55,501 bases of DNA from Patescibacteria group bacterium (lineage in GTDB: Bacteria > Patescibacteriota > Saccharimonadia > Saccharimonadales > Saccharimonadaceae): assembly GCA_004322265.1 (NCBI GenBank), contig SCSZ01000003.1, forward strand, positions 1 to 55,501, in the 5' to 3' direction. Under the pieces are notes generated by a model. The model was not told where the DNA came from, searched no databases, and saw only the letters and a program-made list of their open reading frames with translations. Shown here one piece after another: positions 1 to 55,501 of this stretch. A program made the position numbers and the translations under genes. Positions within the stretch are counted from its first letter, which is position 1. Every line of letters begins with the position of its first letter.

Positions 1-1
1 A

Positions 2-562
2 ACTGCCTATATTCATAGTGAAGTCGATACACTCGAGCGCGGCGATATCTTGAAGGATCTTCGCATGGGCGTGTATGACGTGTTGGTCGGCATTAATCTG
101 CTACGTGAAGGCTTGGACCTACCCGAAGTTAGTATGGTCGCAATTATGGACGCCGATAAAGAAGGCTTTTTGCGGAGTGCAAACGCCCTTATTCAGACGA
201 TTGGTCGTGCCGCTCGGCATCTCGATGGACGAGTCCTTCTGTATGCGGATCGTGTAACTGACTCAATGCAAAAAGCAATCGACGAGACCGATCGTCGTCG
301 CACGATTCAGCAGGCCTATAACGAACAACATAACATTACACCTGAAAGTATCGCCAAGGAAATCGACGAAGGTCTTCGCTCGATCATTCCAAAAAAGGAA
401 GATGATTCTAAGAAGCTAAATCTTAAAAAGATTCCAAAAGACGAGTACCCCGCACTCATCAAGGAGCTGACGGGTCAAATGGATCTTGCAAGTGCAAACC
501 TTGAATTCGAAAAGGCAGCAGATCTACGCGATTTGATAGCCGACATCCGTCAAAAGATGTAA
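2..562 (+). CDS. uvrB: UvrABC system protein B, C-terminal part (5' truncated by window)
   Basis: Carboxy-terminal 186 residues of UvrB, the helicase-like damage-verification subunit of nucleotide excision repair. The reading frame is open from base 2 and the true start lies upstream of the window. Visible landmarks are the helicase C-terminal motifs ([17 protein letters not shown], then [10 protein letters not shown] and QTIGRAARH, motifs V and VI) and a terminal UVR motif (residues [12 protein letters not shown]), which binds UvrC. The sequence follows UvrB family consensus closely, with no break. The next gene begins 33 nt downstream. Confidence 0.97.
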
Positions 563-595
563 TAAACATTCCGCTTATGCTACGCTATCAGTAGT

Positions 596-2134
596 ATGAA
601 AGAGCCTATTCCGCATGGCCATATAACTAAAAAACTTCGCAAAAGCCTGGTTATTATTATTGGATTTGGTCTTATTATGGCAGGATTACTTGGTACGACA
701 ATTGGACTGGTTAATTACAATATCGTCCAAACTGCCGCTCGTAGTAAGCAAATAGCTGATAATAACCTCAAGATACTACTGCAATCTCAGCAAAAATTTT
801 CTTTACCCGAAAATACTTCCTATACACCGACGACGCTCGATCAAGCCACGCTTGTTAATGTGATCGCTAAGAACCAGCCGTCTGTCGTACGAATTGCGAC
901 GATGTATTGTGCCGATATTACACTGACGTCTGCCGAGGCAACTGCCAACTTCGCAGATACCTGTTCGGGCATGGTTGGCAGTGGCTCATTTATTTCAAGC
1001 GACGGATACATTGCAACGAGTGGACACGTGGTTAGTACGACACCTGCAACTGCCTTGGTGAATTTTCTAACAACGAATGATTTGGTCAGTCGGTACCTAG
1101 ACTATTTGGTCGCGTCGCAACTGATTAGCCACAGTAAAGCTTTGACAATTAAAACAGGTGTGGCTAAGGATGACACAGATGCCGAGGCTGCACTTGTCGC
1201 AACGGCTGACACGATTCCCAACGCGCAAATTCACATCGGCAATGCTACCACCGAATATGCTATTCAATTATCAAATATGCCGATTGCAATTGATAAGTCG
1301 CACAATCGCCTCAGTTTTGAATACAGTAGTAGTGTTATAAAAGCTAGCTTTGTTGATCAAGACTTCGACCAACTATCCTCAGATCAGGCAATTGCAATGT
1401 CGGGACAATTTACAAGCTCTGATGTGGCTGTCCTAAAGGCAGTCGGGTCATTTCCGTATATTACCCTAGGTGATCTTGATACTGTCAAGGTCGGTGATCA
1501 GTTAACTGCCATAGGATTTCCGTCAGCGATTGATGGCGTCAATAGTAAGTTGACACAAACCGTCCCAAGTATCACTCAGGGGAAGGTTAAAGATATTAGT
1601 TATGACTCATCTGATCAAGTTCGTAAGATCCTTAGTACTAGTGTACCGATCGGTCAGGGTAATAGCGGCGGTCCAGCCTTAAATGATAGTGGCGAAGAAA
1701 TTGGCCTCAATACGTACAGTATCATTAATTGCCCTGATCTTAAGTGCTATGGGGATGGCCAAGTACGTGATATCGCAGACCTGAAGGCTCTTCTTGTTAA
1801 GAATAATATCGACCTCAAAACTGGTGGTATTATCGATGATTGGGCCAAGGCACTAACTGCTTATACAAAAGGCAATTATGCTGATGCGCTGACCTACTTA
1901 ACAAAAGTACAGAGTGAGTACCCGGCTAATTACCTGGTTGCACCACTACTGAACGTGGCAAAACAACAGGTGGGCAGTGCAACGGATACGTCGACGTCGT
2001 ATCAGGCTCAAGGGCTTGTCATTATTATTCTAATTGTTCTTGCGACAGCAATTGTAGTGGTTGCGATTATTCTGACTGGACTTATTATTGTCTTTACGGC
2101 AAAGTATCGCCTGACAATGCGTAAAACTAGGTAA
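596..2134 (+). CDS. Membrane-anchored trypsin-like (S1/HtrA-type) serine protease
   Basis: 512 residues. An N-terminal hydrophobic helix (about 17-40) is followed by an extracytoplasmic trypsin-fold domain. The catalytic triad can be read as H144 (ATSGHVVS), D276 (SSDVAVLK) and S357 (GQGNSGGP). A helical stretch (about 413-450, ending in a TPR-like sequence) follows, then a second hydrophobic helix (about 473-500) with a short basic tail. No PDZ domain is visible, unlike DegP/HtrA; an insertion of about 110 residues separates His and Asp. The protein is thus tethered by both ends with its active domain outside the cytoplasm. A role in envelope protein turnover is inferred. The ATG at 596 is the first in-frame start; a weak -10-like TATCAG lies just upstream, consistent with a very short leader. 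Confidence 0.85.
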   Translation: MKEPIPHGHITKKLRKSLVIIIGFGLIMAGLLGTTIGLVNYNIVQTAARSKQIADNNLKILLQSQQKFSLPENTSYTPTTLDQATLVNVIAKNQPSVVRIATMYCADITLTSAEATANFADTCSGMVGSGSFISSDGYIATSGHVVSTTPATALVNFLTTNDLVSRYLDYLVASQLISHSKALTIKTGVAKDDTDAEAALVATADTIPNAQIHIGNATTEYAIQLSNMPIAIDKSHNRLSFEYSSSVIKASFVDQDFDQLSSDQAIAMSGQFTSSDVAVLKAVGSFPYITLGDLDTVKVGDQLTAIGFPSAIDGVNSKLTQTVPSITQGKVKDISYDSSDQVRKILSTSVPIGQGNSGGPALNDSGEEIGLNTYSIINCPDLKCYGDGQVRDIADLKALLVKNNIDLKTGGIIDDWAKALTAYTKGNYADALTYLTKVQSEYPANYLVAPLLNVAKQQVGSATDTSTSYQAQGLVIIILIVLATAIVVVAIILTGLIIVFTAKYRLTMRKTR

Positions 2135-2218
2135 GTGGCAACAGGTAACGGGTGGCGTGGTGGGGCAAACCGGACGACAGGACCCGTATCGTTTTATATC
2201 TAAACATGCTTACGCTAC

Positions 2219-2247
2219 TTGCAAAAATATAAATACTGTGCTATTAT
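2219..2247 (+). promoter_or_regulatory. Sigma-A promoter of the DEAD-box helicase gene, long 5' leader
   Basis: TTGCAA (2219-2224), a 17-nt spacer, then TATTAT (2242-2247). The expected start near 2254 leaves an untranslated leader of about 138 nt, much longer than most in this window. The leader has small dyads (ATGAT...ATCAT around 2296) and an AAAGG ribosome site before 2392. Long leaders are common on cold-induced RNA helicase genes; regulation here is only inferred. Confidence 0.6.
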
Positions 2248-2391
2248 GAGTCTATTGCATTCAATGAATGTCGAGCCTCTTTCCTACATAACTATATGAT
2301 CTGTAGACGAAATATCATCTCGCTGTTCTCCGCTAACACTTTGGCGCTAAGACTGCAAAACAGCAAATAATTACAGAAAGGCTATTTCACT

Positions 2392-3618
2392 ATGGCATAT
2401 CAACAACGTCGCTTCGGCGGTTCTAACAATTCTCGTCCCGGTGGAAACCGTGGCGGATCATTCGGTGGTGCTCGCCGTGGCGGTTCTAAGGGACCTGCCA
2501 AAAAGTACATCCACCCATCTAAATTCATTAACAAAGCAGTCGCTAAATCCGACGAAGTTGTTTACGAGTCAAAGCATAAATTTGCTGACTTTGCATTTAA
2601 CTCTGTCCTATTTGGTAACATTAGCAAAAAAGGCTATGAAATCCCAAGCGCGATTCAGGATCAAGCAATCCCTTCGATCCTCGAAGGCAAAGACCTTATT
2701 GGTCTTGCTAATACCGGTACTGGTAAGACAGCAGCGTTCCTACTTCCAGTTATCGAGCGTGAGACAGGTACGCATACATCACCAACTGTGTTGATTATTG
2801 CGCCAACACGTGAGCTAGCACAGCAAATCGACGAACAGTTCCGTGAGTTTGCCCATGGCTTAAACTTGTTCTCTGCACTTATCGTTGGTGGCGTGAGTGT
2901 TGATCGCCAAATGCGCGATTTGAAACGTCGCCCACAGTTCATTATTGGTACTCCAGGACGTCTAAAGGATCTTATTAACCGTCGCTTGATCCCACTTGAT
3001 CGTATGACGACATTGGTACTCGATGAGGCTGATCGCATGCTCGACATGGGATTCCTACCTGATATTCGTGCAATTGTTGGTGGTATGCCAACTGACCGTC
3101 AGACGCTATTCTTTAGCGCGACCATTACTCCTGAAATCCAGGCACTTGTTAACACGTTCCTACGAGACCCAATTACTGTATCTGTTCGAACCAGCGAGAC
3201 CAGTGAACATGTCGAACAGACTGTCATTGAAGCTCGCGATAAGGCGCATAAAGTTGAAATATTAACTGAGATGCTTAGGGGCGAAGAGTACGACAAAGTA
3301 CTTGTCTTTGGTGAGACAAAGTTTGGCGTACAGCGTCTGAGTGATCACCTTGATAATAGCGGTATCCCATCCGTTGCGATTCACGGTAATAAGAATCAAT
3401 CACAGCGTCAGCGCGCGCTCAAGCAATTCAAAGATGAGCGTGTTCGAGTGCTGGTTGCAACCGACGTTGCTGCTCGTGGACTCGACATCCCAAATGTTTC
3501 TCACGTGATCAACTTTGACACTCCGCAGAACTACGAAGACTACATTCACCGAATCGGTCGTACTGGTCGTGCCGGTGCTAGTGGTAAAGCACACACCTTT
3601 ATCGATATTCAACGATAA
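2392..3618 (+). CDS. DEAD-box ATP-dependent RNA helicase with Gly/Arg-rich N-terminus
   Basis: 408 residues. All core motifs are visible: Q motif region (about 84-90), Walker A ANTGTGKT (106-113), PTRELAQQ (138-145), TPGR (187-190), DEAD (211-214), SAT (242-244), ATDVAARGLDI (356-366) and HRIGRTGRAG (386-395). The first 40 residues are rich in Gly, Arg and Ser with RGG-type repeats; such tails usually sit at the C-terminus of RhlE-like helicases, and here there is almost nothing after the helicase core. The tail is likely an RNA-binding disordered arm. Probable roles are ribosome assembly or mRNA remodelling. It is a stand-alone gene between its own promoter and a strong terminator. Confidence 0.93.
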   Translation: MAYQQRRFGGSNNSRPGGNRGGSFGGARRGGSKGPAKKYIHPSKFINKAVAKSDEVVYESKHKFADFAFNSVLFGNISKKGYEIPSAIQDQAIPSILEGKDLIGLANTGTGKTAAFLLPVIERETGTHTSPTVLIIAPTRELAQQIDEQFREFAHGLNLFSALIVGGVSVDRQMRDLKRRPQFIIGTPGRLKDLINRRLIPLDRMTTLVLDEADRMLDMGFLPDIRAIVGGMPTDRQTLFFSATITPEIQALVNTFLRDPITVSVRTSETSEHVEQTVIEARDKAHKVEILTEMLRGEEYDKVLVFGETKFGVQRLSDHLDNSGIPSVAIHGNKNQSQRQRALKQFKDERVRVLVATDVAARGLDIPNVSHVINFDTPQNYEDYIHRIGRTGRAGASGKAHTFIDIQR

Positions 3619-3632
3619 TAATCTTTCTAACA

Positions 3633-3664
3633 AAAACTGCCCTGTTTAACAGCAGGGCAGTTTT
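3633..3664 (+). terminator. Rho-independent terminator after DEAD-box helicase
   Basis: Perfect 12-bp inverted repeat AAAACTGCCCTG / CAGGGCAGTTTT with an 8-nt loop, the 3' arm ending in a T run. It lies 14 nt after the helicase stop codon. Confidence 0.9.
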
Positions 3665-3701
3665 GATTGGAGAACGGCCATTATATATTTGAAGCTTAAA
3701 A

Positions 3702-3732
3702 TTAGCTGAGCAAAGGTCCGTCCTCTGCAGAG
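3702..3732 (-). repeat. Dispersed palindromic repeat, copy 1 (inverted)
   Basis: Read on the minus strand this is CTCTGCAGAGGACGGACC followed by TTTGCTCAGCTAA. The core GCAGAGG-ACGGA-CCTTTGC folds as a hairpin with a 5-nt loop. It matches the copy at 41664 over more than 30 nt with about one difference and shares the GAGGACGGACCT core with copies at 36314 and 37615. It sits between the helicase terminator and the gatC promoter. Confidence 0.85.
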
Positions 3733-3770
3733 TCTATAAAACCCTCTTCATTTGAGCTATAATAACTTTC

Positions 3771-4061
3771 ATGACACAAATATCTCGTGATGATGTGCAA
3801 CACCTCGCACAGCTGAGTGCTTTGCAACTTGGCGATGATGAAATCGACAGTCTACAGACAGATATCGGTAACATCTTGGAGTATGTCAATCAACTATCTG
3901 AGCTTGATACCAGTGGCGTAGAGCCAACCTATCAATTAACAGATCTGGAAAACGTTTGGCGAGCCGATGTTGTCGATGATTATGGCATTAATCGAGATGA
4001 TCTAATCGCGTTAGCTCCAGATTCTGATAAGAATCAGATTAAGGTTCCAAAGGTACTATAA
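3771..4061 (+). CDS. gatC: Asp-tRNA(Asn)/Glu-tRNA(Gln) amidotransferase subunit C
   Basis: 96 residues, usual GatC length, with the typical start ISRDDVQHLAQLSAL and the LDTSGVEPTYQ segment that wraps around GatA. GatC stabilises the GatCAB complex that amidates misacylated Glu-tRNA(Gln) and Asp-tRNA(Asn). A TATAAT box at 3758-3763 ends 7 nt before the ATG, so transcription should begin at or next to the A of the start codon (leaderless). The stop overlaps the gatA ATG by one base, implying translational coupling. First gene of gatC-gatA-(membrane protein)-gatB-galU. Confidence 0.95.
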   Translation: MTQISRDDVQHLAQLSALQLGDDEIDSLQTDIGNILEYVNQLSELDTSGVEPTYQLTDLENVWRADVVDDYGINRDDLIALAPDSDKNQIKVPKVL

Positions 4062-5434
4062 TGAGCAGGATCGCTGACTTTATTGATAAAAGTGCCCGTC
4101 AGAACGTAGAGGACGCGCTGAAGCGTGCCAAAGACAATGAGATGTATCACGCACTTTTGAGTTTGACCAAGGAGCGGGCTCTCGAACGTGCTGACGCGGT
4201 TGATCGCGGTGAGATTACAGGCCGGCTTGCTGGTGTACCGTTTGTCGTCAAAGATAACTTCCTGGCATATGGCGCTCCAACAACAGCAGCCAGTAAAATC
4301 CTGGAACATTTCAGCGCGCCACTCCAGGCAACCGCAGTCGAAAAGCTAGAAGCAGAAGGTGCAATTTGTATAGGTAAAGCTAACCTCGATGCCTTTGCAC
4401 ATGGTGGTAGCACCGAGAATTCTGCCTTTGGTCCAACACTAAACGCCTACGACAAGACACGCGTGGCTGGTGGTAGTAGCGGTGGCTCGGCAGTGGTAAC
4501 CGCACTTGACATTGTCCCGTTTGCACTCGGAAGCGATACGGGAGGTTCTATTCGCGAACCAGCTAGCTTTAATGGGGTCGTTGGCATCAAACCAACCTAC
4601 GGAACGGTTAGTCGTTATGGCGTCGTTGCTATGGCGAGTAGTACCGATGTGATTGGAAGTTTTACGACCAATGTGGCTGACGGTGAGCTGGTCATGGACA
4701 TTATTGCTGGGCTTGATCGTAAGGATATGACGACGCTACCAGATTTCTTCAAGCCAATCGAAGATACAAAAAAGGCTCAAAAAATTGGTCTCATTAAAGA
4801 ATTCATGACAGATGACGTTGATGATGAAGTGCTGGCAAGAACCAATGAATATATTGAGAAGCTTCGTGCGGCTGGTCATACAGTCGAGGAAGTTAGTTTG
4901 CCGATCGTCGCACATACGCTAGCGATGTATTACATTATAGTACCAGCAGAACTGAGCAGTAACCTGGCTCGCTATGACGGTATTCGTTATGGCACTCGAG
5001 CCACAGGCATCAGAACGCTAGCCGAGCTATATGGCCGTAGCCGCGACGAGGGCTTTGTAACGGAGAATAAGCGTCGCATTATGATTGGCAGTTACGTACT
5101 ATCCAGCGGCTTTTTCGACGCGTATTATCTGCAAGCGCAAAAGGCAAGAACATTGCTGATAAATGACCTTAATAAGTTATTTGAAACGTATGATGTGTTG
5201 ATGGGTCCAACAGTACCGACTCCAGCATTCAAGTTAGGTGAGAATACGGCTGATCCAATCAAGATGTACCTGGCTGATATTATGACTGTTCCGGCATCGC
5301 TTGCTGGCATTCCAGCGGTTAGCGTACCAGCAGGTACTAGTCAGTCAGGTCTACCAATCGGAGTACAGCTGATGTCGCCTCGTCGAAGTGATGCACAGCT
5401 TCTCGCACTGGCACGCCAGATGGAGACTGTGTAA
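4061..5434 (+). CDS. gatA: Asp-tRNA(Asn)/Glu-tRNA(Gln) amidotransferase subunit A
   Basis: 457 residues. Amidase-signature enzyme that releases ammonia from glutamine for the GatB transamidation step. The Ser-cisSer-Lys triad can be assigned as K64 (VVKDN), S139 (AGGSSGGS) and S163 (SDTGGSIR); the spacing of 24 and 75 residues equals that of the characterised S. aureus enzyme. The sequence then follows family consensus (VGIKPTYGTVSRYG). The gene starts within the gatC stop codon and ends overlapping the ATG of the next gene by one base. Confidence 0.97.
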   Translation: MSRIADFIDKSARQNVEDALKRAKDNEMYHALLSLTKERALERADAVDRGEITGRLAGVPFVVKDNFLAYGAPTTAASKILEHFSAPLQATAVEKLEAEGAICIGKANLDAFAHGGSTENSAFGPTLNAYDKTRVAGGSSGGSAVVTALDIVPFALGSDTGGSIREPASFNGVVGIKPTYGTVSRYGVVAMASSTDVIGSFTTNVADGELVMDIIAGLDRKDMTTLPDFFKPIEDTKKAQKIGLIKEFMTDDVDDEVLARTNEYIEKLRAAGHTVEEVSLPIVAHTLAMYYIIVPAELSSNLARYDGIRYGTRATGIRTLAELYGRSRDEGFVTENKRRIMIGSYVLSSGFFDAYYLQAQKARTLLINDLNKLFETYDVLMGPTVPTPAFKLGENTADPIKMYLADIMTVPASLAGIPAVSVPAGTSQSGLPIGVQLMSPRRSDAQLLALARQMETV

Positions 5435-5853
5435 TGGATCAAAACCTAATATTCATGTTTGCTGCAATAATTATCGTCGGTGCGTTACTTTTCGCAGTCA
5501 TCGGTTTGACACGCAAGGGTCCAAAACGTCTTGATGTTGATCACTATCAAAAGAAGTGGTTGGCTATCGAGCAGCAGCTCAAAAAAGATGAAGTGGCAAG
5601 CTATTCGCTATCAGTTCTTAATGCGGATAAATTACTCGACCAAGCACTGCGAGATCGAGGCCTAAAGGGTGAAACAATGGGCGAACGTCTTAAAAGTGCC
5701 AAAGCTTTATTCAGTGAACGAGATCACGTCTGGTCAGCGCACAAACTCCGTAATAAGATCGCTCACGAACCTGATGTTACTGTTACCTATAATGCTGCAC
5801 GTTACGCTATCGGTGATTTTAAAAGAGCATTGAAAGATATAGGAGCAATTTAA
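5434..5853 (+). CDS. Single-pass membrane protein with HEPN-like RxxxxH motif, inserted in the gat operon
   Basis: 139 residues. One N-terminal membrane helix (about 6-25), then a cytoplasmic all-helical domain of about 110 residues. The segment KLRNKIAHEPD (R106, H111) matches the R-x4-6-H signature of HEPN domains, and the surrounding helices (LNADKLLDQALRDRG...) resemble HEPN/DUF4145-like folds. HEPN domains are often RNases or nucleic-acid-binding modules, but some lack catalysis, so activity is not claimed. It overlaps gatA and gatB by one base each and must be co-translated with them. Whether it is functionally linked to tRNA amidation or only rides in the operon cannot be told from sequence. 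Confidence 0.8.
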   Translation: MDQNLIFMFAAIIIVGALLFAVIGLTRKGPKRLDVDHYQKKWLAIEQQLKKDEVASYSLSVLNADKLLDQALRDRGLKGETMGERLKSAKALFSERDHVWSAHKLRNKIAHEPDVTVTYNAARYAIGDFKRALKDIGAI

Positions 5854-7304
5854 TGGCTGATACGAACTTCGCTGACAAGTACGACATGACGATTGGTATT
5901 GAATGCCACGTTCAGCTTGCAACCGCGACAAAACTCTTTAGCGGTGCAGATAATGACGCTCGTGATAAAGCGCCTAACTCAGTTGTTAGTCCGATAGATT
6001 TTGGGCTTCCTGGCATGTTACCTGTACTTAACCGTGAGGCAGTGAATCTGGCAATCAAAGCTGGTAAGGCACTTAACAGTGAGATCGCACGTGTTAGTCG
6101 ATTCGATCGTAAACACTATTTTTATCCAGATCTTCCGAAGGGTTACCAGACAACTCAGATGTATAACCCAATTATACTAGGCGGCTTTGTTGATGCGCCA
6201 CTTGAGGATGGCTCAACCGTTCATGTACGACTTCACCATGCTCATATGGAAGAAGATGCAGGAAAGTTGACACACTACAGCGACTACAGCCTCGTTGATC
6301 TGAATCGTGCCGGAACACCGCTTATTGAGATTGTGTCAGAACCAGATATTCATAGTGCAGCGGCCGCTAAGGCATATGCAACTGAACTATATCGTTTGAT
6401 GACATACGCTGGAGTAACGCTCGGCGATCTATACCACGGGAACATGCGGTTCGATGTTAACGTATCGATCGCACCGAAGGGCGCAACTGAGCTTGGTACG
6501 CGTGCAGAAGTAAAGAATTTGAACTCATTTAAGAGTGTCGAACGCGCCGCGGAATACGAATTCAATCGCCAGGCAGTGTTACTTGAAAAAGGTGAACGAA
6601 TCGTCCAGGAAACCCGTGGTTGGGACGAGGCTAAACAAAAGACAACTAGCCAGCGAAGTAAAGAAGACGCACAGGATTACCGCTACATGCCGGATGCAGA
6701 TATTCCACCAATCGTTCTGAGCGAAGAGGAAATTACAGAAATACAATCGACTTTACCGAACTTACCATCATTTTACCGACAGGCATGGAAACCACTTGGC
6801 CTCGATAGCACAGTCATAAACGCATTACTTGCTTTTCAATATCTCGCTCAAGGCATTCAAGTTATTTACGAAACAGGTGGAGAAAGCGCAGCACGTCGTA
6901 ATGCGCAGTGGTTTGTGAGCGCAGTTGGCCCTGAGGACACCGAGTCATCAGCCGTTGCTATTACATACTTGCCAGAAAGATTTATTGAATTAGCTGCAAT
7001 GGTAGATGCAAACGAACTATCCAGTACAGCGGCAAAATCAGTTTTCTCTGAATTACTAACAGGTGCAAAGTCTGCTCGGGCTGTTGCAGAAGAAAAGAAC
7101 TTACTACAAGTGAGTGATGACGGTGCGATCGCTGCGATTGTTGATGAAGTGCTGGCTGATCCCGCCGCCGCCCAAGCAGTTAAGGATCTCAAGGATGGCA
7201 ACGATAAAGTAATCGGATTCTTGGTGGGACAAGTGATGAAAAAATCTGGAGGGAAAGCCAACCCAGAACTCGCACAGAAATTAATACGAGAAAGAGTACA
7301 ATAA
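5853..7304 (+). CDS. gatB: Asp-tRNA(Asn)/Glu-tRNA(Gln) amidotransferase subunit B
   Basis: 483 residues, full length. GatB phosphorylates and amidates the misacylated tRNA using ammonia channelled from GatA. Recognisable blocks are IGIECHVQL, the LDRKHYFYPDLPKGYQ-type motif (here FDRKHYFYPDLPKGYQTTQ), HMEEDAGK, VDLNRAGTPLIEIVSEPD, EVKNLNSFK and QTTRSKE-like SQRSKEDAQDYRYMPD. The helical and YqeY-like C-terminal domain that contacts the tRNA is intact to the end (KANPELAQKLI). The start overlaps the upstream membrane-protein stop, and its own stop overlaps the galU ATG. Confidence 0.97.
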   Translation: MADTNFADKYDMTIGIECHVQLATATKLFSGADNDARDKAPNSVVSPIDFGLPGMLPVLNREAVNLAIKAGKALNSEIARVSRFDRKHYFYPDLPKGYQTTQMYNPIILGGFVDAPLEDGSTVHVRLHHAHMEEDAGKLTHYSDYSLVDLNRAGTPLIEIVSEPDIHSAAAAKAYATELYRLMTYAGVTLGDLYHGNMRFDVNVSIAPKGATELGTRAEVKNLNSFKSVERAAEYEFNRQAVLLEKGERIVQETRGWDEAKQKTTSQRSKEDAQDYRYMPDADIPPIVLSEEEITEIQSTLPNLPSFYRQAWKPLGLDSTVINALLAFQYLAQGIQVIYETGGESAARRNAQWFVSAVGPEDTESSAVAITYLPERFIELAAMVDANELSSTAAKSVFSELLTGAKSARAVAEEKNLLQVSDDGAIAAIVDEVLADPAAAQAVKDLKDGNDKVIGFLVGQVMKKSGGKANPELAQKLIRERVQ

Positions 7305-8188
7305 TGTCTATGATACAACCAACCAAAGCAATTATTTGTGCCGCAGGACTGGGAACCCGTTTCCTTCCACAGACCAAAGCAATGCCAAAAGAAATGTTAC
7401 CGCTTATTGATAAACCAGTTATTCAATTAATCGTCGAAGAAGCAGTTGCCGCAGGTGTAACCGATATTATCATCGTTACGGGTAGCACCAAGCGCGCAAT
7501 TGAAGATCATTTTGATCGATCTGATGAATTAGAGGCAGAACTTCGCGAACGTGGCAAAAGCGATAAAGCCGACCAAATTAAATCAATTGCTGAGATGGCA
7601 AACTTTATTTACCTGCGCCAAAAGGGAACGCCAAAAGGGAACGCCCGACCAATTCTTAATGCCAAGCACCTGATTAAGGACGACGAACCATTCTTTGTAT
7701 TCTTTGCAGATGACTTATTTCGAAGTGAGGTACCACGAGCTGTCCAGCTACTTGACGCGTACCAAAAAACAGGCAAATCTGTCATGTCATTTGCGGAGGT
7801 CGATGCTGATCTCGTTGATCAGTATGGTATGGCCGACCCAGGTGAATACTTGGATGAGAATACTTTTCTGGTGAAGAGTCTGGTCGAAAAACCAAGTAAA
7901 GAATCTTCGCCAAGTCGCTTTGCTCAGACTGGTTGCTATCTTTTGACACCCGACATTCTACCGATTCTCACAAAAGAAATCGTTAACCCAAGTAGTGGTG
8001 AAATTGTGCTTGGTGATAGTCTTAACGAACTGGCTAGTACTGGCCAAGTCTATGGACGCAGGATCGAAGGAGTTTGGCACGATACCGGTGATCCATTCAG
8101 ATACCTCAAGGCTGTAACAGACATCGCACTCGAAAGCCCGGTATATGGTGAAAAATTCCGAGAGTTCCTTAAAAACCGCTTACGCTAA
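7304..8188 (+). CDS. galU: UTP--glucose-1-phosphate uridylyltransferase
   Basis: 294 residues. Makes UDP-glucose from UTP and glucose-1-phosphate, a precursor for glycans and glycolipids. The nucleotide-binding signature is AAGLGTRFLPQTKAMPKEML (residues 13-32), with the VEKP motif and a downstream HDTGDPFRYLKAV that are typical of bacterial GalU. It is the last gene of the gat operon by one-base overlap and is followed by a separate promoter. The pairing with tRNA amidation genes probably reflects compaction rather than a shared pathway. Confidence 0.95.
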   Translation: MSMIQPTKAIICAAGLGTRFLPQTKAMPKEMLPLIDKPVIQLIVEEAVAAGVTDIIIVTGSTKRAIEDHFDRSDELEAELRERGKSDKADQIKSIAEMANFIYLRQKGTPKGNARPILNAKHLIKDDEPFFVFFADDLFRSEVPRAVQLLDAYQKTGKSVMSFAEVDADLVDQYGMADPGEYLDENTFLVKSLVEKPSKESSPSRFAQTGCYLLTPDILPILTKEIVNPSSGEIVLGDSLNELASTGQVYGRRIEGVWHDTGDPFRYLKAVTDIALESPVYGEKFREFLKNRLR

Positions 8189-8190
8189 GA

Positions 8191-8219
8191 TTGTGCCACG
8201 CGTCAATACGTGATATAAT
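8191..8219 (+). promoter_or_regulatory. Promoter for the three-gene small membrane-protein cassette
   Basis: TTGTGC (8191-8196), a 17-nt spacer and TATAAT (8214-8219). The predicted start near 8226 gives a leader of about 40 nt carrying a TAGGAG ribosome-binding site before the ATG at 8267, so this transcript is not leaderless. Confidence 0.65.
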
Positions 8220-8266
8220 AAGTCTAGAATTCAAAATAAACACATAAAATTATAGGAGCACCACCA

Positions 8267-8524
8267 ATGAATACAGCCTCAGAAATCCTTGTCATCATCC
8301 TTTCCGTCTTCCTCGCTGTGTTTTTACTACTAGGTATAATTCTCAGCATCTATCTCATTAAATTGACCCGGGATATTCGGGCTGTAACAAAATCTGCCGA
8401 GCGTACCGTTAACCATATTGAGTCAGCCGTGTCCGGCGTGGCAAAAATCACTTCACCTCTGTTTGTTGCGGAAATTATTGGCCGTTACATTAAGAAATTT
8501 ACTAAGAAAAGAAAAGGAGAATAG
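8267..8524 (+). CDS. Small single-pass membrane protein (DUF948-like)
   Basis: 85 residues. A long N-terminal hydrophobic helix (about 6-33) is followed by an amphipathic region (DIRAVTKSAERTVNHIESAV) and a basic tail ending KKRKGE. Architecture and the alternating polar helix resemble DUF948-type membrane proteins often placed just before YtxH-domain genes; here a YtxH-like gene starts 1 nt after the stop, which supports the reading. Function unknown; an envelope or stress role is inferred only. Confidence 0.7.
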   Translation: MNTASEILVIILSVFLAVFLLLGIILSIYLIKLTRDIRAVTKSAERTVNHIESAVSGVAKITSPLFVAEIIGRYIKKFTKKRKGE

Positions 8525-8525
8525 T

Positions 8526-8801
8526 ATGTCAAAGGGTAGAATCGCGTTAGGTGCAGTAATTGGTGCTGCGGCAGGACTTGTTGCGGGAATCTTGACAGCT
8601 CCGAAGAGTGGCAAAGAAACTAGAGCTGACATCAAGGCAAAAGCTAGTGATGTTAAGACCAAGGCGACCGCGAAGGCCACTCAAGCAAAGGCCAAGGCTA
8701 CAATAGTCAAAAAAGACGTTGAAGCAAAAGCAAAAGATCTGAAATCTCGAACCGAACGAGCAGTCGATGGTGCGAAAAAAGGCTTTAATAGCACAAAATA
8801 A
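8526..8801 (+). CDS. YtxH-like small membrane protein with Lys/Ala repeat tail
   Basis: 91 residues, starting at the ATG at 8526; a longer in-frame reading from 8418 would run through the upstream gene and is not credible. The N-terminus has a Gly/Ala-rich hydrophobic helix and the TAPKSGKETR motif characteristic of YtxH proteins (LLAPKSGKETR). The remainder is a highly charged Ala/Lys coiled region (KAKATQAKAKA). Ribosome site AAGGAG lies 11-16 nt upstream. The family is general-stress associated in Firmicutes; no activity is known. Confidence 0.85.
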   Translation: MSKGRIALGAVIGAAAGLVAGILTAPKSGKETRADIKAKASDVKTKATAKATQAKAKATIVKKDVEAKAKDLKSRTERAVDGAKKGFNSTK

Positions 8802-8810
8802 GCTATCTCA

Positions 8811-9071
8811 ATGATACATAAAATAAAAAAAGATAACGAAGTAGGCGCACGTCGAGCAGTCCTAGAGGATCTCTTTTATGACTTCCATTCAAGTCGCAGG
8901 CAAGTCTATTGGATGAATTTTACGAGGGGTATATTCTTTGGCGTCGGAAGTGTTATCGGTGGCACCGTTGTTATTGCGATTCTTATATGGATTCTAAGCC
9001 ACTTGGTTGATTTGCCTGGCGGAATCGGTAACTTTATTCAATATATCGTTGATACCGTTCAAAAGCGTTAA
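8811..9071 (+). CDS. Small membrane protein (DUF5665-like)
   Basis: 86 residues. An acidic/basic cytoplasmic N-terminus (RRAVLEDLFYDFHSSRRQVYW) precedes one membrane segment (about 38-64, including FGVGSVIGGTVV) and a short amphipathic end. The pattern, with a tryptophan/asparagine-flanked glycine-rich helix, resembles DUF5665 proteins. Third gene of a cassette of tiny membrane proteins that starts at 8267; spacing of 9 nt to the YtxH-like gene suggests one transcript. Function unknown. Confidence 0.65.
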   Translation: MIHKIKKDNEVGARRAVLEDLFYDFHSSRRQVYWMNFTRGIFFGVGSVIGGTVVIAILIWILSHLVDLPGGIGNFIQYIVDTVQKR

Positions 9072-9126
9072 AGCGCATTTTACTACAGACAGATGTGAGG
9101 CAAGGCTAGTATACTAGTTAATAGTT

Positions 9127-12100
9127 ATGGGGGTTACATTAAAACGGTCAGATTATGTACATTTGCATAATCATACGCACTACAGCTTACTCGATGGATT
9201 AACAAAAATACCTGACCTTATTTCTGCTGTCGCCGATATGGGGATGGATGCGATTGCAATTACCGACCATGGAACGATGTCGGGTGTCGTGGACTTTTAT
9301 AAAACGGCCAAAGCGAGCGACATTAAACCCATTATTGGCCTTGAATCGTACGTTGCAGCCAGGTCTCGATTTGACCGTGATCCTCAAAAAGACAAGGGTC
9401 GATACCATCTAACGATCCTTGCGATGAACACGGAGGGCTACAAGAACCTAATGCTGCTTAGCTCGCTAGCAAACCTTGAGGGAATGTATTATAAGCCTCG
9501 TATTGACCATGAGCTACTCGAAAAACACAATGCTGGCCTGATTATTCTATCTGGTTGCGCGAGTGGCGAGCTTGGCGAAAACTTACAGGCCGATAATTAC
9601 GAAGAAGCCAAGAAAATAGCTTCTTGGTATAAGTCGATTTTTGGTGATCGTTACTATCTTGAAATGCAAGATCATGGGCACCCTGATTACCCGCATCCGT
9701 GGGAAGTACAAACAAAAATTAACGGATATCTACGCAAACTATCTAAGGATCTTGACATTCCGCTGGTTATTACGAGTGATGGCCATTATCTCACGCACGA
9801 TGACCAGGAAGCACATGAGATTCTATTATGTGTCGGAACGGGTGCGTTTTTGTCTGATGAAAAGAGAATGTCATTGAAAGATTTCGATCTTCATGTAACT
9901 GATCCACAAGAAATTATCGATCGTTGGGGGGAAAAAGATGCGGATGCGATTCGTACCACTCGTCAAATAGCCGAGCGCTGTGATGTTGAACTTAGTCTGG
10001 GCGGCATTTTGATTCCGACGTTTCCTACGCCCAAAGGCGAATCAGAGAAAACGTATCTCGATAAACTCGTCTATCGAGGCTTAGCCTGGCGTTATGGCGA
10101 TCTTGATCAACCTGACACCGTTAAGCTGACGGTGGAAGAGTCAAAAACGCACATTCCAGAAGAAGTTCTTGAACGAGCAACATACGAGTTGTCAGTTGTC
10201 GATCGAATGGGTTTTAACGGTTACTTTCTCATCATCCAAGACTTTATTAACTGGGGGAAAAACCGTGGTATTATTTTCGGTCCAGGACGTGGTAGCGCCG
10301 CTGGCTCGATTATTTCCTATGCACTACGTATCACCGAACTCGATCCGCTCGATTATGACTTGCTGTTTGAAAGGTTCCTCAATCCAGATCGTATTAGCAT
10401 GCCGGATGTCGATATCGATATACAAGATACTCGGCGCGACGAGGTGATTGCGTATTGTACCGAGAAATACGGTGTTGATCGCGTAGCAAACATTGTAACG
10501 TTTGGTAAGATGGCGGCACGCGCTGCTGTGCGTGATGTGGCTAGAGTCCTGCAGGTGCCATATGCCGAGGCTGATCGTTTCTCGAAGATGATCCCACCAC
10601 CAGTTCAAGGAAGACACATCCCACTTAAAGTCAGCGTTGTCAAAGATCCAGACCTGAAAATGGAGTACGAAACAAACCCGACGGCAAAGCGAGTCTTTGA
10701 CTACGCAATTCGCTTAGAGGGCACCATTCGTTCACATGGTATTCACGCCGCTGGTGTCGTGATTGCGCCAGATGATATTGTAAAGTTTGCGCCGCTTGAG
10801 ATGGCTCAAAAAGGTGTCATCGCAACGCAGTATCCAATGGGGCCGATTGAAGAGCTGGGCCTACTAAAAATGGACTTTTTGGGTCTATCTAATCTTACGA
10901 CTATCAACAATGCACTTCGAATTATAAAAAAAGTGTACGGTGATGATATTGATATAGATAACTTGCCACTTAACGACCCTGAGACATTTGCCTTATTCCA
11001 ACGCGGTGATACGACTGGTGTATTCCAGCTAGAATCGGCCGGCATGAAACGATATTTACGTGAGCTAAAACCATCTGTTTTTGAGGATATTATCGCCATG
11101 GTAGCGCTTTACCGTCCGGGTCCGATGCAGTTTATCGACAGCTTTATTAAACGAAAACACGGTGAAGAAACCATCACGTATCTACACCCAAAGTTTGAGA
11201 ATGCGCTCAAGGAAACCTATGGAACGCTCGTATACCAAGAGCAATTTATGCAGATATCCAAGGATTTTGCAGGTTTTACCGGTGGCCAAGCAGACACACT
11301 TCGAAAGGCTGTTGGTAAAAAGAATATCGATCTTATGCGTAAAGTGCGGGTTGATTTCGTCCAGGGTGCAGTCGAACACAGCAACGCCGATCCAAAACTT
11401 GCCGAAAAGTTCTGGGATCAATTAGAAGAGTTCGCTAATTACTGTTTTAACAAATCGCATGCGGCCTGTTACGGACTTATTTCATATTGGACGGCTTATC
11501 TAAAGGCTCATTATCCAGATGCGTTTATGGCAGCACTTATGACAAGCGATCAGAATGACATCGACCGGCTTGCGATTGAGATCACTGAATGCAAGCACAT
11601 GGGTATTACCGTGCTTTCACCCGACGTTAATGAAAGTTTTGTCGAATTTGCTGTCGTAAAGGACAAAAAACAGATTCGTTTTGGCATGGCCGCGGTAAAG
11701 GGCGTTGGGGTTGCTGCAGTTGAAGAAGTCCTTCGGGCTCGAGACGCCGATGGGCCATTTAGCTCTATTGAAGACTTTGCCAGGCGCGTTAATGTATCAA
11801 AGTTTAACAAAAAGGCATGGGAATCTCTCATCAAATCCGGTGGCTTCGATACGATGGGCGATCGCTCAGATTTACTATTCAACCTCGAGACGTTACAAGG
11901 TTTTGCAAGTAAGTTACAGAAAGAAACTCTTAGTGGTCAAACGGATTTATTTGGTGGACTATCTACGATTGCCTCTATTCAGCCTACTATTACGATGCAA
12001 CCAGCCCCTGTTAAACATACAGATAAAGAGCGACTCGTTTGGGAGCGAGAGCTGCTAGGACTCTACATTAGTGCGCATCCACTCGATAATTATGATGCCT

Positions 12101-12837
12101 ATTTTGAAGAGCAAGTCGTGCCGCTCGCGCAAGTAAATGCCGACGTTGATGGTAAAAGGGCGACCATTGGTGGTCTTGTCTCAACGGTACGTACGATCAT
12201 TACTAAGAGTGGTAGTAAAATGGCCTTTGTTGGGATCGAAGACAAAACCGGTGAGGCTGAAGTAATTGTCTTTCCTAGTCTGTATGCTCAAGTTAGTGCT
12301 CAGTTGGTCCAGGATAGCGTGCTGCGGGCGACTGGAAAAATTAGTGCTCGTGATAAGGACGGCAATCTTGTGAGCGAAGCAAAAATGATCGCCGATGACA
12401 TACAATTTGTAACAGATCAGGAGCTGAACGGTTATGAGTCAACTGGTACAAAAATGCGAAAACCTCGGCCGAGTAAAAAAGTAGTCGCGACTCGTATTAG
12501 CAGGGGCGAGGATAATCCGCAAGTTCCAGCAAAAACTTCCGAAGATCAAGAGAGCGTGTCTAAACACATTGATGTAGCACTGCTGACAGATCAAGATACG
12601 GCTTTAAAAAATAGTGTTAAAAAGCTCTTCGTTCATATTAAAAATCCAGACGATCATGACGCATTGCTCCTACTGAAGCAAGTGTGTAGCCAGTATATTG
12701 GAATGACAGATATTGTCTTGGTGCTCGGTGCAAATAAAAAGTCGGCGATTAAATTGCCATTTAGGGTTGATGCGGGCGACGCGCTGGTTGGTGCACTTGT
12801 CAAAATCCTGGGTGAAGACGCTGTCGTACTTAAATAG
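9127..12837 (+). CDS. dnaE: DNA polymerase III subunit alpha
   Basis: 1236 residues, the replicative polymerase. The N-terminal PHP domain is readable (VHLHNHTHYSLLDG, ITDHGTMSG), followed by the polymerase core (GPGRGSAAGSIISYA; the PDVDID motif at D427/D429/D431 holds the catalytic acidic residues equivalent to D401/D403 in E. coli), the thumb/finger region (PGPMQFIDSF, NKSHAACYG), helix-hairpin-helix, a beta-binding region and an OB domain (about 1016-1090). The C-terminal 150 residues are less conserved. TATACT at 9110-9115 ends 11 nt before the ATG, so the mRNA is leaderless or nearly so. Its 3' end overlaps the convergent methylase gene by 8 bases. Confidence 0.97.
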   Translation: MGVTLKRSDYVHLHNHTHYSLLDGLTKIPDLISAVADMGMDAIAITDHGTMSGVVDFYKTAKASDIKPIIGLESYVAARSRFDRDPQKDKGRYHLTILAMNTEGYKNLMLLSSLANLEGMYYKPRIDHELLEKHNAGLIILSGCASGELGENLQADNYEEAKKIASWYKSIFGDRYYLEMQDHGHPDYPHPWEVQTKINGYLRKLSKDLDIPLVITSDGHYLTHDDQEAHEILLCVGTGAFLSDEKRMSLKDFDLHVTDPQEIIDRWGEKDADAIRTTRQIAERCDVELSLGGILIPTFPTPKGESEKTYLDKLVYRGLAWRYGDLDQPDTVKLTVEESKTHIPEEVLERATYELSVVDRMGFNGYFLIIQDFINWGKNRGIIFGPGRGSAAGSIISYALRITELDPLDYDLLFERFLNPDRISMPDVDIDIQDTRRDEVIAYCTEKYGVDRVANIVTFGKMAARAAVRDVARVLQVPYAEADRFSKMIPPPVQGRHIPLKVSVVKDPDLKMEYETNPTAKRVFDYAIRLEGTIRSHGIHAAGVVIAPDDIVKFAPLEMAQKGVIATQYPMGPIEELGLLKMDFLGLSNLTTINNALRIIKKVYGDDIDIDNLPLNDPETFALFQRGDTTGVFQLESAGMKRYLRELKPSVFEDIIAMVALYRPGPMQFIDSFIKRKHGEETITYLHPKFENALKETYGTLVYQEQFMQISKDFAGFTGGQADTLRKAVGKKNIDLMRKVRVDFVQGAVEHSNADPKLAEKFWDQLEEFANYCFNKSHAACYGLISYWTAYLKAHYPDAFMAALMTSDQNDIDRLAIEITECKHMGITVLSPDVNESFVEFAVVKDKKQIRFGMAAVKGVGVAAVEEVLRARDADGPFSSIEDFARRVNVSKFNKKAWESLIKSGGFDTMGDRSDLLFNLETLQGFASKLQKETLSGQTDLFGGLSTIASIQPTITMQPAPVKHTDKERLVWERELLGLYISAHPLDNYDAYFEEQVVPLAQVNADVDGKRATIGGLVSTVRTIITKSGSKMAFVGIEDKTGEAEVIVFPSLYAQVSAQLVQDSVLRATGKISARDKDGNLVSEAKMIADDIQFVTDQELNGYESTGTKMRKPRPSKKVVATRISRGEDNPQVPAKTSEDQESVSKHIDVALLTDQDTALKNSVKKLFVHIKNPDDHDALLLLKQVCSQYIGMTDIVLVLGANKKSAIKLPFRVDAGDALVGALVKILGEDAVVLK

Positions 12838-13315
12838 AAAGTGCGTAAAGAGCGATGCCTGTAGCCACACTGACGTTGAATGATTCTTTCTGTCCGACCA
12901 TCGGAATTTCGAGTAGGTCGTCGCACTGGTTTACTAGCTCATCTGATATACCATTAACCTCTTCACCGAGTAGGAGTGCTATTTTATCTGGAGCTTGATA
13001 GTTTTGAAGCATAGTTGATCGCTCGGTTTGCTCAAGTCCTACAATTGTATAACCCTCAGCTCGAAGAGCGCTTAAATCTGGTTCAGTTTGGTACTCGAAC
13101 TCAACCATTGTTTCCGCTCCAAGGGCTGTTTTATGGATCTGTGCAGTTAATTTGGCTGCGATATGAGGTAGGCGAGCATCAGACGGTAATGAAGGATATG
13201 GCGTGTAGCCGCTGAGAATGATTTTACGAACTCCAAACCCCTCGGACGTACGAAAAATTGATCCGACGTTGTGAGTTGATCTAATATTGTGGGCAATGAC
13301 GATAATATCTGGCAT
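12830..13315 (-). CDS. SpoU/TrmH-family RNA 2'-O-methyltransferase (small form)
   Basis: 161 residues, a stand-alone SPOUT domain. The three SpoU motifs are present: NIRSTHNVGSIFRT (motif 1), LLLGEEVNGIS (motif 2) and IPMVGQKESFNVSVATGIALY (motif 3) which forms the AdoMet-binding knot. The target (tRNA or rRNA ribose) cannot be decided; no N-terminal substrate-binding extension is present, as in TrmL-like enzymes. A minus-strand TACAAT at 13329-13324 ends 8 nt before the ATG, so it is leaderless, divergent from the PilB-type gene across 56 nt. Confidence 0.9.
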   Translation of the reverse strand: MPDIIVIAHNIRSTHNVGSIFRTSEGFGVRKIILSGYTPYPSLPSDARLPHIAAKLTAQIHKTALGAETMVEFEYQTEPDLSALRAEGYTIVGLEQTERSTMLQNYQAPDKIALLLGEEVNGISDELVNQCDDLLEIPMVGQKESFNVSVATGIALYALSI

Positions 13316-13371
13316 TACTCATCATTGTATCATCTATAAAATGGTTATGTTTTCTGCTATGATACAGAGTA

Positions 13372-14994
13372 ATGGACGAAGACAGAATACAGCAAAATCG
13401 TCGGAATGATGACGAGAAATCTACTCAAGAGCGAGCAGCTATTCTAGGCCTTCAATATATGGATTTACGAGATGTAGAGCAGACACTTGTGCTCATTCCA
13501 GGTGTTATCGATATTGATACGATGCACAAAAACCGCATTGTCCCGATTGAAGTGCAGCGTGAAGCCCAGGTATGGAACTTTGGTATTACGACCCAAACGC
13601 CACAATCCTTCGTTATTGATTTGCAAAAAACATATGACGAGCAAGGTAAGACCGCTCAATTCTTTCTGATCAGTGGTGGTTGTTTCCAGGTTCTTATGAA
13701 TCGATATGATCCGCCCAAGGAAGTAAAATATGACAATATTCAAATTGCGAAGGTTGGTGATAGCGATACCATTAGCCAAGTTAGCGATACACTCAATGCC
13801 GTCAGCAGTGATCAAGTTTTTGACTTTCTGGTTGAACAAGCAGATCGAATTGGTGCGAGCGATATTCATATTGAGAACCAGCTTGATAGTATTCGTATCA
13901 GAATGCGTATTGATGGGGCGCTTCATGCGGTTGCGGAGCTAAACTCTGATCGATATCGTGTTATCTTGGGAGCACTAGCATCGAGAGCGAATATATCAAC
14001 GGCGGCAACTGAACCACAATCAGGTCATATGCAAAAGGAAATTACGCGCGATGGTGTTACTCACATGTTGAATCTGCGTGTTGAGACGGTTCCGACGATG
14101 TACGGTCAAGACGCTGTCCTTCGTTTATTTAACTTTGACGAGTCAATGTTAAACCTAGACAATTTACGGCTTGGCCCTAGCGAACGAGCAGAGATCGACG
14201 AAGTGATTAGCCATCCGCGTGGGATGGTGCTCACCGTTGGTCCGACCGGTAGTGGTAAATCAACGACGCTTTATAGCATTATTAATGCCTTAAACACGAC
14301 GGATCGTAAAATTATCACACTGGAAGACCCAATTGAGTATGGCATTCCGGGTGTAACGCAAATACCGATTGATACGACTAATGGACAGAGTTTTGCTGAT
14401 GGTCTTCGCTCGGTACTTCGTCAAGACCCTGATATCGTCATGGTTGGTGAGATTCGAGATGCTGATACCGCCAAGACTGCTATACAGGCATCGATTACGG
14501 GGCATTTGGTGCTATCGAGTTTTCATGCGATTGATACTTCCTCCGCCTTTAGTCGCATGATTGACTTAATCGGTGTAAACCCAATCTTCAGTACTGCAAT
14601 TCGTCTCGTAATTGCCCAGCGGTTAGTCCGACGTCTAGACGATAGTACGAAAGAAGAATACGAACCTGACGCCGCAACGAAAAAGTGGGTTCAGACAGTT
14701 CTTGCAAATCTTCCATCACATATCGAAAAACCAGATCTAGAAAACTTTAAGTTGTGGAAACCCGTCGTATCGGCAGCCTCACCATTTGGTTTTACGGGAC
14801 GAGTGGTCATCATGGAACAGATGGTTGTAACGGATGAAATTCAAAAGTTCCTGCGTGGAGATATCAAAGATGTTAACGCTGACGCCATCGCCAAATCTGC
14901 CCGTGCCGAAGGCATGGTAACACTTCTTGAGCGCGGAGTGCTGGCGGCTCTTCGTGGTGAAACGACCCTCGACGAGATTAACCGAGTTATTTAG
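13372..14994 (+). CDS. pilB: GspE/PilB-family type IV pilus / type II secretion ATPase
   Basis: 540 residues. N-terminal MshEN/T2SSE-like domain (about 20-120), then the hexameric ATPase core: Walker A GPTGSGKS (290-297), Asp box (ITLEDPIEYG), Walker B DIVMVGEIRD (354-363) and His box TGHLVLSSFHAIDT (377-390). The tetracysteine zinc site found in many PilB/GspE proteins after the QRLVRRL motif is absent; the corresponding stretch (RRLDDSTKEEYEP) has no cysteine. It would power pilin polymerisation, but no other pilus gene lies nearby. TATGAT at 13358-13363 ends 8 nt before the ATG, a leaderless arrangement. Confidence 0.88.
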   Translation: MDEDRIQQNRRNDDEKSTQERAAILGLQYMDLRDVEQTLVLIPGVIDIDTMHKNRIVPIEVQREAQVWNFGITTQTPQSFVIDLQKTYDEQGKTAQFFLISGGCFQVLMNRYDPPKEVKYDNIQIAKVGDSDTISQVSDTLNAVSSDQVFDFLVEQADRIGASDIHIENQLDSIRIRMRIDGALHAVAELNSDRYRVILGALASRANISTAATEPQSGHMQKEITRDGVTHMLNLRVETVPTMYGQDAVLRLFNFDESMLNLDNLRLGPSERAEIDEVISHPRGMVLTVGPTGSGKSTTLYSIINALNTTDRKIITLEDPIEYGIPGVTQIPIDTTNGQSFADGLRSVLRQDPDIVMVGEIRDADTAKTAIQASITGHLVLSSFHAIDTSSAFSRMIDLIGVNPIFSTAIRLVIAQRLVRRLDDSTKEEYEPDAATKKWVQTVLANLPSHIEKPDLENFKLWKPVVSAASPFGFTGRVVIMEQMVVTDEIQKFLRGDIKDVNADAIAKSARAEGMVTLLERGVLAALRGETTLDEINRVI

Positions 14995-15073
14995 CAAATA
15001 ACCCTTTCAAAATTACCGTTACTATGGTAAAGTTAATAGCTGATTGTATTGTAAATGTAAAAGTGAGACGAAA

Positions 15074-15598
15074 ATGAGTTTTGAACTAATCAAGAAAGTA
15101 AATGACGCCCAGAAGAAAGCTAGTGTAGTTGATGCACGCAGCGGCGATACTGTGCGTGTACACCAAAAAATTAAAGAAGGCGCTAAAGAGCGTATCCAGA
15201 TTTTCGAGGGTGTCGTGATTCGTACTGATCGCAAAGACTCTCACACGTCTCGTATCACTGTTCGTAAAATTGCGAGTGGTGTCGGTGTTGAAAAAGGATT
15301 TATGATTCACAGCCCACTGGTTGAGAAGATCGAAATTGTGCGTCGCTCTAAAGTTCGTCGTAACTATCTTTCATTTCTTCGTAACCGTAGCGGTAAAAGT
15401 GCTCGTTTAACTGGTGTTAACTTCGACCGTGAAGGTGTTAATGATGTTCGCGACGAAGCATTTGAAGCCGAGGAAGCTCGCATGAAAGAGGAAGCTAAGC
15501 TAGCTGCTGAAGCAAAAGCCGCTGAAAAAGCAGCCGAAGAAGCAGATCTTGTTGCTAAGCAAGCCGAAGTCGAAGCTCGACACGCTGAAGAAGCCTAA
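15074..15598 (+). CDS. rplS: 50S ribosomal protein L19 with long Ala/Glu/Lys C-terminal tail
   Basis: 174 residues from the ATG at 15074 (an upstream TTG-like reading at 15044 adds non-conserved residues). The L19 core occupies residues 1 to about 112 (GDTVRVHQKIKEG, RIQIFEGVVI, GVGVEKGFMIHSPLVEKIEI, VRRSKVRRNYLSFLRNRSGKSAR). Bacterial L19 normally ends there; here about 60 more residues form a charged helical tail of Glu, Ala and Lys (EAEEARMKEEAKLAAEAKA and onward). L19 lies at the 30S-50S interface, so the tail may reach outwards. It is followed by a strong terminator and forms a single-gene unit. Confidence 0.96.
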   Translation: MSFELIKKVNDAQKKASVVDARSGDTVRVHQKIKEGAKERIQIFEGVVIRTDRKDSHTSRITVRKIASGVGVEKGFMIHSPLVEKIEIVRRSKVRRNYLSFLRNRSGKSARLTGVNFDREGVNDVRDEAFEAEEARMKEEAKLAAEAKAAEKAAEEADLVAKQAEVEARHAEEA

Positions 15599-15615
15599 AA
15601 ACCATCGATCATAAC

Positions 15616-15640
15616 AAACGCCCCGCATAGGGGCGTTTTT
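15616..15640 (+). terminator. Rho-independent terminator after rplS
   Basis: AAACGCCCC / GGGGCGTTT, 9-bp perfect stem, 5-nt loop GCATA, followed by further T residues (to 15640). It ends just 5 nt before the -10 box of the next gene. Confidence 0.93.
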
Positions 15641-15657
15641 GTTGCTACAATTAAATT

Positions 15658-16686
15658 ATGATTCTAGGCATTGATGAAGTGGGACGAGGACCGTGGGCAG
15701 GACCGCTTGTCGTAGGTGCTGTCGTTCTCGGAGGTGCACAAATTGAAGGATTAACTGATAGTAAAAAGCTTAGTAAGAAGCGTAGGGAACAACTCGACAT
15801 ACTCATTCGTGAGCATGCAAGCGGAGTTGGGCTTGGGTGGGTAGACGCGGCTGAGATCGACGAAATAGGACTTTCCAGTGCTCTCGTACTTGCCACCAGG
15901 CGTGCGGTTGAACAAGTAACAGCGTCGTATCATGAAATTATTATTGATGGGACGATTAATTTTTTGAAAGATACAACAAAAGGTCGATATGTAACGACTG
16001 TGAAAAAGGCAGACCTTCTTGTTCCTGCTGTATCGGCCGCATCTATTGTCGCTAAAGTGGCACGCGATGCCTACATGATAAAACAAGCTACTATCTACCC
16101 AGAGTATGGCTTTGAAGACCATGTAGGCTACGGAACTGCGGCGCACATTGCCGCAATTGACAAGCTTGGTGTTACCCCACTTCATCGCTTATCATTCGCA
16201 CCACTTGCCAAGTATCGTACTAACGATATGGATTTGTCTCGAACCGATCCCAAGGCGACTGCAGCCCTGAAAATTACGTCGCTAATTCGTGAATTTTCAG
16301 GCGCGAAAGGGGGATCTGTGAGACGACAAGTCCAGGTCGTTCGGACAACGAAAGAAATAGGCGATAATGGCGAGGATGTTGCAGCCCAGTATCTAAAAAA
16401 GACGGGTCATACAATTCTAGATCGAAATTGGAAGACAAAATTTTGCGAGATTGATATTATTTCACAGTTAGACGATACGATTTATTTTACTGAAGTTAAG
16501 TATCGTCGAACGAGTCAGCAAGGCGGTGGAATTGCCGCAATTACACCCAAAAAATTACGTCAGATGAAGTTTGCTGTTGAGTTTTATGCACTGAAGAACA
16601 AAATTAGTAACACGAATTTACGTCTACAGGCTATTTCGGCAACTGGTCAGCCGCCAATCATCGACAGCGTCCTAGAGGTTGTTTAG
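15658..16686 (+). CDS. rnhB: Fusion of ribonuclease HII and YraN/UPF0102 nuclease-fold domain
   Basis: 342 residues. Residues 1 to about 190 are RNase HII, which removes ribonucleotides and RNA from RNA-DNA hybrids: D6 and E7 in GIDEVGRGPWAGP, D97 in IIIDGT and D119 in KKADLLVPAVSAASIVAK complete the DEDD site. After a linker (190-230), residues about 232-342 form a complete YraN/UPF0102 domain with the predicted PD-(D/E)xK residues E239 (GEDVAAQYL), E264/D266 (CEIDII) and E279-K281 (TEVKYRR). In many bacteria these are two adjacent genes; here they are in one frame with no internal stop. TACAAT at 15646-15651 ends 6 nt before the ATG. The 3' end overlaps the convergent aminopeptidase gene by 15 nt. 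Confidence 0.93.
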   Translation: MILGIDEVGRGPWAGPLVVGAVVLGGAQIEGLTDSKKLSKKRREQLDILIREHASGVGLGWVDAAEIDEIGLSSALVLATRRAVEQVTASYHEIIIDGTINFLKDTTKGRYVTTVKKADLLVPAVSAASIVAKVARDAYMIKQATIYPEYGFEDHVGYGTAAHIAAIDKLGVTPLHRLSFAPLAKYRTNDMDLSRTDPKATAALKITSLIREFSGAKGGSVRRQVQVVRTTKEIGDNGEDVAAQYLKKTGHTILDRNWKTKFCEIDIISQLDDTIYFTEVKYRRTSQQGGGIAAITPKKLRQMKFAVEFYALKNKISNTNLRLQAISATGQPPIIDSVLEVV

Positions 16687-19194
16687 CGCACTAATAACAG
16701 CTGCGCTATCTCTTTCGATTAGCTCGACGCGTCCTTTGATCTCACTAATTCCCATCGTAATTGCGCGATTTAACGCGATATCTTTTTTGAGTGGAGTAAA
16801 GAAATCAATATACTCCTGAAGTTGCTCTCGGGTCGAGAGTGCCGTCGCAGCATAACGTGGGTACTCATCATAGTTCTTGCCACTTGAAAAAGTATCCATG
16901 ACCCACTTCCAGTTATCACGAATCCATCGCCAGGTGGCGGTGCGACTGTCGCGTCCGCGAATCATATAGATGAACCAGCGAGCAGCATCTTGAGCACGAA
17001 CCACATCGGGGTCCTTAATTACTTCGAGTAGCTCTATGATTTTCTCTGGAATACGGGTACTCGTAATGCCGACTGATATATCTTGACGTAGCTCACCGGA
17101 TGATGAGTCTTTATATGTTTGCAGGAGTGCGTCAACAATTGTCGAATCGCCATTTCGGACAACAGTACTGATGAGTAATGGTCGGAGCTCGGCGTCAAGT
17201 TTATCAAGGTCAGTTGATGTGTACATTGTTCGAGCTTTTTCGATAACATCAGGTGCTTCGCCATAAAGTGTCAGGCTGAGAATTGTTCCACGGAGTTTGG
17301 AATCTTCCTCACTCTCATTATCACTCGCGACCCAGCCTAGGCGTTCATACTCAGAACGGGCAATTTCTGCCGAGAACGCGCGTAGTTTTTTCTCTGCAAC
17401 TGGATCATTTTCGACGAACTTACGTAGTTCGGTAAGTGCAAGAAAAATGATTGACCATACTTGTTCATTTGTTTCCTGGCGGTAGGCGTCGACCAGTTTT
17501 AGGATCTGCGCACTTGGTAAAATATTGCCACGGATAAGTAAAATTGCTTCATCCAGCAGCTGTAGTCGATCAAGTGGTTGCAACTTACCTGCCTTAACTT
17601 GGGTTAGAAGCGCTTGTAAGGTAATGTCGTCGTAATGGGTGATAAAGTGGGCGGTATCACCCAGATTCAGATGGAGGGGCTCAGTACTCTTAGAAGTAAT
17701 AGTGATTTCTCTGGTTGAAAATAGTTCTGGTAGACTGCTGTCTGATGCATTGAGAGGTATCGGCCATAGTCGATCAGATTTAGCATGTGGACCGACGAAA
17801 AATTGTTCTTGACTGAGTGAAATTGCTTCCCCTGTCCGTGTTAAATGGATGACTGGATAGCCAGGTTGTGATAACCATGCGTGCATGAGTCCGACGATAT
17901 CTTTATCGCTCGCTTTGGCGATTGCGCTCCATAGATCGTCAGCCTCGGTATTACCATACGCGTGGTCCTTAAAGTATTGTTTAAGTCCTGCTTGAAAACT
18001 CTCATTACCAACATAGAATTGTAGCATTCGAAGTAGCCTGGCACCCTTTGCATAGACAATTGCCCCATCAAAGATTGTACCAATTTCGTCGGGATGATTA
18101 ACGTCAGTTTGGACGGACTGAACACCGTCAATACTGTCGCGCCTCAGGGCAATGATGCTTTCATTACTCGAGAAGTCAAGCCACATATTCCACTCAGGAT
18201 GAAGCGTGTCGACGGCTAAGTACTCCATGAGAGTCGCAAAACTCTCATTGAGCCATAAATTATTCCACCAGCGCATCGTTACCAAATTACCGAACCATTG
18301 ATGCGCTAGTTCGTGCGCGACGACGAGTGCGACGTACTGTTTGCTGCTAATACTGATGGTTTCAGGCTCGGCTAGGAGCGTAGTTTCGCGATAGGTAATA
18401 AGACCCCAGTTTTCCATCGCACCGAACGAAAAGTCGGGTAGTGCGACGTGGTCAGACTTTGGCAAAGGATACTCAGTCTCAAAGAATTCTTCGTAAAAAT
18501 CTATAGCCTTTGTCGCGGTATCGAGTGCAAAGTCGAAACTACTCGCAGGCTGTGCGGGCGTTGCCCAAACGTTGACTTCAACTCCACGCTTAGTCGTTGC
18601 GGTTTTTTTATGAAGCTCACCAACAACCCAGGCAACTAAATACGTACTCATCCGTGGCGTCGTTTCAAAACGTGTTACAAGCTGATCGTTTTCAGTCGTC
18701 TGCTTTAGAACAGGCATATTACCAAGGACGGTGATATCCTTTTCGGTCGTTAGGGTTACATCGAAAGTCGCTTTAGCCTCGGGCTCGTCAATACACGGAA
18801 ATGCTTCGCGCGCATAATGACTTTCAAATTGTGTAGCAAGTAGTTGCTTTTTGACGCCATCATGCTCAAAATAACAGGGATAAATGCCATGCATTGCGTC
18901 AGTGATCTTGCCGCTAAATGCGACAACAACGATATGTTTACCTGGCTTTAGATCCTTATGAGTAATCACCAGCTCATCATGCTTACCGGATTTGAAATCT
19001 GCCTTTTTACCGTCAAGAGTAACGGATTCGATAACAAGGTATTTCGCATGAAGGCTAATTCCAACTGCATCAGCAGTACTAGTTCCATCAATCGTAACAA
19101 CACCATTAAATGTTCGCTCAGCGCGATTCAGTGTAATCGAAAGACTGTAATGCTCTGGAATATATTGGTCAATCAGCCGTTTTACAATCTGCAT
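16672..19194 (-). CDS. pepN: M1-family (ERAP/PepN-type) aminopeptidase
   Basis: 840 residues from the ATG at 19194. A longer in-frame start at 19236 was rejected because a minus-strand TACAAT (19207-19202) ends 7 nt before this ATG. Landmarks in this numbering: exopeptidase motif GAMEN (258-262), zinc site HELAH with H294, E295, H298 and the third ligand E317 in NESFATLMEYL, then a helical ERAP1-like C-terminal domain. Zinc aminopeptidases of this family remove N-terminal residues from peptides; no signal peptide is visible, so a cytoplasmic role in using imported peptides is likely. The downstream end overlaps the RNase HII-YraN gene. Confidence 0.95.
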   Translation of the reverse strand: MQIVKRLIDQYIPEHYSLSITLNRAERTFNGVVTIDGTSTADAVGISLHAKYLVIESVTLDGKKADFKSGKHDELVITHKDLKPGKHIVVVAFSGKITDAMHGIYPCYFEHDGVKKQLLATQFESHYAREAFPCIDEPEAKATFDVTLTTEKDITVLGNMPVLKQTTENDQLVTRFETTPRMSTYLVAWVVGELHKKTATTKRGVEVNVWATPAQPASSFDFALDTATKAIDFYEEFFETEYPLPKSDHVALPDFSFGAMENWGLITYRETTLLAEPETISISSKQYVALVVAHELAHQWFGNLVTMRWWNNLWLNESFATLMEYLAVDTLHPEWNMWLDFSSNESIIALRRDSIDGVQSVQTDVNHPDEIGTIFDGAIVYAKGARLLRMLQFYVGNESFQAGLKQYFKDHAYGNTEADDLWSAIAKASDKDIVGLMHAWLSQPGYPVIHLTRTGEAISLSQEQFFVGPHAKSDRLWPIPLNASDSSLPELFSTREITITSKSTEPLHLNLGDTAHFITHYDDITLQALLTQVKAGKLQPLDRLQLLDEAILLIRGNILPSAQILKLVDAYRQETNEQVWSIIFLALTELRKFVENDPVAEKKLRAFSAEIARSEYERLGWVASDNESEEDSKLRGTILSLTLYGEAPDVIEKARTMYTSTDLDKLDAELRPLLISTVVRNGDSTIVDALLQTYKDSSSGELRQDISVGITSTRIPEKIIELLEVIKDPDVVRAQDAARWFIYMIRGRDSRTATWRWIRDNWKWVMDTFSSGKNYDEYPRYAATALSTREQLQEYIDFFTPLKKDIALNRAITMGISEIKGRVELIERDSAAVISALNNL

Positions 19195-19229
19195 ATATTC
19201 TATTGTAGCAAACGTGCATAATAAGAGGT

Positions 19230-19931
19230 ATGCCAAATGTATATCGCCTTCGGCGCTTAGTAACTGTATGTATTCTGGCGGTGATTATTATTGGTGCGTT
19301 AAGTGTCAATATTCATGTACCTGCTACCCCCGAGGCAAACACGAATAATACACGTAGTAGCAGTAATGCGATGCTAGCAAAAGAGGCTCTCAACCAGCTA
19401 TCCGTCAAAGGTCGTGCGCCAAAGACTGGTTATAGTAGGGCGCAGTTTGGTGATGGCTGGACTGTAGTGAAGGGTTGCGATACGCGTAATATTATTTTGC
19501 ATCGAGATATGACAGATGTACAAGTTGATCAAAAATGTGAAGTCATAAGTGGAATCCTGAATGATCCATATACAGGTAAGATCATCAATTTTAAGCGCGG
19601 TAGCAACACAAGTGCTGATGTGCAAATTGATCACGTGGTTGCGATTTCTGATGCGTGGCAAAAAGGGGCTCAGCAGTTGAGTAAAGATCAGCGGATTGCA
19701 CTTGCAAATGACCCGCTTGAACTTCTTGCCGTCGACGGTCCTGCGAATCAACAAAAATCTGACGGCGACGCTGCAACCTGGTTGCCACCATATAAGCCAT
19801 TTCGGTGTCAGTATGTAGCCCGTCAGATTGCCGTTAAACAAAAATATAGCCTGTGGGTTACTCAGGCCGAGAAAGACGCAATATTAAATATATTGTCTAC
19901 CTGCCCTGACCAAGCATTACCGTCGAAATAG
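19230..19931 (+). CDS. Secreted HNH-family nuclease (DUF1524 type)
   Basis: 233 residues. A basic N-terminus and hydrophobic helix (about 10-27) form a signal peptide or anchor, so the domain is outside the membrane. The mature part carries the DUF1524/HNH fold: GCDTRNIILHRD (83-93), the catalytic D134-H135 in VQIDHVVAISDAW, N160/D161 and the NQQKSD motif (173-178). C83 and C103 may form a disulphide. Such secreted HNH proteins degrade extracellular nucleic acid; for an organism likely unable to make nucleotides this would supply precursors, which is inferred. CATAAT at 19217-19222 ends 7 nt before the ATG, back to back with the aminopeptidase promoter in a 35-nt gap. Confidence 0.88.
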   Translation: MPNVYRLRRLVTVCILAVIIIGALSVNIHVPATPEANTNNTRSSSNAMLAKEALNQLSVKGRAPKTGYSRAQFGDGWTVVKGCDTRNIILHRDMTDVQVDQKCEVISGILNDPYTGKIINFKRGSNTSADVQIDHVVAISDAWQKGAQQLSKDQRIALANDPLELLAVDGPANQQKSDGDAATWLPPYKPFRCQYVARQIAVKQKYSLWVTQAEKDAILNILSTCPDQALPSK

Positions 19932-19974
19932 TTGCATAAATCTATCAGATTTGATAAAGTAAAGGTAGTACATT

Positions 19975-19998
19975 TCCGGCCGGCAGGTCGGATTTTTT
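19975..19998 (+). terminator. Terminator hairpin in the nusA leader
   Basis: TCCGGCC-GGCA-GGTCGGA (7-bp stem with one G-U, 4-nt loop) followed by six T. It lies 44 nt after the nuclease stop and 27 nt before the nusA start. It may simply end the nuclease transcript, or act as an attenuator if transcription starts at the possible promoter TTGCAT (19932) / GATAAA (19953). Confidence 0.8.
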
Positions 19999-20024
19999 CA
20001 TACAAGCATTAAGGAGAAAATATT

Positions 20025-21146
20025 ATGGATGAGATCAATATTAAACAACTAACACTCGCGGTCCGTACGATCGCCGAGGAAAAGAACCTACCCGAAGAAA
20101 CAGTTCTATCTGTTATAGAGCAAGCAATCGCCGCCGCATGGCGCCGTGATAATGGCGAACGGGATCAGGAAGTTCGTAGTGAACTCAACGTCAACGACGG
20201 CACTGCTGTTGTCTACGTCGGTCGTGAAGTTGTCGAGGAAGTTGGTAGCGACGCCGTTGAAATCAGTTTAGCTGATGCTAAGAAGATTAAAAAGGATGCA
20301 GTGTTAGGCGACATTATCGAGGAAAAGCACGAAGTTACAAGCTTTGGTCGAGTTGCTGCTCAGACTGCAAAACAAGTCGTACTGCAACGTCTTCGTGAAG
20401 CCGAGCGTGAAGTTGTCCTCGAGGAATATGAAGATAAAATCGGAACTGTCGTCAATGGTACAGTACAACGAGTTGAGCCACGGGTTATCCGCGTAGAGCT
20501 TGGTAAGGCGACTGGTATCATTCCACAGAGTGAGCAAATTCAAGGTGAATTCTATAACGTAGGTAGCCGAATTAAGGTATTTATCAAAGATATCGAACGT
20601 GATAATCGCGGTCCACAGCTGATTTTGAGCCGTGGCAACGAACAGTTCGTCGAGTATCTTTTCCGCCAGGAAGTGCCTGAACTCGAAACTGGCGCGGTTG
20701 AGATCAAGGCAATTGCTCGTGAAGCGGGTCGTCGTACGAAACTTGCTGTCGCGAGCACCGTACCAGGCGTTGATCCAGTTGGCACGTTCGTTGGTGGTCA
20801 TGGTACACGTGTTCAGGCTGTTATGAATGAGATTGGCGACATGGAAAAGATCGATATTATTACATTTGATGATAATAAAGAGCAATTCATCAAGAATGCG
20901 CTTAGCCCTGCAGAAGTATCTAAGGTTGTTATTAATGAAAAAGACAAACGTGCGACAGTTTATGTTAACGAAGATCAGCAGTCTATCGCGATAGGTCGTG
21001 CCGGACAAAATGTTCGCTTAGCAAGTCGTTTAACAGGATACGAACTCGATATTGAGCAAGCTGCCCCTACAAAAGCTACCGCTCCAGCACCAAAGAAAGA
21101 CATCGAGGATAGCTTACTCGACGCCGTTGAAGAATCTGCTGAATAA
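20025..21146 (+). CDS. nusA: Transcription termination/antitermination factor NusA
   Basis: 373 residues. The N-terminal RNA-polymerase-binding domain (1 to about 130, starting INIKQLTLAVRTIAEEKNL) is followed by S1 (about 140-205, GTVVNGTVQRVEPRVIRVEL), KH1 (about 225-290, DPVGTFVGGHGTRVQAV) and KH2 (about 300-350, IAIGRAGQNVRLASRLTGYEL). Short acidic C-terminus; the acidic-repeat domains of E. coli NusA are absent, as in most bacteria. A classical AAGGAG ribosome site precedes the ATG. Unlike the usual rimP-nusA-infB order, neither neighbour is present. NusA enhances pausing and intrinsic termination, which makes the hairpin in its own leader a candidate autoregulator. Confidence 0.96.
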   Translation: MDEINIKQLTLAVRTIAEEKNLPEETVLSVIEQAIAAAWRRDNGERDQEVRSELNVNDGTAVVYVGREVVEEVGSDAVEISLADAKKIKKDAVLGDIIEEKHEVTSFGRVAAQTAKQVVLQRLREAEREVVLEEYEDKIGTVVNGTVQRVEPRVIRVELGKATGIIPQSEQIQGEFYNVGSRIKVFIKDIERDNRGPQLILSRGNEQFVEYLFRQEVPELETGAVEIKAIAREAGRRTKLAVASTVPGVDPVGTFVGGHGTRVQAVMNEIGDMEKIDIITFDDNKEQFIKNALSPAEVSKVVINEKDKRATVYVNEDQQSIAIGRAGQNVRLASRLTGYELDIEQAAPTKATAPAPKKDIEDSLLDAVEESAE

Positions 21147-21171
21147 AAAATAAAAGCTTACAAAAAATAAA

Positions 21172-21198
21172 TTAGCACTCACTTGACCCGAGTGCTAA
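21172..21198 (+). promoter_or_regulatory. CIRCE operator (HrcA binding site) upstream of clpC
   Basis: TTAGCACTC-N9-GAGTGCTAA, a perfect match to the CIRCE inverted repeat. It overlaps the promoter TTGACC (21183-21188), 16-nt spacer, TATACT (21205-21210), so HrcA binding would block RNA polymerase. hrcA itself is not in the window. Confidence 0.97.
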
Positions 21199-21282
21199 TT
21201 TTGCTATACTAGGTATAGAGAAACGGTATTTTAAAACAAGAATACGCTTGCGCTCGACTACAGGAGGATAGATAATATAACT

Positions 21283-23760
21283 ATGGCAGATGATTTCGCA
21301 GAATTTGTATCTCATCTAACCGATAATGCTCGGACGAGTCTGCATCACGCCAATGTGATTGCGCAGGGCTATGGCAGCCCGTATGTGGGGACTGAGCACT
21401 TACTACTTGGTGTTCTCGCTCAAGGTTCATCTGTTGGAGCCAAGCTTTTGGCTGATGCAGGTGTTACTTTAGAGCGTGCGCAAGTCGCGCTTAATTTAGT
21501 ACCCCTTACTACTGTTATTGCGGTAGGTATGAAGGGTCTGAGTGAGACGGCAAAGTTGACACTCAAAATGAGTTGGGAAATTGCCCAGGAGTTTCACCAG
21601 GACTACCTTGGCACGGAACATATCTTATATAGTATTTTGAGTCAGAAAAATGCACGTGCCACCGTACTTCTTCGTGATATGAACGTTGATTTAGGTGAAC
21701 TAACGGCAGAGCTCGAAGAGTTCTTTGATCGGCAGAACGACATGTACGCGGACGCTGATACAAATACTGAAACGACGATCAAAAAACCAGCACCACGAAA
21801 GGGTGCTTTGGAGACATTTGGCACCGATCTAACGGGTATGGCCAAGGCCGGTAAACTTGATCCCGTCATTGGTCGCGACGCTGAAGAGGAACGAATGATA
21901 ACAATTCTAAGTCGTCGTACAAAAAATAATCCTGTACTTATTGGTGAGCCAGGCGTTGGTAAAACAGCGATCGTTGAAGGTCTTGCTCAGCGTATTGTCC
22001 GTGAGGACGTCCCCGATCATTTACTCGATAAGCGGGTTATCCAGCTAGATCTTGCCAGTATGATTGCAGGTACAAAGTATCGAGGCGAGTTCGAAGAGCG
22101 TCTAAAGCGCGTTATGACGGAATTGACCGAGCAGAAGAACGTTATTGTCTTTATTGATGAACTACACTTACTCGTTGGCGCAGGGGCTGCCGAGGGCGCG
22201 CTTGATGCGGCCAATATGCTAAAACCGGCGCTCGCACGGGGTGAAATGCACTTAATTGGGGCAACAACGCTCGAGGAATATCGCAAGCATATCGAGAAGG
22301 ATACTGCGCTTGAGCGACGTTTGCAGACAATCGTCGTACCAGAGCCAAAACTAACTGATACGATTGCGATTCTAAAGGGTCTTCGTGGCCACTATGAGGC
22401 GCATCACGGCGTGAGTATGAGCGACGAAGTGCTCGAGGATGCTGTCTATATGGCTGATCGTTATGTTAGTGAGCGTTTCATGCCTGATAAGGCGATCGAT
22501 GTCATTGACGAGGCGGCTGCTCTTGTTCGCGTGAAGTCTGGGCGCAAGCCAAGTAAACTTCGTGATTTTGTCAAACAGCTAAATAACCTGAACGAAAAGA
22601 TGGAAGAAGCGGTCGCCAACGAAGATTACGAACGTGCGGCACTCTATAAAACACGTATTAGTCAGATTAGTTCACGACTTGAGGAAACCAAAGAGGCCTT
22701 TGAAAAGAAAACGCCAATTGTCTTGACCGACGAAGATGTTGCCCACGCAATTGCAACAATGACAGGTATTCCTGTAAAGCGTGTTCAGAAGTCTGAGGCC
22801 AAACTACTGCGTAACCTTGAAAAGCATTTGTCCAAATTTGTGATTGGCCAGCAAGAAGCTGTTGAGAAAGTATCAAGTGCCTTGCGGCGCAGTCGTAGTG
22901 GCGTTGCCAGTAGCAAACGTCCAATCGGCTCATTCGTCTTTATGGGCCCAACAGGTGTCGGTAAGACAGAGCTTGCCAAGGTCCTAGCTCGCGAAGTATT
23001 TGGTAGCGAAGAAGCGCTCATTAAAATTGATATGAGCGAATTTGGCCAGCAGCACAATACATCGCGTCTCCTCGGTGCACCTGCCGGCTACGTGGGTTAC
23101 GAAGATGGCGGTCAATTAACGGATAAGATTAAACGTCAACCATACAGTGTGGTACTGTTTGATGAAATTGAAAAAGCTCACCCAGATGTCTTTCACCTGT
23201 TACTACAGATACTTGAGGATGGTTCGCTGACTGACGCGAAGGGTCATAAAGTCGACTTTAGCAATACGATTATCATTCTGACCAGTAACCTCGGCGCCAA
23301 TCGCATGATGAAAGAGTCAAGCCTCGGATTCCACGCGGCTAGTGTGTCTGATAAGAAGAAACTCGATGAGGTACATGATGAAAATGCGGTTGCGACTAAA
23401 GAGGCCCTTGGTAAAATGATGCGGCCAGAGCTTATCAATCGTTTTGATGCAATTGTTACATTTAGAGCATTAACTCGCAAAGAAATTGGCAGTATTTTCG
23501 ATAATCTTATTAACGAACTCCAGGATAGGCTTATTCGTAAGGGCATACATTTGGTCATTAAGACAGCGGCAAAACATCTCATTATCGAGAAAGGCTACGA
23601 CGAAAAATTCGGTGCTCGTCCACTTCGTCGCGCAATTCAAGATATGTTAGAACATAAGCTAGCAGATGGTATACTATCAGGTGAATATGAGAAGGGAACA
23701 GTCTTAACGGTGAATGCGCTAAAGGGTGAAATAGCGATCAATGTTGAACAAGAAGCGTAG
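21283..23760 (+). CDS. clpC: ATP-dependent Clp protease ATPase subunit ClpC
   Basis: 825 residues. An N-domain with two Clp repeats (about 1-150) precedes AAA+ module 1 (Walker A GEPGVGKT near 223, Walker B VIFIDELH near 290), a UVR-type middle domain ([20 protein letters not shown], near 445) and AAA+ module 2 (GPTGVGKT near 555, Walker [14 protein letters not shown]). This unfoldase feeds substrates to ClpP (52001). An AGGAGG ribosome site lies 15 nt before the ATG, more distant than usual. The CIRCE operator replaces the CtsR operator common in Firmicutes. Its last 20 nt overlap the next gene in another frame. Confidence 0.96.
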
Positions 23761-24745
23761 CGCTCTTCCGACGATAATGAGCATTGCCTTTACGGTGGCG
23801 ATTTCGGCTGCCGTTGGATGGGTAATATTGAATCGCCAATTTGTTCTCGACCAACTAAATGTCTGGTGGTTTAAGCCGGGTAGTGACGTTACGAACGTCA
23901 TTACGCGGGCCGGTATGTCTGATCAGGGAAAGTTTTTCTACTTTGCCTCTGAACCAGCGATTGAAACAGCACCGCAATTTAACAATGACTGTCAGCAGCA
24001 GGAAACAGGAAATGCGATTTTGGGTTGTTACTCTGGTAAGCGCATTTACGTTTATGCAGTAACGAATACGCAACTTGACGGTATTGAGGAAGTTACAGCG
24101 GCACATGAGACGCTCCACGCTATTTGGGATAGGATGAGCGATAGCGATCGAGCATCGGTCGGGGCTTTACTTGAGGCTGCTTTTACGAAGATTAATGACC
24201 CAACGCTCAATGATCGAATGGCTTATTATAATCGGACTGAGCCAGGTGAACGACTGAATGAACTTCACAGCATTCTTGGTACTGAGTATGCCAACCTTGG
24301 TCCTGCACTCGAGGCACACTATGCCAAGTATTTCAGCGATCGCAGTAAAGTTGTTGCACTCCACACGAGCTACGAATCCGTCTTTGATAACTTAAAAAAG
24401 CAATCAGATGCATTGGCGGCAGAACTCGATGCACTTAAGGGCACAATTAATGCTAACACCAAGGAATATAACGCTGAGGCAGTGTCTATCAATAACGATG
24501 CAATAGCGCTTAAAGCTAGTGCAGATTCGGTTGATCGAACAAGCGCCTCCCAGGTTAATGCGTACAATGCAAAACGTCAGGCATTACTTGATCGGCTAAA
24601 TGCACTTGATGCGCTGCGAGCTGAAATTAATTCTGAAACAGATGAATACAACGCAAAAGTTACTGAGTATAACAATATCGTAACGAGCACTAATAATCTC
24701 AATAATAGTATCAATAGTACGCTTGCGCCAACACCAAGCGTCTAA
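23741..24745 (+). CDS. Membrane-anchored putative HExxH metallopeptidase with coiled-coil tail
   Basis: 334 residues. One N-terminal membrane helix (about 11-31), an extracytoplasmic domain, then a long coiled coil (about 205-325) rich in Asn, Asp and Ala. The sequence AAHETLHAIWD holds an HExxH zinc motif (H122, E123, H126); E174 in RLNELHSILGTE, about 50 residues on, is a possible third ligand, as in gluzincins. Two cysteines (84, 96) may pair outside the cell. No family name is assigned. The ATG lies inside the end of clpC with a 20-nt overlap, implying co-transcription with the CIRCE-controlled gene. Confidence 0.72.
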   Translation: MLNKKRSALPTIMSIAFTVAISAAVGWVILNRQFVLDQLNVWWFKPGSDVTNVITRAGMSDQGKFFYFASEPAIETAPQFNNDCQQQETGNAILGCYSGKRIYVYAVTNTQLDGIEEVTAAHETLHAIWDRMSDSDRASVGALLEAAFTKINDPTLNDRMAYYNRTEPGERLNELHSILGTEYANLGPALEAHYAKYFSDRSKVVALHTSYESVFDNLKKQSDALAAELDALKGTINANTKEYNAEAVSINNDAIALKASADSVDRTSASQVNAYNAKRQALLDRLNALDALRAEINSETDEYNAKVTEYNNIVTSTNNLNNSINSTLAPTPSV

Positions 24746-24767
24746 TGTCAGTGGTATACTTATAGCA

Positions 24768-26123
24768 ATGGTGAAGTCTAAAACTCAGTTTGTCTGTCAA
24801 AATTGCGGCGCAAGTTACGGCAAATGGACGGGTAAGTGTGAAAATTGTGGCGAGTGGAATACGCTTGTCGAACAGGCTGCAGTCAATCAAGGCAAGTCTG
24901 CAGTAGCTAGGAGTGCTTCAACTGGCCGAGTATTAACACCGCAAACAATGCGCTCAATAAGTAGCGAGGATAGTGTCAAGCGACTCGATACGGGCTTTAA
25001 GGATCTTGATGATGTCCTCGGCGGCGGGATTTTACCGGGCGGAGTCATACTAATAGCAGGACAGCCCGGTATTGGTAAAAGCACGTTGCTACTTCAGGTT
25101 ACGGCGCACGTTGCAAAGAACATCCCAGTTCTCTACGCCAGTGGTGAAGAGTCAGCTAGTCAAGTAAAGCTTCGGGCCGAAAGACTTGGTGCTGAAAAGA
25201 GTGAACAGCTGAATTTTATCGCTAGCACTAGTGCCGATGATATTGCTGCGACAATTAGATCAGGTGCCTACAAACTTGTTATTATCGACTCGATTCAGAC
25301 CTTAGCTCTTGATGAAATTACTTCAGCTCCAGGTACCGTCAGCCAAATTACCAACAGTAGTAATGTGATTATCCGTGCTGCCAAGGAGGCCGGTGCGGCG
25401 GTAGTACTCGTCGGTCATGTTACCAAGGAAGGCAGTATTGCAGGTCCGAAAGTACTCGAACATCTTGTCGACGTCGTTCTTCAATTTGAGGGTGATCGCT
25501 ACGGTGGCTTTAAGGTTGTTCGTGCGTCAAAGAATCGCTTTGGTTCAACCAGCGAAGCAGCCATTTTTGAAATGTTCGAAGAAGGACTTCGTTTGGTTGA
25601 AAATCCATCGGCGGCACTTCTGGCCGAACGACAGGACGCCGATGGTTCTGTTGTTCTCGCGACACTTGAGGGTACACGCCCGCTACTCGTTGAGATTCAG
25701 GCGCTTGTAAATCCCACTAGTTTCGGCTATCCTAAGCGTACAGCCTCAGGATATGATCTCAATCGCTTGAATTTACTGATTGCAGTACTTGAACGGCGAA
25801 CAAAATTGAATTTATCGGACAAAGATATTTATATCAATGTGGTTGGAGGATTACGCCTCAGCGATCAAGCGGCTGACCTTGCCGTATGTATGGCGATTGC
25901 CAGCGCTGCTGCAGGACGAAAACTTGACGACGGTGTGGTAGTATTTGGCGAAGTTGGACTTGGTGGCGAGATCCGTTCAGCCATCGGAGCAGATCGACGA
26001 GTTGCTGAGGCTAAAAAACTTGGTTTTACGAAGGCAATCGCACCCGTAGGCCAAAGCAAGAATTCATTTATCAAAGGTGTGAAAGATTTGCGCAGCGCGC
26101 TCATCGACTACCTACAAAAGTAA
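24768..26123 (+). CDS. radA: DNA repair protein RadA (Sms)
   Basis: 451 residues from the ATG at 24768; a longer frame start at 24723 is rejected because TATACT (24755-24760) ends 7 nt before this ATG. Zinc finger C10-x2-C13-x10-C24-x2-C27, RecA-like ATPase with Walker A GQPGIGKST (about 99-107), the RadA-specific KNRFG motif (about 256) and a Lon-protease-like C-terminal domain. RadA is a branch-migration helicase in recombination. It forms a unit with the PIN-TRAM gene that follows by 9 nt, an order also seen as radA-(disA)-yacL in Firmicutes; disA is missing here. Confidence 0.96.
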   Translation: MVKSKTQFVCQNCGASYGKWTGKCENCGEWNTLVEQAAVNQGKSAVARSASTGRVLTPQTMRSISSEDSVKRLDTGFKDLDDVLGGGILPGGVILIAGQPGIGKSTLLLQVTAHVAKNIPVLYASGEESASQVKLRAERLGAEKSEQLNFIASTSADDIAATIRSGAYKLVIIDSIQTLALDEITSAPGTVSQITNSSNVIIRAAKEAGAAVVLVGHVTKEGSIAGPKVLEHLVDVVLQFEGDRYGGFKVVRASKNRFGSTSEAAIFEMFEEGLRLVENPSAALLAERQDADGSVVLATLEGTRPLLVEIQALVNPTSFGYPKRTASGYDLNRLNLLIAVLERRTKLNLSDKDIYINVVGGLRLSDQAADLAVCMAIASAAAGRKLDDGVVVFGEVGLGGEIRSAIGADRRVAEAKKLGFTKAIAPVGQSKNSFIKGVKDLRSALIDYLQK

Positions 26124-26132
26124 GGAAAAACA

Positions 26133-27143
26133 ATGGAAATAATCATGATCATATTGCTGCTCATCATTGCAGCAGAAGCGACCTATTTGGTTGCGAACGG
26201 AAATAAAAAGCAGATTAACAAAAAGGCAGGACATCCAATCTTTGTCGACACATCAGTTCTAATCGACGGTCGTATTATTGCGGTTGCACAGTCTGGTTTT
26301 ATTGGCAGCGATACGCTTTTCATCCCACGTAGTGTGATTGGTGAACTACAATTCTTGGCCGATAGCGGTGACGGCGATAAGCGATCGAGAGCTCGTCATG
26401 GACTCGATTTAGTGTCAGAGCTACAGGCAATGAAGGATGTGAAGGTTGAAATCTTTCAGGACGGTAGTAAGGCCGAGGAAGGCGTCGATGAACGGCTTTT
26501 AAAACTTGCCAAACAGTATCACGGTGCGATTTGTACGATTGACTACAACCTGAATAAAGTTGCCCAGGTTGAAAACATAAAGGTTCTTAATGTGAATGAT
26601 CTGGCGATGAGCCTGCGTATGGCCTATCTGCCAGGTGAAAAAATGATGTTGGAACTGACGCAAAAAGGCCAAGATAGCCACCAGGCGGTCGGGCACCTAA
26701 CGGATGGAACAATGGTTGTTGTTGAACATGCGAGTAAACTAATTGGTAAAACAGCCGAGATCGAATTTATTCGTAGTCTACAGACTGCAGCGGGCAAGAT
26801 GATGTTTGCAAAACTTGTCGAGAATAATGCTCAAGTAAAAACACCAACTGCCAAACCACAAAAGAATGCTCGTGGTACTCGACCTGTTCAAGCAGCCTCA
26901 GTTATTTCTACGCCACCAGAAATACCTGCAGTAGTCGTTTCATCAAAGCCTGTAGCCGCGTTTCATAGCGATCGTAATGATCAACGTCTTGCGACTCGTG
27001 CAAATACACCCCGTAAGCCATATCAGCCACGCCAGAAGCCAGTAGTCAATGGGAACACACCATATAAGCAAACTCCCAAGAAACCCCGTACATCAGCTCA
27101 AAATGAAGACGATTTAATCCGCATGCTTAACGGCCAAGAGTAG
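26133..27143 (+). CDS. PIN-TRAM domain membrane protein (YacL-like)
   Basis: 336 residues. A short hydrophobic N-terminus (1-22) is followed by a PIN nuclease-fold domain (about 35-160) with conserved acids D39 (FVDTSVLIDGR), E71, D119 and D137 (TIDYNLNKVA), then a TRAM nucleic-acid-binding domain (about 172-230). In YacL of Firmicutes four membrane helices precede PIN; here only one is present. The last 100 residues are Pro/Lys/Arg/Gln-rich and probably disordered, perhaps binding RNA. Ribosome site AAGGA precedes the ATG. Presumed RNase, substrate unknown. Ends in a bidirectional terminator shared with the PBP gene. Confidence 0.88.
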   Translation: MEIIMIILLLIIAAEATYLVANGNKKQINKKAGHPIFVDTSVLIDGRIIAVAQSGFIGSDTLFIPRSVIGELQFLADSGDGDKRSRARHGLDLVSELQAMKDVKVEIFQDGSKAEEGVDERLLKLAKQYHGAICTIDYNLNKVAQVENIKVLNVNDLAMSLRMAYLPGEKMMLELTQKGQDSHQAVGHLTDGTMVVVEHASKLIGKTAEIEFIRSLQTAAGKMMFAKLVENNAQVKTPTAKPQKNARGTRPVQAASVISTPPEIPAVVVSSKPVAAFHSDRNDQRLATRANTPRKPYQPRQKPVVNGNTPYKQTPKKPRTSAQNEDDLIRMLNGQE

Positions 27144-27156
27144 ATTAATACCTAAC

Positions 27157-27193
27157 AATTAAAATAGCCCAGTTTGCCTGGGCTATTTTAATT
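27157..27193. terminator. Bidirectional terminator between PIN-TRAM and PBP genes
   Basis: Perfect 16-bp inverted repeat AATTAAAATAGCCCAG / CTGGGCTATTTTAATT around a 5-nt loop. A/T-rich flanks give a T run on both strands, serving two convergent genes. Confidence 0.93.
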
Positions 27194-27204
27194 TGCCAAA
27201 AGCG

Positions 27205-29931
27205 CTAAAAGTAACTTGGTTGTGTCTGGTTTGATGCGGAATCAGTTGCGGTTGCATAGTCAGTACCTGCAGTCGGCTTAGTAGGGACGTTAGTTACTGT
27301 GTAAGTTCCGCTGCCATCACCTGTACCAACGTATGCTACTGAACCAACAGTGAATGTAACAGTTGCGATGGTGTTTGAACCATTGGGGCTCGCTGTTACG
27401 CTGACGGTGTAAGTGCCACCACCATTAGGGGTCGCTATTGGTTTTCCTATATTTGGTGCTTGCGAATTAAGCGTGTTAGTAGCGTTTGAACAGTCGCCAA
27501 CGCTGTCCGTCAAACTTCCTGCGAGAGTATACGTTCCCTTTGGATCAATGTACAGCGCTTGGTTAGGAGCAACTGACGAAACCAGCGGAAGTTTAATGAC
27601 TGATTGTGTTACCTTTAAGCTGCTTGGAGTACAGTCGGTCGCTAGTTTTTTCGTTGCACTATCGAAATCAACGTTCATTAGTCCCTGTGTCGCATTCCAG
27701 TAACTCGGATATACTTCACCACACGGTTGGTCTGGTTTACCTGCTACAACCTTCAAAGTACTACCAGCACTACAGCCGATGCGTTGGATGCCAGCTGGCT
27801 GCGTAATCCAATCGCCAGGTTTCCATTTGCCAGCATTCTGATAGTTTGTCTTATAGGCATACTGCAAAACGGTATCAAGCATTTGTCCTGGCACAATTGA
27901 AGTAGCATTGTTGTGAAGTGGTGTAGTATCAGGATTACCCAGCCAAACAGCCATAGTAAGAGCTTGTGAATAGTTGACCATCCAGATGTCTTTTGGTGAA
28001 CCAGCGGCGTTTGTGGCGTTGGATGTACCAGTCTTTGCGGCTGAGTCAACTCCTGGGATGTACATACCTGTGCGGTGTGTTCCGACAAATGTTCGGGCGT
28101 AATCATCGTGCAGAATATCACTGACCGTATAAGCTGCTTGAGGGCTAACAACCTGCGTACCAGCGGTATCAGTCCATTGTTTGAGAACATCGCCATTACT
28201 ATTCGTAACTTTCAATATGTCTGCCTGAGGTTTGTATACACCGCTACGACCAAGAGACGCGTATGCATTCACGAGGTCAACTTGCTCAATACCACACCCA
28301 CCAATGGCTGCTGCTAGCTGTACGGTTGTATCGTTACCGACCGTACAATAACTTGTACCACCAAGCGCACGGATCGTTTTAATGGTTGGCTGAACGCCGT
28401 TGATTGCCATAGCTTCGACGGCCGGAATATTCCAAGAGTTAGCCAGGCCAGTTCGAATAGTTGTCGCACCACTATTTTCAGGGTCGCCGTTTGCATTTGT
28501 AAGCGGTGCACCATAGATACCAGTTATGTCGTTGTTAATAAGCTTTGACCCACTGCCAAAGTTAGCTGCGCCAGCTGGTTTTTGTTGGAAAAGTTGGGAG
28601 TAGACGAGTGGCTTAATTGTTGAGCCTGGTTGAATATATGCAGTCGCCGCATTTACCTGTCCGAATCCCGGATAGTCATACGCTCGTGAGCCCATCATCG
28701 CAATAATTTGGCCGGTCTGTGTGTCTTCAACGGTTGATGCACCGTTTGTGAAACCATATCTTGCTGGTGCGCCACTGTTAAACTCTGTATTCATTGCTTC
28801 CTCAAGCTTGTTTTGAATATCGAGATCGAGAGTTGTTGTTACGGTTAATCCGCCCTGACCGACGGTTGTTGCGCCCAGTTGAGATTGGAGTTCTGAACGA
28901 ACCATTTGGACGAAGTTACCAGCCTTAATGTTGGTATACTGATCGGTTTCAGGACGTAGCGTGTCGAGAATCGGGACTTTTTTCGCATCATCGGCCTGCG
29001 CCTTTGTGATATAGCCTTGGTCAGCCATATCATCAAGAACAGTGTGCTGACGAGCAATGAGAGCAGCGTTACCGTCAACGTTATAGGGATTGAACAGAGT
29101 AGGGTCCTGCGGAATAGCCGCGAGTAGTGCAGCCTGTGGAAGTGTTAAATCTTTTGCAGCGACACCGAAGTAAGTTTGGGCACCGGACTCAGCGCCGTTA
29201 CGACGACCACCATATGGTGATTCATTGAGATACAGCGACAAAATCTGATCCTTATCATACATACGTTCGACTTCGACAGATAAGATAACTTCCTTGATTT
29301 TACGCGGAATACCACTAAGTCCACGGTTACTAGCCTGATCGGCAAAAAATACTTGCTTAACCAGTTGTTGCGTTAAGGTCGAGCCACCCTGTGTACTATC
29401 TCCACTAAGGTTATTAAAGAAGGCTCGGAATAATCCGGTGAAGCTGACCCCACCGTGTTTATAAAAGTCTTTGTCTTCGATTGCGACAGTTGCTTTCTTG
29501 AGGTTGTCACTCAGATCGGCGCTTGGTACAACTAACTTGTAATTACCATCACCCTTATCTTCCCATAGAACTTTGCCGTTACGATCCAGATATGTTGTAA
29601 CGGTTGATTGGACACTTTTTGCCAACTGATCGGGTCGGATTGAATCGAGGTCTTTACGGAAGTAGGCAAATAAACCACCAAGAAGCAGGGCAAGAACTAA
29701 TAGACCGATACCTGCAACTTTGAGTGCCATAAATGCACCACGTTTGCTAAACCAGTATCCCCAGAATCGTTTTGGGTGAAGGCGATAGAGGAGTCGCTTG
29801 ACTGGGTTCTTGGGTAGGGTTGCCAAATATTGAGCACGTGAGCGGGCTGCTGCATCCTTCTTGGCCTTGCGATTGTGAGACAAATTAGAATAAACGCTAA
29901 GCTTGCGTGAATGTGAGGATTTTTTGACCAC
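27205..29931 (-). CDS. Class A penicillin-binding protein (glycosyltransferase/transpeptidase)
   Basis: About 908 residues from a GTG at 29931; longer in-frame ATGs (29967, 30048) are possible, but a minus-strand TATAAT at 29971-29966 overlaps the first and would place the start of the mRNA after it. Order: basic cytoplasmic tail, membrane helix (VAGIGLLVLALLLGGLFAYF), GT51 transglycosylase (VAIEDKDFYKHGG, STQGGSTLTQQLVKQ), transpeptidase with the three active-site motifs SxxK (GSTIK), SxN (NSWNIPA context) and KTG (AAKTGTSN), and a C-terminal Ig-like region (last 150 residues) rich in Thr and Gly. It polymerises and cross-links peptidoglycan. Confidence 0.93.
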   Translation of the reverse strand: MVKKSSHSRKLSVYSNLSHNRKAKKDAAARSRAQYLATLPKNPVKRLLYRLHPKRFWGYWFSKRGAFMALKVAGIGLLVLALLLGGLFAYFRKDLDSIRPDQLAKSVQSTVTTYLDRNGKVLWEDKGDGNYKLVVPSADLSDNLKKATVAIEDKDFYKHGGVSFTGLFRAFFNNLSGDSTQGGSTLTQQLVKQVFFADQASNRGLSGIPRKIKEVILSVEVERMYDKDQILSLYLNESPYGGRRNGAESGAQTYFGVAAKDLTLPQAALLAAIPQDPTLFNPYNVDGNAALIARQHTVLDDMADQGYITKAQADDAKKVPILDTLRPETDQYTNIKAGNFVQMVRSELQSQLGATTVGQGGLTVTTTLDLDIQNKLEEAMNTEFNSGAPARYGFTNGASTVEDTQTGQIIAMMGSRAYDYPGFGQVNAATAYIQPGSTIKPLVYSQLFQQKPAGAANFGSGSKLINNDITGIYGAPLTNANGDPENSGATTIRTGLANSWNIPAVEAMAINGVQPTIKTIRALGGTSYCTVGNDTTVQLAAAIGGCGIEQVDLVNAYASLGRSGVYKPQADILKVTNSNGDVLKQWTDTAGTQVVSPQAAYTVSDILHDDYARTFVGTHRTGMYIPGVDSAAKTGTSNATNAAGSPKDIWMVNYSQALTMAVWLGNPDTTPLHNNATSIVPGQMLDTVLQYAYKTNYQNAGKWKPGDWITQPAGIQRIGCSAGSTLKVVAGKPDQPCGEVYPSYWNATQGLMNVDFDSATKKLATDCTPSSLKVTQSVIKLPLVSSVAPNQALYIDPKGTYTLAGSLTDSVGDCSNATNTLNSQAPNIGKPIATPNGGGTYTVSVTASPNGSNTIATVTFTVGSVAYVGTGDGSGTYTVTNVPTKPTAGTDYATATDSASNQTQPSYF

Positions 29932-30050
29932 AGTTATAATTTTCCCATAAGCAGTATTACCAACCATTATAGCATTAAATCGCATGCGGAAAGCCCAATA
30001 TTTTGCTATACTGACAGAAGATAACAGATAACGAATAGATAGGATCATAC

Positions 30051-31265
30051 ATGACGCTCTCCGAAGAACTTGCTTGGCGCGGCTTTATTAATCAGACGAC
30101 TTTTGAGGACATTAAAGATCTAGATACCAGTTCGAGAACCTTTTATCACGGATTTGATGCTTCTGCTGATTCGCAAACAATCGGTAATTTAGCCGCAATG
30201 ATGTTCGATATGGTATTTATCCGTCACGGTTACAAGGCAGTACTAGTCGCAGGAGGCTCGACAAGTTTAGTTGGTGATCCAGGTGGAAAAGATAGCGAAC
30301 GTCCAGTACAAACGCCTGAAACAATTGCATATAATGTCGCACGGGCAAGAAAACAATTGGAAATCATTTTTGCTGACCAACCCTTTACGATGGTAAACAA
30401 CCTTGACTGGACAAAGGATATGACGGTACTAGACTTTCTACGAGATATCGGCAAGAACTATAACGTATCGTCATTAATCCAGCGTGACTATATTGCTAAT
30501 CGCTTAGGCGAAGGTGGTACCGGCATTAGCTATGCGGAGTTTAGTTATACTCTATTACAAGGTCTCGATTATCTCTATCTATATGACACATATGGTGTAA
30601 CGCTACAACTCGGAGGCTCCGATCAATGGGGTAACTGCTTATCAGGAGTCGAACTTATTAGAAAGACTCGTAACGCGACGGTAGATGTATTGACGTTGCC
30701 TCTTGTTATCAACAAAGCCACGGGGAAAAAATTCGGCAAATCTGAAGAAGGCGCAGTGTGGCTCGACGCCGAAAAAACTAGCGTGTACCAGTTCTATCAA
30801 TTTTGGCTAAACCTTGATGATGAAGGAGTCATTGACTACCTAAAGATCTATACACTACTGGATAAAGAAGTGATTGATTTAATCGAAGCTGAACAATCAT
30901 CTAATCCGGCTGATCGTGTTGCTCAAAAACGATTGGCTCACGAAGTAACAACAATTGTACATGGCGCTGAACGTACAGCAAGCGTCGAGCGTGTTACTAA
31001 CGTGTTATTTGGGGATGCAGAATTCGATAATTTATCAGGTGAAGATATCGAGATATTAGGTGTAGAAATTCCTGTCGTATCGCTTGGTAAAAATCTTGTA
31101 GATATTCTTGTTGAATCTGGGGCAGCATCAAGTAATGGCGATGCAAAGCGTTTAATTGAAAGTGGCGCAGTATCGGTGAACGGTAAAAAAGCCAGTGAAG
31201 ACGCAAAGATTGAATATATTTCACTTATCAAAAAAGGCAAAAATAATTTTGTCTTAGTGCGCTAA
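30051..31265 (+). CDS. tyrS: Tyrosyl-tRNA synthetase
   Basis: 404 residues. Class I Rossmann core, TyrRS signature QLGGSDQWGN, a KMSKS-equivalent KFGKS, and a C-terminal S4 RNA-binding domain (about 340-404). The HIGH motif is unusual: the conserved context DxTADSLHIGH reads DASADSQTIGN, so both histidines are replaced (T43 and N46). Extended -10 TGCTATACT (from 30004) starts transcription about 35 nt before the ATG with an AGGA ribosome site. Divergent from the PBP gene. Confidence 0.95.
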   Translation: MTLSEELAWRGFINQTTFEDIKDLDTSSRTFYHGFDASADSQTIGNLAAMMFDMVFIRHGYKAVLVAGGSTSLVGDPGGKDSERPVQTPETIAYNVARARKQLEIIFADQPFTMVNNLDWTKDMTVLDFLRDIGKNYNVSSLIQRDYIANRLGEGGTGISYAEFSYTLLQGLDYLYLYDTYGVTLQLGGSDQWGNCLSGVELIRKTRNATVDVLTLPLVINKATGKKFGKSEEGAVWLDAEKTSVYQFYQFWLNLDDEGVIDYLKIYTLLDKEVIDLIEAEQSSNPADRVAQKRLAHEVTTIVHGAERTASVERVTNVLFGDAEFDNLSGEDIEILGVEIPVVSLGKNLVDILVESGAASSNGDAKRLIESGAVSVNGKKASEDAKIEYISLIKKGKNNFVLVR

Positions 31266-31286
31266 ACGGCTGGTATAATAGTTGTT

Positions 31287-32048
31287 ATGACTAAAAAACT
31301 TATCGCATTTGATCTCGACGACACATTAGCAATTTCTAAATCACTTATTTCTGATAGAATGGCAGAATTATTTACAAAACTCCTGAGCCATTATCACGTC
31401 TGTATCATTTCGGGTGGCAAGATCGAACAGTTCCATATGCAGGTGGTTGACCGTATTGACGCATCCGCAGAGCAATTATCTCACCTACACCTAATGCCCA
31501 CTTGTGGTACTAGGTACTATCGTTATGACGTTACGAATGAGACGTGGAAACTCCAGTATGCAGAGGACTTAACACCTGAGCAAAAGAAGCACATCATTGA
31601 AGTACTCGAACAATCCGCCAAGGAGCAAGGCCTCTGGGTTGATGAACCATACGGCGAGCTTATAGAGGATCGTAATAGCCAAATTACCTATTCAGTTCTT
31701 GGTCAACAGGCACCAGCCGAAGTTAAATACGCCTGGGCTGAGAAGAATGCAGAGACAAAATTGAAACTTCGAGACTTAATCGCAGAACGTTTGCCTGATC
31801 TTGAAGTGCGACTTGGTGGAACAACCAGCGTCGACGTTACACGTATTGGTATCGACAAAGCCTACGGTATTCAAAAACTGATGGATGAACTGAATATTGG
31901 TACTGATGACATTCTGTATTTTGGGGATAAATTGGACGAAGGCGGCAATGATTATCCAGTTAAAGCCCTGGGTATTGATAGTATCGCCGTCGAAAAATGG
32001 GAAGATACTGCCTTTGCACTTGACGGTATTCTGGGCGTTACCCAGTAG
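31287..32048 (+). CDS. HAD-IIB hydrolase, phosphomannomutase-like
   Basis: 253 residues. N-terminal DxD nucleophile FDLDDTLA (D9, D11), a cap with the stretch LIEDRNSQITYSVLGQQAP, and a late acidic motif YFGDKLDEGGNDYPV. This layout fits HAD-IIB proteins related to eukaryotic-type phosphomannomutase (PMM), including the IExRNxxITYS-like segment. A sugar-phosphate phosphatase or mutase role is likely; the substrate is not readable. TATAAT (31274-31279) ends 7 nt before the ATG, giving a leaderless mRNA. Confidence 0.8.
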   Translation: MTKKLIAFDLDDTLAISKSLISDRMAELFTKLLSHYHVCIISGGKIEQFHMQVVDRIDASAEQLSHLHLMPTCGTRYYRYDVTNETWKLQYAEDLTPEQKKHIIEVLEQSAKEQGLWVDEPYGELIEDRNSQITYSVLGQQAPAEVKYAWAEKNAETKLKLRDLIAERLPDLEVRLGGTTSVDVTRIGIDKAYGIQKLMDELNIGTDDILYFGDKLDEGGNDYPVKALGIDSIAVEKWEDTAFALDGILGVTQ

Positions 32049-32066
32049 TCTTGTTACACTAGATAC

Positions 32067-34097
32067 ATGAATCTTTTATCTCCGCTTAGGAATGTAAAAG
32101 GAGTGGGTGAAAAAACTGGCGAACAGTTTAGTCAGGCCGGCATTCATACGGTCGGCGATCTTATTACTTTTTTACCTCGAACGCACGAGGACTTTTCGCA
32201 TATTACGACGATCGCGAATATTGCCCCAGGCAAGGCAACGATTAAGGCCAAATGCGAATCAATTACAACTCGTCCTGTGAGGCGTGGACTAAGAATTACG
32301 ACGGCAACATTAGCTGATGAAACGGGTAAGTTACAAGCTGTCTGGTTTAACCAGCCATATCGTGCAACTCAGCTAAAACCTGATGAGGAGTTTTACTTTT
32401 CTGGTGATTTTGAATTCAACTACAATCGTTACCAACTAACCAATCCTAGTGCTGAGAAAGTTAGTGATATGCCTGTTCAGACGGATCGACTTCTGCCAGT
32501 GTATCGATCGATTAAGGGGCTCAAAACGACGTTGGTGCGTAAGATTCTAGCAGAACTACGGCCACTTATTACGATGCTCCCCGAAACACTACCAAGTACT
32601 ATCGTAAAAAATCAGAAATTAATCAGTCGGTCTGATGCCTTTATTGCAATGCATTTTCCTAAGGTGAGTGAGGATATCGAAAAAGCCAGGGAGCGTCTTG
32701 GCTTCGAGGAGCTATTTGAGCTACTGCTTGCTAGTCAACTAAATCGTCAAGAGAATGCCAAGCTAAAAGGTTGGCATATTCCATTCGAACAGTCGGTGGT
32801 AAAAGAATTTGTCGCAAAGTTGCCATTTGCGTTAACCGGAGCGCAGCGTCTGGCTGCCTGGGAAATACTACAGGATTTTGAGAAAGCCGTTCCAATGAAC
32901 CGATTGCTACAAGGCGATGTTGGATCGGGTAAGACAGTTGTGGCAGGTCTGGCCGCCCGTCAAGCGGCGCACGAGGGTTTTCAGACGGCACTTATGGCGC
33001 CAACTGAAATCTTGGCATCTCAGCATGCCGAAACGTTACAGAAATTACTATCACCGTTTGGTGTAACAGTAGGACTTCTGACTGGGAGCGTGAAAGGTGT
33101 TGCCAGGAAAACACTCTATGCCGCGATCGCCGACGGCTCTGTTCAGGTTGTTGTTGGCACGCATGCACTTATTCAAGAAACCGTCTCGTTTTATAAACTT
33201 GGCTTTGTCGTTATTGACGAACAGCATCGTTTTGGTGTTAAACAGCGTCAGGAATTACTAAAAAAGTCGAAACACATGCCACATCTGCTGGCTATGACGG
33301 CAACACCAATTCCTCGTAGCCTTGCTCTTACCGTCTACGGTGAACTCGATATCTCGATATTGAATGAGCTACCGAAAGGCCGTAAGCCAATCAAGACCAA
33401 GATCTGGTCGCCCAATAGTCGAGCGCAGCTATATGAACTTGTCGATATGGAGCTATCAGAGGGTCGCCAAGCGTACGTCATCTGCAGTCTGATCGATAAT
33501 AATCCAGATAACGAGCTAAAAAGTGTCCAAGTTGAATACAAAAAGCTACAAAACTCTATCTTTAAGCATCGCAAAATCGGTTTGCTACACGGCAAGATGA
33601 AATCTGACGAAAAGGAGAGTGTCATGAGTGACTTTGCTGCTGGTAGCATCGATATCCTCGTCAGCACTACAGTCGTCGAAGTTGGTGTCGATGTGCCTAA
33701 CGCAACTGTCATGTTGATCGAAGATGCCGATCGTTTCGGTCTGAGCCAACTTCATCAACTACGTGGACGAGTTGGACGCAGTGTTTATCAAAGTTATTGT
33801 TATTTGGTAACAAGTACGAGCGCCAAACCATCTGAGCGACTACGTGAAGTCGAGAGAAGTAATGACGGTTTCTATTTGGCGGAGGTTGATCTTAAGCTTC
33901 GTGGTCCTGGTGAAATCTATGGCCGTTCACAGCACGGTGCATTGAATCTTCAGATCGCAACACTTGCCGATACTAAACTAATTAAACGCGCGCAGGATGC
34001 CGCCAAAGCATTCGTCGCATCTGGTGAGGACCTGCTAAACTATAAAGAGTTAGCCGCCGCGGTTCAGTACAATCAACGATTAACAACACTTAATTAA
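32067..34097 (+). CDS. recG: ATP-dependent DNA helicase RecG
   Basis: 676 residues, usual length. An N-terminal wedge/OB domain (to about 240) begins with the helix-hairpin-like LRNVKGVGEKTGEQF. The SF2 helicase core follows: Walker A GDVGSGKT (about 284), DEQHRFGVKQR (DExH box), TATPIPRSLALTVYGELD and the RecG-specific QLRGRVGRS and LKLRGPGEIYGRSQHG. RecG reverses stalled forks and drives branch migration. TACACT at 32055-32060 ends 6 nt before the ATG, another leaderless start. Followed after 12 nt by the next gene. Confidence 0.96.
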   Translation: MNLLSPLRNVKGVGEKTGEQFSQAGIHTVGDLITFLPRTHEDFSHITTIANIAPGKATIKAKCESITTRPVRRGLRITTATLADETGKLQAVWFNQPYRATQLKPDEEFYFSGDFEFNYNRYQLTNPSAEKVSDMPVQTDRLLPVYRSIKGLKTTLVRKILAELRPLITMLPETLPSTIVKNQKLISRSDAFIAMHFPKVSEDIEKARERLGFEELFELLLASQLNRQENAKLKGWHIPFEQSVVKEFVAKLPFALTGAQRLAAWEILQDFEKAVPMNRLLQGDVGSGKTVVAGLAARQAAHEGFQTALMAPTEILASQHAETLQKLLSPFGVTVGLLTGSVKGVARKTLYAAIADGSVQVVVGTHALIQETVSFYKLGFVVIDEQHRFGVKQRQELLKKSKHMPHLLAMTATPIPRSLALTVYGELDISILNELPKGRKPIKTKIWSPNSRAQLYELVDMELSEGRQAYVICSLIDNNPDNELKSVQVEYKKLQNSIFKHRKIGLLHGKMKSDEKESVMSDFAAGSIDILVSTTVVEVGVDVPNATVMLIEDADRFGLSQLHQLRGRVGRSVYQSYCYLVTSTSAKPSERLREVERSNDGFYLAEVDLKLRGPGEIYGRSQHGALNLQIATLADTKLIKRAQDAAKAFVASGEDLLNYKELAAAVQYNQRLTTLN

Positions 34098-34109
34098 GGA
34101 AAATTAACT

Positions 34110-34925
34110 TTGTACGCTGGAACAACATTTCGTCGTGATTCTGGCCGGATCGTCGGTGTTCATCAAAAGATTGATCGTGTATCCAGACGCCAACTAAAGA
34201 AATTAATTGGTAAGGATACAGTCTTTCCGACGATTGGGCAAATTCTACATTTTGAGGGCATCAATGGTCCTGATGGTATTAAACGTAAAAGTCCATCCAA
34301 GGATGAGCCTTGGCATTATATTGATCCGACGAATAAGGACGACAGAGGTCTGATTGAACTCATTAATGACCATATGGCTAACCTCACGATCGCACTCAAG
34401 GATAGCAACCAACAGCGCGCTGCCTTTGAGGCTGCATGGCTGGCGCATTCGATTGTCGATGGCCTAACACCGGCTCACCACTATCCGCTCAATGACAAAA
34501 TCGAGGAGCTATGGGGCAAGCCCCATACTGAGCGCCTGACAAAACGCGACAAAACGATAATCAAGGGCATCAACCGTCGTGATACTTTGTCCAAGAACTG
34601 GCAGTATTGGGGTATCGGGGGAGTTTTTTCGGCGCACCTAGCGTTCGAATTAGGTGTTGCTTCGACTATTGCTACCCAGCGATTTAGCGATACCTGCCCG
34701 AGCCCCGAGGATGTTCGGGATTTAGACAAAATAGGTTTTGAGGCAATGTTTATGAAATCGATGTATAAAATTTACGATATGCACATGTTTGATGAGTTTG
34801 GAGATCAGGGGTGGACACGAAGGCTTGCAAATCTGACAAGAAAAACTCTCGTGCCTGAAATTATCAAGGTGGTTTGTTTGGCCTGGTATAAAGCATCGGA
34901 CGAGGCTAAGATAAAGACAATATGA
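34110..34925 (+). CDS. Putative zinc-dependent phospholipase C / S1-P1-like protein
   Basis: 271 residues from a TTG start (an AAGGA ribosome site 9 nt upstream supports it; no ATG is nearby). Predominantly helical. The motifs HFEGINGPDGI, DEPWHYIDP and especially AWLAHSIVDGLTPAHHYPL (H-x3-D-x6-H-H) resemble metal-binding helices of zinc-dependent phospholipase C and S1/P1 nucleases. No signal peptide is visible, odd for that superfamily. Its end overlaps rsmD by 4 nt (ATGA), so the two are translationally coupled. Assignment is by motif pattern only. Confidence 0.55.
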   Translation: MYAGTTFRRDSGRIVGVHQKIDRVSRRQLKKLIGKDTVFPTIGQILHFEGINGPDGIKRKSPSKDEPWHYIDPTNKDDRGLIELINDHMANLTIALKDSNQQRAAFEAAWLAHSIVDGLTPAHHYPLNDKIEELWGKPHTERLTKRDKTIIKGINRRDTLSKNWQYWGIGGVFSAHLAFELGVASTIATQRFSDTCPSPEDVRDLDKIGFEAMFMKSMYKIYDMHMFDEFGDQGWTRRLANLTRKTLVPEIIKVVCLAWYKASDEAKIKTI

Positions 34926-35467
34926 ACATACGAGTTATTGCCGGCAAATACGGTGGCCGCACGATTGCAGCACCAAACGGCCATACAACACATCCGATGA
35001 GTGAGCGAATTCGCAACTCACTTTTTAATAGTATTGGTGCAGAAATTAAAGACGCTGTTGTTCTCGACGCTTTTGCTGGTTCGGGCTCGATTGGTATTGA
35101 AGCGATTAGTCGTGGGGCTTCTTCTGCAACATTTTTGGACAAAGATCCTTTAGCTGGTAGGATCTTGGAAGAAAACATCAAGACGCTCGGTATTCAGTCG
35201 CAGTCGACCACATTTCACGGGGGTGTAGGCGCTTGGACGACGCGTACAAATGTGCGCTACGACATTATTATTGCTGACCCGCCGTACAATAATATGCAGT
35301 TATCCACAGTCGTAAAATTATTTAAGCTATTGAAACCCAACGGGCTTATGGTATTATCATACCCAGGTAGGGGTGAGTCGCCGCCCGGCGCTAATGGAGT
35401 TGTTGTGGTGGACAATCGTAGTTACGGAACCGCGGCCCTCACGTTTTACCGCAAAGAGGACGCTTAG
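34922..35467 (+). CDS. rsmD: 16S rRNA (guanine-N2)-methyltransferase RsmD
   Basis: 181 residues. N-terminal IRVIAGKYGGRTIAAPNG and TTHPMSERIRNSLFNSI are the hallmark RsmD opening; AdoMet motif I is VVLDAFAGSGSIGIEA and the catalytic motif IV is ADPPYN. It methylates G966 (E. coli numbering) of 16S rRNA. Overlaps the upstream gene by 4 nt; the next gene starts directly after the stop with a GTG. Confidence 0.95.
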   Translation: MNIRVIAGKYGGRTIAAPNGHTTHPMSERIRNSLFNSIGAEIKDAVVLDAFAGSGSIGIEAISRGASSATFLDKDPLAGRILEENIKTLGIQSQSTTFHGGVGAWTTRTNVRYDIIIADPPYNNMQLSTVVKLFKLLKPNGLMVLSYPGRGESPPGANGVVVVDNRSYGTAALTFYRKEDA

Positions 35468-36313
35468 GTGTCCTTTTTGTTTGAAGACGTATCCTCATCT
35501 ATCCCCCAAGGGTTTATATACGATAACGCCTCCGATCTAGAGGCTAAAATTATTGCTTTTCGAAATGCCGGTACGGGCCAGCTCCAGCTTGTACTCGATT
35601 TTGATCGAACGCTAACCGAAAAAAGCGATGAGAACAGTACTTCATGGCAACTAATGCGCAATCATCTTCCGCCAAAAGGAAAACGAGAGGCACAGGCCGT
35701 ATATGAGCACTATCGTGCACTTGAAGTTGCAGAGAAATTGACACCTGAAGACGCGACGATTTGGTGGACGACGTCTATGTCTATCGTTGCTAAGTATCGA
35801 CTTGATATGAACATTGTTGAACAAGAGTTTCTATCATATTCGACAATACGACCAGGCACTAAAGAATTATTTGATTTGTGCGCCAAATATAATATTCCAA
35901 CAGTTATTATGTCGGCTGGCATCAAGGATATTATCGATATTTGGTGTCGGGCATACGACATTCATCCGACAATTATTTTATCGACTGAGTTAATACTCAA
36001 TGAGCAAAATCAAATTACGGGATGGAACGAAACGAGCGTTGTTGATATATTTACCAAACACGAAGTCGATCACCCAGAACTGAGCAGGATTCGTGCTGAG
36101 CGACCGCACACGATTCTGGCAGGTGATAGCCTCCACGATCACAACATGGCCGAAGGAACTGATACGGTCCTGCGTGTACGCATTGTCGATTCCATTGATG
36201 AGTCCGATATAAGAAAACAGTTAGAGCAGGAAACATTTACCGAATTTGACACAATTATAGAGGACGGTACGCTCAATCCAATCATCGATCTGATTAAACA
36301 AATCATCAAATAA
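35468..36313 (+). CDS. HAD phosphatase resembling cytosolic 5'-nucleotidase III (UMPH-1)
   Basis: 281 residues from a GTG adjacent to the rsmD stop. The HAD nucleophile is VLDFDRTLT (D44, D46); the conserved tryptophan pair (ATIWWTTSMS), RPGTKELFDLC, TVIMSAGIKDIIDIWC and ILAGDSLHDHNMAEG agree with the pyrimidine 5'-nucleotidase family best known from eukaryotes. It would hydrolyse UMP/CMP to nucleosides, fitting nucleotide salvage. Substrate is inferred. The stop codon is followed without gap by a dispersed palindromic repeat. Confidence 0.8.
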   Translation: MSFLFEDVSSSIPQGFIYDNASDLEAKIIAFRNAGTGQLQLVLDFDRTLTEKSDENSTSWQLMRNHLPPKGKREAQAVYEHYRALEVAEKLTPEDATIWWTTSMSIVAKYRLDMNIVEQEFLSYSTIRPGTKELFDLCAKYNIPTVIMSAGIKDIIDIWCRAYDIHPTIILSTELILNEQNQITGWNETSVVDIFTKHEVDHPELSRIRAERPHTILAGDSLHDHNMAEGTDTVLRVRIVDSIDESDIRKQLEQETFTEFDTIIEDGTLNPIIDLIKQIIK

Positions 36314-36338
36314 TCTGCAGAGGACGGACCTTCGCAGA
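36314..36338 (+). repeat. Dispersed palindromic repeat, copy 2
   Basis: TCTGCAGAGG-ACGGA-CCTTCGCAGA, 10-bp imperfect stem with a 5-nt loop, beginning at the base after the nucleotidase stop. It lacks a T run and so is not a standard terminator. The 190 nt after it up to 36527 hold no gene that I can see. Confidence 0.88.
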
Positions 36339-36527
36339 AAACGATTCCTGCTTATGATAATCTGGATATAAAACACACAGTAACGGTAAGCCGATGCTGG
36401 TCATTTTAACTAAGAAACTAAACGGTCAATGTATAACATACGAGCCAGCAAGTACAGATTTGATTAAGAGCCACTCAATATACCAGGGACATCATTAAAC
36501 TAAGTACAATACCACAAGGAGCAAGTT

Positions 36528-36884
36528 GTGATTAAGAAAAAAACCAATCAGAGTGTAGCAAGAGTCGGCTCTAAGAAGTCAATGGGAAATTTGAACACAC
36601 TTCTTATAATAGTTGCTGCCATAGGTATTCTATTTGAAGTCGTCACATGTGCTTTATTCGGGCCGCTGGTTAATGTACTGGTATGGGCGATAATAATTTT
36701 TGCTATCGCATGCGTAGTTATTTACCTTATGCTTATAGGACTTGCTGTGTTTGGGATCATAAAACTCAATGGTAAGTATAAAGTTTCGCCCATCTCGCTT
36801 TTAATTACGAGTATCGTGAGTGCTGTTTATATGATTTACTGGGTGATAGCAATATGGACTACACCCTTGAACTTTAATTTTTAA
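36528..36884 (+). CDS. Hypothetical three-helix membrane protein
   Basis: 118 residues, GTG start with an AGGAG ribosome site 6 nt upstream. A basic N-terminus precedes three hydrophobic helices (about 23-45, 50-75 and 85-110). No recognised motif. It lies, with the next gene, between two direct copies of the palindromic repeat (36314 and 37615). Confidence 0.65.
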   Translation: MIKKKTNQSVARVGSKKSMGNLNTLLIIVAAIGILFEVVTCALFGPLVNVLVWAIIIFAIACVVIYLMLIGLAVFGIIKLNGKYKVSPISLLITSIVSAVYMIYWVIAIWTTPLNFNF

Positions 36885-36911
36885 TAATAGTAGTAGTAGA
36901 ATGTACATATC

Positions 36912-37610
36912 ATGACTAGTAGAGCCAAAGGAACGCAAACAAGAAAAACTGTCGCGAAAAGCCTTTTAAACAAGGAGAACAAGGCAGCTGGCGCTGGTTC
37001 TGCAAACTTTAAGGCGAAACCAATACCTAAGTGGCTACGTGGGATAATAATCATCGTACTAGTTATCGTTGTTGCTGCCATACTCATTATCGGTATTTCA
37101 ATCAGTGTAAGAACGAATAATGACAAAGAGACCTTTAAGTTGGTTAGAGCAACAGTAGCACAAGAGTCTAAGAATATATCGATGAGTGTGACACCTGTGC
37201 TTGATTGGGGTGACGCATCGTCTTGTAACTTTGGACTAGGTGAAGCAAATGTTAATAATCTTTGGGAATGTAAAGCTGACTACACAAGTAGTATTGACCT
37301 CTCAAGTAGTTCGACTAGTGGCTATACACAGGTGTTAGTAAAATCATTCCAAACAGCGACAAATTTGTTTACTTTTCAGGGTCAACGCGCATCAGATGGT
37401 TTTCCAACCCAAATTAACTCTTATTACGTAGTCGATGCTACGGATAAAAGTACTAATCTGTCGTGCAGCTTAGTGATTGAAAGGACTTCCTCGTCTGAGC
37501 CTGGTACCTTCTCAGTAGACTTGAGTTGTAGCGGTAGTGCCCTTCAGTCCTGGTATCCAAACAGTGGCACGATTAACCAGACTGCTCCTGGCAGCAACGC
37601 CTGGAAATGA
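36912..37610 (+). CDS. Hypothetical single-pass surface protein
   Basis: 232 residues. Cytoplasmic basic tail (1-40), one membrane helix (about 43-66), then an extracellular Ser/Thr-rich domain with several cysteines (SSCNFGL, WECKADY, LSCSLV, LSCSG) that may form two disulphides, suggesting a small beta-sandwich. Family not recognised. Ends 4 nt before a palindromic repeat copy and close to a bidirectional terminator facing tRNA-Leu. Probably an accessory, lineage-specific surface protein. Confidence 0.65.
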   Translation: MTSRAKGTQTRKTVAKSLLNKENKAAGAGSANFKAKPIPKWLRGIIIIVLVIVVAAILIIGISISVRTNNDKETFKLVRATVAQESKNISMSVTPVLDWGDASSCNFGLGEANVNNLWECKADYTSSIDLSSSSTSGYTQVLVKSFQTATNLFTFQGQRASDGFPTQINSYYVVDATDKSTNLSCSLVIERTSSSEPGTFSVDLSCSGSALQSWYPNSGTINQTAPGSNAWK

Positions 37611-37614
37611 TAAC

Positions 37615-37637
37615 TTGCGGAGGACGGACCTTCGCAG
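37615..37637 (+). repeat. Dispersed palindromic repeat, copy 3
   Basis: TTGCGGAGG-ACGGA-CCTTCGCAG: 8-bp stem TGCGGAGG/CCTTCGCA with one G-U pair and the invariant 5-nt loop ACGGA. It is four bases after the stop of the preceding gene and identical to copy 2 over GAGGACGGACCTTCGCAGA. Confidence 0.86.
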
Positions 37638-37658
37638 ATAATAAATCCCTGTAAAAGC

Positions 37659-37696
37659 AAATTAAAAAGCAAGCCAGCCGACTTGCTTTTTAATTT
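37659..37696. terminator. Bidirectional terminator between a surface-protein gene and tRNA-Leu
   Basis: 15-bp perfect inverted repeat AAATTAAAAAGCAAG / CTTGCTTTTTAATTT, 8-nt loop. On the minus strand it begins at the A of the tRNA CCA end, so tRNA transcription should stop there; on the plus strand it serves the upstream gene. Confidence 0.92.
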
Positions 37697-37780
37697 GGTA
37701 CGGATGAAAGGACTTGAACCTTCACGCCCGGAGGCACTAGCTCCTAAGGCTAGCGTGTCTACCAATTCCACCACATCCGC
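37696..37780 (-). tRNA. tRNA-Leu (anticodon UAG)
   Basis: 85 nt with encoded CCA. Acceptor GCGGATG pairs with CATCCGT (one G-U), anticodon stem CTAGC/GCTAG encloses loop CTTAGGA (anticodon TAG), a long variable arm typical of Leu (TGCCTCCGGGCG) and T-loop GGTTCAAGTCC are present. A minus-strand TATAAT (37863-37858) gives a leader of about 70 nt that contains a partial copy of the tRNA 5' end. Confidence 0.96.
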
Positions 37781-37796
37781 ATATGTTGTGCTATGC

Positions 37797-37839
37797 GCTA
37801 GCGTGTCTACGATTTACCATAGGCCACCACATCCGCATA
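37797..37839 (-). other. Partial copy of tRNA-Leu(UAG) 5' end in its own leader
   Basis: 14 nt (37797-37810) are identical to the D-stem/anticodon side of the tRNA (37749-37762) and 16 nt (37824-37839) to its acceptor side (37768-37783). Between them 13 nt (CCTATGGTAAATC on the minus strand) replace 5 nt of the real gene. No 3' half exists, so this cannot be a functional tRNA. The copy begins 56 nt upstream of the equivalent base in the real gene and lies within the transcript. Confidence 0.85.
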
Positions 37840-37977
37840 CACGTTGGTAACCGATGTATTATAGCAAAAAAGCATTAACAGATAAAGACCAATGTTGTTT
37901 GCGTGTGCCGTGGCTGACTTAATCTGCTTGTGCTATCATAAATATATACATGAAAGACAGACGGGGACTAGAGGGTA

Positions 37978-39603
37978 ATGAGTAAGATTGCAAAGTACTT
38001 GAATGAACATATTTTAGGTGAGATTACTGGATCTAAAGCTGTTCGAGAACGTTTTGCGCGCGATCGTAGCGTTCTCATGATCAAACCTGAACTAGTCATG
38101 TTTCCGCGCGTTACAAACGACATTCGTAAAGCCGCACGGTTCTCTTGGCAACTAGCCGAGAAAGGTCATGTTTTACCACTTACTGTCCGTGGCGCTGGGT
38201 CAGATGAAACGGGCGCGGCGATCGGTAAGGGCCTCATTATCAACACAACGGCTCACCTCAATAATATTATCTATATGGCACTTAAGGACAAGGAACACTT
38301 TGTTCACGTTCAGCCTGGCGTTACGTTTAAGGCCCTTAATGACGCGCTTAGCTGGCATGGTCTGTCTATTCCGACGTTCCCCTCAACTGCTGCGTACAGT
38401 ACGATTGGTGGTGCAGTGGCTAGCAATACGGGTGGACAGTTCTCTGGCAAATCAGGACTTACTGGTGATTGGGTCAAGCGTCTCGAGGTAGTTCTTGCAA
38501 ATGGTGATTTAATCGAGACAACACGCTTACATAAGCACGAATTTAGCAAAAAAATAGGACTCCAAACCTTTGAAGGCGAGATATATCGTAAGTTAGACGG
38601 GTTGATTGAAGATAACCAAGCGCTTATTAATGAAAAGATTGCACACGACATAACTGATAATACGGGGTACGCTCGCATTGCCCAGGTCAAGCAAAAGGAT
38701 GGTTCGTTCGACCTAACACCACTGATGATTGGGAGCCAAGGGACACTCGGCATTATTTCAGAAATTGTCCTGAGATCTGATTATGTGAGTAAAGACCAGA
38801 CTGCACTGGCCGCTGTTGTCAGCTCGACTGACGCAGCACGCGACGCTACCGACGCACTGCGCGGGCTTGACCCTGACTCGCTTGAGACGATTGATGGGTT
38901 GCTATTTGACCAAGCACGAGCTGCTGGTAAATCATATCCTTTCTTTAGCTCGACAGATAGCGACAACGCGATTGGCGCGGTGATTTATATCCAATTTAAC
39001 GATTTCAACGACCATGTTCGGGAGCGCAAACTAAAAAAAGCCACTAAGATTCTGACCAAATTCAATGCTACGATTATCACATCCGAACAGCATTCGATGG
39101 ATGAACTTTCGGCAATTCGAGACGTGGCAAGTTCAATTTATGGCGGAGATAACGGTGATGATTCATACCCGCCACTTCTTGACGGCGCGTATATACCAGC
39201 CGGTCGCCAGGAGGAGTTTAGTCTTGCTATAACCGAACTGGCTGCTAAACACCACGTTACATTGCCCCTTCATATTCGTGTACTTGATGGCATTGTCTTT
39301 ACGCGTCCTGCGCTGCAACTTGATAAAGTTGGCGACAAGCAAAAAGTTTTCAAACTTGTGAGTGAGTATGCTCAGCTGGTTGATAAGTGCGGCGGTGTGT
39401 TTCTGGCCGATTCAAGCGAAGGCCGTCTGAAGGCGAATGCTGCCTACAGTGTTCTCGACGACGATATTCACCAATTATACGAGCAAATTCGTGCCATTTT
39501 TGACCCATTTGGTACACTCAATCCTGGTGTTAAGCAAACGTCCGACATTAAGTCGCTGGTTGAAGCACTTCGTTCGTCATACGACAGCGCCGAATTCGTT
39601 TAA
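37978..39603 (+). CDS. FAD-binding oxidase/dehydrogenase (GlcD / D-lactate dehydrogenase-type)
   Basis: 541 residues. An N-terminal PCMH-type FAD-binding domain (about 35-230) contains LTVRGAGSDETG, VQPGVTFKALNDAL and the FAD contact region PSTAAYSTIGGAVASNTGG. A FAD-oxidase C-type cap domain follows and the protein ends near the expected FDPFGTLNPGVKQ motif. The electron acceptor and substrate (D-lactate, glycolate or another 2-hydroxy acid) are not determinable. There is no iron-sulphur partner nearby and no membrane segment. It lies between two tRNA-Leu genes. A 12-codon reading frame (37950-37985) precedes and overlaps the start. Confidence 0.85.
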   Translation: MSKIAKYLNEHILGEITGSKAVRERFARDRSVLMIKPELVMFPRVTNDIRKAARFSWQLAEKGHVLPLTVRGAGSDETGAAIGKGLIINTTAHLNNIIYMALKDKEHFVHVQPGVTFKALNDALSWHGLSIPTFPSTAAYSTIGGAVASNTGGQFSGKSGLTGDWVKRLEVVLANGDLIETTRLHKHEFSKKIGLQTFEGEIYRKLDGLIEDNQALINEKIAHDITDNTGYARIAQVKQKDGSFDLTPLMIGSQGTLGIISEIVLRSDYVSKDQTALAAVVSSTDAARDATDALRGLDPDSLETIDGLLFDQARAAGKSYPFFSSTDSDNAIGAVIYIQFNDFNDHVRERKLKKATKILTKFNATIITSEQHSMDELSAIRDVASSIYGGDNGDDSYPPLLDGAYIPAGRQEEFSLAITELAAKHHVTLPLHIRVLDGIVFTRPALQLDKVGDKQKVFKLVSEYAQLVDKCGGVFLADSSEGRLKANAAYSVLDDDIHQLYEQIRAIFDPFGTLNPGVKQTSDIKSLVEALRSSYDSAEFV

Positions 39604-39608
39604 TCTGG

Positions 39609-39614
39609 TATAAT
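39609..39614 (+). promoter_or_regulatory. -10 box of tRNA-Leu(CAG)
   Basis: TATAAT; the start is expected near 39621, exactly where the partial tRNA copy begins. The mature tRNA therefore has a 5' leader of about 57 nt. Confidence 0.7.
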
Positions 39615-39621
39615 AATTTCC

Positions 39622-39675
39622 ATGCGCGAGTGGCGTTTATGTGTAATCGTAGACGCGCTGCGCGAATTGCAGCGA
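39622..39675 (+). other. Partial copy of tRNA-Leu(CAG) 5' end in its own leader
   Basis: ATGCGCGAGTGGCG (39622-39635) and GTAGACGCGCT (39649-39659) repeat the real gene at 39676-39689 and 39695-39705, 54 nt downstream. As at the other tRNA-Leu, a 13-nt segment (TTTATGTGTAATC) replaces the 5 nt (GAATG) of the gene. It is followed by a hairpin CGCTGC/GCAGCG (39656-39674). Confidence 0.85.
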
Positions 39676-39677
39676 AT

Positions 39678-39763
39678 GCGCGAGTGGCGGAATGGTAGAC
39701 GCGCTAGCTTCAGGTGCTAGTGTCCTTCGGGATGTGGAAGTTCGAGTCTTCTCTCGCGTACCA
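39678..39763 (+). tRNA. tRNA-Leu (anticodon CAG)
   Basis: 86 nt with encoded CCA (39761-39763). Acceptor GCGCGAG/CTCGCGT, anticodon stem CTAGC/GCTAG with loop TTCAGGT, long variable arm TGTCCTTCGGGATG and T-loop TTCGAGTC. Followed by a terminator 10 nt downstream. Confidence 0.96.
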
Positions 39764-39772
39764 CTGCAAAAT

Positions 39773-39795
39773 CCCGGCCATAAGGTCGGGTTTTT
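39773..39795 (+). terminator. Terminator after tRNA-Leu(CAG)
   Basis: CCCGGCC-ATAA-GGTCGGG (7 bp, one G-U) followed by TTTTT, 10 nt past the CCA end. Confidence 0.9.
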
Positions 39796-39813
39796 GCATA
39801 CAATAGGGGATAT

Positions 39814-41583
39814 ATGGCGAAATCAAAAAGTATAGTTATTCAGCGGTTATTAAAAACTCTCGATAATGTGTCGAATAAACGAGTGGCACTCATCTTTGCG
39901 ATTGTCGGCTTCGTTACCTTTATTGTATGTATCAATAACCCCTTTCAGGGTGATGACATCACTCAAATTGTCGAGAATTTGCCCGTTCATTTCGTCCAAA
40001 ATATTGGCTACTTTTTTACCTCAAGCACATTTTATAACGGTCAAAATTTAGTCGGCACATACTATCGACCCCTGATGACAACGTCGTTCTCGATTCTTTA
40101 TACTCTGTTTCAGACATCGACTGCTGGCTATCACCTATTCCAAATCATGTTATTTAGCGGTGGAGCATTCGTGCTTTATCTTGTCCTGAGGCGTTTCATA
40201 AAACAATGGCTTGCATTACTTTTGGCGCTTGTTTTCTTGGTTCATCCGATGAACTCACAGATTGTTTTTTCGATTGCTTGTCTGCAAGATACCCTGATGT
40301 TTTTCTTTGGTATTTTGGCGCTTTACCTTTTGATTACACGCACCTCTTGGCGAAGTATGATCGCTGTCTCCGTGTTGCTATTACTGACCTTATTTTGCAA
40401 GGAATCAGGCCTCGCCTATGTCGTGATGGCTTTTGCATATTTGGCATTCTTTGATCGCAAAAGAATATGGAAACTGGCAGTTGTGATAGCCGGACCTGTG
40501 GCATTGTACCTGTCGCTTAAGTCAGTGGCAGTTGGGCTCTTGGTTGGCAACGCTAACGGTGCGCCGATAGATCATTTGAACCTTGGTATGCGCCTATTGA
40601 CCTCGCCATCCATCATCCAATTTTACTTTGGTAAGTTCGTTTTTCCGTTGAATTTATCAACATGTTGGTATTGGACCCTGCAACATTTTAGTGTAGCAGG
40701 TGTATTAGTCCCGATGCTAGTTGATCTTGCGATCGCAGCGATATTTGTGGGCTTGGGTGTATTTGTTAAACATTATGGTAAAAAGAAAGATTTTTTTGCC
40801 TATGTATTCTTTGCTTGTTGGGCAGCGCTCGGAATTGTGCCATATCTACAAATTACGCCACTTGATATGACTGCGTGTGAAACGTGGTTTTGTTTTTCGA
40901 TGATTGGCGTACTGGCGATGCTCGGCATTTCACTACCACTCTTAAAAATTAACGGATGGAAAGTTAGTCTAACGTGGCTTATGATCATTTTGGTTCTGGT
41001 AGTTGGTGTGTTTGCTATTCGAACCACTATCCGAGGCACGAATTACAGTAGTCAGTATAATATTGCAATACATGATCTTGCGGTATCCCAAAACGACTAT
41101 TCAGCGTTAAATAACATTGCCCAGTACATGATTGATACTAAACATTACGACCAGGCACTGCATTACGCTCAACAATCAATCGACATTTTTCCTGGGCTTG
41201 GTAATTACGACAATCTAGGCGTTGCGCATCAGCAAATGGGTGAGTATACCAAGGCTGTCGATTCCTATAATATTGCGCTGACTTATGGCAGTATGGACTT
41301 CGTGTACGAAAATCTAGCCCAAATTTACCTCGCTAAATGGCAAGACCCTCAGACAGAAAAGTTTCTTCAAAAGGCTCTTACTGAATACCCACAGGACTAC
41401 AAACTATTGACGTATATGGCGATATTAAAGGCTGCTCAAGGCGACAATGCAACTGCCCAGACCTATATCACAAGGGCAGTCAAATACGGCACAGTTCCGC
41501 AACTTTTATATGAGAGCATTATGCAACACCAACCGTTAGTCTTTACAATCCCAACCTCCACAGAGCCTCTAACACTAAAATAA
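39814..41583 (+). CDS. Polytopic GT-C-like glycosyltransferase with C-terminal TPRs (TMTC-like)
   Basis: 589 residues. About 10-11 membrane helices span residues 24 to 405, followed by TPR repeats (about 425-560, e.g. NLGVAHQQMGEYTKAVDSYNIAL). The first outside loop carries NPFQGDD (D47, D48), the position of the acidic pair in GT-C enzymes; HPMNSQIV and KESGLAYV match positions of the HPxHxE and KExG motifs in eukaryotic TMTC O-mannosyltransferases. Order of domains is also that of TMTCs. A protein-O-glycosyltransferase acting at the outer face of the membrane is inferred. Start at ATG 39814, just after the tRNA terminator. Confidence 0.72.
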   Translation: MAKSKSIVIQRLLKTLDNVSNKRVALIFAIVGFVTFIVCINNPFQGDDITQIVENLPVHFVQNIGYFFTSSTFYNGQNLVGTYYRPLMTTSFSILYTLFQTSTAGYHLFQIMLFSGGAFVLYLVLRRFIKQWLALLLALVFLVHPMNSQIVFSIACLQDTLMFFFGILALYLLITRTSWRSMIAVSVLLLLTLFCKESGLAYVVMAFAYLAFFDRKRIWKLAVVIAGPVALYLSLKSVAVGLLVGNANGAPIDHLNLGMRLLTSPSIIQFYFGKFVFPLNLSTCWYWTLQHFSVAGVLVPMLVDLAIAAIFVGLGVFVKHYGKKKDFFAYVFFACWAALGIVPYLQITPLDMTACETWFCFSMIGVLAMLGISLPLLKINGWKVSLTWLMIILVLVVGVFAIRTTIRGTNYSSQYNIAIHDLAVSQNDYSALNNIAQYMIDTKHYDQALHYAQQSIDIFPGLGNYDNLGVAHQQMGEYTKAVDSYNIALTYGSMDFVYENLAQIYLAKWQDPQTEKFLQKALTEYPQDYKLLTYMAILKAAQGDNATAQTYITRAVKYGTVPQLLYESIMQHQPLVFTIPTSTEPLTLK

Positions 41584-41663
41584 TTAGTCTATTAAATTGA
41601 AATACTACCAAAACAAATTCAATAGTCCTACTCTTCGCATTTGACAAAATATCGTAGATATAT

Positions 41664-41690
41664 TCTGCAGAGGACGGACCTCTGCTCAGC
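41664..41690 (+). repeat. Dispersed palindromic repeat, copy 4
   Basis: TCTGCAGAGG-ACGGA-CCTCTGC followed by TCAGCTAATT; the stem GCAGAGG/CCTCTGC is perfect here. Compared with copy 1 at 3702-3732 the stem carries a compensating-type T to C change and the tail TGCTCAGCTAATT is identical. It lies 80 nt after a stop codon. The rest of 41584-41806 has a possible promoter (TTGACA at 41748) but no other gene. Confidence 0.88.
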
Positions 41691-41806
41691 TAATTCTCAG
41701 GATTACGTGTGAATCATAGGAAAAATAGGATAACTATCTCGGGGTTATTGACAGGTAAGGACAAGCGCGATAACCTTACATCAATACAATAAAAAAGGCT
41801 GATGCA

Positions 41807-42052
41807 ATGTTTAAAGCATACAAAAAGTTTAGAAACCAAAAAATTACCGATGTACGTCGAGAACTCGCCAGAGCCCATTTGATTATTGGTATGCTCTCGT
41901 TTGTTACGATCGTTTTATTGCTTCAGGAAGCAGCACTTCTTGCTGATTTAAATACAATCGCGACAACACTCGCGATTATTCTACTGGCCATCGTCGCCGT
42001 TATATCATTAGTATTTTCTATAACGCTATTTAGTTTGACGAAGAAAAAGTAA
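41807..42052 (+). CDS. Small two-helix membrane protein, unknown function
   Basis: 81 residues: basic N-terminus (MFKAYKKFRNQK) and two hydrophobic helices (about 24-46 and 53-77) ending in KKK, a hairpin with both ends inside. AAGG-type ribosome site 8-12 nt upstream. Possible promoter TTGACA (41748-41753), 17 nt, TAACCT. It converges on the Crp/Fnr gene, with stop codons one base apart. No family recognised. Confidence 0.6.
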   Translation: MFKAYKKFRNQKITDVRRELARAHLIIGMLSFVTIVLLLQEAALLADLNTIATTLAIILLAIVAVISLVFSITLFSLTKKK

Positions 42053-42053
42053 C

Positions 42054-42734
42054 CTAAACAACCTTAGTTAGCATACTGACATCTATCCCAGGATCGTACT
42101 CATCGTCAATTTGTGCGTTTAACTTACTAGTGTCAACGGTATAGTACTTTCGTCTAACTGATAGAATTTTTTGTTCCCTCAATTTCTTTAATTCCAGCGT
42201 GGTTGTTTCGCGAGTTAATCCCGTTGTATTCGCAATTTCTTGCTGTGTTAGCGGGACATATATCTTTACTAAATCTCGCCTGATATCGCGCCCATATCGC
42301 AGACAGAGGTAGCGAAATGTATACAGTAGTTTGGTATAAGCGCGTGTTTTTTCGAGCGCATCTACCTGGAGCATATTACCGACGTATGAGCTTACTTGGC
42401 GGCTGAGCATAGCATTAGCAAACCCTACATTATTAGCCATGTGAGCTTCAAAAACTTCTTTACTCATTATGTAGAACTCGCAGTCAGTATAGGCTTGGTA
42501 ATAAAAGAGTGCCTTGGTCGTCTTCGAAAATGCCCAACAAATTGGCACGATATCATCAATAATCTCAAAAGATATTAGTTGGTCAACGCCGTCTGCACTA
42601 AGATTAGAAACCTTTACAACGCCACTTTTAATTGCATAAACGTGAGCAGGGACTTCGTTTTGCTGAAAAATTACTTCGCCTTTTGCGAATTTTATAGTGG
42701 GGTACTTTCGGTAAAATGATTTTAGTTCGTTCAC
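42054..42734 (-). CDS. Crp/Fnr-family transcriptional regulator
   Basis: 226 residues from a GTG at 42734 chosen because AGGAG lies 6 nt upstream; an in-frame ATG at 42755 would add 7 residues and place the ribosome site inside the gene. N-terminal cyclic-nucleotide-binding fold (FAKGEVIFQQNEVPAHVYAIKSGVVKV, about 15-45), dimerisation helix, then a C-terminal winged helix (LTQQEIANTTGLTRETTTLELKKLREQKIL). The cAMP-contact motif of Crp is not conserved and no Fnr cysteine cluster is visible, so the signal is unknown. A minus-strand TATTAT (42787-42782) is the likely -10 box. Confidence 0.9.
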   Translation of the reverse strand: MNELKSFYRKYPTIKFAKGEVIFQQNEVPAHVYAIKSGVVKVSNLSADGVDQLISFEIIDDIVPICWAFSKTTKALFYYQAYTDCEFYIMSKEVFEAHMANNVGFANAMLSRQVSSYVGNMLQVDALEKTRAYTKLLYTFRYLCLRYGRDIRRDLVKIYVPLTQQEIANTTGLTRETTTLELKKLREQKILSVRRKYYTVDTSKLNAQIDDEYDPGIDVSMLTKVV

Positions 42735-42811
42735 CGTGGTCTCCTCGCAATACATTCTACGTAATGCCTATGCTTGTTTCTATAATACCATCTCTGTTGT
42801 AAGAGTTGAAA

Positions 42812-42837
42812 TGAGTGATTATGTAAGGTATCTCACA
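42812..42837. promoter_or_regulatory. Possible Crp/Fnr operator between divergent genes
   Basis: TGAGTGAT-N10-ATCTCACA, two imperfect half-sites (6 of 8 symmetric) of the TGTGA-type used by Crp/Fnr proteins, immediately upstream of the position expected for the -35 box of the regulator gene and upstream of the gene at 42901. Autoregulation is a guess. Confidence 0.35.
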
Positions 42838-42900
42838 GTTCCAAAGCGGTTGGCTCTGTACAATCAGTGGCATAACAATTTTAAATGGGGAGGGTAGATA

Positions 42901-43176
42901 ATGAATTATCAGTATATAGACCACAAGCCATCGCGAAGAGTTTTTAAAGTTAACAAGCACAGTCTCGATAGGATTAAGCGGCGACTAGACAGAATCCGCG
43001 CTGAACAATCAGAGATTTATACTCGTTTTAAAAAGAAATATAGTCGTCATCAGTTAGAAAATATCGTTTCCAGGGAGGAATTACAGAATCTACATCAAGA
43101 GATGATTGATTCACATAATATCTCGGATGCACTCACTATGATTGAGACAGGCAGAGGCAGACGATTTAGCTATTAG
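42901..43176 (+). CDS. Hypothetical small basic protein
   Basis: 91 residues. Strong ribosome site GGGGAGGG 7 nt before the ATG. Helical, rich in Arg, Lys and His (KHSLDRIKRRLDRIRAEQ, YTRFKKKYSRHQLENIV), with no membrane segment or cysteine. Could bind nucleic acid, but no family is recognised. It is separated by 19 nt from the small DUF6496 gene, with which it probably forms an operon divergent from the Crp/Fnr gene. Confidence 0.6.
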   Translation: MNYQYIDHKPSRRVFKVNKHSLDRIKRRLDRIRAEQSEIYTRFKKKYSRHQLENIVSREELQNLHQEMIDSHNISDALTMIETGRGRRFSY

Positions 43177-43195
43177 TTAAAAGGGGATTATCCGT

Positions 43196-43369
43196 ATGAC
43201 GAAATACAGCGATGCATCACAAGGAAAAGTCCAAAAAGCGCTTCACGAAATGAAAGAAGGAAAACTAAGGAATGGCAAGAATGGTAAAAGGGTTACCAGC
43301 CGCAAACAGGCAATTGCTATCGGACTCAGTGAGGCCCGTGGTCGCGGTAATAAGGTTCCCGAAAAATAA
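43196..43369 (+). CDS. DUF6496-like very small basic protein
   Basis: 57 residues, below usual ORF cut-offs: begins MTKYSDASQGKVQKALHEMK and ends EARGRGNKVPEK. The block KRVTSRKQAIAIGLSEARG matches the signature of DUF6496 (SxKQAIAIGLSEARxxG), a widespread family of small Lys/Arg-rich proteins of unknown function. AAGGGG ribosome site 10 nt upstream. The next element is a terminator. Confidence 0.82.
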   Translation: MTKYSDASQGKVQKALHEMKEGKLRNGKNGKRVTSRKQAIAIGLSEARGRGNKVPEK

Positions 43370-43404
43370 TCGTAGACTTAGTATATTTAACTGATTACTA
43401 AGTA

Positions 43405-43444
43405 AACACAATCAGCCCTGTTCACCAGCAGGGTTGATTGTGTT
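43405..43444 (+). terminator. Terminator after the small basic protein genes
   Basis: AACACAATCAGCCCTG / CAGGGTTGATTGTGTT, 16-bp stem with one G-U pair, 8-nt loop, then TATTATT. It ends directly before the metK leader and its last bases may overlap that promoter. Confidence 0.85.
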
Positions 43445-43460
43445 ATTATTGGCTAGTACA

Positions 43461-43586
43461 TTAATTAATCAGCGTATTCAGAGTACAGCGAGAGAACTAG
43501 CTCTATGACCTGTCAGCAACCAGTTACGGCTATACCGTCGACATGGTGCTACTTCTAGCCCATATGGGAAAGATAAGATTATATAA
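43461..43586 (+). ncRNA. SAM riboswitch (SAM-I clan) upstream of metK
   Basis: P1 strands TTAATTAATC (43461-43470) and GATTATATAA (43577-43586) enclose a domain with the conserved SAM-I/SAM-IV core: CAGAG...GCGAGAGAACTAGCTC (P2 with internal loop), TATGA (kink-turn side), CAGCAACC, GGTGCTAcTTC and GATAAGA. P3 (ACGG...CCGT) and P4 (TAGCCC/GGG) are readable. Just after it ACTCCTT (43586-43592) is complementary to AAGGAGT (43625-43631), the metK ribosome site, so ligand binding would favour sequestration of that site. Sub-class not decided. Confidence 0.88.
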
Positions 43587-43624
43587 CTCCTTTATTTTTT
43601 CCGGTCGGGCGGAAAGATACGTAT

Positions 43625-43631
43625 AAGGAGT
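43625..43631 (+). promoter_or_regulatory. metK ribosome-binding site, sequestered by riboswitch anti-SD
   Basis: AAGGAGT lies 8 nt before the ATG and pairs with ACTCCTT at 43586-43592, which directly adjoins the riboswitch P1 helix. This is the expression platform of a translation-controlling riboswitch. Confidence 0.75.
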
Positions 43632-43638
43632 ATTTTTT

Positions 43639-44607
43639 ATGTCAATTTTTAGAACCGCCGAAAGTGTTTCACCAAAACACCCCGATAAAATATGCGATCA
43701 GATATCTGATGCTATTTTAGATGCACATCTTGCCCAGGATCCCGATGCCCGAGTTGCTATTGATGTCGCCGGTGGCCACGGAACAGTTTTTGTAACCGGA
43801 GAGGTTACTTCGCTTGCACAAAATATTGACGTGAGTGCTATCGTGAAGCGTTTAGCAGGTGATGTGGAGGTCATTGAACATATTGCTGCCCAGAGCACCG
43901 AGATTGCCGCAGGTGTTGATATTGGTGGAGCTGGTGACCAAGGTATTATGGTCGGCTATGCCACAAGCGAAACACCAGAAATGTTACCACTGGAAGTTGT
44001 TTTAGCTCGGCAGCTTAATCAGCATATCTACACAAAGTGGCCCTATGATGGTAAAACTCAAGTTACACTCCAGGATGGTAACATCACCTCTGTTGTCGCA
44101 AGTTTTCAGCACGCCCCTAAGAGTGAGTTAAGTCTGCTCGTGAGTACATGGTTGAATACGCAAAAATTGGCCAAAATTGGCGAGCTAGATTTACACATTA
44201 ACCCGGCCGGTGATTGGAACGTAGGCGGATTTGATGCTGATGCAGGCCTGACGGGTCGAAAATTGATTGTCGATAATTACGGTCCTCGGGTACCAATTGG
44301 CGGCGGTGCCTTTAGTGGTAAAGATCCCAGTAAGGTTGATCGTTCGGCAGCGTATATGGCACGTCGAATCGCAATTGACTATCTAAAGAAGCGCGACGCC
44401 AAAGAAGTGTTCGTTCATTTGGCCTATGCGATTGGCTACGATCAGGCTCTTGAGGCAACCGTCAGTATCGATGGTGCGCAGGAACAGGTGGCAGGCTACG
44501 ATCTGTCGCCAAATGGCATTATCACGTTCCTTGACCTGAAGCGACCTATCTATGAACAAACAGCTCGCTATGGTCATTTTGGTCATTCTGGACTTAGTTG
44601 GGAGTGA
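43639..44607 (+). CDS. metK: S-adenosylmethionine synthetase (short form)
   Basis: 322 residues, against about 380-400 for typical bacterial MetK. It makes AdoMet from methionine and ATP. Preserved blocks: ESVSPKHPDKICDQISDAILD (H14, D16, K17), GAGDQGIMVGYAT, DGKTQVTL, DADAGLTGRKLIVDNYGP and GGGAFSGKDPSKVDRSAAYMAR, so the active site is complete. Losses are spread over surface loops between these blocks, not one deletion. The methylases in this window (rsmD, two SpoU genes) need its product. Controlled by the SAM riboswitch directly upstream. Confidence 0.96.
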   Translation: MSIFRTAESVSPKHPDKICDQISDAILDAHLAQDPDARVAIDVAGGHGTVFVTGEVTSLAQNIDVSAIVKRLAGDVEVIEHIAAQSTEIAAGVDIGGAGDQGIMVGYATSETPEMLPLEVVLARQLNQHIYTKWPYDGKTQVTLQDGNITSVVASFQHAPKSELSLLVSTWLNTQKLAKIGELDLHINPAGDWNVGGFDADAGLTGRKLIVDNYGPRVPIGGGAFSGKDPSKVDRSAAYMARRIAIDYLKKRDAKEVFVHLAYAIGYDQALEATVSIDGAQEQVAGYDLSPNGIITFLDLKRPIYEQTARYGHFGHSGLSWE

Positions 44608-44679
44608 CGCGTGTTACTATCATCATAAACTCTTCAAGATACTTGTAAAAGTATCAAAAAAGGTGTATAATATGCTTAT

Positions 44680-45477
44680 ATGGATCAAGCAAACGAATTT
44701 GAGCAAACGCAGCCCGACGAATTAACTGTTCTGGCGACGGCGATAGCATCGCGTGAGCAAAAGGAACTGGCACATGGTCGGTTACTTATAGGTGCTGCCG
44801 TAGAGCCAGAAGATCCTGGGATGGAACATGACAGACTCGTAAATGGCGTTATTCGTAATTTATTAAGAACTCAAAATCCAGATAGCCAAGGTTACCTTCT
44901 GCAGATGCTAGATGCAGAGCTAAAGCCAATGTACAAATCTGTTGCAAAAAAGGAATTTGAACGCACTGGGAAACGTATATCTATAGAGGAGGCAAAGGAA
45001 AAAGTTCTTAACCATGCGATGGATATGATGAGTAGCGTCGGTCAAGATGAAGAGCAGTCCTCCAGGGACTTCAAGGACCTACTCCAAGGGGCACAGATTG
45101 TTGCGGCTGAACATGAAGTTAGTCTCGCGGCGGTATATGACACTGATGAACTGTTTGAAGAGGCTCATCGAGCGGCGTATAGAATAGACGAATTCGCTAT
45201 GCGTTTCGTTGACATGTTAGCAGGTAGTACTGTCCAATCAATGACGCAGCTGACTCTTAGGGCAATTCCTAAAAAAGATATCCCCGTGGGAATGGATGAG
45301 TCGGAATACTTTAAAACAGTATCACTAGGTGCAGACTTTAGAAGCAAGGTGGTGGATGCCGTGCTGAAAAAAAGAGCTGCCATCCAAACATTTGCGCGTA
45401 CATATTTAGAACGCATCTGGGGAGAAGATGCTGTTTCGGCACTTCCCGACGAAATCAAACGTAAACTCGGCATTTAG
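44680..45477 (+). CDS. Hypothetical helical protein
   Basis: 265 residues, acidic, predicted mainly alpha-helical, no membrane helix or known motif. Segments such as RLVNGVIRNLLRTQNPDSQ and KEFERTGKRISIEEAKEKVL look like helical bundles. TATAAT (44666-44671) ends 8 nt before the ATG, so the mRNA is leaderless. Followed by its own 19-nt gap to the methylase gene. Function unknown. Confidence 0.7.
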   Translation: MDQANEFEQTQPDELTVLATAIASREQKELAHGRLLIGAAVEPEDPGMEHDRLVNGVIRNLLRTQNPDSQGYLLQMLDAELKPMYKSVAKKEFERTGKRISIEEAKEKVLNHAMDMMSSVGQDEEQSSRDFKDLLQGAQIVAAEHEVSLAAVYDTDELFEEAHRAAYRIDEFAMRFVDMLAGSTVQSMTQLTLRAIPKKDIPVGMDESEYFKTVSLGADFRSKVVDAVLKKRAAIQTFARTYLERIWGEDAVSALPDEIKRKLGI

Positions 45478-45496
45478 TTATTGCTATAATGCACTT

Positions 45497-46105
45497 ATGA
45501 CAAACACTCCAACCATCGGAGTTGGCCCACACTCTCAGCCTTGGCCGACTGATCCAAAGTATGACCTTGAATTGCTTGAACACGGTGATTCTCGTAACGT
45601 AATCGACAAATATCGTTATTGGACGGTTGAGGCAATAAAGGCAGATCTGGACAAATCGCGCGTCGATCTGCATATTGCGATCGAGAATTGGCAACACGAT
45701 CTTAACATTGGTACGATCGTCCGTAATGCCAACGCTTTTAACGTTGCAGCTGTACATATTATTGGTAAGCGACACTGGAACAAACGAGGTGCGATGGTAA
45801 CAGATCGCTACCTAGATATATTCCATCATGATTCAGTCGATGAATTTGTTAACGCGGTCAAAGATCGGCATATCATTGCAGTTGATAATTTAGCGGGTAG
45901 CGTACCACTTTCTCAGACACAACTACCTGCTCATGCTGTATTAGTCTTTGGTGGCGAGGGTCCTGGATTGAGCGACGAAATGGTCGCGGCAAGTGAAAAG
46001 ATGGTTCATATCGAGCAACTAGGTTCGACGAGATCCGTCAACGTCGGTGTTGCATCTGGGATTGCCATGTACACATGGCTACAGCAGTACATATTGACAG
46101 ATTAG
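45497..46105 (+). CDS. SpoU/TrmH-family RNA methyltransferase
   Basis: 202 residues from the ATG at 45497. A longer frame start at 45428 is rejected because it overlaps the upstream gene and because TATAAT (45485-45490) ends 6 nt before this ATG. SpoU motifs are LNIGTIVRNANAFNVAAVHIIG (1), VLVFGGEGPGLSDEM (2) and IEQLGSTRSVNVGVASGIAMY (3, AdoMet knot). The N-terminal 55 residues (Pro, Trp and Tyr-rich) may form a small substrate domain. Different from the shorter methylase at 12830. Target RNA not known. Confidence 0.9.
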   Translation: MTNTPTIGVGPHSQPWPTDPKYDLELLEHGDSRNVIDKYRYWTVEAIKADLDKSRVDLHIAIENWQHDLNIGTIVRNANAFNVAAVHIIGKRHWNKRGAMVTDRYLDIFHHDSVDEFVNAVKDRHIIAVDNLAGSVPLSQTQLPAHAVLVFGGEGPGLSDEMVAASEKMVHIEQLGSTRSVNVGVASGIAMYTWLQQYILTD

Positions 46106-46130
46106 CTTCAATATTATACTTTAAGTACAA

Positions 46131-46751
46131 ATGATAGAACAAGAGAAAAAATTAGGCGTTCGAGATCTTAACAAGCTCTATCCGCCGACTGAGGCAGGAC
46201 TTGATTTTGAGATGAGCCCAGCGTTGAATGAAAGTATTGCCAGATTCTTTGGTAGGTCAGCTGCAATCGGATCATCTTTGGACAGACCTGACCGCATCGC
46301 ATCAACTATTAAGTTACTTTCGAACTTAACACCCGGTCCTCGCTACGATGTCGTCCAAGATGGTAAAATTCAACGATACAGTCAATCGCTAGTGAGATCC
46401 GAGAATCACCATTTTGGATTGCTCTCTCGTGTTGACGTCTCTAAAAGAGGCCGTATACCGACGAGTCTTAACATGGACGTTAACCTTTTGAATTTCTATG
46501 ACAGAGATCGTCTCGTTCATCAACCATTTTTTGTGGGTGATTGGCATACTTCTATTCAACTTTCCGTTCCGATCGACGCAACGGACCTTACTTTTTTTCG
46601 AAAAGAAAGAATAAATATAGTTGAGCAATTCAATGCTCTGAAAAAAAATCTCGAAGGTGGCCCTGTTATAAAAGATGTGAAAACAGCACCAAGCGAATTT
46701 TATGTAACTGACCCTACGGTAACATTACCATTCCCTCCTGATATTGAATAA
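46131..46751 (+). CDS. Hypothetical protein
   Basis: 206 residues, no membrane segment or recognised motif. Mixed alpha/beta with a beta-rich middle (GPRYDVVQDGKIQRYSQSL, FGLLSRVDVSKRGR). Upstream, TTGACA (46094-46099) and TATACT (46115-46120) with a 15-nt spacer suggest a start about 3 nt before the ATG. Followed by 91 nt to the his leader peptide. Confidence 0.65.
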   Translation: MIEQEKKLGVRDLNKLYPPTEAGLDFEMSPALNESIARFFGRSAAIGSSLDRPDRIASTIKLLSNLTPGPRYDVVQDGKIQRYSQSLVRSENHHFGLLSRVDVSKRGRIPTSLNMDVNLLNFYDRDRLVHQPFFVGDWHTSIQLSVPIDATDLTFFRKERINIVEQFNALKKNLEGGPVIKDVKTAPSEFYVTDPTVTLPFPPDIE

Positions 46752-46830
46752 ATAAATACATGCTAAAAGTAGCTAGTGCCCCCAGACAGACACTAGCTGA
46801 AGAGTAGTAGACAAATCAAACCACATATGC

Positions 46831-46836
46831 TATAAG
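46831..46836 (+). promoter_or_regulatory. -10 box of the his operon leader
   Basis: TATAAG; predicted transcription start at or near 46843, which is the A of the leader-peptide ATG. Confidence 0.55.
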
Positions 46837-46842
46837 TAAGCT

Positions 46843-46896
46843 ATGGTATACAACCAATTCAACCATGTACATATACTGCCGGAGCGAATCGGTTAG
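46843..46896 (+). CDS. Putative his leader peptide (17 codons, two His)
   Basis: MVYNQFNHVHILPERIG followed by TAG. Histidines are codons 8 and 10 (46864 and 46870). The -10 box TATAAG (46831-46836) ends 6 nt upstream, so the peptide would be translated from a leaderless start. Codons 11-15 overlap the antiterminator strand described for the attenuator. Two of 17 codons being His is not decisive; position relative to the hairpins is the main argument. Confidence 0.55.
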   Translation: MVYNQFNHVHILPERIG

Positions 46897-46951
46897 TTTT
46901 CTTTTGTAATCTTTCATAAAAAATAACGCCGAACATCGCTTCGGCGTTTTT
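46877..46951 (+). promoter_or_regulatory. Transcription attenuator of the hisG operon: antiterminator/terminator pair
   Basis: Terminator: AACGCCGAA (46925-46933) / TTCGGCGTT (46940-46948) then TTT, a perfect 9-bp stem. Antiterminator: TGCCGGAGCGA (46877-46887) pairs with TCGCTTCGGCG (46936-46946), 11 bp including two G-U pairs, and consumes the 3' arm of the terminator. A third hairpin ACTGCCG (46875-46881) / CGGTTAGT (46890-46897) can protect the antiterminator strand. A ribosome at the His codons leaves that strand free; one at the stop codon covers it. Confidence 0.72.
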
Positions 46952-46984
46952 CGTTACTAAAACTATTTTTTATGGAGAATTGTT

Positions 46985-47599
46985 ATGAGAGATTTAGCAA
47001 GAAGTGCAGAAAATATATTAATTCCTAAAGGGGATGATAATCAAGCGAGCGTGGATGCGTTCCAACAACTAACCGGTATCGAAGTACCCGATTTTTCAAA
47101 ACGAGAGTTAATGGCAAAATCTGGTGGGAGAGTATTTTGGTTGATGAAGGGTAAGGATATTCCAGGGCTCATAGCAGCAGGCAAGGGCGATATTGGTATG
47201 GCAGGTACAGATTCACGTATCGAATATAACCTCGCTAAACCTGAAGATAAACGGGTTAGATATCAGAAGATTGGAGACGAAATGTGTCGGTTTTCCCTGT
47301 TAGGACTAGCAGGCGAGAGTGAGGCAGTTCTAGACAGACTTGAGAATAGCCGATCGCTCCAAACAGTTTCTGTGGTTACGAGTCGACAAAGACTACTAGA
47401 ATATTACACAGGCAACTTACCAATTATTCGAGAAAATGTAGACATTAGCGGCAGTGTCGAAGCAGCAATGCGTCTAGTTGGCGTACCACTGGCGGCAGAC
47501 ATTGTTGATAGTGGTGAAACTGCGCGTCAGAATGGTCTTGTCGAGATATTTGAGCTAGGCAAGATGTATCCAGAACTAATTACGAGGGTCGAATCATGA
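46985..47599 (+). CDS. hisG: ATP phosphoribosyltransferase, short form
   Basis: 204 residues, the short HisG form without regulatory domain, which in characterised organisms needs HisZ, a HisRS paralogue, for activity. It condenses ATP and PRPP, the first step of histidine synthesis. Visible motifs: ILIPKGD (start), GKGDIGMAGTDSRIEY and the PRPP loop SGSVEAAMRLVGVPLAADIVDSGETARQNGLVEI. GGAG ribosome site 8-11 nt before the ATG. Overlaps hisD by 4 nt (ATGA). Preceded by the attenuator. Confidence 0.93.
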   Translation: MRDLARSAENILIPKGDDNQASVDAFQQLTGIEVPDFSKRELMAKSGGRVFWLMKGKDIPGLIAAGKGDIGMAGTDSRIEYNLAKPEDKRVRYQKIGDEMCRFSLLGLAGESEAVLDRLENSRSLQTVSVVTSRQRLLEYYTGNLPIIRENVDISGSVEAAMRLVGVPLAADIVDSGETARQNGLVEIFELGKMYPELITRVES

Positions 47600-48888
47600 A
47601 GACCTATCGTAATCTAGCGCGCGACAAGTGGCCACAACTTACAAAACGACCCACATCTAATACGGAGAATTTGGTGCAGCTTGCAAAACAAGTATTTACC
47701 GACGTTGATCGTGAAGGCGATAGGGCCCTGCGTAAGTACACAAAGCAATTTGATAATGTCGAACTCGGATCAATTCGGATTAGTCAAAAAGAAATTGAAG
47801 ATCAAGCACAGAAATTAGACTCGAAAACTAAAACAGCGATAGATATCGCATATCGCAATATCTATGAGTTTCATGCCAAACAACTAACAAGTCTTGAAAG
47901 CCCAGTTGCGGTTCAATCAGGAGTTGTGTGTTGGCGTGAGATTCGACCAATCGATCGCGTTGGGTTATATGTACCAGGCGGAAGTGCACCGTTAGTATCG
48001 ACTGTATTGATGTTGGGAGTACCGGCAAAAATTGCAGGGTCTAGGCAAGTTATTTTGGCAACTCCACCGGATAAGAATGGAACAATATCTCCAGCTATTT
48101 GCTACGCGGCATTAAAAGTTGGAATAACGAATATAGTTCGAATTGGCGGTATGCAAGCGATAGCCGCTATGACATTGGGCACAGAATCAGTGCTCGCCGT
48201 AGATAAACTATTTGGACCGGGTAATCAGTATGTGATGGCAGCTAAGCAATATGCCGAAAGGTACGGTGTAGCAAGCGATATGCCTGCAGGTCCATCAGAG
48301 GTATTGGTTGTTGCGGATCAGTCTGCTTACCCTGAATTCGTTGCTGCCGACCTTCTCAGTCAGGCCGAACACGGTCCAGATAGCCAAGTAGTTTTATTGA
48401 CGACAAATCAAACCACTGCGACAGATATTCAGAAGGAGATAGAATGTCAACTAGCCACTCTGCCACGAAAAGATATAGCGATTAAGGCTCTGGTAAATTC
48501 TTTTTGTATTATCTTTGACGATATATCGACCGCAATTGATTTTGCTAATAGCTATGCGCCAGAGCACATCATCCTAAGCATACGTCGCGCTCGGTCAACA
48601 TCTAAACGCATTAATAATGCTGGATCGGTATTTCTGGGGAATTATTCTCCCGAAAGCGCTGGCGATTATGCATCAGGGACTAATCACACGCTGCCAACGA
48701 ATGGGTGGGCACGTAGCTTTAGTGGACTATCCGTCGAAAGTTTTGTCAGGAGGATGACGTTTCAGAAACTTACGAAACCGGGTTTGAAGAAGCTGGGTAC
48801 TGCAATAAAAACTCTTGCAGAAACAGAAGGCTTGGATGCGCACAAACGAGCTATAACTATTAGATTTCAAAAAGATAAGGAGAAGTAG
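47596..48888 (+). CDS. hisD: Histidinol dehydrogenase
   Basis: 430 residues, full length. NAD-linked zinc enzyme for the last two oxidations, L-histidinol to L-histidine. The conserved regions are RPIDRVGLYVPGGSAPLVST, FGPGNQYVMAAKQYA, DMPAGPSEVLV, LLSQAEHGPDSQ (zinc ligands Q and H), NSYAPEHIIL (catalytic E-H) and ASGTNHTLPTNG. Translationally coupled with hisG. Nothing in the sequence suggests decay, so the enzyme is expected to be active. Confidence 0.96.
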   Translation: MKTYRNLARDKWPQLTKRPTSNTENLVQLAKQVFTDVDREGDRALRKYTKQFDNVELGSIRISQKEIEDQAQKLDSKTKTAIDIAYRNIYEFHAKQLTSLESPVAVQSGVVCWREIRPIDRVGLYVPGGSAPLVSTVLMLGVPAKIAGSRQVILATPPDKNGTISPAICYAALKVGITNIVRIGGMQAIAAMTLGTESVLAVDKLFGPGNQYVMAAKQYAERYGVASDMPAGPSEVLVVADQSAYPEFVAADLLSQAEHGPDSQVVLLTTNQTTATDIQKEIECQLATLPRKDIAIKALVNSFCIIFDDISTAIDFANSYAPEHIILSIRRARSTSKRINNAGSVFLGNYSPESAGDYASGTNHTLPTNGWARSFSGLSVESFVRRMTFQKLTKPGLKKLGTAIKTLAETEGLDAHKRAITIRFQKDKEK

Positions 48889-48889
48889 A

Positions 48890-49270
48890 ATGGTTTACCG
48901 AGAATTAGAGCCAACAATGACTGTCGATTTTAGCAAACTGACAAGTACTGAGCAAGGTGAAGCGTTAGTCCCAGCGATTGTCGTCGACAGAGCGGGACTT
49001 GCTATGGGCGAAATCGCGTGCATTCGAATGGTGGGATTTATGAACCAGCCAGCCCTTGATGAGACGCAAAACTCTGGTTTAGTTACATTCTTTAGTAGAA
49101 CCACGGGAGAGTTGTGGACAAAGGGTAAGTCTAGTGGCAATGTGCTGCAGGTTGATAAGATCTACGTCGATTGCGACGCGGACTCATTATTAATCACTGT
49201 TGATGCAGTTGGTCCTACCTGCCACACAGGCGCCGAGTCCTGCTTTGAAGAATTAAATGATACAATTTAA
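48890..49270 (+). CDS. hisI: Phosphoribosyl-AMP cyclohydrolase
   Basis: 126 residues, single-domain HisI without the HisE pyrophosphohydrolase domain of E. coli HisIE. It opens the purine ring of PR-AMP (third step). Motifs: MNQPALDET, GLVTFFSRTTGELWTKGK, SSGN, YVDCDADSLL (Mg site) and GPTCHTGAESCF (zinc cysteines). AAGGAG lies 7 nt before the ATG. No hisE is visible in the window, so the step between HisG and HisI would need a gene elsewhere. Confidence 0.94.
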   Translation: MVYRELEPTMTVDFSKLTSTEQGEALVPAIVVDRAGLAMGEIACIRMVGFMNQPALDETQNSGLVTFFSRTTGELWTKGKSSGNVLQVDKIYVDCDADSLLITVDAVGPTCHTGAESCFEELNDTI

Positions 49271-49285
49271 GAAAAGGAAAAACAT

Positions 49286-50617
49286 ATGAGTCTATCATCA
49301 CAACCCTATAAAGGAACCCGCGACTATTACCCCGAGCAGAAACGGATTCAAAACTATATTTTTGCGACCTGGCGTCGGGTCTCAGAACGTTATGGCTACG
49401 AAGAATACGGTGCACCAACGCTTGAACCTCTCGAAGTTTATGCTGCAAAGAGTGGCGATGAACTAGCTAACGAACAAACCTATACGTTTACAGATCGCGG
49501 TGGCCGGATTGTGGCAATCCGACCGGAGATGACACCGACAATTAGCCGTATGGTCGCCGCCAAGCGCCAAGAACTAGCGTACCCAGCTAGATTGTACTCA
49601 GTCGCTAATTTTATGCGTTATGAGCGTCCTCAGCGTGGTCGTGAACGCGAGTTCTGGCAGCTTAACGTTGATGTGTTCGGGCTAGACGAGGTAACAGCAG
49701 ATGCCGAGATTATTTCTATGGCAGATGCACTCATGAAAGAATTTGGCGCAAAAGATAAGGATTTCGTCATTCGAATCAACAATCGCCAACTCGTGAACTT
49801 TATTATGGTTCAGTATCTGGGTCTTGATGAGACACAGGCGCATCTAATGGTGAAACTATTTGATCGTAAGGATAAGATCGCCGAGGCAGAATTTAACGAT
49901 CAAGCGACTGAGATTCTTGGTAGCAATGCCAAGGAAGGCCTGGCAAAACTACAATCGCTAATGAATGCCAAGAAAGTTAGCGACCTACCAACTGAAATTA
50001 AAACGAGTCTGGCCGCAGTCGAATTAAACGAGGTATTTGAATTACTCGATCTAGCGGATGTGAAAAGTGTTAAATTTGATCTGACACTGATGCGCGGGCT
50101 CGATTATTACACCGGGACAGTCTTTGAAGTCTTTGATACGGATTCAGACAACAACCGCTCTGTCCTAGGTGGTGGACGCTATGATGGTCTGGTTGGCATG
50201 TTTGGTGCTGAGCCGATCTCTGCAGTTGGTATGGCGCAGGGTGGAACGACAATCGAGAACTTCCTTGACGTCCACAATTTATTGCCGAATCTGGCTTCAA
50301 CAACTGATATTTACATTGTTGTTCTAGGTGGTGCCCAAAAAGCAGCTAACAAATTGGCTAAACACCTACGTAGCGAGGGTGTAAATGTCGAACTTGATAC
50401 AACTGATCGTAAACTTGATCGACAGATTAAAACAGCTGTCAAAAAGAACATCCCTTACATCCTATTTATTGGTGATGATGAAGTGCGTGATGAAATCTAC
50501 ACACTGAAAGATACAGCCAGTACCGAAGAGCAGAAGATCGGCTTTTCACGTATCGTTAGTCTGATTCGTGATCGTCGACGTACAGCGAGCGATAACGATA
50601 TACCTGATTTGGATTAG
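49286..50617 (+). CDS. hisS: Histidyl-tRNA synthetase
   Basis: 443 residues. Class II motifs: TRDYYPEQKR region, motif 2 around YERPQRGREREFWQLNVDVFG, HisRS signature MRGLDYYTGTVFEVF and motif 3 GGGRYDGLVGMFG. A full anticodon-binding domain (about 340-440) is present, so it is a real HisRS rather than a HisZ paralogue, which lacks that domain. Ribosome site AAAGGA precedes the ATG. It is the last gene of the hisG-hisD-hisI-hisS operon and would be co-regulated by the attenuator. tig follows with its own promoter. Confidence 0.96.
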   Translation: MSLSSQPYKGTRDYYPEQKRIQNYIFATWRRVSERYGYEEYGAPTLEPLEVYAAKSGDELANEQTYTFTDRGGRIVAIRPEMTPTISRMVAAKRQELAYPARLYSVANFMRYERPQRGREREFWQLNVDVFGLDEVTADAEIISMADALMKEFGAKDKDFVIRINNRQLVNFIMVQYLGLDETQAHLMVKLFDRKDKIAEAEFNDQATEILGSNAKEGLAKLQSLMNAKKVSDLPTEIKTSLAAVELNEVFELLDLADVKSVKFDLTLMRGLDYYTGTVFEVFDTDSDNNRSVLGGGRYDGLVGMFGAEPISAVGMAQGGTTIENFLDVHNLLPNLASTTDIYIVVLGGAQKAANKLAKHLRSEGVNVELDTTDRKLDRQIKTAVKKNIPYILFIGDDEVRDEIYTLKDTASTEEQKIGFSRIVSLIRDRRRTASDNDIPDLD

Positions 50618-50646
50618 GTCCAGCCCTCTGATATACTCATTTGAGT

Positions 50647-51936
50647 ATGAAAACCACCATTAAACACCTATCAGATACCAAAGTTGAACTAACAATTAGC
50701 TTGACGCCTAGCGAACTTGCCGATGCCGAGAAGGTTGCACTTGTAAAGTTATCCAAAGACGTTAAAGTTGCAGGATTTCGAAAAGGCAAAGTACCACTGG
50801 CTGTTGCGCAGAAAAATGTTGACCCATTAAAACTTCAGGAACAATCACTCGATGATGCTGTTAGTAAGGCTGTCGCAAGTGCCTTTATCGAAGAGAAGAT
50901 TCAGGCTCTCGATCGTCCTGCTGTCGAAATTAAGAAGTTTGTACCCGGTGAAACGCTTGAGTTTACTGCAGAGGCTGAAATCCTCCCCAAGGTTACACTT
51001 GGCGATTACAAAAAATTGAAAGCATCAGCAAGTGAAAAAGTAACAATCAGCGCCAAAGAAGTTGACGCTGTTATCGAACGCATGCGCGAAGGCATGGGTG
51101 AGAAAAAGGACGTTAATCGTGCTGCTAAAGAAGGTGATGAGACAATTATCGACTTTGTTGGTAAGAAGAACGACGTCCCATTTGACGGTGGTACTGGTAA
51201 TGACTATTCGCTGACTCTGGGCAGTAAGTCGTTTATCCCGGGCTTTGAGGACGCAATCATTGGCCACAAACCGGGCGATACATTCGACATAGATTTGATG
51301 TTTCCAACTGACTATCACGTTGAAGAACTGAAGGGTGCACCTGTATCGTTCACGACGACGCTAAAGGCAATCAAAGAATTAACACCGGCAACCATTGACG
51401 ACGAATTTGCAGCCCAAAATGGTCCATTTAGTACTGTTGCCGAGATGAAAGCTGACATTAAAAAAGGCCTAACGGAGCAAAAACAGCGCGAGATTACCGA
51501 CAAACTAAAGGACGATCTGGTTACGCAACTGATCGAAGTCAGCAAAGTTCCGGTGCCACAGATTCTGATCGAGGATCAAGCAAAGTCTATCGAGCAAGAT
51601 TTCGAACGTAATCTTATGTACCAAGGTCTTTCAATTGACGAATACCTTAATACTCAGAAGTTTAAGGATAAAGACGAATGGATTGAAAAAGAAGTCAAAC
51701 CAACCGCTATGAAGCGCGTTCAGGCTGGTCTAGCACTTGCGGAACTCAGCAAAGTGGAAAAGATTGACGCCACAACTGACGAACTCAAAGATCACATCGA
51801 GCTTTATAAGAAGCAATACGGTAACAACCCAGAAGCCCTAAAACAATTCGATGATCCAGAGGTCCAACGCGATATTGCGAACCGTCTACTTACTGAGAAA
51901 ACCGTCGATCGCTTAGTCGAACTAAATAAAAAATAA
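50647..51936 (+). CDS. tig: Trigger factor (ribosome-associated chaperone)
   Basis: 429 residues from the ATG at 50647; an in-frame TTG 6 nt upstream is less likely because TATACT (50632-50637) predicts a start near the ATG. N-terminal ribosome-binding domain with the signature GFRKGKVPL (docks on L23; canonical GFRxGKxP), PPIase FKBP domain (about 150-240, DFVGKKNDVPFDGG and PGFEDAIIGHKPGD) and helical C-terminal arms. Followed by CIRCE-controlled clpP, a common tig-clpP order. Confidence 0.96.
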   Translation: MKTTIKHLSDTKVELTISLTPSELADAEKVALVKLSKDVKVAGFRKGKVPLAVAQKNVDPLKLQEQSLDDAVSKAVASAFIEEKIQALDRPAVEIKKFVPGETLEFTAEAEILPKVTLGDYKKLKASASEKVTISAKEVDAVIERMREGMGEKKDVNRAAKEGDETIIDFVGKKNDVPFDGGTGNDYSLTLGSKSFIPGFEDAIIGHKPGDTFDIDLMFPTDYHVEELKGAPVSFTTTLKAIKELTPATIDDEFAAQNGPFSTVAEMKADIKKGLTEQKQREITDKLKDDLVTQLIEVSKVPVPQILIEDQAKSIEQDFERNLMYQGLSIDEYLNTQKFKDKDEWIEKEVKPTAMKRVQAGLALAELSKVEKIDATTDELKDHIELYKKQYGNNPEALKQFDDPEVQRDIANRLLTEKTVDRLVELNKK

Positions 51937-51954
51937 CATTAGCAAAATAAAATG

Positions 51955-51981
51955 TTAGCACTCACTTGCAACGAGTGCTAA
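51955..51981 (+). promoter_or_regulatory. CIRCE operator (HrcA binding site) upstream of clpP
   Basis: TTAGCACTC-N9-GAGTGCTAA, identical in both arms to the element before clpC. It spans the -35 box TTGCAA (51966-51971) with TACAAT (51989-51994) 17 nt on. The promoter gives a start at about 52001, the A of the ATG, so clpP is leaderless and HrcA-repressed. Confidence 0.97.
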
Positions 51982-52000
51982 TTTTGTATACAATTAATAT

Positions 52001-52597
52001 ATGAGTAAGCCATCTAACTACCTAGTACCAACGGTGATTGAAAAGACTTTCGAGGGTGAACGCGCCTTTGATATTTATTCACGCCTGTTAAATGAACGTA
52101 TTATTTTTTTGGGTGAGCAAGTTAACGAACATACCGCCAATTTAGTTGTTGCGCAGCTGCTGCACCTTGCCTACGAGGATCCAAAAAAGGACATAAAACT
52201 ATACATTAACAGTCCTGGTGGAAGCGTCTATGATGGCATGGCGATTTACGACACGATTCAGTTTATTGCACCTGACGTCCAAACGATCGGCATAGGACTG
52301 CAGGCTAGTATGGGCGCATTTCTACTATCAAGCGGTACAAAGGGTAAGCGATTCGCCTTACCTCACGCCAAGGTAATGATTCACCAACCTAGCAGTGGTA
52401 CTCAGGGGAAAGTTACGGATATGGAAATTGACCTCAAGGAAGGTTTGGCTGTGAAAGAGATGCTGGCTGAGCTCCTTGCGAAAAATACCGGTCAAAAAAT
52501 TGCCAAAATCAAACTCGATATGGAGCGCGACTACTGGATGACGCCCGAAGAGGCCAAAGCGTACGGACTGATTGATCAAGTCATTACTAAAGCATAG
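52001..52597 (+). CDS. clpP: ATP-dependent Clp protease proteolytic subunit
   Basis: 198 residues. Catalytic triad S103 ([10 protein letters not shown]), H128 (VMIHQPS) and D177 (MERDYWM), with the same spacing (25 and 49) as in E. coli ClpP. The oxyanion motif [14 protein letters not shown] and the hinge region are conserved. It forms a tetradecameric barrel fed by ClpC (21283); the shared CIRCE operator supports this pairing. Confidence 0.97.
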
Positions 52598-52630
52598 ACA
52601 TTTAGTGATTATTATGCTATAATAGTAAAT

Positions 52631-53269
52631 ATGACACACGTTCGACCGATCGATAGCGATCGAATACACGATAGAGCGGCTCCAGAACTTGGTAACAATG
52701 CCCGGGCATTCGTTCGATGGCGTGCCGAGGCACTTATTGAAGCAGGTTCTAATCGTGCAATACTTGCCAGAAATGATCTTGATGATACAAACATTGTTGC
52801 TGCCTGGGCACAAAAGCACGCCCAAGATGCAGCGATAAATAGTAGTTCTGAGCGGTTTGTAGGCTTGTTTGATGATAACGATTCGATGATGGGTGCTATT
52901 GAGTCTGCTCCTGCGACGACTCGGCAGTTTGCACCATACGAATCACCCTTAGATTTACTCTTTAAGCGCCGCACAATTAAGCCCGATGCTAATGATCTTG
53001 CTATACTTGCACTTTTAGCTGAAAAAAACGAAGGACGTTTAGGGGTGATGGTTGATCTGTTGCGCCATACGGTTAACAAACATGCGATGGATCCAAAAGT
53101 AATATACTTCGGTGTTCCGACCGACAGCGCAGCACATGATGCCGCACTGGCTGAACACTTTGAACCGCAGGGCAAAACTGCAAAACTATTCGGGGTATAT
53201 CATACACTCGTGGCTCGTGAAGTCGGTGTTAATGACGCCAATACGCTTATCGATAGTGAAGTAGAATAA
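52631..53269 (+). CDS. Hypothetical soluble protein
   Basis: 212 residues, no signal peptide, membrane helix or recognised motif. Helical N-terminal half (ARAFVRWRAEALIEAGSNRA, NIVAAWAQKHAQDAAINSS), and a C-terminal part (PKVIYFGVPTD, AKLFGVYHTLVAREVGV). TATAAT (52618-52623) ends 7 nt before the ATG, so the mRNA is leaderless. Lies between clpP and rpoB; gene order gives no functional clue. Confidence 0.7.
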   Translation: MTHVRPIDSDRIHDRAAPELGNNARAFVRWRAEALIEAGSNRAILARNDLDDTNIVAAWAQKHAQDAAINSSSERFVGLFDDNDSMMGAIESAPATTRQFAPYESPLDLLFKRRTIKPDANDLAILALLAEKNEGRLGVMVDLLRHTVNKHAMDPKVIYFGVPTDSAAHDAALAEHFEPQGKTAKLFGVYHTLVAREVGVNDANTLIDSEVE

Positions 53270-53287
53270 AATTGTCTACAAGAACAC

Positions 53288-53316
53288 TTGACTATTAGTT
53301 ATTCAATCCTCATAAT
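53288..53316 (+). promoter_or_regulatory. Promoter of rpoB
   Basis: TTGACT (53288-53293), 17-nt spacer, CATAAT (53311-53316). The expected start near 53323 gives a leader of about 140 nt; no L10/L12 genes precede rpoB here. A second box TACAAT (53433-53438) could give a short transcript. Confidence 0.65.
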
Positions 53317-53461
53317 AGGTAACAAGAAGTAGAGTAGCTGTGGTTATCTATGTCTTGTTGTCGGAGTGGCATTTGCAACAGACTAACCTTGCTCAGGGAA
53401 TCTTCGGCGCCAAAGAACCCCTATCAAATCAATACAATTTATGCGAGGAGCATTGCAATTT

Positions 53462-55501
53462 ATGGCAAAAACTAAGCCTGACACTGCAAAGCGTGTTTTC
53501 TTTACAAAAGATGATACTGCATTGCCTTTACCAAATTTAATTGCTCACCAAAAAGACAGCTGGCGTGAATTCGTCGAAACTGGCCTTAGTGAGATTTTTG
53601 CGGAGTTGAACCCGATTGATGACTATACTGGTCAAAAATTGGCACTTCGTTTCAAGGAATACAAATTCCAAGATCCAAAGTCAACTGAGCAAAATGCCAA
53701 GGAAAACAACCTGACATTCGACGCGCCACTGCACGCCAATGTTGAACTTACTAACAAAGTAACCGGTGAAGTCAAGGAACAAGAAATCTACCTCGGTGAT
53801 TATCCATGGATGACTGACCGCGGAACCTTTATTATTAATGGTACTGAGCGCGTTGTTGTCTCTCAACTGATCCGTAGTGCTGGTGTCTTCTTTACTGCTG
53901 ATAAAGCTGCTACTCGTAATTTCTACGGTGCAAAACTGATTCCAGGCCGTGGTGCATGGTTAGAATTTGAAACCGCTAGTAACGGTGCTATTTACGTTAA
54001 GATCGACCGCCGTCGTAAACTGCCTATTACGACACTTTTCCGTGCGCTTGGTCACAACAAAACCTCTGATATCAAGAGTCTTTTTGCCGATGTTGATACC
54101 GGTGAATTGAAGTATATCGATGCCACTCTGGAAAAAGACCCCTCTCGTGGATCAAACGAAGCCTTGATCGAAGTGTACCGCCGCCTTCGTCCAGGTGATC
54201 TTGCCACTGTTGATAACGCCCGTTCAATGATTGAGCGTATGTTCTTTGATTTCAAGCGATTCGACTACAGCCGTGTCGGACGTTACAAGTTGAACCAACG
54301 CCTTGGCCTCAATGTACCTAACACCACAGAAAACCGTGTCTTCCAACTAAGCGACCTGATTGCGATTGTTCGTGAGATTATTCGTTTGAACAACACTCAG
54401 GATCCTCAGGACGACATCGACGCACTTTCAAACCGTCGTATCAAGTTAGTTGGTGAGCTTGTTGCTCGTCAGTTCCGCGTTGGTATGCTTCGTATGCAGC
54501 GTAACGCTATGGACCGTATGTCTATGTCTGATATCGAAAATGTTACTCCAGGTCAGCTGATTAACGCTCGTCCGGTGGTTGCGGCTGTTCGTGAGTTCTT
54601 TGCAAGTTCACAGCTTTCACAGCTCATGGATGAGACAAACCCACTTGCTGAGCTTTCTCACAAAAGGCGCCTAAGCTCAATGGGCCCTGGTGGACTTTCA
54701 CGCGAACGCGCAGGCTTTGACGTTCGTGATGCTCACCCGACTCACTATGGTCGTTTGTGTGTCGTTGAGACTCCAGAAGGTGCCAACATTGGATTGGTAC
54801 TTAACCTTGCAGCATACGCTCGTGTTAACGAGTATGGTTTCATTGAAACTCCATATCTTCGTGTTGTGAAGGGTAAAGTTACGGACGAAGTAGTCTACCT
54901 CGACGCATCACAGGAAATAACCGAAGTTATTGCCGATGCAAGCGTCAAAATTAAGGCTGATGGATCATTCATCGACGAGCGTGTGAGTGCCCGAAACGGC
55001 CTGCTCCCTGAGCAAGTTGATGCTAGTGAAGTTACCTACGTTGACGCCGCTCATAAGCAAATCCTAGGTTCGTCTGCTGCGCTGATTCCATTCATCGAGA
55101 AAAACCGTGTTGACCGTTCACTAACTGGTTCTGCTATGCAGAAGCAAGCAGTGCCACTTCTGATTCCTGAGTCTCCTGTTGTGGGAACAGGTATTGAAGG
55201 CGAAATTGCCAAGAACACGAGCCAACTTGTTGTTGCTGAGGGGGCTGGTGAAGTCGTTCGTGCAGACGGTGATGAAGTCCACGTTGCCTACAAAGACGGT
55301 ACAAAGATCTACGAAGTGATTCACTTTACAAAGAGTAATGACGATCGTTCAATCAACCAAAAAGTTCGTGTCGAGCGTGGTCAAAAAGTTAAGGCTGGCG
55401 ACATTCTTATTGAAGGTGCCTCGATCGCTGATGGCGAATTAGCTCTCGGACGCGACCTAACTGTGGCCTTCATGCCATGGGGCGGTTACAACATGGATGA
55501 T
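53462..55501 (+). CDS. rpoB: DNA-directed RNA polymerase subunit beta (3' truncated by window)
   Basis: First 680 residues; the frame is open to the window end. ATG at 53462 with AGGAG 11 nt upstream. Landmarks: LPNLIAHQKDSWREFV (start), YLGDYPWMTDRGTFIINGTERVVVSQLIRS, and the rifampicin region FFASSQLSQLMDETNPLAELSHKRRLSSMGPGGLSRERAG (written here only as landmarks SSQLSQLMDETNPL and HKRRLSSMGPGG), in which the residues equivalent to E. coli D516, H526 and S531 are D, H and S, so no classical resistance substitution is seen. Normally downstream of rplL; here the upstream neighbour is an unrelated gene. Confidence 0.97.
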   Translation, partial: MAKTKPDTAKRVFFTKDDTALPLPNLIAHQKDSWREFVETGLSEIFAELNPIDDYTGQKLALRFKEYKFQDPKSTEQNAKENNLTFDAPLHANVELTNKVTGEVKEQEIYLGDYPWMTDRGTFIINGTERVVVSQLIRSAGVFFTADKAATRNFYGAKLIPGRGAWLEFETASNGAIYVKIDRRRKLPITTLFRALGHNKTSDIKSLFADVDTGELKYIDATLEKDPSRGSNEALIEVYRRLRPGDLATVDNARSMIERMFFDFKRFDYSRVGRYKLNQRLGLNVPNTTENRVFQLSDLIAIVREIIRLNNTQDPQDDIDALSNRRIKLVGELVARQFRVGMLRMQRNAMDRMSMSDIENVTPGQLINARPVVAAVREFFASSQLSQLMDETNPLAELSHKRRLSSMGPGGLSRERAGFDVRDAHPTHYGRLCVVETPEGANIGLVLNLAAYARVNEYGFIETPYLRVVKGKVTDEVVYLDASQEITEVIADASVKIKADGSFIDERVSARNGLLPEQVDASEVTYVDAAHKQILGSSAALIPFIEKNRVDRSLTGSAMQKQAVPLLIPESPVVGTGIEGEIAKNTSQLVVAEGAGEVVRADGDEVHVAYKDGTKIYEVIHFTKSNDDRSINQKVRVERGQKVKAGDILIEGASIADGELALGRDLTVAFMPWGGYNMDD

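Follow-up and report, generated by a model that had tools for sequence, protein, structure and literature searches.

The window analysed here is a stretch of 55,501 nucleotides from a Saccharibacterial genome, read on its forward strand. A short leader element of about 110 nt precedes a cluster of hisG, hisD, hisI and hisS, and the promoter, leader and genes are listed below.

46808..46836, + strand, putative promoter: -35 TAGACA at 46808-46813, 17-nt spacer, extended -10 TGC-TATAAG at 46831-46836
46843..46896, + strand, leader ORF of 17 codons, putatively leaderless, MVYNQFNHVHILPERIG-stop: coding 46843-46893, stop codon TAG 46894-46896
46877..46887, + strand, region 1, 5' strand of the outer antiterminator helix, partner 46936-46946 (covariation and constrained folding)
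46889..46893, + strand, region 2, UCGGU, inner antiterminator strand, partner the terminator 5' arm at 46928-46932 (MFE, RNAalifold and pair counts)
46925..46951, + strand, intrinsic terminator: 9-bp stem AACGCCGAA/TTCGGCGTT, 6-nt loop and T run (terminator scan)
46936..46946, + strand, region 4, 3' strand of the outer antiterminator helix: terminator loop bases TCGC plus the 3' arm, covarying with region 1
46974..46977, + strand, Shine-Dalgarno GGAG of the first structural gene, 3' of the terminator (sequence)
46985..47599, + strand, hisG, short form, passenger (PF01634, E 5e-16; under the NCBIfam cut-off, over the Pfam cut-off)
47596..48888, + strand, hisD, passenger (TIGR00069, 506 bits)
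48890..49270, + strand, hisI (PRA-CH), passenger (PF01502)
49286..50617, + strand, hisS, histidyl-tRNA synthetase (TIGR00442, 363 bits)

The window leader carries two CAT histidine codons, codon 8 at 46864-46866 and codon 10 at 46870-46872. Six bases separate its -10 box from the ATG at 46843, and from the sequence, transcription is predicted to start at or adjoining the A of this ATG. The 17-codon ORF with its leaderless start and two His codons, the terminator with T run at 46925-46951 (arms at 46925-46933 and 46940-46948, T run at 46947-46951) and an exact 11-bp antiterminator pairing of 46877-46887 with 46936-46946 had been described in the first-pass annotation, and all three are found in the sequence; the terminator is also recovered by a terminator scan. 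Region 1 overlaps codons 12-15 of the leader ORF.

The MFE of the window leader is lower than that of its dinucleotide shuffles (z = -3.94, 0/200), and the stretch from the ATG to the T run gives a z of about -5 against shuffles. In the MFE structure, the helix 46889-46893:46928-46932 is nested within the 11-bp helix, resulting in one long antiterminator hairpin that captures both terminator arms. The 11-bp helix of the earlier description is therefore correct in itself and too short in extent, as evident from both the MFE structure and RNAalifold. An antiterminator made of the 11-bp helix alone was doubted, as its partners in the terminator would be the loop and 3' arm alone, the last parts to leave the polymerase; this difficulty is removed because the nested helix also takes the terminator 5' arm.

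Profile matches to Pfam and NCBIfam confirm the hisG-hisD-hisI-hisS order that had been proposed downstream of the leader, and the assignment of the attenuator to hisG gives way to hisS as the constant gene. Protein searches showed that few members of the group have HisG or HisD. Among the genus genomes searched besides the window's own, hisG has no match except a divergent HisG-like gene in G194, and a search of relatives' contigs with HisG as bait returned nothing; the leaders of relatives were located by the HisS route and with the leader DNA itself as query. A hisS gene lies downstream of 31 of the 32 family-level leaders, directly next to the leader in 16, and every one of the 32 has some his gene downstream (tblastn for 31; for G204, coordinates that place hisS ∼2.5 kb 3' of the leader). 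In L092 the leader is followed by hisG-hisD, without hisS in the stretch read. Of the 72 loci collected in all, the stretch read includes a his gene in 57.

The neighbourhood between leader and hisS is variable. G036, the HisS of which is 93% identical to that of the window, has the leader and no match to hisG or hisD, and a gene for an M15 dipeptidase stands between its leader and hisS; the block 46824-46996 is 90% identical in this genome, while the flanks and the following gene are different. The order is leader, HAD-domain protein gene and hisS in G204, and leader, HisG-like protein gene and hisS in G194. Since the next genes differ in these three genomes while hisS follows, the leader is independent of hisG-hisD-hisI and goes with hisS. 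The Shine-Dalgarno GGAG is also kept in all three despite their differing first genes. A longer arrangement is found in G266, with a hisS/Z-like gene, hisG, hisH, hisA and hisF after the leader (names read from the proteins). Gene order thus supports hisS as primarily the constant regulated gene, with hisG-hisD-hisI as variable passengers that would share its control. The window genome, which is 99.7% complete, has no HisA or HisF match over the cut-off and no HisB; hisG, hisD and hisI therefore do not make up a full pathway.

Other passengers recur between leader and hisS, namely M15 (VanX-like) dipeptidases, GNAT acetyltransferases, AstE/AspA-type deacylases and divergent HisG-like proteins that are not accompanied by the remaining pathway genes. 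These were observed at L065, L071, L077, L085, L126, L128, L132, L133, L135, L136, L138, L145 and L152, a few being identified by Pfam and the others by resemblance. The peptidases, deacylase-like enzymes and orphan His enzymes among the passengers are candidates for a histidine-scavenging regulon.

A strong leader match is present in 4 of the 28 genomes of the window's genus (the window's own, G036, G204 and G194), and many relatives with hisS do not have the element. The genus leader peptides are MVYSQSNHLHILPERIG, MVYQYNQQHHVHILPEHVG, which has a 6-nt in-frame insertion, and MVYNQNYHEHILPERIG; the leader peptide of a further relative, MIYKTNHHSHLLPERIG, is conserved in frame. A covariance model of the four genus leaders (R1) matched 43 of 394 family genomes at E<=0.1, about 30 of them at E<=1.2e-4. 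The curated alignment (A5) holds 32 leaders, 4 from the window's genus and the rest from ∼20 other genera; two minus-strand covariance-model matches on L064 and L065 were left out of the final alignment, and the folding tests did not include L087, in which HLPH replaces HxH. A second covariance model (R2) matched 82 of 393 class genomes at E<=0.05, the weaker matches being partly due to chance. Strong R2 matches occur in families f1, f5, f6, f7, f9, f10, f12, f13, f15, f21, f24 and f28, and in f11 through G333. A phylum-wide covariance search gave no convincing match outside the order. The matches outside it (G715, G732 and G826) were treated as chance, as their number fits the size of the search, and covariance-model matches at E above ∼0.01 in the large genus g2 were discarded likewise, no His ORF or his gene being present in the inspected g2 and similar loci (L105-L113).

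Almost all curated leaders have an ORF of 14-19 codons with HxH or HHxH. The exceptions are L086, which starts with GTG, L088, with ATA at the start position, L092, with QTH, and L087 with its HLPH; the ATA of L088 may be an unusual start codon, or an error in the sequence. In 27 of 31 aligned leaders the -10 box lies 6 nt 5' of the start codon, and it agrees with TATAAT at 6/6 positions in 18 and at 5/6 in 11. The first His codon in the 31 leaders is CAT in 23, CAC in 7 and CAA in 1, and the second is CAT in 28 and CAC in 3. The middle residue of HxH is free, with nine different amino acids, and the reading frame is kept across insertions and synonymous third-position change. Leaders contain 1-5 His codons, usually 2-3 arranged as HxH or HHxH; a few (L092, L121, L123) have a single one, and one-His leaders such as MITFNSVKSHMQPESVLR (L137) also occur in some families. 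All leaders have the same 11-nt distance between the first His codon and region 1.

Covariation in A5 is in agreement with the nested hairpin. As many as 93.6% of the antiterminator cells pair, 11 of the 16 pairs show changes on both sides, and cells with both-side changes number 45 as compared to 12.1 in shuffles and at most 10 with slid partners. The pair counts favour the antiterminator to some degree, since A5 was fitted to it; sliding and shuffling correct for this bias only partly, and the bias is smaller in the slid control and in folds of individual sequences. RNAalifold predicts the same nested hairpin unprompted, 9 of its 14 pairs showing compensatory change, and the inner helix of region 2 has double changes in 4 of its 5 pairs. 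An example of compensation is GAGCGA:TCGCTTC in the window and GAACGA:TCGTTTC in L079. In G204, CGAATC is replaced by CATGTC, which breaks two pairs and exchanges GCGA:UCGC for AUGU:ACAU without loss of the hairpin. Pair counts show the terminator preserved in most of the 32 aligned leaders. Loss of the helices or His codons in relatives had been named in the first-pass annotation as the outcome that would speak against attenuation; the ORF, HxH, terminator and antiterminator are kept and covarying in 32 family genomes. A further hairpin had been proposed to hide the antiterminator strand. It can be drawn near 46878-46893, but it shows no compensatory change and pairs no better than shuffles among the aligned leaders, and this part of the earlier scheme is thus unsupported.

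The effect of ribosome position was examined by constrained folding. With the RNA blocked as far as 6-11 nt beyond the first conserved His codon, the terminator was disrupted and the antiterminator formed in 31 of 31 leaders; at larger footprints, disruption was recorded in 30/31 (12 nt) and 18/31 (14 nt). A block to 6-14 nt past the stop codon gave the terminator in 31 of 31. When the stretch separating the His codons from the terminator was shuffled, disruption fell to only 8%. A stall at the second His codon gave a mixed result, and the first His of HxH is therefore the likely control codon; the ribosome-position logic put forward earlier holds at both positions, and its provision for a stall at either His codon narrows to the first, the only one with a robust result. 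Free folding without a ribosome favours the antiterminator in most leaders, so that an untranslated leader would be expected to read through, a predicted behaviour unlike that of the classical trp and his attenuators.

The anatomy of the element, its conservation and covariation, its linkage to his genes and its folding with the ribosome at either of two positions support a common interpretation, that 46831-46951 is very probably a ribosome-mediated transcription attenuator that senses charged tRNA-His, with hisS as its primary target. The locus displays every sequence-level property examined for a leader-peptide attenuator, i.e. a coding ORF, an intrinsic terminator, a covarying antiterminator and genes for the same amino acid, and the response to a ribosome at the control codon or stop codon was seen in constrained folding. 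The element thus appears, from sequence and modelled folding, to work like a classical leader-peptide attenuator. From the same observations we infer the start site, the stalling and the direction of the response. RNA polymerase would start at or adjoining the leader ATG, and a 70S ribosome would load on the 5'-terminal AUG. When charged tRNA-His is scarce, this ribosome would stall at codon 8, the first His of HxH, leaving the RNA from 46877 on free; 46889-46893 could then capture the emerging terminator 5' arm, and 46877-46887 would zip onto the loop and 3' arm, so that the terminator is blocked and the operon transcribed. When tRNA-His is charged, the ribosome would reach the stop codon right behind the antiterminator strands and cover regions 1 and 2; the terminator would then fold and stop transcription. 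The genes between leader and hisS, here hisG-hisD-hisI, would share this control.

Four other explanations have to be weighed against tRNA-His-dependent attenuation. Arrest by the nascent peptide, in which the conserved HxH(I/L)(L/S)PE would stall the ribosome via exit-tunnel contacts, with or without a small ligand, rather than through uncharged tRNA-His, draws on the good conservation of the C-terminal codons in the nearest relatives and on the fact that ribosome-arresting leader peptides are a known kind. This conservation is explained by RNA pairing, since those codons are the antiterminator strand. Moreover, nine different amino acids at the middle of HxH, a C-terminus that varies freely (LLPR, LLPS, SPRRAG, HTQPAHAD) while the RNA pairing is kept, and His codons common even to variants of different sequence, in which they form the tail of a HisR-like protein (described below), make peptide arrest improbable. 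The constancy of hisS downstream would also suit autoregulation by HisRS, which would bind the leader RNA as a tRNA mimic and control termination, the ORF being incidental, and synthetase autoregulation is known in other bacteria. A protein-binding RNA would, however, not be expected to keep the reading frame, the start-codon spacing, CAT/CAC variation and the fixed 11-nt distance between His codon and antiterminator; no conserved tRNA-like fold was seen and the element matches no Rfam family above gathering, and this explanation is considered very improbable.

A His-specific T-box or another riboswitch that binds uncharged tRNA-His directly is given the same very low standing. It would be in line with the T-box control of hisS in many Firmicutes (PMC2965389; PMC9413887); against it, no Rfam T-box match was found in the window or in seven related loci, the predicted transcript 5' of the terminator is ∼80 nt, two thirds of which is ORF, and the His codons lie in a conserved frame. 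The least credible explanation is an ordinary terminator of the upstream gene together with a chance ORF, hisG being served by its own downstream promoter. The terminator does begin 174 nt past the point where the upstream ORF (46131-46751) ends, and a Shine-Dalgarno sequence precedes hisG itself; yet the 90% identity of the block shared with G036, though flanks and next gene differ, and a conserved -10, ORF and covarying antiterminator over dozens of genomes are incompatible with chance.

The attenuator read here at hisS resembles the proteobacterial his attenuator (RF00514) in having a leader peptide with His codons, a terminator/antiterminator pair, control by ribosome position and his genes downstream. 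Rfam His_leader RF00514 gave no match at the gathering threshold in the window, nor at E<=5 in the leader region, and the two differ in several respects. RF00514 has seven consecutive His codons and hisGDC as target, whereas the Saccharibacterial leaders have two to three His codons, as HxH or HHxH, and hisS as constant target; their ORF is putatively leaderless, one nested antiterminator uses both terminator arms, and no 1:2 protector hairpin is supported.

In Firmicutes, histidine leader peptides have been described 5' of hisS*/hisZ and of his operons (Naville and Gautheret 2010, PMC2965389; PMC9413887), and bacilli are known to have such peptides ahead of genes of the hisS family (PMC2965389). 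These share with the present element a His-codon peptide ahead of a hisS-family gene and a description by comparative genomics. They differ, in a comparison made by description and not by direct sequence comparison, in their runs of three to five His codons (cases of PMC9413887); the Saccharibacterial element has a putatively leaderless, compact ORF of 14-19 codons and belongs to a different lineage. Leader-peptide attenuators of trp, trpS and leuS in Actinobacteria (Seliverstov et al. 2005, PMC1262725) are likewise of the classical type outside Proteobacteria, include aminoacyl-tRNA synthetase genes, and differ in amino acids, targets and lineage. No earlier report of leader-peptide attenuation in Saccharibacteria was found in the open-licence literature; ribosome-mediated attenuation has been described for Proteobacteria, Actinobacteria and some Firmicutes. 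That the family is conserved and covaries throughout an order of episymbionts with reduced genomes indicates sensing of tRNA-His charge that controls hisS, and such control would fit cells that depend on imported histidine.

A second form of the leader was revealed by the class-level searches. In eight matches a ∼108-aa HisR/YerC-like protein carries the His motif as its C-terminal tail, e.g. ...NGCNGYQSALNSVHHEHLSPARAD*, and a protein search added two more, L242, with hisI-like and hisG-like genes following, and L244, with the tail MHHHSTNQSRRV, bringing the total to ten. The HisR-like proteins tested match PF01371 (two proteins, 59.5 and 52.1 bits; Pfam cut-off 27) and TIGR02531 (three proteins, 50.7-61.8 bits; NCBIfam cut-off 42.2) above the curated cut-offs. 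Folding reproduced the stall/stop logic in the ten HisR-tail loci. HisR/YerC-like (TrpR-family) genes with an HHxH or HHH tail and an antiterminator/terminator were noted at L138, L141, L142, L145, L146, L149, L150, L151, L242, L244 and L245; in L245 the complementarity is present, but the terminator wins in folding. Within the window's genus, a HisR-like gene whose product ends in a tail with His is present in G114, G198 and G207, and the window genome has the short leader, which is without a HisR domain.

HisR is a histidine-dependent repressor in Firmicutes (PMC9413887). The known HisR proteins have fewer than 100 aa (PMC9413887), whereas the Saccharibacterial ones add a short His tail, the codons, stop and terminator of which form the putative attenuator; in this form, one gene would encode a histidine repressor and also carry the codons by which an attenuator senses histidine. 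On balance we lean slightly towards a single nested-antiterminator design in Saccharibacteria, occurring both as leaderless peptides and as HisR/YerC tails, in which the short leaders may be remnants of tails and which may serve other amino acids as well.

Several other loci were noted along the way. L102 (G061:C130) has, at 398-524, a candidate lysine/threonine attenuator with a short ORF MTIKTKHIFSKPRV..., an antiterminator and a terminator; an aspartokinase-like gene, read by eye, follows directly, and folding shows the same stall/stop behaviour. Just 5' of hisS, L024 (G186) and L029 (G174) carry a ∼100-nt insert with an inverted repeat GTCCCGTTAGAAC...GTTCTAACGGGA, which overlaps the hisS ribosome-binding site and is possibly a different hisS leader acting on translation. 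In L244 (G198), the gene starting at 1915 after the HisR-tail attenuator resembles, as read by eye, an enzyme of the glutamate-cysteine ligase type and is perhaps linked to histidine-derived thiols. In the window itself, a SAM riboswitch (RF00162, 50.6 bits) lies at 43471-43579, 5' of a metK-like gene at 43639-44607.
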